Below are positions 1-28,008 of a stretch of 28,008 nucleotides of DNA, piece by piece. Where the stretch lies: the IMG/VR virus record IMGVR_UViG_3300048927_000179, positions 1-28,008 of that record; one strand, given 5' to 3'. Positions within the stretch are counted from its first letter, which is position 1; each line of letters opens with the position of its first letter. The notes below the pieces were generated by a model. That model had not been told where the DNA came from, made no database searches, and saw only the letters and a program-made list of their open reading frames with translations. Made by a program: the position numbers and the translations under genes. This DNA is from a virus.

Positions 1-4
1 GGCA

Positions 5-27
5 TAAAAAAACCCCGCAGTGCGGGG
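5..27 (-). terminator. Rho-independent terminator after the DUF3168 gene
   Basis: Read on the minus strand, a perfect 7-bp stem (CCCCGCA/TGCGGGG, one-base loop) is followed at once by seven T residues. It lies about 30 bases past the stop of the DUF3168 gene. It would end or attenuate late transcription before the tail genes expected beyond the window edge. Confidence 0.85.
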
Positions 28-55
28 TGTGGGTGGGTGAAACGGACGAACGTCT

Positions 56-421
56 TCAGCGCGGCACGAGCCAGTCCACGTCAAACGAGTAGCGGTACAG
101 CTTGGTTTCGGGGTCTTTCACCTGGTCGCCCCAGCGGGTCACGTAGGCCTGTCCCTCGATCGCGTCGCGGATCGCCCGCGCCGCCGGCAGCAGCGACACC
201 GGGTCGTCGCTGTAGACGTCTATCTGCAGCGAGTACCCGTCCACGTCAGGGCGGTCGCCCAGGTACTGGGCCGGTTCTCCGCCGATGGTCTGCCAGACGA
301 CGTAGGGCCGCGCCGGCGGCTTCTCTACCAGTCCGAACGGATAGACCCGTGTCGGGTTGCTGCCGAACAGAGCCAGCACCGCGGCGTTGGCGATGCAGGC
401 CTGGAAAATTGGGGCGATCAT
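56..421 (-). CDS. Tail completion / tail terminator protein, DUF3168 family
   Basis: This 121-residue protein matches the DUF3168 family in length and layout: an N-terminal helix (PIFQACIANAAVLALFG), a proline-rich strand with the pattern RPYVVWQTIGGEP, then a central 'LQIDVYSDD' strand and the helix 'ARAIRDAIEG'. Family members sit at the head-proximal end of siphophage tails and cap the tail tube before it joins the head. The start overlaps the stop of the upstream gp10-like gene by four bases (ATGA), implying coupled translation. It is the last gene of the head-tail joining block seen here, and a terminator follows directly. The family call comes from pattern recognition and context. Confidence 0.8.
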   Translation of the reverse strand: MIAPIFQACIANAAVLALFGSNPTRVYPFGLVEKPPARPYVVWQTIGGEPAQYLGDRPDVDGYSLQIDVYSDDPVSLLPAARAIRDAIEGQAYVTRWGDQVKDPETKLYRYSFDVDWLVPR

Positions 422-954
422 TTCTTTGCCGCCTTTGACTGCTTGGCAAGTGCGCGGTCGAGCGCGCGGTTGAACTCGAGCGCGAAGGTATCTACCGCCT
501 TCTGTCCGGCCTGCTCGGCCACCGGCCGCAGGAATGGGCGGGCGGCCACCTTGGCCGTGCCCAGCTCCACGTGGCGCCAGTACCAGGTGTCGCCGCCGGG
601 ATTGCTGGAGCTGCCCTCCGTTGCATAGGTCTGGCCAGTGCGACGCTTGCGGCGGTTCTCACGGGTGTTGCCGTACTGCCTGGCACCGCCGAGCACACCC
701 AGCCGGAAGGCCAGCTGCCCGTCGCGCTTGAACGCTCGGCCGTCCCAGCGCAGATCGATGTTCTTCCAGATCTCCTCGGCCGTCTCATGGTCGTCCAGGC
801 GGCGGGCGTTGCTCTGCGCCTGAGCACGCAGGACGGCGGTCGCCTTCCGCAGCGCGGCGCGACCGCCCTTGGCATTGGCCTCGTTCTTCAGCTGGGCCAT
901 CTTCGCCTTCACGCCGTCCAAGCCACTGACGTCGAACCGGATGTTGTCAGCCAT
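418..954 (-). CDS. HK97 gp10-like head-tail joining / tail component protein
   Basis: A 178-residue protein of the HK97-gp10 type. It opens with the family's 'F.VSGLDG.KAKMAQL' and an Ala/Arg-rich helix, and carries the typical C-terminal 'YWRHVELGTAKVAARPFLRPV' motif followed by a long helix. The central part, about residues 60-115, is a basic Gly-rich loop. Members lie between head-closure and tail-completion proteins in siphophages and are thought to help tail assembly or joining. The start overlaps the upstream head-closure gene by eight bases, and the stop overlaps the DUF3168 start by four. Confidence is high for family and moderate for the exact role. Confidence 0.85.
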   Translation of the reverse strand: MADNIRFDVSGLDGVKAKMAQLKNEANAKGGRAALRKATAVLRAQAQSNARRLDDHETAEEIWKNIDLRWDGRAFKRDGQLAFRLGVLGGARQYGNTRENRRKRRTGQTYATEGSSSNPGGDTWYWRHVELGTAKVAARPFLRPVAEQAGQKAVDTFALEFNRALDRALAKQSKAAKK

Positions 955-1282
955 CGTTGACGCCTTCGCTGCATGGCAGCGTCATGTATTCCAGCCCGCT
1001 GACCGGGTCGGCCAGCACGCCGTGGACGTTGTAGACCTGCCCCCTGTGGATGATTCGGCTCTTGTCGGTGACGCCAGCACGGTGCCGGATGGTGATGCGC
1101 GCGGTCACCTCGCTGTCGATGGCCTGGGCGGCCACGAACTCGCGGACGGATGCCGGCACGACTTCGGCGAACACCGTGGCCAGATCGGCCCACGTCGTGA
1201 TGGGTGCGCCCGATCTGGGATCCTGGCTCTCCACGGGGTTCTGTATCAGCACCCGGTGGCGGAGGCGGCCGGCGGCGATCAC
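947..1282 (-). CDS. Phage head closure / head-tail adaptor (SPP1 gp16-like)
   Basis: This 111-residue protein begins 'MIAAGRLRHRVLIQNPVESQD', the typical opening of the head-tail joining family of small beta-barrel stopper proteins (PF05521, SPP1 gp16/HK97 gp7 type). The later 'ARITIRHRAGVTDKSRIIHRGQVYNVHGVLADP' is also characteristic. The protein would sit below the connector and close the filled head. Translation starts at GTG (1282), overlapping the TGA of the upstream small ORF as GTGA, so it is probably coupled. It lies in the usual place between the connector and the gp10-like gene. Confidence 0.88.
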   Translation of the reverse strand: MIAAGRLRHRVLIQNPVESQDPRSGAPITTWADLATVFAEVVPASVREFVAAQAIDSEVTARITIRHRAGVTDKSRIIHRGQVYNVHGVLADPVSGLEYMTLPCSEGVNDG

Positions 1283-1482
1283 CGCGGCTTCCCGCTCATG
1301 TAGGTGCCCGCCTCCGGATCAGCCTCCACGTCCTCGCTCTGGCAGACGTAGTCCATCAGCCGGTTGGTCGCCTCCGCGTTCTCCGCCAAGGCCTGGGCGA
1401 GAGCCATCATCGCCTCGGCCTGCGACAGTTGGGCTGCTGCCGATGCCTTCAGTGCTTCCGAAAGCTCGTTTTGCTCGTTCAT
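1279..1482 (-). CDS. Small phage protein, helical, unknown function
   Basis: A 67-residue acidic, Ala-rich, mostly helical protein starting MNEQNELSEALK and containing repeated 'AQAEAMMALAQALAEN'-like heptads, suggestive of a short coiled coil. A TTG two codons upstream (1488) is possible, but the ATG at 1482 is preferred. Its stop overlaps the GTG start of the head-closure gene. Its start lies inside another short frame (1319-1543), so the two overlap in different frames. I do not recognise a function; the position suggests a small virion or assembly factor. Confidence 0.6.
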   Translation of the reverse strand: MNEQNELSEALKASAAAQLSQAEAMMALAQALAENAEATNRLMDYVCQSEDVEADPEAGTYMSGKPR

Positions 1483-1543
1483 TGGCAATCCCCATCCACT
1501 TCTCTATCCACGCCCGGCGGCGCATACACCCTTGGCACGGCAT
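1319..1543 (-). CDS. Small Cys-motif ORF coupled to the connector gene, overlapping
   Basis: The frame begins MPCQGCMRRRAWIEKWMG at an ATG whose A is the last base of the connector gene's stop (TGATG), a strong coupling signal. The first 30 residues look like real protein: a CxxC pair, then a basic and aromatic helix. The last 45 or so residues are Gly/Arg/Pro-rich and look like the shadow of the helical gene read in the neighbouring frame. The product could be a 74-residue protein, or its N-terminal part may have lost its own stop. Moderate to low confidence that the whole length is functional. Confidence 0.45.
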   Translation of the reverse strand: MPCQGCMRRRAWIEKWMGIANERAKRAFGSTEGIGSSPTVAGRGDDGSRPGLGGERGGDQPADGLRLPERGRGG

Positions 1544-1938
1544 CAGGCGACCGTAGTCCTGCGAAGGGGAGCAAGTTGTGCTGTGGCTGCCTTCGACAGG
1601 ACGTACCCGTGCCCAGCGTCCGCCGGAACCACGTTTTCGCCCTCGCCTTCCCGATAGCGGTACTGCGAAGCCAGCTCCAGCAGCGTGGCCGCAATCACGG
1701 CCGGCTGCAGGATGGGCAGGTCATCGCCGTCCAAAACAGGGAGCGGGACGCCGGAACCGTCCCTGACAACCTCTCCGCTGCTATCTCGCTGCAACACGTA
1801 CAGACGCCACTCCTGCTTCAGCCATGCCGCAACGGAGGACGACACGGCCGGGATCCATAAGGCAAGCCAGCGCTCGTCTGCATCGCTGTCGAGGCGCAGC
1901 TGCTCGCGCGCGTCAGCTTCGGTGACGAACTTAAACAT
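1543..1938 (-). CDS. Head-tail connector protein (gp6-like)
   Basis: This 131-residue protein fits the gp6-like/YqbG head-tail connector family (PF05135). It starts MFKFVTEADAREQLRLDSDADERWLALWIPAVSSSVAAWL, the usual helical hairpin that lines up residues for ring assembly, and ends with the helix 'PAVIAATLLELASQYRYREGEG'. Such proteins form a ring under the portal. The start overlaps the upstream collagen-like gene by eight bases. An insertion of about 20 residues in the middle (around VLQRDSSGEVVRDGSG) replaces the short loop seen in many relatives. Confidence 0.82.
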   Translation of the reverse strand: MFKFVTEADAREQLRLDSDADERWLALWIPAVSSSVAAWLKQEWRLYVLQRDSSGEVVRDGSGVPLPVLDGDDLPILQPAVIAATLLELASQYRYREGEGENVVPADAGHGYVLSKAATAQLAPLRRTTVA

Positions 1939-2797
1939 TGCCGGCCCCCAGCTTCACCGGCCCGGCCGGCACCTTGACGCTCTTCCCGTCCTTACCGTCC
2001 CGGCCTTTACGAGCCGCGAGGATCCAGTCCTCCGAGTTCTCCAGGCACGGCCTCGAGGCGTTGTCACGCTTGGCAATCCACAGCGCTCCATCGTGGGTGA
2101 TCGACTGGCCCGCCTTCATTCCCATGCCATCGCGATGGAAGCCCCGGTGCACCATGTATGGAAGCACCAGCTCAGCGCGGCGATCACCGGCGCCCAAGGT
2201 GATCACAAAACCGCGCTCTGCGTCATATACGCCAGCCGCCGATTCGAAGCTGAGGCCGTCCCGGCCATCCTCGCCCACGACTTTGCCCAGCCTGACTGCT
2301 TCGCCTCTGGTGGTGGTGATCACCAGTTCCCCGCCGCGATCGATCATTGCCCCCGCTATACCCACACCATCAGCGCCCGCCTGTGGCGGGTTTGCAGCGA
2401 GATGCTTGGCGACCTGAGCTGCCAGCTGCTCGTCGGTCACTTGCGGCGCGTCCTGGCCGTCCTTCGGCACAGGCAGTGCAGCGACAGCGGCCTTGACCGC
2501 CGTATCGATTGCCGCCGGGTCCGCATCGCGTCCGTGCTGCACCGGGTTGGCTTCGAAGTGCTTCGAAACTGCCTCGGTCGTGGCCACATCCAGCAAGGTG
2601 ATCAACCGCGGCGAGCCCAGAAGCTTGTCGACCACCAGGTCAGCCAGGCTTTCCACGTCCACCGGATCCGCGTCCTTGCCGTCTTCACCCTTCTGCAGAG
2701 GCCGCGCCTTCAGCTCTTCCAGCTCCAGCCGCAGCGCGGCTGTGGCCTCTCGGATCAGCGCGCCGATGTGCTTGCCGAACTCCTTGGGGTCAGTCAT
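1931..2797 (-). CDS. Phage structural protein with collagen-like patches
   Basis: A 288-residue protein. The N-terminal helix (residues 1-35) is followed by several short Gly-X-Y runs (GEDGKDADP, GEDGRDG, KGRDGKDGKS) separated by helical segments that each carry 'DEQLAAQVAKHLAANP'-type sequence. Near the C-terminus (about 225-265) is a small aromatic module, 'GQSITHDGALWIAKRDNASRP...NSEDWILAARKG', of the type found in carbohydrate-binding-like folds of phage fibres and decoration proteins. It lies between portal and connector, so it may be a head decoration or neck protein. The role is inferred from domains and place. Confidence 0.6.
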   Translation of the reverse strand: MTDPKEFGKHIGALIREATAALRLELEELKARPLQKGEDGKDADPVDVESLADLVVDKLLGSPRLITLLDVATTEAVSKHFEANPVQHGRDADPAAIDTAVKAAVAALPVPKDGQDAPQVTDEQLAAQVAKHLAANPPQAGADGVGIAGAMIDRGGELVITTTRGEAVRLGKVVGEDGRDGLSFESAAGVYDAERGFVITLGAGDRRAELVLPYMVHRGFHRDGMGMKAGQSITHDGALWIAKRDNASRPCLENSEDWILAARKGRDGKDGKSVKVPAGPVKLGAGNV

Positions 2798-4223
2798 TGC
2801 GGAACACCTCGGCTCGTGCGGCCTCGAGGGCCCTCAACATGAAGATCTCCTGGGCCAGCGCGCGGCGTTCCTCGCTGTCGTCAGGCGGCGGATCGACCAC
2901 CTCCGGATCCGGATCCGGGTCTTCCGCCGCGGTGGGCGGCAGCTTGTTGTTCCGGATTTCGGAGATGGGGAAGTCCTGCTGCTGCTTGTAGATCGTGTCG
3001 CCGCCCTCGATTGGTGGCAGGCCGAACACCTTGCGCCCCTCGTTGGTGGTCTTGATATCGCCGTCGACCAGCGTGCTTTCCACCTGCGCCTGCTTGCCAA
3101 CATCCATGCGCAGGAGCGGTTCCAGGTCCAGCTCGATGCCGCGCGGGCGGCTGATGCCCAGACCCTCGTCCAGCAGGTTTTCCATCGCTTCGATGTGGGC
3201 CTGCAGAGCATCGGAGTAGTACATCTGGTTCACTTCGTCCGGCTTCGTGCCGGCGGGAACGCTGCCGATGCCCACCTTGAAGGGAGGAATGCCGAACGGC
3301 TGGCACACCTGCTCGTCCGAATACCGCATCTGCTCAACCAGCTGCGAGTCGGCAGCCTTGAAGGCAAAGGAGGTGAACTTCATGTCGGCGCCTACCACCG
3401 CGACGTTGCCGGCATTGGATCCCTTGAACTCGGTGTTCCAGTACTCCTTCACCAGCTGCGCGTCCTCATCGGACATACCCGCCGGCGCGGTCAGGATGCC
3501 GCCAGGGTTGGCGCCGTTGGAGAAGAACGTGGTCGAGTCCTTCAGAATCTTGAGGTTCTTGACCGCCGCCCAGTTCGCCGCGCACAGCGGCGGCACGCCG
3601 ATCAGCTGGTGGTGGAAGCAGTTCATGCGGTCGTGGATGATCTCGCTGGCCGGGATGATCAGCTGGTCGCCTGGATACTTCTCCGGCAGCAGGTTGTTCC
3701 CGCTGCCATAGTTGACCTGGTAGAACACATCGCCGCTGTCGGACACCATCGGCTGCACCCGGTTGGGGTCCAGCACCCACAGCCTCGTGACCACGTTCCG
3801 CTCGTCGCGGCCCTTCAGGACGTAGGTGTTGCCCTGTGCAAGCTTCGACAGGATCCAGGCTTCACGGAACTGCTGGGCCGTCTGGTACGCGTTGGGCTTG
3901 CGCAGCACCGGCCAGTAGGCGGTGTTGGTGGTGTCGACCCGCCAGATGCCGTCAGCACCTTCGATCTTCAGGACAAACGGCAGCTTTCCAATGTCGCTGT
4001 TGATCCGATTCATGCAGGCGTACAGCGTCGGGTAGGTCATTACCGACTCGTGCCGCTCTTCCATGTTCCGCTGCCAGGCGCCGCTGAACGGCTCGCGCAC
4101 CAGCGGCTGCCAGCCATCTCGCCCCGGACCAGCAGCTACCGGAGACAGCGATTTCAGGTAGTCGGTGCCGTACTTGCGCACGCCGGCCTCGGTGGCCAGC
4201 TCACGGGGCGAGAAACCAGTCAT
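2790..4223 (-). CDS. Phage portal protein, HK97 family
   Basis: A 477-residue protein with the HK97 portal pattern: 'YPTLYACMNRINSDIGKLPFVL' in the clip/wing region (about 60-85), 'REAWILSKLAQGNTYVLK' (about 118-135), 'LIIPASEIIHDRMN' and 'GVPPLCAA', then 'QMRYSDEQVCQPFGIPPFKVG' (about 315-335) and an acidic, proline-rich C-terminal tail. Twelve copies form the DNA channel at one head vertex. The stop overlaps the collagen-like gene by eight bases and the start overlaps the small Ala/Lys-rich gene by four. It lies downstream of the capsid gene, which is not the usual order. Confidence 0.95.
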   Translation of the reverse strand: MTGFSPRELATEAGVRKYGTDYLKSLSPVAAGPGRDGWQPLVREPFSGAWQRNMEERHESVMTYPTLYACMNRINSDIGKLPFVLKIEGADGIWRVDTTNTAYWPVLRKPNAYQTAQQFREAWILSKLAQGNTYVLKGRDERNVVTRLWVLDPNRVQPMVSDSGDVFYQVNYGSGNNLLPEKYPGDQLIIPASEIIHDRMNCFHHQLIGVPPLCAANWAAVKNLKILKDSTTFFSNGANPGGILTAPAGMSDEDAQLVKEYWNTEFKGSNAGNVAVVGADMKFTSFAFKAADSQLVEQMRYSDEQVCQPFGIPPFKVGIGSVPAGTKPDEVNQMYYSDALQAHIEAMENLLDEGLGISRPRGIELDLEPLLRMDVGKQAQVESTLVDGDIKTTNEGRKVFGLPPIEGGDTIYKQQQDFPISEIRNNKLPPTAAEDPDPDPEVVDPPPDDSEERRALAQEIFMLRALEAARAEVFRND

Positions 4224-4534
4224 TCGGATGCGTCCTTGTCAGGCGCGGGCTTGCTCGCTGCGGTCTTCGTTACTTCTTTCTTGGCAGCTTTCTTCGATGC
4301 CGGCTTGCCTGCGGCCTGCGCTGCTGCCTTGGCCGCTGCAGCTGCATCACGCTTCGCCTGGGCTGCAGCGCGCTTCGCTTCGAGCGCCTGACTGTCCGGC
4401 TGTGCCGGCGGCGCGGCTGGAGCCTGCGCCTGCATGTCGCGGCGCTGATAGCCACCATGGCGCTCCAGCAGCGGGGCCAAGCGCGCATCGACACTCACCA
4501 CGTGATTGCGCCTGATCATTGGGATCTTCGACAT
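4220..4534 (-). CDS. Small Ala/Lys-rich protein between capsid and portal
   Basis: This 104-residue protein starts MSKIPMIRRNHVVSVDARL; the ATG at 4534 is chosen because an AGGAG lies seven bases upstream, while the longer frame back to 4585 has no such signal. After residue 35 it becomes a low-complexity Ala/Lys/Gln tail with histone H1-like runs (AAKAAAQAAGKPASKKAAKK). Such tails bind nucleic acid or act as flexible scaffolds, but no family is recognised with certainty. Its place between capsid and portal suggests a head-assembly or head-interior role. The start of the portal gene overlaps its stop. Confidence 0.65.
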   Translation of the reverse strand: MSKIPMIRRNHVVSVDARLAPLLERHGGYQRRDMQAQAPAAPPAQPDSQALEAKRAAAQAKRDAAAAAKAAAQAAGKPASKKAAKKEVTKTAASKPAPDKDASE

Positions 4535-4591
4535 TTCGATGCTCCTGGGAAAGGAGACGGGGGCCGAAGCCCCCGTCAGTACCACCCTGCG

Positions 4592-5995
4592 TTACGCGCC
4601 GCCGCCAGCGTCCGGAGCGACCGTATTGGTCCAGGAGACACCGGTGAGGTAGGCAACGGCCTGCGGCCGGCGCTTCTTCCAGTTGACGAAGCGTTCGGCT
4701 CGGATCGCGAGCTGGTTCGTCTGGAACATGCTCTGGATCTGCGCCATCGTGGGCGTGGCGGTCGCATCGTCGTCCATGATGATGGTGGCCTCACGGCTGA
4801 CATCGATGGTGACAACGCCGTCGTCGGCCAGGTAAATCTCACTGGCGAAGGCCAGGATGAACATGCCGGACGGAACGTAGTTGGAAACAACCAGCGGAAC
4901 GCCATCGATGTCGCCGCCCGTCATCGAGACATTCGGGAACTCCCGCGCCATCAGCGGGTTGCGCAGGCCGGACAGCTGCCGGGCGGTCGCACTGTCGGTG
5001 ATGTATACCGCACTGGACACAGGCAGGTTGGTATCGTCGGCCGTGGCCCAGAGCGCCTGGATGTCGGCGTAGACGTCACCGGTCGCGACGATCGGCGTCA
5101 CTCCGTTGGTGATCGAGGCGGGCGACAGGCCTGCACCGGTGGCCGCTGCCTTGGCGGGGTCCACGAAGTCTTCGTCCATGCGCTCGATCACCGCATCCGA
5201 CAGATCGTCGCGCACCAGAATCTGGATCGACGGGTCGGCGAAGCGCGCCAGTTCTTCGGTGATCACCGAGATACCCGCGATCTTGGCCCACTTCAGCTCG
5301 GCCGCGTCATAGCCCGACTTGGTGACCGGCTTGCGGAAGCCCTCGCCGACCCACTGCGCACGCCCCTTTGCGCTCTTGCCCGGGATGCGGACATTGAACG
5401 GAACGCGGCGCAGGCCGGGCACATTGCCCTGGCCGAGCTGGCCAATGATCGTGCGCGGGCGCAGGAAGTCAACGAACTCGCTCGACAGGTTCTGGTACTG
5501 CACCAGACTGCCGGCCCACGACGGATCGGTGGTGTTGCCTGCGGCGACCGCCGCTTTCATGATCTCGTTCAGCCGCACGTCGTCGCGGAACACGTTGTCC
5601 GAGAAGGCCTTGGCACTCGAAACGTCACCCTTGCCCGCGTACATCGCCATTGCGAAACGGGCGAAGCCGATGCCCTGCTCTTCGTTTTTGCGGCTGTGGA
5701 TCAGGGCCGGGCCCTTGCCGGCGGCACGCTTCGGATCGGAGGCCGAACCCTGCTCCTGGACGATCTGCGCGGCCGGAACGGCCGACTTCGCCTGAACGGC
5801 CTGCAGGCGACTCAGGCGATCGATGTCACCGTCCAGCGCCTTGATCTGGACATCCAGCTCGTCGAACTCTTCCTGTTCAGCGGTGTTGAACGAACGGCCT
5901 TCGTCCATCGACTTCTGGGCGATCTCGCCCAGCTTTTTCTGGTGCGCTTCACGGGTCGCGCGGAGCGCTTCCAGCTGTTCTGCAATGGTTTTCAT
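4592..5995 (-). CDS. Major capsid protein, HK97 fold
   Basis: A 467-residue protein. Residues 1-85 are a helical, coiled-coil delta domain (EQLEALRATREAHQKKLGEI...EFDELDVQIKALDGDIDRL), followed by a linker where the prohead protease would cut (about 100-115). The HK97 fold follows, with 'NTTDPSWAGSLVQYQNLSSEFVDFLRPRTI', 'WVGEGFRKPVTKSGYDAAELKWAKIAGISVITEELAR' and the C-terminal 'QLAIRAERFVNWKKRRPQAVAYLTGV'. The start at 5995 has an AAGGA about eight bases upstream; the reading frame is open further upstream but that part is the protease shadow. The delta domain implies no separate scaffold gene. Confidence 0.95.
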   Translation of the reverse strand: MKTIAEQLEALRATREAHQKKLGEIAQKSMDEGRSFNTAEQEEFDELDVQIKALDGDIDRLSRLQAVQAKSAVPAAQIVQEQGSASDPKRAAGKGPALIHSRKNEEQGIGFARFAMAMYAGKGDVSSAKAFSDNVFRDDVRLNEIMKAAVAAGNTTDPSWAGSLVQYQNLSSEFVDFLRPRTIIGQLGQGNVPGLRRVPFNVRIPGKSAKGRAQWVGEGFRKPVTKSGYDAAELKWAKIAGISVITEELARFADPSIQILVRDDLSDAVIERMDEDFVDPAKAAATGAGLSPASITNGVTPIVATGDVYADIQALWATADDTNLPVSSAVYITDSATARQLSGLRNPLMAREFPNVSMTGGDIDGVPLVVSNYVPSGMFILAFASEIYLADDGVVTIDVSREATIIMDDDATATPTMAQIQSMFQTNQLAIRAERFVNWKKRRPQAVAYLTGVSWTNTVAPDAGGGA

Positions 5996-6025
5996 TGGGA
6001 TTTTCCTTGATGGCGCAGCCGTTCG

Positions 6026-6081
6026 GCCCGGGTTCCACGCCGGGCAGTGCCTGCAGTATTGGGAGGCGGGTTCCACCCCGC
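6026..6081 (-). other. Two tandem stem-loops in the protease-capsid gap
   Basis: The 107-base gap between protease stop and capsid start holds two GC-rich hairpins. One is at 6026-6045 (6-bp stem) and one at 6066-6081 (5-bp stem). Both loops contain the same sequence, and the ten bases CGGGTTCCAC occur in both (6029-6038 and 6067-6076). In the mRNA the loops read GUGGAA. They have no T-run, so they do not look like terminators; an RNA processing or stability role is possible but only inferred. Confidence 0.55.
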
Positions 6082-6102
6082 GGGGCCGTCTGGCCCGGTG
6101 CT

Positions 6103-6675
6103 TCAGTGCAGCAGCTTCACCGCGGCGCCGGCCGGTCGCTCGACCCGGACCGCCTGGCGCTGGATGAGGGGCACGCCGTAGTTCACCGAGCGGCGTCCGC
6201 CGGCGGTGTCCATGGCCTTGATGGTCTGGATGGTCGCCGCGGCGTTGGCCGGGATGGTGACCAGGGAGAGCTCGTAGATCTCGGTTTCGGTGAACCGGAT
6301 GCCGCCACCGTCCATGTAGCTGTACTCCAGCGCGCGGAAGCCGATCGAGACCCCGCGCACCAGCTTTTCCCTCACCGACTGCCAGGCGAGGTCGCACAGG
6401 TCCTTCAGCGCGCCGGGAGTGGTGATGTTGGCGACACTGGCCTCGAAGGGGATGCCCTTGGCTGTCGGCTTGCCGAACTTGACGATTCCGACCGGGCTAT
6501 CGTGGCGGTGCTGCCACAGCAGCGGCAGCTCGGAGGCAAACTTTGCCCCCAGCGGCTCGACGATATCGCCGTAACGATCCGCCTCCGGCGTGGTCGCCCA
6601 GCCGGTGATGATTCGCTGGTCGTCGTCGTAGGACTTGACCTCCAACACGCTGTAAGCGCGATTCTCGTTATTCAT
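6103..6675 (-). CDS. HK97-family prohead protease
   Basis: A 190-residue serine protease of the S78 family that cleaves capsid delta domains and itself during head maturation. Visible motifs are the N-terminal strand 'RIITGWATTPEADRYGDIVEP', the catalytic His region 'LPLLWQHRHDSPVGIV' (His56 or His58), the catalytic Ser in 'VRGVSIGFRALEY' (Ser110) and the conserved 'EIYELSLVTIPANAAATI'. The start overlaps the TerL stop by four bases. About 107 bases separate it from the capsid gene it serves. Confidence 0.94.
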   Translation of the reverse strand: MNNENRAYSVLEVKSYDDDQRIITGWATTPEADRYGDIVEPLGAKFASELPLLWQHRHDSPVGIVKFGKPTAKGIPFEASVANITTPGALKDLCDLAWQSVREKLVRGVSIGFRALEYSYMDGGGIRFTETEIYELSLVTIPANAAATIQTIKAMDTAGGRRSVNYGVPLIQRQAVRVERPAGAAVKLLH

Positions 6676-8426
6676 CGGTTTCCACCCAGGGTCATTAGGA
6701 CGAGCTTCTTCTTGGGTTCTTCGGCGACCGGAATGCTGATACCGACGGCCATCAGTAATGCAGTCATGTCATCGATCTTGTCCGGAGAGCGGCGCTTGTC
6801 CGGAGCCATATTCAGATTCACGTCCTGACGGGCGATCAAGTTGGCTGCACACCAGGCGAGCACAGGGTCACCGTCGTGGACTAGGCGCTTGCCTATATAG
6901 GCGCGCTCCAGCTCAGTCATCGCCGGGTGATACGACTTCGGTCCCTGGATGAACTCGACCAGTGGAACCTCCGCCGCCACCAACCTGCTGACCATCTCCG
7001 TAGCGTTCCACCGATCGAAGGCCAGCGACTGCAGGTTGAATTTCTCCCGAACGTCGAGAATTGCCCTTTCGATCACCGCGTAATCGGTGACCTCGCCCTC
7101 GGTCTGTTCTATGAAGCCAGCTGCCACCCAGCCGGCGTAGGGAACAGTGCCCCGCTCGGTCCGCTGCATCACAGCCGATTCCGGAACCCATCGACGGCCC
7201 CACGTGATGATCTTGTCGTCCACCCTCCACACCAGCCGTAGCGATGTGAGATCTCGTGTGCTCGCCAGATCGAGGCCACCCCAGCAAGGTGCATCTCTCA
7301 GCGCGTCAAGGTCCACCTCTCCAGCGCACGCATTCCACTTGGGCAACAGGATGAAGCCGTTGGCCGCGGCTGCCGGCCGGTTCAGCCTCTTGATCTGGAA
7401 CTCCGCGAGCTTTGAAGGCATTGCCTTCGCCTCGACGGACTCCTTGCGAATCGCAGCCAGCAAATGGGGGTTCACGTCCATCAACGGGTTGGCTTTGTGC
7501 CATGCCTTCTCGTCGAAGTCCGGGTCATCCTTGTCGACGGCGAAGAAGATCGCCAGGAAGTGATCCGCCGTCTCGCCGAACACCCCCTCGAGCAACTGGG
7601 TCGCGAACTGCCGGATCTCTGACCATGGCCCAGGGTTCGCGTATCCCTCTGTAGTCGTGAAGAGCCACAAGGGGTTACGCCTGGCGCCGGCAGCCGACTG
7701 TAGAACGTTCAGCAGGTCTGGCGTCTTATGAGCATGGATCTCATCCAGCCCGACATGGGAGGGATTCAACCCGTCCTGCGTGCTGGCCTTTGCATTGATC
7801 GGCTTGAACGTTGCCCCGGTCTCGACCCGGCTTATCGCGTTGGCCCAGCATTCGAGCCCGTACGCATCGCGCAGGTCCGCCATCTTCTCCGCCATCCGCT
7901 TGGCGACATTGAAAATGATTCGCGCCTGGCTGCCGGTGGTGGCCGCCGAGATTACCTGTGCGCCCTCTTCATCCTCGCAGCACTGGCAGTACAGAAGAAT
8001 CGCCGCTGAAAGCGTGGACTTGGCGTTCTTGCGCGCGACGGCGAATAGCGCCGAGGTGAAGCGCCGGGTGCCATCTGCCTTTCGGAACCCGAACAACTGG
8101 ACAACGAACCACACGTGAGACGGGTGCAACCGAATTTCCGGCGTGTCCCACTTGCCCTCAACGTGCGGCAGAAGCTCAATCCACCCACAAGCGTGATTCG
8201 CATGCTCCCTGGAGAACCAGAACGGCGCGCCCTTTTTCTTCGCGCGCTTCAGGTCTTCCAAAAACCGCTTTGCCGCCAGCTTGATCAGCCGCCCAAATCG
8301 GCCGGACCTATCAGACGAAGCAGCTCGCGCGTAAGCGATCGCTACGTCAACGTAATCACTTGGCGGCGTGGGCTCTCGGCTTGCCGAGCGCGGTGAACGC
8401 GTTCCCGGGCTTTTCCGCGTCGCCAT
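6672..8426 (-). CDS. terL: Terminase large subunit
   Basis: This 584-residue packaging motor has a degenerate Walker A 'ARKNAKST' (131-138), a Walker B 'VGLDEI' (225-230) followed by HAH, the coupling motif 'LFTTTEG' (about 255-261), and a nuclease domain opening with 'WGGLDLASTRDLT' (Asp386), with later acidic residues including the 'KIDDMTALLMAVG' end. It is of the Terminase_1 (HK97-like) type, translocating DNA into the prohead and cutting concatemers. The start at 8426 overlaps TerS by 71 bases, an unusually long overlap, but no later in-frame start precedes the conserved 'DYVDVAIAYARAA'. Confidence 0.95.
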   Translation of the reverse strand: MATRKSPGTRSPRSASREPTPPSDYVDVAIAYARAASSDRSGRFGRLIKLAAKRFLEDLKRAKKKGAPFWFSREHANHACGWIELLPHVEGKWDTPEIRLHPSHVWFVVQLFGFRKADGTRRFTSALFAVARKNAKSTLSAAILLYCQCCEDEEGAQVISAATTGSQARIIFNVAKRMAEKMADLRDAYGLECWANAISRVETGATFKPINAKASTQDGLNPSHVGLDEIHAHKTPDLLNVLQSAAGARRNPLWLFTTTEGYANPGPWSEIRQFATQLLEGVFGETADHFLAIFFAVDKDDPDFDEKAWHKANPLMDVNPHLLAAIRKESVEAKAMPSKLAEFQIKRLNRPAAAANGFILLPKWNACAGEVDLDALRDAPCWGGLDLASTRDLTSLRLVWRVDDKIITWGRRWVPESAVMQRTERGTVPYAGWVAAGFIEQTEGEVTDYAVIERAILDVREKFNLQSLAFDRWNATEMVSRLVAAEVPLVEFIQGPKSYHPAMTELERAYIGKRLVHDGDPVLAWCAANLIARQDVNLNMAPDKRRSPDKIDDMTALLMAVGISIPVAEEPKKKLVLMTLGGNR

Positions 8427-8784
8427 TCGGCCTCACTTTTCCTTGCGCTGCCGGCGTAAGGCCGAAGTCATTCATCAAGCCCCGGAGCTGGGCGACCATG
8501 GATGCGACTGGCGCCTCGCCGGCGGCGTACAGCTGCACTGTCTTTCCGTGCAGCGCGCAGAGCTGGCCGAGGGCGGATAGTCCGGCCTCGGTCAGCAGCT
8601 TGTTTGCGTGGAGGATCGGTGCGAGCCGATCCCATTCTTTGATGGCGTGGGCATTCGGCAGCCAGTCCGGCGCCCTCGGAATGTCCGAAACCAGCGGCAA
8701 TTCAGCCACCTCGGTCGGCGCACGGTCAGGCCTGTCGGTCCCGGCAACCACCTTCAGCGCTGTGGGCTTACGGGGGCGGGCCAT
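8356..8784 (-). CDS. terS: Terminase small subunit, P27 family
   Basis: A 142-residue protein starting MARPRKPTALKVVAGTDRPDR, the hallmark opening of P27-type small terminases (PF05119). It continues with 'PRAPDWLPNAHAIKEWDRLAPILHANKLLTEAGLSALGQLCALHGKTVQLY', the helical DNA-binding and oligomer core, and ends with 'LRGLMNDFGLTPAAQGKVRPNG'. It recognises the packaging site and regulates TerL. With the HNH gene just upstream, this is the common HNH-TerS-TerL packaging cassette of cos-type phages. The 79 bases before it are AT-rich compared with the surroundings and hold no gene. Confidence 0.92.
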   Translation of the reverse strand: MARPRKPTALKVVAGTDRPDRAPTEVAELPLVSDIPRAPDWLPNAHAIKEWDRLAPILHANKLLTEAGLSALGQLCALHGKTVQLYAAGEAPVASMVAQLRGLMNDFGLTPAAQGKVRPNGDAEKPGNAFTALGKPRAHAAK

Positions 8785-8863
8785 GTTTGGGTCTCAAAAA
8801 CTGAATTTTTCGAATTGACGGTGCAATAAAACGGCTGGGCAGACGGTGTCCGGTGAAATCGCC

Positions 8864-9244
8864 TCAGATATTTCCCCCCTCCCCCCCTGGGGTGGTGGGC
8901 TTGGCGCCGCGCGGGCGCGCGCCGAAACGCGAACGACTTACGCCGCGCGCCGCCTCAGCCCTGGTCTTCACTTCATGGCAGTCGCCGCATATGGCCTGCA
9001 GGTTGGACTCGTGGTCGTCTCCACCCTCTGCCTGCGGCACGATGTGATCGACCTCCACCGCTAGCGTCACGCGGCCATCCAGCTGGCACGGCTGGCAGCG
9101 GTACTTGTCTCGGACCATGACGGCTTCACGCTTCCGGCGCCACGGCCTTCCTCCGCGCCCCTGTCCATACCTGTTCGCCTCTTGCGCTTCATGAATTGGC
9201 GCGAGGTTCGGCAGTGGTTTATGGCTGGATGGAAAGCCTGGCAT
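8864..9244 (-). CDS. HNH endonuclease of the packaging cassette
   Basis: A 126-residue HNH nuclease. It has a first Cys pair, 'CQPC' (50-53), the core 'VEVDHIVPQAEGGDDHESNLQAICGDCH' with Asp66-His67, Asn81 and a second zinc pair Cys86/Cys89, and His90. HNH proteins next to terminase are needed with TerL/TerS for specific cos cleavage in HK97-like phages. The start overlaps the upstream stop as TGATG. The C-terminal tail is Gly/Arg/Pro-rich and is encoded by a G-tract (minus strand) close to the stop. Confidence 0.92.
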   Translation of the reverse strand: MPGFPSSHKPLPNLAPIHEAQEANRYGQGRGGRPWRRKREAVMVRDKYRCQPCQLDGRVTLAVEVDHIVPQAEGGDDHESNLQAICGDCHEVKTRAEAARGVSRSRFGARPRGAKPTTPGGEGGNI

Positions 9245-9453
9245 CAGATGAACTCCACCTCGACCTTGCCGTGCTTGGTCCTCTCGATGACCCGCTTACC
9301 GTGCTTGTGGACCCGCGCAGGCGTATCGCAATACCGCACTACTCCCTTGCGGGTATCGGCAAACACCACCCGATCGACTACTACTCCGTTCAACAGCACA
9401 CGCCTACGGCCTCGTCCATCGCTTGACGTGTGCACGTGCGCGGGGCAGCTCAC
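9244..9453 (-). CDS. Small phage protein, GTG start, unknown function
   Basis: This 69-residue protein is read from a GTG at 9453 that overlaps the stop of the DUF6527 gene as GTGA. The open frame extends further upstream but that part is a shadow of the neighbour. The body 'RRRVLLNGVVVDRVVFADTRKGVVRYCDTPARVHKHGKRVIERTKHGKVEVEF' is a basic, strand-rich small domain of a kind I have seen in siphophages beside terminase genes, without known function. The stop overlaps the HNH start (TGATG), placing it in the same coupled unit. Confidence 0.62.
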   Translation of the reverse strand: MSCPAHVHTSSDGRGRRRVLLNGVVVDRVVFADTRKGVVRYCDTPARVHKHGKRVIERTKHGKVEVEFI

Positions 9454-9833
9454 GGCTTCACCTCGACTCTGTGGTCGGCCTTGAGCTGGATGGTCATTCC
9501 GGCCAACGAGTGCGTACAGTCGGAGAGGAACTCGATCTGCCCATCCCGCACGAACGAATGGCATACGTGGCACATGCTGATGCCGTCCTCATCCGGCTGG
9601 CCCTTGTCACACTTCTCAGCATCAGAATGGCTGCGCCTCTCCTGCTGGTGCCAGTCGGCCACGTAGCAGCAACCGCTACGGGCCAGGATGGATGGCCACA
9701 GGGTGGGCCTCTCCACGTCCCCGTTGAACTGCCAGGTCGTGCCGCCGCCCTCCACCGGGAGGTTGTGGTACAGACTGCAACCCGGACACTTAAAGGACAC
9801 GTGCCCGTCCTCCAGTTTCACCAGTGCGGTCAC
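9450..9833 (-). CDS. DUF6527 family protein
   Basis: A 127-residue zinc-binding-looking protein of the DUF6527 family, which is often mislabelled 'ammonia monooxygenase' in databases. Visible signs are 'LEDGHVSFKCPGCSLYHNLPV' (first CxxC, 16-19), 'WQFNGDVERPTLWPSIL' and the family's 'CHSFVRDGQIEFLSDCTHSLAGMTIQL' near the C-terminus. An extra Cys/His-rich stretch (GCCYVADWHQQERRSHSDAEKCD) lies between. The function is unknown. It overlaps the Rz stop by four bases and the next small gene by four. Confidence 0.8.
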   Translation of the reverse strand: MTALVKLEDGHVSFKCPGCSLYHNLPVEGGGTTWQFNGDVERPTLWPSILARSGCCYVADWHQQERRSHSDAEKCDKGQPDEDGISMCHVCHSFVRDGQIEFLSDCTHSLAGMTIQLKADHRVEVKP

Positions 9834-10300
9834 GGCCTCACCCCGGCACGGTCTGCGGCGATGACTACCTGACAGGCCCTGAGCTGGTCGTCGGCGTCGC
9901 GTCCGATTCGAACAACTCGGCCCGCAAACTCTTCTCGGCGCTGGGTTGCCGCATCACGTTCGAGGGCGCCGGCTGCGGTCTGGGACAGGAGGTCGGTGTG
10001 GCACGCGGCGAGGTCGTTGCGCAGGCGGAGAGCGCCAGAGCGCAGGTCAGCCACAACAGCATCAACGACGGCCGGGGCCGCAGCGCGGTCTTCTTCATGC
10101 TTCGCTCCGATGGTGGCCATGGTGTCGGCCTGGGTGTGCTCGGTCGCGCGGGCCTTGTTGACCTGCTTCACCACGGCGGCGCTGGCGCCTGCCTGCTGTC
10201 GGGCTTCTGCGCCCTCGGCGCGGTCGCCGCGCCAGGACCAGCCCGCCCAGAAGGACAAGGCCATCGCCACGGTGGCGAGCAGGGTATAGATACGGATCAT
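9830..10300 (-). CDS. Rz: Inner-membrane spanin Rz
   Basis: This 156-residue protein starts MIRIYTLLATVAMALSFWAGWSW, one N-terminal membrane anchor, followed by a long charged helical periplasmic region (residues 25-135), as in Rz-type i-spanins. It joins inner and outer membranes with Rz1 to finish lysis. The start is the ATG at 10300, which overlaps the holin stop (TGATG); a longer open frame upstream is a shadow. The whole Rz1 gene lies inside it in another frame, the classic lambda arrangement, which strongly supports the call. Confidence 0.88.
   Translation of the reverse strand: MIRIYTLLATVAMALSFWAGWSWRGDRAEGAEARQQAGASAAVVKQVNKARATEHTQADTMATIGAKHEEDRAAAPAVVDAVVADLRSGALRLRNDLAACHTDLLSQTAAGALERDAATQRREEFAGRVVRIGRDADDQLRACQVVIAADRAGVRP
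9865..10098 (-). CDS. Rz1: Outer-membrane spanin Rz1, nested in Rz
   Basis: A 77-residue lipoprotein nested entirely within Rz in a different frame. It has a basic start (MKKTALRPRP), a hydrophobic stretch and a lipobox ending 'LALSAC', giving a mature protein that begins at that Cys, then a Pro-rich segment (SPRATPTSCPRPQPAP), all typical of Rz1 o-spanins. It would be sorted to the outer membrane and pair with Rz. The C-terminal part beyond residue 50 is less typical. Confidence 0.85.
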   Translation of the reverse strand: MKKTALRPRPSLMLLWLTCALALSACATTSPRATPTSCPRPQPAPSNVMRQPSAEKSLRAELFESDATPTTSSGPVR

Positions 10301-10617
10301 CAGGGCATCTCCGGCGGGATCACCGCGCCCACCTGGCGCATGGCCGACTCCAACGACATAACCCGCAGCCTCAGTCGGTGGGCCTCTTCCTGCGCCGTCA
10401 TGCGCAACTTGATTTCCTCCGCCAACTGCAGCGTGGTCGCCGCCTGGGATTCCTCCAGCGACTTCACGCGCTGCACCAAGCCGTTCAACAGGTCGACGTT
10501 GGCGTCCGTCTCGGTCCGCTCTTTGCGGCGGGAGAGCAGCGCCCCCCAAGTTTCCCTTGCCACCCAGAACGCGGCGAGACCGCCGGCCATCCACCACGGG
10601 ACGGTTTCCTCGGTCAT
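10300..10617 (-). CDS. Holin-like / lysis-associated membrane protein
   Basis: A 105-residue protein with a single N-terminal hydrophobic segment (VPWWMAGGLAAFWVARETWGALL, residues 6-28), then a charged coiled-coil-like region (DANVDLLNGLVQRVKSLEESQAATTLQLAEEIKLRMTAQEEAHRLRLRVMSLESAM). It lies between endolysin and Rz, where holins or their regulators sit, and overlaps both neighbours by four or three bases. One membrane segment fits a class III-like holin or an accessory lysis protein. Location is good evidence for lysis, but the exact role is inferred. Confidence 0.6.
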   Translation of the reverse strand: MTEETVPWWMAGGLAAFWVARETWGALLSRRKERTETDANVDLLNGLVQRVKSLEESQAATTLQLAEEIKLRMTAQEEAHRLRLRVMSLESAMRQVGAVIPPEMP

Positions 10618-11102
10618 GACACGACCACGCCACCGGCTTTGCGGTAAGCCGCCAGCAGGTCATCCAGCTTCCGCTCGTGCTGCCCATACCCGGCGCCCGG
10701 CAGGCTCGCCCAGGTGTTGCGGACGAAGCCGATCGCCTTGACGACATGGCCGGCCTTGATCAGGTCGAGCGCCCTCCGCTCCCTGATCTGCTGGATGGCG
10801 ATCAGATCCTGGCTGAGCGGAGAAAAGTCCTTCAGCCCCAGCAGACGGCGATACGCGTCGTAGTACCGCGACAGCAGCTGGTAGCGACCAGCCGCCGTGG
10901 ACTTGATGCCCAGTCTGGGCAGCGACACCAGCTCGCGCGGGTGGTCGGCATAGCCGGTGAACAGCCCGCCTCCCACGATCACGTCGTAGCCGTGGTCCTT
11001 GGTGGGCTGCTTGCCGTTGTCGGTGCCCTCGGACCAGGCCAGCATGTCCAGGAACGCCACGACGTTCACGCCGCCTGCTTGTTGGGGAGTGATGCGAGCC
11101 AT
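10614..11102 (-). CDS. R: Endolysin, lambda R-like lytic transglycosylase
   Basis: This 162-residue enzyme closely follows lambda R (GH104 lytic transglycosylase): 'AFLDMLAWSEGTDNGKQPTKDHGYDVIVGGGLFTGYADHPRELV', 'STAAGRYQLLSRYYDAYRRLLGLKDFSPLSQDLIAIQQI' and 'WASLPGAGYGQHERKLDDLLAAYRKAGG'. Glu25 in 'WSEGTD' is the expected catalytic residue. It cleaves peptidoglycan glycan strands. No signal sequence is seen, so release depends on a holin. It is the first gene of the late operon, about 70 bases downstream of a terminator that may be the Q-controlled one. Confidence 0.95.
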   Translation of the reverse strand: MARITPQQAGGVNVVAFLDMLAWSEGTDNGKQPTKDHGYDVIVGGGLFTGYADHPRELVSLPRLGIKSTAAGRYQLLSRYYDAYRRLLGLKDFSPLSQDLIAIQQIRERRALDLIKAGHVVKAIGFVRNTWASLPGAGYGQHERKLDDLLAAYRKAGGVVVS

Positions 11103-11174
11103 GGGCTTTCTCTGTCAGGGCGCCCGCCCCGCCGCCGGCTGGGCGCAAGGGTTGATCCGGTCTGGGAAGCGGGC

Positions 11175-11203
11175 AAAGAAAACCCCGGCGGTGGGCCGGG
11201 GTT
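11175..11203 (-). terminator. Rho-independent terminator upstream of endolysin (possible tR')
   Basis: On the minus strand a 9-bp stem (AACCCCGGC/GCCGGGGTT, 5-base loop) is followed by a T-rich run (TTTTCTTT). It lies between the YfbU-family gene and the endolysin gene, whose operon is read from the same strand. A terminator here would shut off all late genes unless antiterminated, which fits a tR' acted on by the Q-like protein. That role is inferred. Confidence 0.8.
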
Positions 11204-11240
11204 GGGTCGTGCGCGATGGTAGTAAATCTACTCGCTAAAG

Positions 11241-11261
11241 TGCGGGAGTGTCACTCCCGCA
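11241..11261. repeat. Perfect inverted repeat just after the YfbU-family gene
   Basis: Ten-base arms (TGCGGGAGTG and its complement) meet around one central base, beginning one base past the stop codon of the YfbU-family gene. There is no T-run directly after it. It could be an mRNA 3'-end hairpin or a protein-binding site near the late promoter. Confidence 0.6.
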
Positions 11262-11262
11262 G

Positions 11263-11796
11263 TCATGTAGCGCTGAGGACAGCCCCGACTTCTGACGGGT
11301 TCATGTAGCGTTCCCCGTTCAAGGCGGTCAGGATCGGCCTGAAGACGACGAGCATACGCTCGTAACGATCCTTCATGGGCTTGTGGGAATTAAGCGTTCG
11401 CCCCGTAAACTGCGCGAAATCACCAAGCGTATTGACGAGCAAGTTAGCGTGGCTTCTCAGCGTCGGCTCCCGATTGCCGTCAAAGCCAGTGAAGCTCGCT
11501 CTCGACGCCGGCTCACCCGCCGCGGCTTGAAGAACGCCCTTCTCGTTGATATCCATACTCTCGATCGCCTCCTCAATCACACTCCACATTTCCAGCACGT
11601 CGACTACAAAATGGAAGTCTGCCGGAGCATTGGCTGCTCCAAAAATGTGATCGTACTTGTGAGCAATGGCGAACTCTTGCCGGTTCACAGCAGCCGTGAG
11701 CACCAGATCCAGATCTAGCTCGCCTTGCACGTTCAAAGCCTTCTGAATATCGGCCAGCATCATCACGATCAACCGCTGCTCTTCGGTGAACTTCAT
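11263..11796 (-). CDS. YfbU family protein (cargo gene)
   Basis: A 177-residue protein matching the YfbU family: 'MKFTEEQRLIVMMLADIQKAL' at the N-terminus, a central 'VVDVLEMWSVIEEAIESM' helix, 'FTGFDGNREPTLRSHANLLVNTLGDFAQF' and the closing 'DRYERMLVVFRPILTALNGERYMNPSEVGAVL'. YfbU itself has no firm function, though over-expression of the E. coli protein is reported to harm cells. The start at 11796 has GGAGG five bases upstream; a longer start at 11823 lacks this. Its codon use is less GC-rich than its neighbours, and it lies alone between Q and the late terminator, as a moron-type insert would. Confidence 0.8.
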   Translation of the reverse strand: MKFTEEQRLIVMMLADIQKALNVQGELDLDLVLTAAVNRQEFAIAHKYDHIFGAANAPADFHFVVDVLEMWSVIEEAIESMDINEKGVLQAAAGEPASRASFTGFDGNREPTLRSHANLLVNTLGDFAQFTGRTLNSHKPMKDRYERMLVVFRPILTALNGERYMNPSEVGAVLSAT

Positions 11797-11857
11797 AAAT
11801 CCTCCATGATTAGCGCACCACACTGGCGCGCTTTCACGCGATTCTAACCATTAAAGC

Positions 11858-12553
11858 TCATGCGGCTCTGCTCAAGGCGTTTGAAAGCGCCCAGCATGCC
11901 TCCTGCTCTGCCTCGGTCATCCGCTGCAGTAGCCACTCGTAGACACCGCGCCACTTCGAACGGTAGGTGGACTCGTCTCGCCCGATGGCGGCGGCCCGGC
12001 GGCGATCACTCACAGCGCCCAGGCCTGACCCGCTGCACACCTTACAGACCACCCGAAGATCCCCGACCGTCGTTTCGCCGCGCCCCTCGCAGGAATGGCA
12101 ATGCGGCTTGGTGGCAATCTCGTTGATCACGGCGCCGGCCAGGCTCGGCAGCGACTCCAGCGTGCTGATCGGCCAGCACTGCGCCTTGATCTGACCCAGG
12201 CGGAGGGCGGCCCGGTCGCGCTCGGCCCGCTGCTCAGCCGTCACTGCACCGGCCCAACCCATGCACACCTCGGCAAGGCCCAGCTCCGTACGGGCGTCGG
12301 CCAGGCGGCGCTGCTGCCGCCGCAGCTCGGGGGTCACCAGGGCGATCACCGCGTCCCGCAGCTTGTGCCGGCGCAAGGCCGCGCCGTCCGGCCACCAGCA
12401 GGCCTCCAGCAGCTCCCGGCCCAGCCCGGCAGGCACCATGCCCAGCGCCGCCGCAATGTCCTGGTTGGTGAGGTCGGGCGTCCCGCCGCGGCCGGTGTCG
12501 AACTTGACGGTGGTCGGACCCAGACGGGCCATCAGCTCACGGACGTTTGCCAT
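11858..12553 (-). CDS. Q: Q-like late antiterminator
   Basis: A 231-residue protein whose C-terminal half carries a zinc-finger pair 'CHSCEGRG...CKVCSGSG' (Cys152/155 and 170/173) followed by '[37 protein letters not shown]', a helix-turn-helix-like segment. This pattern is that of phage 82-type Q antiterminators, which bind at the late promoter and let RNA polymerase read through terminators. The start ATG at 12553 has GGGGA upstream; ATGs at 12559 and 12589 are alternatives. It lies directly before the late operon, separated only by the YfbU gene, in the place expected for Q. Confidence 0.75.
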
Positions 12554-12956
12554 CTTCATTCCCCAGTTGATCGTTGGTTTGTCCCGCACCGGTGATGCGC
12601 ACCACCACCTGCCCGCCCTTCCTTCGCTCTTCGTGCACCATGTGGCGCGAGATGAAAACCTTGTCGTCGATCCCCAGCACCTGGGCGATACCGTCCCGGT
12701 AGGGCTTGAATCGCCTCAACATGTTGTCGTCATCGGGCAGTGCCTTGTGGGGCTGTTGATAAAAGTCCACCCACAGGAACAGCCGGCCCGGCGGCAGCGA
12801 AAGTCCCTTCCAACCTGCTTGGTACGCCAGCAGCGCGCCGGTCTGCCTCGCCATGGCAGTCGCGGCGGCCTTCTTGCTCCAGTGGAGCCGCGCGTTCGGC
12901 GACAGCTCCTTGCTTGGCCAGGGCAACACCAGCTCCAGCGCGCGCTCAGCCTGCAT
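12537..12956 (-). CDS. rusA: RusA-family Holliday junction resolvase
   Basis: A 139-residue protein of the RusA family. It shows '[20 protein letters not shown]', then the acidic catalytic cluster '[29 protein letters not shown]' with Asp75-77 and Asp97-98. RusA cuts Holliday junctions symmetrically and would help resolve branched phage DNA during replication or recombination before packaging. The start overlaps the Lar gene by 11 bases and the end overlaps the Q start by about 17, so it is in the same operon. Confidence 0.9.
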
Positions 12957-13299
12957 GCTTGCCTCCGGCCTGAGCCAGGGCCTCGATCAGCGCCCAAGCT
13001 CGGTCGCCGACACGGCGCGATAGCGGCTTGGACTGACCGCGCCCAGCGATGAATTCGACTGACGTGATCGCATCACTCAGGAGATGGCGCAGCGGGGCCT
13101 CCTGAACCAGCACGTAGCCCTCGGGTGGCGTCAGGGCGGCGCGGCGGTTCCAAAGCTCTCGCGCCTCCCGTCGAGAACTGAAGAGCGCGGTCGCACCTTC
13201 GCATTCGAGGCACTGCACATAGTGTTCGGCTTGACACTGCTGCATCGCAGCGTCGGCAGACCCACAAAACGGGCACGGCTTCAATTCGGTCTCGCTCAT
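12946..13299 (-). CDS. Lar-family restriction alleviation-like protein
   Basis: This 117-residue protein begins with the Lar-type zinc ribbon: '[16 protein letters not shown]...[27 protein letters not shown]' (Cys9/12, Cys30/33, closing WNRR at 50-53). Lar of the Rac prophage reduces restriction by EcoKI; many phages carry this domain without proof of the same action. Residues 60-117 form a second part, '[27 protein letters not shown]...[20 protein letters not shown]', found in phage small proteins. The start overlaps the previous gene's stop (ATGA). Confidence 0.8.
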
Positions 13300-13796
13300 G
13301 CCGCGCGCTCCATCTGCTCCCAGTGCGTCGGCAGGCGCTGCACTCGGCCGCCACGTGCCAGGAACTGCTCAATCGTCTCGCACGCCTGCTGCTGGGGCGC
13401 TGCCGCTGGCGCAGGCATGTTGGCAGCCCGCAAGCTCACCCGCGCAGCACGGACCCGGCTGGATTTGTTAGGTGACACCGGGGCACCACGGGCGCGGCGC
13501 TTTCGGTCGTCCCGGGCCAGGCGTGCTTCCGCCTTGCGGCGCGCCCGGTCGTCCTCTTCCAGCGTCGGCCGGCGCATGCCCTTCCCACTCACCCGATACG
13601 CCCTGCCGCTGGCGGTCTCGGTGCGCTCTAGGAAGCCACACAGGTAGCCGCAGCGAACTGCCTCGGCCAGCCTGCGGCGCTCATCACCAGGCGCCACGCC
13701 GAAAATCGCGCTGATGGTGGGCATAGTGAACAGCTTTCCGGCCGGCTGCTCGGCGAACCAATCGCGGACGGCCGCGGGGGTGATGTCGGTTTTCAT
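13296..13796 (-). CDS. Phage protein with winged-helix-like N-terminus
   Basis: A 166-residue basic protein. The ATG at 13796 overlaps the upstream stop as ATGA. Residues 1-65 (AAVRDWFAEQPAGKLFTMPTISAIF...LAEAVRCGYLCGFLERTETASGRAYRVSGKG) look like a winged helix with its strand hairpin. A very basic Arg/Ala-rich linker follows, then a short conserved-looking end 'EQFLARGGRVQRLPTHWEQ', a tag I recognise from other phage early proteins. It probably binds DNA. The precise function is unknown. Confidence 0.6.
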   Translation of the reverse strand: MKTDITPAAVRDWFAEQPAGKLFTMPTISAIFGVAPGDERRRLAEAVRCGYLCGFLERTETASGRAYRVSGKGMRRPTLEEDDRARRKAEARLARDDRKRRARGAPVSPNKSSRVRAARVSLRAANMPAPAAAPQQQACETIEQFLARGGRVQRLPTHWEQMERAA

Positions 13797-14161
13797 GCTG
13801 CTTCCCTCAGTTGGTTGACCACCGTCTGCTGCTCGATCAGCTCGTCGTCGGTCCCGTAGGTCTCGTGGAAGGTCCGCGAGCCATCCATCAGGCTCGGACC
13901 CCATTTCTCGCGCATCTGCGCAAACGTGTTGTTCCCGAAGGGGTGCCGGCGGTGGTGCCACACGCACAGGCAGAAGCCGAACCAGTGGCCACGCCGGATG
14001 TTTCCGGACTTGGTGTGCTGGTAGTCGCCGCCAACGAACACCTGGTCAATGTCCAGCAGCCCTTGGACGACCAGCGACATGCATGCCATGCACGGCCCGA
14101 CCTTCGACTGCTTGATTCGGGCGTCCTCGGCCTTCGTCGGCGGTGGTGCGCTGGACCACAT
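13793..14161 (-). CDS. Ref-like RecA-dependent nuclease / HNH protein
   Basis: A 122-residue Cys/His-rich protein resembling the Ref (recombination enhancement function) family. It has 'VGPCMACMSLVVQG' (CxxC), 'DYQHTKSGNIRRGHWFGFCLCVWHHRRHPFG' with the HH pair of an HNH core, and the end 'REKWGPSLMDGSRTFHETYGTDDELIEQQTVVNQL'. P1 Ref cuts DNA at RecA-made displacement loops. In many lambdoid phages Ref-like or DUF968 proteins sit in this recombination/replication block beside RusA. The start overlaps the upstream stop (TGATG). Confidence 0.65.
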   Translation of the reverse strand: MWSSAPPPTKAEDARIKQSKVGPCMACMSLVVQGLLDIDQVFVGGDYQHTKSGNIRRGHWFGFCLCVWHHRRHPFGNNTFAQMREKWGPSLMDGSRTFHETYGTDDELIEQQTVVNQLREAA

Positions 14162-14397
14162 CAGCGCGCGCCTCCCTTGCTCTTCTCGTCCTCATCGGCC
14201 TGACGCCAGCCGTGCTGCCAGGCCTGCGCCTTCTCGTTGAGAGGGCCGGCCTTTCTGTTCGCACCGTCTTCCGTCTCCACCGCGACCCAGACGATGTGCG
14301 GGCTATCGCTCAGGCGCTTGCTGTTGAGCCGGGCCGAGTACCCGGCGTTGATCTGGGCGGCGTGCTTGCTGCGGTTGCTGAAGGCGGTGAAGTCCAT
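14161..14397 (-). CDS. Small phage protein, unknown function
   Basis: A 78-residue protein starting MDFTAFSNRSKHAAQINAGYSARLNSKRLSD. A GGAGG lies seven bases before the ATG at 14397. It has a central strand 'PHIVWVAVETEDG' and a charged, Lys/Glu-rich end. No family is recognised. It is coupled on both sides by TGATG overlaps, with the small membrane protein before it and the Ref-like gene after it. Confidence 0.6.
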   Translation of the reverse strand: MDFTAFSNRSKHAAQINAGYSARLNSKRLSDSPHIVWVAVETEDGANRKAGPLNEKAQAWQHGWRQADEDEKSKGGAR

Positions 14398-14555
14398 CAG
14401 CACACCTCCAGGTAGATCAGGAAGACCCACGAGCCAACAATGGCCGCCCATAGCGGTGCGTCGGCGAAGGCAGCCAGCCCTACTGCGGCGATCATCGCCA
14501 TCAACAGACGTACGCCGCTCTTCAGAAACCACACGATCAGCCGCTCCACGGTCAC
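14397..14555 (-). CDS. Small two-helix membrane protein
   Basis: A 52-residue protein read from a GTG at 14555 that overlaps the DHH gene's stop as GTGA; its own stop overlaps the next start as TGATG. It has two hydrophobic segments, 'LLMAMIAAVGLAAFA' and 'APLWAAIVGSWVFLIYLEVC', with a short charged N-terminus (MTVERLIVWFLKSG). Tight coupling on both sides is the main evidence that it is real. The function is unknown. Confidence 0.6.
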   Translation of the reverse strand: MTVERLIVWFLKSGVRLLMAMIAAVGLAAFADAPLWAAIVGSWVFLIYLEVC

Positions 14556-15481
14556 GCCCTCGCCAGTTCGTGGTCGCGCGGGACCGTGAACCCTGCAGCG
14601 CGCGCATGCCCGCCGCCCCCGTACAGCTTGGCGACCTCGCTCACGTCCACGCCCTGGTCGGTCGACCGCAGGCTGAAGACCCGGCCGCCGTCCTTGTCGT
14701 AGTAGCAGGCCGCGAACGGCTTGCCCTTCGCCATCAGGTGACCCGCGTCGCTGGCCAGGGTGTACGGCAGACTCGCCACCGGCACCTCGTAGTGCCCGAT
14801 CACCATCTGGCGCTTCGCCACCTTCACCAGCTCGGCCACGTCCTTGTGGTGCTTGCGCTCGATCGCCACGCCCTGGGCGCGCAGCGTCTCCATTGGCGTT
14901 TCCATCAGCAGGTCCCACACGTCGAATTCGTAGGGGTAGCTGAAGACCGCCGCCTGGATCTCGCGCGTGCCCGGCAGCGCGAAGCGCCACAGGTCCCGGT
15001 CTTCCACGTGGTCGATCAGCTCCGGGCGGGGCACGCCGGGGTGGAAGAAGTCCCACGCGATCCCCGCGCCGCTGCGGTCCATGTCGAACAGCGCGTAGAT
15101 CATTGCCTTGCGGATGCCCTCGCACTTGTCCTGCTCAACCCACCCTTGGAAGTGACGCCAGGTCGGGTCGGCATCGACGTCGAAGCCTTCAATGCGAACA
15201 ACGGTCAGCTGGTCGTCAGCGGTCAAGGGATTGGCTGGCATATCAGCCTCGGCGCTCTTGTGGTGGTCCAGCACCAGGATCGACCGGGCTACCAGTTGCA
15301 GGTCCAGCATCACGCGCGGCGGATAGCAGAAGTCCACCAGCACGAGGTCGCGCCCTTCGGCCGGCGGCGGCGGTTCACCATGGACGGCGGCGTGGAAGTC
15401 GCATTCCATCGCCTGGCGCACGGCCCATGCCGCGGTGAAGCCGTCGGCGCAGTTGGCGTGGTAGATGACCAGTGGTTTCAT
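14552..15481 (-). CDS. DHH/DHHA1-family phosphoesterase
   Basis: This 309-residue protein has the DHH catalytic signature: 'IYHANCADGFTAAW' (His8, Asp13), 'LVLVDFCYP' (Asp50), 'ILVLDHHKSAEA' (Asp72-His73-His74) and a later 'ALFDMDRSGAGIAWDFFHP...LIDHVEDRDLW' metal-site aspartate. It ends with a DHHA1 nucleic-acid/nucleotide site 'GGGGHARAAGF' (288-298). Relatives such as NrnA degrade short RNAs or cyclic dinucleotides using Mn2+. In a phage early operon it may recycle nucleotides or remove signalling nucleotides; neither is shown. It overlaps both neighbours by four bases. Confidence 0.88.
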   Translation of the reverse strand: MKPLVIYHANCADGFTAAWAVRQAMECDFHAAVHGEPPPPAEGRDLVLVDFCYPPRVMLDLQLVARSILVLDHHKSAEADMPANPLTADDQLTVVRIEGFDVDADPTWRHFQGWVEQDKCEGIRKAMIYALFDMDRSGAGIAWDFFHPGVPRPELIDHVEDRDLWRFALPGTREIQAAVFSYPYEFDVWDLLMETPMETLRAQGVAIERKHHKDVAELVKVAKRQMVIGHYEVPVASLPYTLASDAGHLMAKGKPFAACYYDKDGGRVFSLRSTDQGVDVSEVAKLYGGGGHARAAGFTVPRDHELARA

Positions 15482-15726
15482 CGGGCTGTTGCTCCTTTGG
15501 ATTTGCAGGTGCGGCGGCGAGCCGCGCGTTGAGCGTTGCGGGCGATGGCTTCAAGCCGTTCCGCCTCCGCGATGTAGTGGTCGTGCCGGTCCTGCCTCAC
15601 CGAGGCACTGAACTGGTATTGCTTCAGCGCTTCATCGGCCGACTCGCGGTAGAGCCTGGCCAGCTTCTTCCCAGCCACGCGCGGGTCGTGTTTGAAGATG
15701 TCCAGCTGGTTGTTGTCCGAGCGCAT
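15478..15726 (-). CDS. Small basic phage protein, unknown function
   Basis: An 82-residue, strongly helical and basic protein, 'HDPRVAGKKLARLYRESADEALKQYQFSASVRQDRHDHYIAEAERLEAIARNAQRAARRR'. The pattern suggests a helical hairpin. It overlaps the P-like gene's stop by one base and the DHH gene's start by four. No family is recognised. Confidence 0.6.
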   Translation of the reverse strand: MRSDNNQLDIFKHDPRVAGKKLARLYRESADEALKQYQFSASVRQDRHDHYIAEAERLEAIARNAQRAARRRTCKSKGATAR

Positions 15727-16424
15727 CAGGCCGCGCTCCCGAAACCCAGCTCGGCCGCAGCGCGGGCCATCGCCTGTGCAGCGGCCGACCGATCGCGCAC
15801 CGCCACCACGCCGGGCTGCACCGGGGGCAGCGCCAGGGCCGGCTCAGGCACCGGCTTGCCTTCAACCACGTGCCTCACGGCGCGCTCGTAGGCGTCCTGC
15901 AGCATCCGCGCCTGCTGGTATCCGTCCTCGGCGCTGGCGTAGACGTGCAGGTCCAGCAGCGACCGCACCAGCACGGTGAAGCCGGATTGTGTGCGGCCCG
16001 GCCGGATCTCCTGCTGCACCTGAGCCAGGGCCGGCACGTCGAAGCACATGGCACGGAAGCGCGGCGGGTTCGGCGGCCAGTCCAGGGCATCGCGCATGCA
16101 GGCCGACAACCCGGCTGCCAGCTTCTTGGGGCTGAGGCCCGTGATGCTCTGCATCCACACCTCGCCCGCCGTCGTCAGCGCGCCGGTCTGCGCCACCGGT
16201 GCCGCGCCGTTCGCCCTGGCCCACTTGCCCGGGAACATCGCCGCCATCCGTTCCCACAGCGTCCACAGGGCTGACACAGCGCGCGCGTCCGGGTCAGCCG
16301 ACGACGGCGAATTCAGCGTCGATGATTCCTGCGCTGCCAAGGTGGCCACCACCGCCATGCTCTCGCTCGTACTGCTCGCGGAGCTGGGTGACGTGATCGG
16401 CAGAACCGTGGTGAGGGGTCGCAT
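15726..16424 (-). CDS. Replication protein P-like (helicase loader type)
   Basis: A 232-residue protein with a disordered Ser/Thr/Pro-rich N-terminus, then 'ARAVSALWTLWERMAAMFPGKWARANG...WMQSITGLSPKKLAAGLSACMRDALDWPPNPPRFRAMC', a pattern typical of phage replication P proteins that load the host helicase. It directly follows the O-like initiator gene, as in lambda. The start at 16424 has GGAG six bases upstream but gives a 131-base overlap with the O-like gene; an ATG at 16358 with a weak ribosome site would give 210 residues. The family call rests on pattern and position. Confidence 0.68.
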   Translation of the reverse strand: MRPLTTVLPITSPSSASSTSESMAVVATLAAQESSTLNSPSSADPDARAVSALWTLWERMAAMFPGKWARANGAAPVAQTGALTTAGEVWMQSITGLSPKKLAAGLSACMRDALDWPPNPPRFRAMCFDVPALAQVQQEIRPGRTQSGFTVLVRSLLDLHVYASAEDGYQQARMLQDAYERAVRHVVEGKPVPEPALALPPVQPGVVAVRDRSAAAQAMARAAAELGFGSAA

Positions 16425-17226
16425 GGGTCGCTCCGTTGGCAGAGTTGGCGATGGGGATGACAGGCAGGGCCAGGCCGGCGGCCATGGTCTGCCTCAGGGA
16501 TTCGTTGATGTCGTGGCCCGCAGCGGCCAGGCCGGCCAGCGTGTTGCGGACTTGGAACCATCCCTGGATGGACAGCGGGCGGCGGCAGGCACCGCGATGC
16601 CGAGCGAACCGGGCCAGCACCTCTCGGTCGAGACCGGCTGGCAGGTCGCCGAATCCGGCCAGCGCCACGTCGATCTCGGCAGCGGTCAGCGAATCGCCGC
16701 CCGGCTCGCTCACACCGCCGCTGTGTGTGGGTTGCTGTTGGTTGCTTTTGATTGCTTTTGGTTCGGGTGCAATAGCTGTTGCACCCTTTTCGACGCTGGG
16801 TTGCACCCTTTTCTGCGCCGTTTTGCACCCTTTACGCCCTTGGGTTGCACCCTTTTCGAAGGGTGCAGAATTTGCACCCTTTGAATCTGAGCCGGATGCG
16901 TCACCTTCGTTCGAGGCGGGCAGCTCTTCGCCCTTGATCCAGCGCGGACTGATCCGATACTCACGCGGACGCCCGCCAGACTTGTAGCCGGACATGCGGC
17001 CGCCGCCAGCGTTCACCAGCTCCAGCCAGCCGCTCTGCTCCATCTTGCGCAGCTGGTACTGCACAGAGCGCTCGGACTGCCGCGACTTAACCGCGAGGCT
17101 GGCGATCGACGGGAAAATGTGGGTGCCGTCGTCATGGGCGTGGTCGGCCAGGGCCAGTGCCAGCAGCATTTCGCCGCCGCCAGCCGGATACCTGTCGAAC
17201 ACCATGCCGGTCATTCGTGCTGCCAT
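16294..17226 (-). CDS. Replication initiator O-like protein
   Basis: A 310-residue protein. Residues 1-75 form a winged-helix DNA-binding domain: 'LLALALADHAHDDGTHIFPSIASLAVKSRQSERSVQYQLRKMEQSGWLELVN'. A low-complexity linker (about residues 115-155) is encoded by the iterons of the probable origin. The C-terminal part (175-265) has 'LTAAEIDVALAGFGDLPAGLDREVLARFARHRG...SIQGWFQVRNTLAGLAAAGHDI', a helicase/P-interaction-like domain. Lambda O has the same three-part plan with ori inside its gene. It begins one base after the stop of the preceding gene and is followed by the P-like gene. Confidence 0.82.
   Translation of the reverse strand: MAARMTGMVFDRYPAGGGEMLLALALADHAHDDGTHIFPSIASLAVKSRQSERSVQYQLRKMEQSGWLELVNAGGGRMSGYKSGGRPREYRISPRWIKGEELPASNEGDASGSDSKGANSAPFEKGATQGRKGCKTAQKRVQPSVEKGATAIAPEPKAIKSNQQQPTHSGGVSEPGGDSLTAAEIDVALAGFGDLPAGLDREVLARFARHRGACRRPLSIQGWFQVRNTLAGLAAAGHDINESLRQTMAAGLALPVIPIANSANGATHATPHHGSADHVTQLREQYEREHGGGGHLGSAGIIDAEFAVVG
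16729..16882. other. Probable phage replication origin: iterons plus T-rich element
   Basis: Five direct copies of TTGCACCCTTT start at 16779, 16801, 16823, 16845 and 16872. The first four are exactly 22 bp apart and the fifth follows at 27 bp. Inverted copies of the core lie at 16765-16772 and 16861-16867. On one side (16729-16764) is a T-rich stretch with repeated TTGCTTTTG that could unwind. All lie inside the O-like gene, as lambda ori does. Binding by the O-like protein is inferred. Confidence 0.82.
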
Positions 17227-17227
17227 G

Positions 17228-17539
17228 TCAGATCACCAACGCCAAGTTCTCGCCCGGGGCAACAGGCCACCAGGTGCACGCGCTGCGGCCGCTGACCGGG
17301 CACGGCATGGCCGGGCCGCGCCATACCTGCTTGGTCTTCAGCAGCTCAGGAAGGCGACGCGCAAGCATGTAGCGGTCCAGGCCGGTCACGTCGGCCAACT
17401 TCATGCTGGTCAGCCCCGGGTGCTGCTTCACGGCGGCGACAGCCTTGGACTGCTGGTCACGCTGGATGCCGCTGGCGGCCACATAGCTCCCGGCCTCATG
17501 GCTGGTGCTGATATCGGTTGAACGGGCCAGATGGCTCAT
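17228..17539 (-). CDS. Small winged-helix-like phage regulator
   Basis: A 103-residue protein containing 'IQRDQQSKAVAAVKQHPGLTSMKLADVTGLDRYMLARRLPELLKTKQVWRGP', which reads as a helix-turn-helix with a wing. It lies between the CII-like and O-like genes, overlapping the former as TGATG and separated from the latter by a single base. It is probably a DNA-binding accessory to replication or regulation. No named family is recognised. Confidence 0.6.
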   Translation of the reverse strand: MSHLARSTDISTSHEAGSYVAASGIQRDQQSKAVAAVKQHPGLTSMKLADVTGLDRYMLARRLPELLKTKQVWRGPAMPCPVSGRSACTWWPVAPGENLALVI

Positions 17540-18078
17540 CAGTTCGCCCTCTTGGATTGCTTGCCCTTCGATGCAGCGCGCGCCACGTTCCGCTCCAGGC
17601 GGTGCGCCATGGTCCGAAGTGCGCGGGCTTCGCTGACCATCAGCTCGGCCTCGTCGCTGTCGATGCAGCGGTCCTGCATTGCCTCAACCGCCGTGCCGGT
17701 CAGACGGCCAACGCGGGTGGTGATGTCCAGCAGCTTCAGCTGCAGCGCGCCGATCTCGTCGGACCAACCGCCCTCCGGCGGAGGCGGCACCACGTCCACG
17801 GCCATGCCGAAGCGGCCGGCCAGCGCCTGCATCCACTCCAGGGCGTACTCGCTGCCGCCAGCCTTCTCCTGCATCCACTCGGTCAGCAGTTCGGCGATCT
17901 CGATCGATACCGACTCCCCCTCGAGGCCGCGCAGCTTTGCGCGCAGCGTCTCCGGGTGCATGGTCTTGCCGCGGCGATCAGCCAGGAACGCGGCCGCGTC
18001 GGCCACGCCGCCGGGCGTACGGCGCACGGAGTTGTAGAGGACGTCGATCCAGTTGAGGGCGGAGGTGCGGCAGGTCAT
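17539..18078 (-). CDS. CII-like phage regulator (Phage_CP76 family)
   Basis: A 179-residue protein with 'YNSVRRTPGGVADAAAFLADRRGKTMHPETLRAKLRGLEGESVSIEIAELLTEWMQEKAG', the DNA-binding core of the CP76/CII-type regulators (PF06892), and a helical C-terminal half likely to oligomerise. The ATG at 18078 has AAGGTG six bases upstream; an upstream ATG at 18108 lacks such a signal. The position after cro and before O/P matches lambda cII. It may activate a leftward-to-cI promoter that here would read along the plus strand; that is inferred. Confidence 0.78.
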   Translation of the reverse strand: MTCRTSALNWIDVLYNSVRRTPGGVADAAAFLADRRGKTMHPETLRAKLRGLEGESVSIEIAELLTEWMQEKAGGSEYALEWMQALAGRFGMAVDVVPPPPEGGWSDEIGALQLKLLDITTRVGRLTGTAVEAMQDRCIDSDEAELMVSEARALRTMAHRLERNVARAASKGKQSKRAN

Positions 18079-18234
18079 GGGTTCACCTTGGGTGGACGGG
18101 TGTTTCAAGGTTTCGGGTCGGGCCCGGGTGGCGCAGGATTCGCGCCATGGAAAACAACTACTCAGGGAAGGAAGGCGTCGCCCGCCTTGCGTTACGCTGG
18201 AAGTGCGAACAACTCAGCCCGCAAGGAGGGCGAC

Positions 18235-18453
18235 ATGGACGAAGCAAGGTACGAAGTGGCTATGACGGCGGTTCTTTCGTTGGCGATGGCGCTGGATCAC
18301 CGAAAAGTCCTGGACGTGGAGGACTACGTGACCAGGCTTTCGCTCAACTCCCTGCTTTCAAAGGCCAACGGAAACGACGAACAATCAGCGCTACTCGACG
18401 CGCACATCGCGCGGCTACGCGAAACCTTCGCGGAGCGCGGCGAGACTCACTAG
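18235..18453 (+). CDS. Small helical protein, plus strand, unknown function
   Basis: A 72-residue acidic helical protein (MDEARYEVAMTAVLSLAMALDHRKVLDVEDYVTRLSLNSLLSKANGNDEQSALLDAHIARLRETF). A strong AAGGAGG sits a few bases before the ATG at 18235, which is the main evidence for the gene. It faces the minus-strand early operon and its last 110 bases lie over the end of the opposing gene at 18344-18664. It could be expressed with CI from a promoter upstream of it. No family is recognised. Confidence 0.65.
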   Translation: MDEARYEVAMTAVLSLAMALDHRKVLDVEDYVTRLSLNSLLSKANGNDEQSALLDAHIARLRETFAERGETH

Positions 18454-18664
18454 CCGCGTGGTATCGCTGCCACGCCGTAATTTCTTCAGCGGTGATCGCA
18501 CCGGCCCACCATTCCAGTGAATCCCTCACCTGTTCTTCAGTGAGGGTCCACTGGATGCCTGCATCCGTCGTTGCGGAAGGAAACGCTTTGGCAGGCCGAA
18601 TACCCGCGCTCTTCGGCGGCTCCTTGGCCAGCAGCGACGAGATCCGCGAAAAGAGAGCGCGCAT
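18344..18664 (-). CDS. Small phage protein with antisense C-terminal extension
   Basis: A 106-residue frame. Residues 1-70 (SLLAKEPPKSAGIRPAKAFPSATTDAGIQWTLTEEQVRDSLEWWAGAITAEEITAWQRYHAASE) look like ordinary protein. From about residue 71 the sequence becomes Arg-rich and lies exactly over the opposing 18235-18453 gene. The natural protein was probably about 70 residues, and a stop may have been lost at a mosaic junction. It starts one base after the stop of the 55-residue gene upstream. The function is unknown. Confidence 0.55.
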   Translation of the reverse strand: MRALFSRISSLLAKEPPKSAGIRPAKAFPSATTDAGIQWTLTEEQVRDSLEWWAGAITAEEITAWQRYHAASESRRAPRRFRVAARCARRVALIVRRFRWPLKAGS

Positions 18665-18665
18665 G

Positions 18666-18833
18666 TCAGGCAGCCTCGCTCTTGATCAGGTCAGGCCGCA
18701 GCTGGCCCGCCGCAGCAATGCCAGCCTGAAAGATCAGTGCGATATGCTCACCGCTCAGGTCGCGCTCGACTGCGTATTCACGAATGCGCGACAGGTGATG
18801 CTCCCGGGCCTGCTCGGGGGTCAACTCAGACAT
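18666..18833 (-). CDS. Small 55-residue phage protein
   Basis: A 55-residue frame starting MSELTPEQAREHHLSRIREY and ending 'HIALIFQAGIAAAGQLRPDLIKSEAA'. A GGAG lies eight bases upstream of the ATG at 18833. The stop (TGA) is followed after one base by the ATG of the next gene. It has a helical composition. Its 5' end is only 11 bp from the start of the divergent plus-strand gene at 18845. No family is recognised. Confidence 0.6.
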   Translation of the reverse strand: MSELTPEQAREHHLSRIREYAVERDLSGEHIALIFQAGIAAAGQLRPDLIKSEAA

Positions 18834-18844
18834 TGGGGTTCTCC

Positions 18845-19054
18845 ATGGACATGGAACGAATCGAAACGCGAGGGGAAGACGGACGCGTGGTATCGGTCAT
18901 CAAGCACCGAACCCGCATCGAAACCTCAGGGCTCAGCGGCCGAAGCTGGGTCGAAGGCCTTGCCCGGTACACGCTGGCGGACGGCAGTGCGGTCAATGCG
19001 GTTGAAGACGGCTTTGAGGTCGTTTCAACCTGCGAGCGGCTTGTGCGCGTGTAA
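18845..19054 (+). CDS. Small phage protein, plus strand, embedded in the PR operon
   Basis: A 69-residue protein (MDMERIETRGEDGRVVSVIKHRTRIE...) ending 'YTLADGSAVNAVEDGFEVVSTCERLVRV', a closing pattern I recognise in small phage proteins of unknown function. The second ATG at 18851 is an alternative start; the ribosome site is weak in both cases. It ends four bases before the Cro-like gene's stop, tail to tail. A minus-strand frame across the same bases (18826-19059) is Ser/Thr/Arg-rich and looks like a shadow. Confidence 0.62.
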   Translation: MDMERIETRGEDGRVVSVIKHRTRIETSGLSGRSWVEGLARYTLADGSAVNAVEDGFEVVSTCERLVRV

Positions 19055-19058
19055 GCCA

Positions 19059-19553
19059 TCAGGCAGCCTCCACGGTGATGATTCGGTCTGCGTCCGGGTC
19101 GTGCGGCGCCTCTTGGGCGACCGGCTGCTGTTCCTGCACACCCAGCAGCCTCAGAACCTGCGGCAGCGCCGGCACGCTCTGCTCTTCCGGCCAGGCCTCA
19201 ACCTGCTCAACGGGCAGCTGCAGCAGCTTCGCCAGGGGCGCGTCGGTCTTGAAACCGAACTTGGCCCGCAGCGCGCGCTTGCTCATGCGGCTATCGACCA
19301 GCGGGCCGATCACAGCGCGCGGCACATCCTGCATAGGCTTCGGACCGAAGACAGCTGGAAGCAACTCGAAGCGACTCACCGCGCCACCTGTTGCCAGATC
19401 GATCTGAATCGCCCGCTCGGCCTTGATGGCGGTAGTTCCGTTCTCCCATTGGGAGACAAGGCCCTGAGTGGCAGGCGTACCCGTTTCCGTCAGCAAGGCG
19501 GCGAACGCCGACTGCGACAGGCCCTTCTCTTTTCGGTAGGTGGCGATGTCCAT
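19059..19553 (-). CDS. cro: Cro-like repressor
   Basis: A 164-residue protein with a helix-turn-helix, 'MDIATYRKEKGLSQSAFAALLTETGTPATQGLVSQWENGTTAIKAERAIQID' (about residues 8-45), of the Cro/CI/XRE type, plus a longer C-terminal part than lambda Cro. It is divergent from CI and first in the PR operon. The start is placed at 19553 because the PR promoter's -10 ends seven bases before that A; an upstream ATG at 19577 would lie inside the promoter and operator. The mRNA would thus be leaderless. Confidence 0.8.
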   Translation of the reverse strand: MDIATYRKEKGLSQSAFAALLTETGTPATQGLVSQWENGTTAIKAERAIQIDLATGGAVSRFELLPAVFGPKPMQDVPRAVIGPLVDSRMSKRALRAKFGFKTDAPLAKLLQLPVEQVEAWPEEQSVPALPQVLRLLGVQEQQPVAQEAPHDPDADRIITVEAA

Positions 19554-19559
19554 GAGTCG

Positions 19560-19588
19560 ATTATGAGTGGCGCTCATATCGAGGTCAA
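19560..19588 (-). promoter_or_regulatory. PR promoter for the cro/replication operon
   Basis: On the minus strand, TTGACC (19588-19583), a 17-bp spacer and CATAAT (19565-19560) form a near-consensus sigma70 promoter. Operator O1 fills the spacer and O2 touches the -35 box. The expected start site is about seven bases past the -10, at the A of the cro ATG. Confidence 0.85.
19563..19577. promoter_or_regulatory. Operator O1 (right), inside PR
   Basis: The 15-bp near-palindrome ATGAGTGGCGCTCAT lies between the -35 and -10 of PR. It shares 13 of 15 positions, read on the other strand, with an operator at 21914-21928 in the second early promoter. This is probably bound by CI and Cro. Confidence 0.8.
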
Positions 19589-19601
19589 TAGTGCCGCTAT
19601 T
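19587..19601. promoter_or_regulatory. Operator O2 (right), next to the PR -35
   Basis: The 15-bp AATAGTGCCGCTATT shares the core AGTGsCGCT with O1. Its centre is 24 bp from O1's, and it overlaps the outer edge of the PR -35. The second early promoter has the same arrangement. Confidence 0.75.
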
Positions 19602-19621
19602 GGCAAATCATGAACGCATTA

Positions 19622-19636
19622 ATTAGCGTTCCTCAT
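19622..19636. promoter_or_regulatory. Operator O3, directly before the CI start
   Basis: ATTAGCGTTCCTCAT matches O1 at 10 of 15 positions and ends at the base before the CI ATG (19637). It is a weaker copy, as expected for a site through which CI would limit its own synthesis. The assignment is less certain than O1 and O2. Confidence 0.55.
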
Positions 19637-20359
19637 ATGGAAGCATCACGCAAAGCGAAGCCCACCCCAGCCGATATCGCCGCCGCAGCGCGGCTGAAAG
19701 CGGCCTGGGCTGATAAGGCGCGTTCACTGGGAATCACCCAAGAGAAGCTGGCACACGAACTGGGCATCACCCAAGGCGCGGTCAGCCAGTACCTCAATGG
19801 CAAGATCCCGATGAACTACCGGACTCTCAAGGTGTTCGCGGCATCCCTAGGAATTGAGGACACGGATATCCGGAACGATCTGCCAGAGCAGCAGTACAGC
19901 TCCCCTGCTCCGCCCGACGACGCTTGGGATGACATCGTCGGGTATTCCCAGGCCGCAGGCTTGGGCGCGGGTGCCGAGGCTGCCGAGTACGCGGAAACGC
20001 ACAGCCTGAAGTTCAAGAAGACCAGCCTGCGCCGTCGCGGGATCTACGGTCGCGACCTTGCCGTCTATTACGGCAAGGGCGACAGCATGGAGCCCACCAT
20101 CAAGGACGGGGACGCAATCCTGTTCGACACCTCAGACACCCGGGTGGCAGATGGTCTGCTCTACGTGATCCAGGTCGATGGCATGGCCCGCCCCGAGTAC
20201 TTCGTGAAGCGCGCCATGGTGCTTGACACCGGCGTCTACTTCCAAAGCGACAACCCGCATGGCGACCACCAGTGGCGTAAGCCAAAGCCCATGGTCTCCA
20301 AGCGGCACCCGATCACGGTCATTGGCCGTGTCCACTGGATTGGCGGATGGGCTGACTAA
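19637..20359 (+). CDS. cI: CI-type repressor with S24 autocleavage domain
   Basis: A 240-residue repressor. The HTH spans about residues 31-55 (LGITQEKLAHELGITQGAVSQYLNGK). The C-terminal LexA/S24 domain has Ser140 in 'GKGDSMEPTI', Lys181 in 'YFVKRAM' and a probable Ala107-Gly108 cleavage site in 'SQAAGLG'. It holds the lysogen and is lost on RecA-stimulated self-cleavage. The ATG at 19637 is preferred; an ATG at 19610 is possible. Neither has a ribosome site, so a leaderless mRNA is likely, as for lambda cI. A BstA-like gene follows 26 bases later on the same strand. Confidence 0.93.
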   Translation: MEASRKAKPTPADIAAAARLKAAWADKARSLGITQEKLAHELGITQGAVSQYLNGKIPMNYRTLKVFAASLGIEDTDIRNDLPEQQYSSPAPPDDAWDDIVGYSQAAGLGAGAEAAEYAETHSLKFKKTSLRRRGIYGRDLAVYYGKGDSMEPTIKDGDAILFDTSDTRVADGLLYVIQVDGMARPEYFVKRAMVLDTGVYFQSDNPHGDHQWRKPKPMVSKRHPITVIGRVHWIGGWAD

Positions 20360-20385
20360 GCACAACAAGGAGGGGCAAGATCGCC

Positions 20386-21330
20386 ATGAATAAAGGAAGT
20401 AAAAACAAAGAGTTAACTGCACATTTCCCGCCGAAGGTCGCCGACCCTCGACAAGGCCAGCTTAGCCTCGGGATTTCGAAGCAGATCGAGATCGATGGCG
20501 TGGGCATGGGCGTCCTTTCTGACGGAACGCCTTTCCTCACCGGGCGAGGGCTCGCAAGCCTTTGCGGTGTCACACATCGCGCCATTCAGGACATCTCCGA
20601 CGAGTGGACAGAAGATGTTCAGAAACCGCGTGTCACAGCTATTAAGGCCATCCTGCGTAAGCGAGGCATAGAGCGTGACACGGCATACGTTGCCATTACT
20701 CAGCGCGGCGGAACCTTCTTTGCCTATTCGGATGCAGTGTGCCTTGCCGTCCTCGAGTACTACGCTTTTGATGCCGGATCGAACATCAAACAGCAGGCTC
20801 AGTCGAATTTCCGTGAACTCGCTGGCCAAGCGCTACGTGACTTCATCTATGCCCAAGTAGGGTATGACCCTAATGCGTTAGTTCCCAATGCGTGGAAGAT
20901 CTTTCACGATCGAGTTTCATTGACCTACAGTGCTACCCCAAAGGGACACTTTGGGATATTCAAAGAAATCGCCGATATCATCGTCGCCTTGGGACAGGCA
21001 GGACTTCATATTGATCCGAGCTTCGTTCCTGACGGAAGCGTGGGAAAGCACTGGTCGACCCACTGGACCGCAATCGGTGGAGATGGGAAGTTCGGCAGCC
21101 GTCAGAGGTATGGCCATAATTTTCCAGAGTACTTTCCCCAAGCCGACTCCAATCCACAAGACGCCTGGTGCTATCCAAACGGCGCGCTCGGAGAGTTCAG
21201 GAGATGGATTGAAGACGATTACATTGGAAAGGGGAAATTTGGAAGGTACTTGGACTCAAAGGTAAAACAGAGATCTCTGCCCCCATCCTTCACTCAGCTT
21301 GCAATCGCCGCCCTATCTTCTAGCGAGTAG
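20386..21330 (+). CDS. bstA: BstA-like prophage-encoded abortive-infection protein
   Basis: A 314-residue protein resembling BstA of Salmonella prophage BTP1: 'EIDGVGMGVLSDGTPFLTGRGLASLCGV' (about 35-62, KilA-N-like DNA-binding region), 'YSDAVCLAVLEYYAFDAG', 'FRELAGQALRDFIYAQVGYDP', 'HDRVSL', 'FGIFKEIADIIVALGQAGL', 'VGKHWSTHW...YGHNFPEYFPQADSNPQDAWCYPNGALGEFRRWI' and 'KVKQRSLPPSFTQLAI'. BstA aborts infection by other phages by stopping phage DNA replication, and sits beside the repressor, as here. An AAGGAGG lies 12 bases before the ATG. GC content is visibly lower than in its neighbours. A terminator follows the stop. The match is from memory of family motifs. Confidence 0.82.
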   Translation: MNKGSKNKELTAHFPPKVADPRQGQLSLGISKQIEIDGVGMGVLSDGTPFLTGRGLASLCGVTHRAIQDISDEWTEDVQKPRVTAIKAILRKRGIERDTAYVAITQRGGTFFAYSDAVCLAVLEYYAFDAGSNIKQQAQSNFRELAGQALRDFIYAQVGYDPNALVPNAWKIFHDRVSLTYSATPKGHFGIFKEIADIIVALGQAGLHIDPSFVPDGSVGKHWSTHWTAIGGDGKFGSRQRYGHNFPEYFPQADSNPQDAWCYPNGALGEFRRWIEDDYIGKGKFGRYLDSKVKQRSLPPSFTQLAIAALSSSE

Positions 21331-21335
21331 TCATC

Positions 21336-21361
21336 AACCCCGCTCCGGCGGGGCTTTTTTA
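21336..21361 (+). terminator. Rho-independent terminator after the BstA-like gene
   Basis: A 6-bp GC stem (CCCCGC/GCGGGG, loop TCCG) is followed by a C and a run of T residues, a few bases past the stop codon. It closes the CI-BstA transcript. Confidence 0.9.
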
Positions 21362-21435
21362 TCGCTCTTTCACTTCGCCCTCGCTGCCTAACTCGCGCGC
21401 CACCTTGGTGTGTCTATGAAAATCACAGGTGAATA

Positions 21436-21822
21436 ATGATGTTGTGGATTGCTTTAAGAGCTGCTAGCACGGTGCTGATCTTTGCTGTTCCCGCCATGGC
21501 GGCACCTGTGACACCGACGACCACGGCGTTCGAGATCTCCTCTGTTGCTAGAGATGCAACGGCTGAAGAACTCGAAATCATCAAGGCCGGCCTCAAGGCG
21601 ACGCTCAAGGACCCCTATAGCGCAGTGGTAGAGAGCGCCCGGATCAAGGGCATTCGCTATTGTGCTGAGGTCAATGCCAAGAATTCCTTTGGCGGATACG
21701 TCGGTCCCCGGACGATGAGAGGAATGCTTGCACCGCTGGATGGCGGCCTGCGTGCAATTCCCAGCGCGCTAGACCCAAATGCGGGTGAGTTCAGGGACTG
21801 CAAGAAAGAAGGAATTTACTAA
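21436..21822 (+). CDS. Small secreted protein, probable cargo gene
   Basis: A 128-residue protein with a Sec-type signal peptide (basic ALRAA, hydrophobic STVLIFAVPAMA, cleavage after AMA at about residue 22). The mature part holds 'EIIKAGLKATLKDPYSAVVESARIKGIRYCAEVNAKNSFGGYVGPRTM', a pattern found in small periplasmic proteins and lipoproteins of unknown function. Two ATGs (21436 and 21439) follow an AGGTG. Lying alone between the BstA terminator and PL, it is a candidate lysogen-expressed moron. A surface or exclusion role is speculative. Confidence 0.65.
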   Translation: MMLWIALRAASTVLIFAVPAMAAPVTPTTTAFEISSVARDATAEELEIIKAGLKATLKDPYSAVVESARIKGIRYCAEVNAKNSFGGYVGPRTMRGMLAPLDGGLRAIPSALDPNAGEFRDCKKEGIY

Positions 21823-21888
21823 GCACCCGAAACGCGTGGCCGTTTCCTCCGCTCTCGATGCAGAGCGTGATGCCAGATGCGCATAAAT

Positions 21889-21903
21889 ATAAGCGCCCCT
21901 ATT
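21889..21903. promoter_or_regulatory. Operator O2 (left), next to the PL -35
   Basis: ATAAGCGCCCCTATT matches the right operator O2 (read on the other strand) at 11 of 15 positions and the left O1 at 12. It overlaps the start of the PL -35 box, the same geometry as O2 at PR. Confidence 0.72.
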
Positions 21904-21930
21904 GACTAGGGAGATTAGCGCCACTAATCT
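21902..21930 (+). promoter_or_regulatory. PL promoter for the plus-strand early operon
   Basis: TTGACT (21902-21907), a 17-bp spacer and TAATCT (21925-21930) form a sigma70-type promoter. An operator lies inside the spacer and another at the -35, mirroring PR. Transcription would start near 21937 and run into the genes from 21982 onward. Confidence 0.75.
21914..21928. promoter_or_regulatory. Operator O1 (left), inside PL
   Basis: The 15-bp palindrome ATTAGCGCCACTAAT differs from the reverse of the right operator O1 at only 2 of 15 positions. Its centre is 25 bp from the left O2, compared with 24 bp at PR. Confidence 0.8.
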
Positions 21931-21981
21931 TTCTCCGTCGCCCCAGTAACAGCCCATCCGGGCCGGGGCTCGGAGCTCAAC

Positions 21982-22083
21982 GTGTCGCCTGCATCTTTCC
22001 AGTACGCAGCACTCGGCCTCGCCCTTCTGAGCGTTGCGCTAAACGTGTGGGTGCTGCTGCGGATCAACCGCGACACGACGGTG
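21982..22083 (+). pseudogene. Truncated membrane-protein gene, first after PL
   Basis: A GTG start with GGAG six bases upstream opens a frame whose first 35 residues contain one membrane segment, 'FQYAALGLALLSVALNVWVLLRINRDTTVTL'. This resembles the N-terminus of the opposing gene at 22087-22512 ('LGIAVLGATLGVFNAVWLIRKDTVRL'). After about 22083 the frame runs on to 22488 only as antisense of that gene. It looks like the 5' stub of a related gene cut off at a rearrangement. It may still make a short peptide. Confidence 0.55.
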
Positions 22084-22086
22084 ACG

Positions 22087-22512
22087 CTATTTTTTCCGTG
22101 TGCGGAGTCGCACAACTGCAGTCACACCGCAGACGGTCGTGACCAAGCCGTGGGTGTACCCCTCGGCCTCAAGTTGCCTGAGCACGTCCGGGCTGTGCGA
22201 CATGGTCATGGAGGTTCGGGGCTCAAGCCTGTGGGGGAGCCTGGTGCTTCGCAGGTAGTCCTCAGTGATGACGAGCTTCTCACGAGCGCGACGGCCTCTC
22301 TTAAAGGCGACCTCGCGGATCGTCACGGCAATGTAGCCGGTGTTGACCGCCTCTATTCCGCCGATCCACTCGTCCCGCTGGATGACGTACATCGTCGTGT
22401 ACCGGATCTTGAGCCGAACCGTGTCCTTCCGGATCAGCCAGACGGCATTAAACACGCCGAGCGTAGCGCCCAGCACCGCAATCCCTAGCGTCAGCCAATT
22501 CGTCCATCCCAT
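22087..22512 (-). CDS. Single-pass membrane protein, probable cargo gene
   Basis: A 141-residue protein with one N-terminal membrane segment (WLTLGIAVLGATLGVFNAVWLI, residues 6-27) and a cytoplasmic, strand-rich domain, 'VRLKIRYTTMYVIQRDEWIGGIEAVNTGYIAVTIREVAFKRG...' ending 'GVTAVVRLRTRKK'. It is read against the surrounding plus-strand PL operon, so it must have its own promoter; I see no strong one. No clear ribosome site precedes the ATG. It may be a superinfection-exclusion type protein, judged only from topology and place. Confidence 0.62.
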   Translation of the reverse strand: MGWTNWLTLGIAVLGATLGVFNAVWLIRKDTVRLKIRYTTMYVIQRDEWIGGIEAVNTGYIAVTIREVAFKRGRRAREKLVITEDYLRSTRLPHRLEPRTSMTMSHSPDVLRQLEAEGYTHGLVTTVCGVTAVVRLRTRKK

Positions 22513-22566
22513 GGCCGAAGCATAGCTGCGGCCGCCCAAAACGCGAATACCCCTCGGAGAACCCTC

Positions 22567-22806
22567 ATGGCCTTCGCTGCCTTCACCGCTTCCGGTCCCG
22601 TCACGGTCAAAGCCGTGCACGCCACCGATACCGTCGCCATCTCCTTCGGCACCGTCGAGATCAACCTCTCGCCTGTCGAATGGGCCGAGCTCGCCATGAA
22701 GGGCTCCAGCGCCGCGCTCGAACTGCGCGCCAACCACATCCGCACCGGCATGCGCATCGGCCCCCTGCAGCTCGGCAACGCCGACCTGGTCGAGGCGCAG
22801 GCATGA
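22567..22806 (+). CDS. Small early protein, unknown function
   Basis: A 79-residue protein (MAFAAFTASGPVTVKAVHATDTVAISFGTVEINLSPVEWAELAMKGSSAALELRANHIRTGMRIGPLQLG). GGAGA stands six bases before the ATG. It has strand-rich first and last parts around a helix. It begins the run of tightly packed plus-strand early genes; its stop overlaps the next start by four bases. No family is recognised. Confidence 0.62.
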   Translation: MAFAAFTASGPVTVKAVHATDTVAISFGTVEINLSPVEWAELAMKGSSAALELRANHIRTGMRIGPLQLGNADLVEAQA

Positions 22807-23051
22807 GCGCCCCGTGCAAGATCGCAGCCATCCGACACGCCGTCAGTGCGCTCCACGGTGCCGCTGACGATGGCGCTGATACCCGCCGCTACGCGGTTGC
22901 CCTGCAGGAAGCCGGCGCCAACGTAGATGCGCTGATCGAAGCCGCTGGAAAGATCACTGGAACGGTGACCGACGGGGGGATGCTGGTGAGTTTCGAATCT
23001 CTGGCTGACCTGGTCACCGCCCTCATCCTCATCAACGACGGTGCCGCATGA
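22803..23051 (+). CDS. Small helical early protein, unknown function
   Basis: An 82-residue protein (MSAPCKIAAIRHAVSALHGAADDGADTRRYAVALQEAGANVDALIEAAGKITGTV...) that is mainly helical. Start and stop overlap the neighbours as ATGA. No family is recognised. The coupling on both sides supports a real gene. Confidence 0.6.
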   Translation: MSAPCKIAAIRHAVSALHGAADDGADTRRYAVALQEAGANVDALIEAAGKITGTVTDGGMLVSFESLADLVTALILINDGAA

Positions 23052-23284
23052 GCGCCGTCATCCTCTCGTTCCCCACCAACACCGCCCAGCGCGCCAACGG
23101 CGCAGGCCTGGCCGTGTCGATCGCTGCCAAGCGCATGGGCTACCGACCGCACCACATAGCCCGCGCTGCCGCCCTCGCCCGCCGCGAGGTGCTGGACGGC
23201 CACAAGAGCGCCGCCCGCGCCGTCGCCGACATGACCCGCGACCTGTCCCGCGCTGCCCGCAACCACACGCCGGGGGCCGCATGA
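23048..23284 (+). CDS. Small basic early protein, unknown function
   Basis: A 78-residue basic protein with 'GLAVSIAAKRMGYRPHHIARAAALARREVLDGHKSAARAVADMTRDLSRAARNH', helical and Arg/His-rich, which could bind nucleic acid. ATGA overlaps lie on both sides. No family is recognised. Confidence 0.6.
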   Translation: MSAVILSFPTNTAQRANGAGLAVSIAAKRMGYRPHHIARAAALARREVLDGHKSAARAVADMTRDLSRAARNHTPGAA

Positions 23285-23415
23285 GCGGGATCGACTTCGC
23301 CTTCGGCCTGATCGTCGGCTTTGCCGCTGGCGCCCTGCTGGCCACCGCTTGGCTGCAGCGCCGCCACGACGAGCACTTCGCCGCCCTGATGGAGCAGATC
23401 CGATGCGCGGGCTGA
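23281..23415 (+). CDS. Small membrane protein, 44 residues
   Basis: A 44-residue protein with one membrane helix (FAFGLIVGFAAGALLATAWL) and a charged tail (QRRHDEHFAALMEQIRCAG). The start overlaps the previous stop as ATGA, and its end overlaps the next start by 13 bases. The function is unknown. Confidence 0.58.
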   Translation: MSGIDFAFGLIVGFAAGALLATAWLQRRHDEHFAALMEQIRCAG

Positions 23416-23585
23416 TCCGGCACTGGCGTGCCGGCGGGCTGGCCCTGCTGGGCGCCATGCTCGCAGCCGTCGCCTTCGCCATGGCCTGGGCCGGCATCGA
23501 AGACACCGGCGTCTACCTGCTCATGGGCGCGCTGCTCTGTGCCACCCAGGTGCCCGACGCGTGGAGGCGCGGCCGCGATGGCTGA
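23403..23585 (+). CDS. Small two-helix membrane protein
   Basis: A 60-residue protein with two hydrophobic segments, 'GGLALLGAMLAAVAFAMAWAG' and 'TGVYLLMGALLCATQV', and a basic N-terminus. It lies between two coupled neighbours and overlaps each. The function is unknown; together with the gene before it, it makes a pair of tiny membrane proteins. Confidence 0.58.
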   Translation: MRGLIRHWRAGGLALLGAMLAAVAFAMAWAGIEDTGVYLLMGALLCATQVPDAWRRGRDG

Positions 23586-24117
23586 TTCGACCGTAGCCGC
23601 CACAGTCCGCGCCATGCGACGCGCAGGCGCCGCCGGCGAGCCGGTGCCGGCGGAGGTCGCAGCCGCGTGGGCAAGGGCCCTCATGGAACAGCTGTACGGG
23701 ATGCAGAAGCCGGTCCGCTACGAGTGCCGGCGCCGCGGCAGCAACGATCCATGGGAAGAGGCCGAGCCGGGCGACGTGACACACCCGCGCCGCCGCAACT
23801 TGGTGATCCGTGCGCTCTACCTGCACCCGCCGGTCGGAAAGCAGCAGCACCGCTGGCCGCCCGGGAGTAACGGTGACGGTAGATGCCTGGACTGCGACGA
23901 AACCGAGTGGCTCGCAGGGCCGGACTGCCGGCCGCACGCCCCGCTTCGCGACCACCGCTCTGCCATGCCCTTCCGCATCACCTGGCTGATCGAGCCGCTC
24001 GAAAAGCTCCTGTACTTGACCAAGTACCTCAACCCATTCGACCGCGCCAAATGGCGAAAAGAAACCACCTACCTCATCGACCGCATCAGAGACCACGAGA
24101 AGGGAAGCCAGCCATGA
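23578..24117 (+). CDS. Early protein with Cys and Trp-rich region, unknown function
   Basis: A 179-residue protein. Residues 1-40 are Ala-rich helices. The middle has 'KPVRYECRRRGSNDPWEEAEPGDVTHP' and 'RCLDCDETEW', a possible zinc-binding CxxC. The C-terminal part is basic and helical (WLIEPLEKLLYLTKYLNPFDRAKWRKETTYLIDRIRDHEKG). It overlaps the gene before it by eight bases and the gene after by four. No family is recognised. Confidence 0.6.
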   Translation: MADSTVAATVRAMRRAGAAGEPVPAEVAAAWARALMEQLYGMQKPVRYECRRRGSNDPWEEAEPGDVTHPRRRNLVIRALYLHPPVGKQQHRWPPGSNGDGRCLDCDETEWLAGPDCRPHAPLRDHRSAMPFRITWLIEPLEKLLYLTKYLNPFDRAKWRKETTYLIDRIRDHEKGSQP

Positions 24118-24647
24118 CGACCGACAAAAAAGCGGCAGCCGTGCAGTACAGCTGGAGCACTGACGAAGAGACGTTTCACGACCAGTGCGACAGTATCGCG
24201 GACGCCGTCGCGGCCGCTGTCGACCACCACGGCGGCGATCTGGAGATCGGCCAGACGATCTACATCGGCGAAGTGTCCGAGATCTCGACGCCGAGCCTGG
24301 TCGACGAAAGCAACATCGTCGAGCGGATGCAGGAAATGGCTTTCGAGTACGCCGGAGAGCCCTCCGAGGACTACTTGGCCAGTGTCACGAGCGAGCAGCT
24401 CGACGAACTGAAGAAGCTCGTGGCCGCGTGGGCCGATGGGGTTGAGCAGCCACAATTCTGGCAGGTCAAAGGAGCGCTGCCGCACGTGATCACCGCCGAA
24501 GACCTCGGCGAAACCTGCGAAGCCGGTCAGCCAGAGTGCGGACCCGTCACCAATCACGACAGCGAAGGCGTCCCGCTCTGCGCGGTGTGCTGGGAGGGTC
24601 TGCTGGCCGATAGCCAGGACGGCGATGCTGCGGAGGTGAAGTCGTGA
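24114..24647 (+). CDS. Acidic early protein, unknown function
   Basis: A 177-residue, strongly acidic protein (YSWSTDEETFHDQCDSIADAVAAAVDHHGGDLEIGQTIYIGEVSEISTPSLVDESNIVERMQEMAFEYAGEPSEDYL...) with a C-terminal Cys-rich part 'CEAGQPECGPVTNHDSEGVPLCAVCW'. Acidic phage early proteins of this kind sometimes mimic DNA, but that is only a suggestion. The first 110 residues resemble phage proteins of unknown function. It overlaps the next gene by four bases (GTGA). Confidence 0.6.
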   Translation: MTTDKKAAAVQYSWSTDEETFHDQCDSIADAVAAAVDHHGGDLEIGQTIYIGEVSEISTPSLVDESNIVERMQEMAFEYAGEPSEDYLASVTSEQLDELKKLVAAWADGVEQPQFWQVKGALPHVITAEDLGETCEAGQPECGPVTNHDSEGVPLCAVCWEGLLADSQDGDAAEVKS

Positions 24648-25711
24648 GCCGGGCTGGCAGCAACGGGCCCGCGCCCGGCCCCCGGCCGGCGCCTCCGCCG
24701 AACCCGCCCGCCCCCGCCGGCGTCCGTATGTGGTGGGACGGCGGCGAGCGCGCCATCACAGCGCGCGAGAAAGCCCGCATCGAAGAGCACGGCCCCAGCT
24801 GCTTCAGCATTGCCCTCGTGCCGGCCGCCGACGTTGCTACCGCTCATGGAGCACCAGCGATCCCCGGTGGCCTGGACCAGGTCTATGAAGCACTGGACCT
24901 GGCTGCGGACGGCCCGTTCTTCTACGTCGGGGCTCAGACTTCCGCCGGCGTGGGCACGCACTTCCAGGCCCAGCCGGGGAGCTTCAGCCTGTTCTGCGGC
25001 GACGCTTCGTTCGCCAATGCGCACGCGATCGTTGCCGCACTGAACTGGCTGCGGGAGAACCGCGAAGCCCTCGCCGCAACTGGCAAGCAGCAGGTTGGCG
25101 AGAGCAACCGAACGACAGTGGACTCTGGTGCGCTGCGACTGGCGCTGAATGTCCTGCGTCGTGCTGGCAAAGGTGAAGTAGCCGAAGCACTGGAATCCAC
25201 GGCGGTGCGCGGCCAGCAGGTTGGCGAGGTGCAGGGGGATGCGCGGGCGCAGTTTGAGGCGTGGGCCAAAGGCGAGGGCTGGAAAGACGACCAGTTGACC
25301 AGGTATTCGGGCGGCCGTTGCGCCACGGCCGGGGAGTACCACAACAGTCACCTGGAGGCGCTTTGGTATGGCTGGAAAGCCGCCCTCGCCGCCCGCCAGC
25401 CGGGGGCGCAGGAGCGCGCGTGGCTGATCCATTGGTCACACATCCCGCTGGAAGCGCCCGAGGCAACCACCAGCGCATCCCGCGTCGATGCAGTAAGCGC
25501 CCTGACCGATCCGCCGCGCATAGAACCGCTCTACGCCGCCCCGCCCGCGCAGGGCATCGACATGGGGCAGTTCATCGCTCTGGCCAAGTTCGGCGAAGAA
25601 TTCGCATTCAGTGCCGAAAAGCAGCCGCACTCCCGAGTGGTGTATTCGCAAGCGAGTCGCCTGCTGGCCCTGATCGACCAGCGCGATGCAGCGCCGGGGG
25701 TGTCGCCATGA
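24644..25711 (+). CDS. Mosaic phage early protein, unknown function
   Basis: A 355-residue protein read from a GTG. A Pro-rich start is followed by 'GLDQVYEALDLAADGPFFYVGAQTSAGVGTHFQ...FANAHAIVAALNWLRENR', then 'AQFEAWAKGEGWKDDQLTRYSGG...EYHNSHLEALWYGWKAALAAR' (a module shared by many phage early proteins), then 'EPLYAAPP', a common tail piece, and a final 'QRDAAPGVSP'. It looks assembled from exchangeable segments. No enzymatic motif is seen. The last residues are encoded by an 18-bp repeat shared with the next gene. Confidence 0.6.
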   Translation: MSRAGSNGPAPGPRPAPPPNPPAPAGVRMWWDGGERAITAREKARIEEHGPSCFSIALVPAADVATAHGAPAIPGGLDQVYEALDLAADGPFFYVGAQTSAGVGTHFQAQPGSFSLFCGDASFANAHAIVAALNWLRENREALAATGKQQVGESNRTTVDSGALRLALNVLRRAGKGEVAEALESTAVRGQQVGEVQGDARAQFEAWAKGEGWKDDQLTRYSGGRCATAGEYHNSHLEALWYGWKAALAARQPGAQERAWLIHWSHIPLEAPEATTSASRVDAVSALTDPPRIEPLYAAPPAQGIDMGQFIALAKFGEEFAFSAEKQPHSRVVYSQASRLLALIDQRDAAPGVSP

Positions 25712-25917
25712 AGCGCCTCTTGAAATCCATTCGCCGCTGCTGGTCGGCCGTAACCCAGCCCGGCACTGGCGGCTTGATCCAGCCTGGCGACTGGCGCGTC
25801 CTCTACCCGGACGGAAATCGAACCCGATACGTGAGCCATGGCGATGCCTGCAACCTGAAAGCCCTGTACGGCGGCACGCTTGAATGGCGGCATGACCAAG
25901 ATGCAGCGCCGGGGGTG
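25685..25917 (+). repeat. Two copies of an 18-bp repeat at adjacent gene ends
   Basis: GATGCAGCGCCGGGGGTG occurs at 25685-25702 and 25900-25917, each time in the same frame at the 3' end of a gene and just ahead of the next ATG. It encodes the shared C-terminal residues DAAPGV in two consecutive proteins and supplies a G-rich stretch before the next start. Confidence 0.8.
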
Positions 25918-25926
25918 GGGGAATGA
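25708..25926 (+). CDS. Small early protein with DAAPGV tail
   Basis: A 72-residue protein (MKRLLKSIRRCWSAVTQPGTGGLIQPGDWRVLYPDGNRTRYVSHGDACNLKALYGGTLEWRHDQDAAPGVGE), with a basic N-terminal helix followed by a strand-rich small domain. The ending repeats that of the previous protein. It is coupled by ATGA overlaps on both sides. The function is unknown. Confidence 0.58.
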   Translation: MKRLLKSIRRCWSAVTQPGTGGLIQPGDWRVLYPDGNRTRYVSHGDACNLKALYGGTLEWRHDQDAAPGVGE

Positions 25927-26189
25927 ACCTGTTCAATGGAGACTGCACATTCCAGACCTCATTCAACAAAGTTGCCTTTAGTGATGACCGCAGGGTCACT
26001 GGAACCTTCAAGCCCCCAAGGGGGAAGCAGTTCGCAGTTCTGCTGCTCGGCACTGCCGACAAAAGCGCACAGGACTTCGATATCGAGGCGGCGCTGAACG
26101 CGCTCGGTTTTTACCGTAAAGCCCCCGCCACCCTGGCCACCGTCAAGCCGCCGCGTGACCTGCGCACCAGGCTGCGGGAGGACGTGTGA
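25923..26189 (+). CDS. Small early protein, unknown function
   Basis: An 88-residue protein (MNLFNGDCTFQTSFNKVAFSDDRRVTGTFKPPRGKQFAVLLLGTADKSAQDFDIEAALNALGFYRKAP). It has mixed strands and one helix and no recognised motif. Its start overlaps the previous stop and its stop overlaps the next start (TGATG). Confidence 0.6.
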   Translation: MNLFNGDCTFQTSFNKVAFSDDRRVTGTFKPPRGKQFAVLLLGTADKSAQDFDIEAALNALGFYRKAPATLATVKPPRDLRTRLREDV

Positions 26190-26722
26190 TGGCCGGTCCG
26201 CTGCATGACGAGATCGTGGCAGCATCCGTCCGGTGGCTCCGCCGCAACGGGTGCGCCGCGATCCTGTGCGACCCGTTCAAGGCAGGGCCGCGTGAGCAGC
26301 CAGATGCGATCGGCTGGCGTGACGGTATCTCGCTCGTCGTCGAGGTTAAGGCCAGTCGGTCTGATTTCCTTGCTGACGCAAAGAAACCGCACCGCATCGA
26401 TCCAGCAGACGCCGTCGGCGACTGGCGCTTCTATGCGGCACCGGCCGGGGTGGTCAAAGTCGAGGACCTGCCGGCCGGGTGGGGATTGCTGGAGTGGGAC
26501 GGGCGCTGTCTGAAGCCCTCGCATGGCGTGCCGCTCGGCAACTGCAACTGGCACGGCGCGCCGTTCCGCGACACGTCGAACAAGCGCGCCGAAACCCAGC
26601 TGCTGGTCTCCGCAATCCACCGGCCTGAGTTCGTGCCGCGCCGTGGCGCAAGGCTCCGCCAAGGAATTCACTTCGAAGCGTGGGCAGCTCACTTGGCAGA
26701 ACCGGAGGTGGCCAGTGGCTGA
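26189..26722 (+). CDS. PD-(D/E)XK-type nuclease-like protein (MmcB-like)
   Basis: A 177-residue protein with a nuclease core pattern: helix 'HDEIVAASVRWLRRNGC', then 'QPDAIGWRDGISLVVEVKASRSDFLADAKK' (Asp39, Glu52, Lys54) and 'DWRFYAAPAGVVKVEDLPAGWGLLEWDG'. This matches MmcB-like and other PD-(D/E)XK DNA-repair or restriction-like nucleases found in phages. It may act in recombination or host-DNA attack; the target is unknown. The start ATG overlaps the previous TGA. Confidence 0.75.
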   Translation: MAGPLHDEIVAASVRWLRRNGCAAILCDPFKAGPREQPDAIGWRDGISLVVEVKASRSDFLADAKKPHRIDPADAVGDWRFYAAPAGVVKVEDLPAGWGLLEWDGRCLKPSHGVPLGNCNWHGAPFRDTSNKRAETQLLVSAIHRPEFVPRRGARLRQGIHFEAWAAHLAEPEVASG

Positions 26723-26903
26723 TCCCATCACCCAGGCCAAGCACACAGCGCGCGTGCTCATCGGTGAGGCGCGTGCCCGGCGGCTGGCGGGCCACGGCTT
26801 CTGGTGCATGTTCCGCATGGCCCAGTCAGCTCGCCGCCGCGCCGCAACCCTCCCCCGCCCGGCGCCGCCGGCACTCCCCATCCAACCGGAGCTGTTCGCT
26901 TGA
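26715..26903 (+). CDS. Small basic early protein, GTG start
   Basis: A 62-residue protein (MADPITQAKHTARVLIGEARARRLAGHGFWCMFRMAQSARRRAATL...) ending in a Pro-rich 'PALPIQPELFA'. GGAGG lies six bases before the GTG at 26715. It overlaps the nuclease gene by eight bases. The function is unknown. Confidence 0.58.
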   Translation: MADPITQAKHTARVLIGEARARRLAGHGFWCMFRMAQSARRRAATLPRPAPPALPIQPELFA

Positions 26904-26905
26904 AC

Positions 26906-27199
26906 ATGACCCCCTCATTTGGCCTGGGAGCCTTGGCCTTCTCGGCCAGCATGGAAGTTCCGCACATCGCCAAGCGCGAGAGGCCGCTGGCTCAGCACGA
27001 CTATGCGGACTACGGCTGCGTCCGATCCGTCATGGAATTCATGAAGTGGGCGCACGAACAGGACCGCTTCCCGACGGTCCCGGCTGTGCAGAACCGATTC
27101 AACGTCAGCAAGGCGACGGCCTACAGATGGACCAACGCCCTTGCTGAGACGTACGGCATCGACCCGCCGGTTAGATCCGGCCCAGGCATCTTCGAATGA
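26906..27199 (+). CDS. Possible helix-turn-helix early protein
   Basis: A 97-residue protein whose C-terminal half (SVMEFMKWAHEQDRFPTVPAVQNRFNVSKATAYRWTNALAETYGI) reads as a helix-turn-helix. The ATG at 26906 is used here; a TTG at 26900 has a better-spaced GGAG and would add two residues. It lies just upstream of the AlpA-type gene. It is probably DNA-binding; the target is unknown. Confidence 0.62.
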   Translation: MTPSFGLGALAFSASMEVPHIAKRERPLAQHDYADYGCVRSVMEFMKWAHEQDRFPTVPAVQNRFNVSKATAYRWTNALAETYGIDPPVRSGPGIFE

Positions 27200-27224
27200 C
27201 TGCCGCCAATCAGGAGAGCTCCCT

Positions 27225-27506
27225 ATGACCCAGCGACACATCAGCCACCCCGAGCCGCTGCCGGCCTGCGCCGCCGGTCACAGCGCGCGCCACATCCACG
27301 ACCTGCGCAGCATCGCCGCCGGCGGCGGCCACTTCGTCGAGTGCCGGTGCCGGCATACCCGGAAGCATGCCGAGCCGGACGCCGCGCTCGCGGAATGGAG
27401 GCAGGTCAACCGCCCCGCGCGCGCGCGCCGGACGCCTGAGCCGGCCATCGTCGACAACGTGGTGCAGATGCGGCTGCCCGGCCTGGCCGCTGGCAACGCA
27501 GCGTGA
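27225..27506 (+). CDS. Small Cys/His-rich early protein
   Basis: A 93-residue protein with 'PACAAGHSARHIHDLRSIAAGGGHFVECRCRHTRKHAEPDAALAEWRQVN', a possible zinc-binding region whose layout recalls Lar-like small phage proteins (Cys/His pairs, then a helix ending EW.Q.N). AGGAG lies eight bases before the ATG. The C-terminus is Arg/Pro-rich. The function is unknown. Confidence 0.6.
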   Translation: MTQRHISHPEPLPACAAGHSARHIHDLRSIAAGGGHFVECRCRHTRKHAEPDAALAEWRQVNRPARARRTPEPAIVDNVVQMRLPGLAAGNAA

Positions 27507-27556
27507 CCGCCATTTACCGAAACGAATCAGCCGCACGCCGCGGCGAAGGAGACCAG

Positions 27557-27796
27557 ATGACCAGCACCGCCGAACGCCGAGCCGCCCCCAACCTGCTGCG
27601 CCTGAAAGACGTCATCACCAAGACCGGGCTGTCCAAGAACACCATCTACGACCGGATCCGGAAAAAGGAGTTTCCTGCGCAAATCGACCTCGGGGGCAAC
27701 TGCGTCGCCTGGTCGGAGGACGAGATCGACAGATGGATTCAGGCGAAAATGGATGCCCGTCAGGTCAATGAGGACGGTTTGCCGAAAGCCGCATGA
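27557..27796 (+). CDS. AlpA-family regulator / excisionase
   Basis: A 79-residue AlpA/MerR-like DNA-binding protein: 'LLRLKDVITKTGLSKNTIYDRIRKKEFPAQIDLGGNCVAWSEDEIDRWIQAKM' is the full AlpA pattern (HTH, then a wing). AAGGAG five bases upstream supports the ATG at 27557; a GTG at 27503 gives a longer form. AlpA-type proteins act as excisionases or activate prophage integrase genes. It is the last gene before the likely attachment site, fitting an excisionase role. Confidence 0.85.
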   Translation: MTSTAERRAAPNLLRLKDVITKTGLSKNTIYDRIRKKEFPAQIDLGGNCVAWSEDEIDRWIQAKMDARQVNEDGLPKAA

Positions 27797-27799
27797 AGC

Positions 27800-27819
27800 G
27801 GGGGCATATGTGGGGGCAT
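27800..27819 (+). repeat. Paired GGGGGCAT repeat, possible integrase arm sites
   Basis: GGGGGCAT occurs at 27800-27807 and 27812-27819, 12 bp apart, between the AlpA-like gene and the tmRNA/tRNA-like remnant. Short direct repeats there are what tyrosine integrases bind as arm sites; this reading is inferred. Confidence 0.5.
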
Positions 27820-27885
27820 CCGCCATCTAAGGGGTGGCCCCGCCCTACTGGCACAATGGTCTACAGGCTAACCGGGATTCCCCTT

Positions 27886-27895
27886 GGCTCCACCA
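27886..27895 (+). other. Probable attachment-site remnant: 3' end of a tmRNA/tRNA-like gene
   Basis: GGCTCCACCA is the usual 3' end of tmRNA (and fits an acceptor stem plus CCA). Upstream, the T-arm is not intact, so only the 3' tip is present, as at the distal end of a prophage inserted in such a gene. A terminator follows 10 bases later. The exact gene and core length cannot be set from one end. Confidence 0.55.
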
Positions 27896-27905
27896 CTATT
27901 CAAGA

Positions 27906-27945
27906 CAACGCCCCGGAAACCAGGTTTCCGGGGCGTTGTTGTTTC
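27906..27945 (+). terminator. Strong terminator past the attachment remnant
   Basis: A perfect 16-bp inverted repeat (arms at 27906-27921 and 27923-27938) around one base is followed by TTGTTT. It most likely ends the original host tmRNA/tRNA transcript and may also serve the convergent gene at 27965. Confidence 0.82.
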
Positions 27946-27964
27946 TGCAGGTTGCGCGGGTTGC

Positions 27965-28008
27965 TTACGCGCCCTCGGGATTGTCCTTGCGCTCCGGCCG
28001 GCGCGTGC
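27965..28008 (-). CDS. 3' end of a probable host gene (partial)
   Basis: On the minus strand the last 13 codons read TRRPERKDNPEGA then TAA, and the frame is open to the window edge. This polar tail looks like a protein C-terminus and converges on the terminator. Too little is present to name it. Confidence 0.4.
   Translation of the reverse strand, partial: TRRPERKDNPEGA

Follow-up and report, generated by a model that had tools for sequence, protein, structure and literature searches.

A repeat–box–repeat DNA element around the start of bstA genes and its likely protein reader in a predicted prophage BstA–aba module

A homologue of bstA directly behind a phage repressor gene raises the question of how a prophage carrying a replication-blocking defence may be spared by its own weapon, and of which bases and residues decide the matter. 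BstA of the Salmonella prophage BTP1 halts phage DNA replication (Owen et al. 2021, PMC8585504). What spares the BTP1 prophage is aba, 63 bp of DNA reaching from -29 to +34 of bstA and bounded at both ends by CCCGCC direct repeats, in either of which a single base change abolishes immunity; the element works as DNA, in trans and at many copies, and is active in trans on plasmid DNA that is hardly transcribed (PMC8585504). E. coli and Klebsiella loci each have an aba of their own, and the determinants of aba specificity, the contact between BstA and aba and the way in which BstA is switched off were left open in the Discussion of that study (PMC8585504). The locus analysed here lies in a 28,008-bp IMG/VR virus record, referred to in its entirety as the window, the minus strand of which carries portal, head, terminase, spanin, replication-initiation and CII-like genes.

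The gene in question (20386-21330, plus strand) has an ATG start and is intact and full length, encoding a protein of 314 amino acids in which every BstA motif quoted in the original prediction was found. The profile searches that had been proposed leave its identity in no doubt: the PADLOC BstA model matched with an E-value of 7.6e-117, spanning profile positions 3-288 of 292, phrog_6287 ('BstA abortive infection system, replication inhibitor') matched at 5e-93, and BTP1 BstA aligned by tblastn at 2e-77 with 46% identity over residues 21-298 (278 residues). Its best relatives among phage records are Pseudomonas phage vB_PaeS-D14H (60% identity), Salmonella phages and BTP1, and it is clearly a fresh member of an already known family. 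Pfam and NCBIfam models gave no match to the protein, including no Pfam match for a KilA-N-like N-terminal domain, and no PDB chain matched it by sequence; a scan of viral contigs using the exact peptide patterns of this single protein returned zero matches because such patterns are too strict. That the gene, although an ordinary BstA, is a decayed or silent copy appears quite unlikely. Its source is a 28-kb virus record, no promoter-like site was found immediately 5' of it, and its close relative L032 has lost the C-terminal half, but the intact reading frame, the nearly complete coverage of the profile and the retention of all of the family's invariant residues argue against decay.

As first described, bstA begins 26 nt after the stop codon of a CI-type repressor gene on the same strand (19610-20359, plus strand; phrog_4, 9.1e-38), which is itself preceded by a divergent helix–turn–helix (HTH) regulator in the Cro position (19059-19577, minus strand; phrog_25161, 4.8e-46; phrog_35, 8.2e-10). 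An operator-like palindrome with a consensus near ATTAGNGCCNCTAAT occurs in five copies in an OR/OL layout, three between cro and cI (at 19563, 19587 and 19622, within 19563-19636) and two OL-like copies to the right of bstA (at 21889 and 21914, within 21889-21928); counted on both strands, the pattern has 13 matches in the window against 4.8 expected. The palindromes to the left and right thus place cI, bstA and a 128-aa ORF between OR-like and OL-like regions, and this stretch is the slot that holds rexAB in lambda, where abortive-infection genes likewise follow cI (PMC8585504). RexAB and BstA are not homologous. To our knowledge, no aba element has been recognized for RexAB. The terminator previously assigned to bstA is partly borne out: a GC-rich hairpin (21338-21353) with a T run does follow the stop codon (21338-21362, plus strand), and such sites number four against 2.8 expected from shuffles, which is not a clear enrichment. 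cI and bstA are likely to be cotranscribed and, by analogy with BTP1 (PMC8585504), bstA would be expressed in the lysogen and defend the host. The lower GC content noted for bstA was confirmed (52.8%, below the 60.9% of cI and the 64.5% of the window). The 128-aa ORF between bstA and the OL-like sites (21436-21822, plus strand) has an apparent signal peptide, matches solely PHROGs of unknown function and is a possible lysogenic-conversion gene. Elsewhere in the window, a DHH phosphoesterase (14552-15481, minus strand; phrog_4771, 4e-102) is a phage gene of an uncommon kind.

The comparison drew on about 165 bstA loci, taken from phages, viral contigs and genomes, and covered the 210 nt 5' of the conserved MGVLxDG codon (residue 41 in the window protein); 89 nonredundant clusters were scored for direct repeats at spacings of 20-120. 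A direct-repeat pair was found around the start of bstA, the two copies lying exactly 56 or 57 bp apart, with a sequence that differs from one locus to the next. Mean repeat scores reached 6.67 for 57 bp and 4.87 for 56 bp where the remaining spacings averaged 3.51 +/- 0.28, and a score of at least 6 was reached at 56/57 bp in 69 of the 89 loci compared with 4-13 loci at other pairs of spacings. The match belongs to the individual locus: swapping upstream and downstream halves between loci lowered the score from 7.61 to 3.64 +/- 0.15, the highest value among 500 swaps being 4.10. In a held-out set of 20 clusters fetched later, 57 bp again ranked first (12 of 20, against a mean of 1.96 at other spacings). 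Direct copies number exactly two, and neither third nor inverted copies were found at a fixed place near bstA. Roughly a quarter of the loci are without a pair of such strength, perhaps in some cases as a result of misjudged alignment or divergence. In BTP1 the minimal 63-bp aba starts 1 nt before copy 1 and finishes with copy 2.

Copy 2 lies approximately 70 nt 5' of the MGVL codon whether the start codon falls between the copies or before both, and the position of the element is therefore tied to the protein core and not to the start codon. A constraint from coding or ribosome binding, or a protein repeat of 19 residues, might also be thought to generate such a pair, since 57 bp corresponds to 19 codons and the reading frame includes both copies in some loci. 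However, 25 of 78 pairs are spaced by 56 bp, many loci have copy 1 outside the coding region and the match is lost when the halves are swapped. One control stretch within the gene also displayed a weak 57-bp peak (4.90), which may reflect conserved protein sequence 19 residues apart.

Between the repeats lies a constant box, AATCAAnnnGTTAG, offset by 25 nt from the beginning of the motif around copy 1. A box model trained on one clade scored +3.99 at mid-element in the other loci; the two flanks scored -2.34 and -4.19, and no shuffle exceeded -0.12. The BTP1 box, AATCAAATGGTTAA, overlaps the start codon, whereas that of the window is located within the coding region, and the box is therefore unlikely to act as a translation signal. 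A blind scan of DNA for any repeat pair accompanied by the box gave 156 matches away from known bstA starts, about as many as control spacings, and was rejected as a finder of new elements for being too noisy. The outer edge of the element was located using 138 pairs of related loci (70 loci), chosen by identity around copy 2 and not by identity at copy 1. Identity is approximately 0.35-0.59 before copy 1, rises to 0.84 at copy 1, is 0.64-0.80 in the interval separating the repeats and reaches 0.85-0.91 at copy 2, and the jump at copy 1 places the start of an apparent mobile unit at the outer repeat, coinciding with the start of the minimal BTP1 aba.

The original prediction named the aba element near the start of bstA in BTP1, and at the window gene a repeat–box–repeat layout is indeed present, overlapping the bstA start. 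By the family rule and by analogy with the 63-bp BTP1 element (PMC8585504), the predicted self-immunity element extends over 20377-20442 (plus strand, as are its parts): copy 1, AAGATCGCC, immediately 5' of the ATG (20377-20385), the central box, AAACAAAGAGTTAA, identified with the box model (20403-20416), and copy 2, AAGGTCGCC, in codons 17-19 (20434-20442) and 57 bp from copy 1. The repeat pair is imperfect (8/9) and on its own weak, since 3.3% of 40-nt placements across the window yield an equally good pair by chance. The element is nevertheless made credible by the family rule, by the box, which falls exactly at +25 if the repeat is read as GATCGCC/GGTCGCC, and by its persistence in L032, where the DNA further upstream is unrelated. 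A third copy of AAGATCGCC at 7546-7554 (plus strand), opposite the terminase gene, is probably due to chance.

L032, from Lysobacteraceae bacterium P, is 77% identical to the window protein over residues 1-185 and has the same repeat pair at 57 bp, but differs in the loss of the C-terminal half and in its upstream gene neighbourhood: identity with the window is high from AAGATCGCC onward and further upstream there is no homology. This abrupt beginning of homology at the outer repeat, with unrelated DNA upstream in the closest relative, supports the previously suggested movement of bstA between phages. In L032 itself (5992-6560) bstA is truncated after approximately residue 185 with the repeat pair intact, beside apparent toxin–antitoxin genes, and is possibly an immunity-only remnant. 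The BTP1 locus resembles the window in its homologous protein, in the place of the gene directly after the repressor and in the repeats around the start (56 bp apart in BTP1, 57 bp in the window) with a central AT-rich box; on the other hand, the repeat core is TCGCC in the window and CCCGCC in BTP1, the window protein has a longer N-terminal leader that brings the box inside the coding region, and its probable host lies outside the Enterobacteria. In vB_PaeS-D14H (DBA08520, L002) the gene is likewise 3' of cI, but with one extra gene between the two and a different repeat, CCGCCAG, at 56 bp. Incomplete forms of the gene were also encountered. A frameshift splits bstA into two annotated ORFs in Salmonella phage S137 (L004, 3016-3938) and also in S135 and S107, with the 5' repeats retained; one alphaproteobacterial genome (G423) has four matches (L226-L229) to the C-terminal half of BstA only, and frames of 249-273 aa in genomes of the family Lysobacteraceae (L216-L221) match solely the C-terminal half of the BstA profile.

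The structure prediction that had been called for, an AlphaFold2 model of the window protein (pLDDT 89), displays a winged HTH at residues of about 30-150, followed by a C-terminal domain (residues 160-314; 20863-21327, plus strand; pLDDT 91.2, pTM 0.86). The structures matched by the N-terminal domain include MerR-type DNA-binding domains, DdrC and Mbp1, at middling Z-scores of no more than 6.3, and no clear match to the C-terminal domain was found among solved structures. The second helix of the predicted HTH, VTHRAIQDISDE, is encoded by codons 62-73 (20569-20604, plus strand), with the modelled helix at residues 64-73. When differences between repeats were compared with differences in each protein column between loci, with overall protein distance removed, the top covarying columns were 64, 65, 66, 68 and 69, together with 17-19, a positive control because copy 2 itself encodes them. 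By a register-free measure, residues 63-73 had a mean partial correlation with repeat difference of 0.155 over all loci, 0.082 once the largest clade was left out and 0.099 when loci were thinned to less than 65% identity, compared with about 0 outside these residues and at most 0.054 in permutations. A residue-class statistic was swamped by clade structure and was dropped in favour of the distance-controlled tests; without the largest clade it left only residue 68 on top, with no significant helix-wide enrichment.

Pairing of repeats with helices illustrates this covariation and is no test of it, since the repeat register was fitted jointly with the helix. Twenty loci, the held-out Azospirillum plasmid locus L231 among them, combine GAAATC or a one-base variant with an NAHIG helix (mostly NAHIGTISSQW); GAACTC goes with N.HI.TI, CGATC with N[AP]RIVE, CACC mostly with DH, GGCC with R..IQ.IT, and CGCC with an H...Q helix in the window, BTP1, L002, L094 and L012. 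The helix HH[SK]VIQ and the repeat CCGCC are common to BTP1, L002 and L094, the last of which is just 45% identical elsewhere to L121, which is BTP1-like and has the BTP1 repeat. In the BTP1-like loci of E. coli JS01 (L234) and L156, CCCACC/ACCACC replaces CCCGCC in both copies and the helix also differs from that of BTP1 (DHTTLLPLT); the base changed is that whose G-to-T change kills BTP1 aba (PMC8585504). Overall, a link between the second HTH helix and the repeat sequence is likely. The repeats also differ among the BTP1, Klebsiella (L005) and E. coli (L007) loci, which would agree with immunity restricted to the cognate BstA.

Copies of the element also seem to occur without bstA. In a scan of viral contigs, pairs of AAGGAAATC at 57 bp were found at 44 sites, with the box at +25 in nine of them (four beside bstA, five not), compared with none of 38 sites at a control spacing of 60 bp. 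A second element pattern gave 41 matches. Fifteen of the 29 distinct matches in bstA-free stretches fitted the model of bstA-linked elements better than virtually all of 2000 shuffles (p < 0.001), as judged at columns outside the search pattern, and most of the remaining matches did not fit. One of the 15, L331, is in a record that carries bstA, reducing the number to 14; support for L244 is weaker (p 0.003). No BstA match was found in the whole records of the bstA-free elements, some of which are short fragments and others 39-66 kb, while the same search detected two bstA-bearing records. The commonest element type is that found in about 14 phage stretches without a recorded bstA.

The settings of these copies are diverse: within a primase gene but out of its frame (L254), at a helicase N-terminus (L329), in a lipoprotein-like ORF (L237), in a 429-aa ORF (L314) and in intergenic or stop-containing DNA (L266, L316, L319). 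In five further records (L261, L337, L318, L334 and L273) an aba-like element lies in frame in a family of small phage ORFs of 67-103 aa that start MIRDPSDGS(V/T)KEI, and the three members L261, L337 and L318 had no PHROG match. The flanks have no homology to bstA loci and, outside the small-ORF family, little to each other. The element reads KEI...EEI in one frame in several bstA-free loci, as a coding constraint would have it, but other copies are in different frames or contain stops in that frame (L254, L244, L316, L319); together with the variable spacing and the half-swaps, this makes an origin of the pair in coding or ribosome binding highly improbable.

The simplest reading of the bstA-free copies is that they are counterfeit aba, carried by phages to escape BstA, which makes them candidate anti-BstA decoys. 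They may instead be remnants of lost bstA genes, which is possible for L266 and unlikely for copies inside unrelated genes, or, alternatively, sites used by a different protein that shares this specificity. No BTP1-type aba without bstA was found in phage records, and among 385 alphaproteobacterial genomes the element pattern had a single match that looks like chance, the control spacing giving none.

Starting from the observed repeat layout, box, cassette boundary and helix–repeat covariation, the window locus is probably a prophage BstA–aba module. In the lysogen, BstA would be produced from the cI transcript, bind or sense the replicating DNA of an incoming phage and block its replication, as may be extrapolated from BTP1, a task that the C-terminal domain is presumed to perform. 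The predicted aba at 20377-20442 would shield the prophage from its own BstA, with the winged HTH reading both repeats directly through residues 64-69 of its second helix, so that the repeat sequence would be the key for the cognate BstA and the constant box would serve a step common to all BstAs. Sequestered on aba in an inactive state, BstA would be unable to stop the replication of aba-bearing DNA.

The repeats could instead form an autoregulatory operator for bstA transcription, bound by BstA or another repressor, with self-immunity as a by-product. Copy 1 is in the leader, often overlapping the ribosome-binding site or start codon, and BstA has a predicted DNA-binding domain. An operator is nonetheless an unlikely explanation, as immunity in BTP1 needs both repeats and is provided in trans by a plasmid-borne aba that is hardly transcribed (PMC8585504), the place of the element is fixed relative to the protein core and not to the start codon, and element-like sequences are present in bstA-free phage DNA.

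Beyond the module itself, a wider proposal seems to us evenly poised between right and wrong: aba would be an autonomous 'password' DNA, counterfeits of which, placed by bstA-free phages in replication genes, other genes or gaps, would silence the BstA of a resident prophage, with residues 64-69 reading the password and repeat and helix together defining matching groups. In the openly accessible papers searched, no description was found of a general aba anatomy, its probable reader or bstA-free copies, nor of a DNA-only counter-defence. The repeat–box–repeat rule pinpoints aba in new loci from sequence and singles out the bases and the protein helix that most probably determine aba specificity, while the element copies in bstA-free phages point to a counter-defence that may consist of DNA only.
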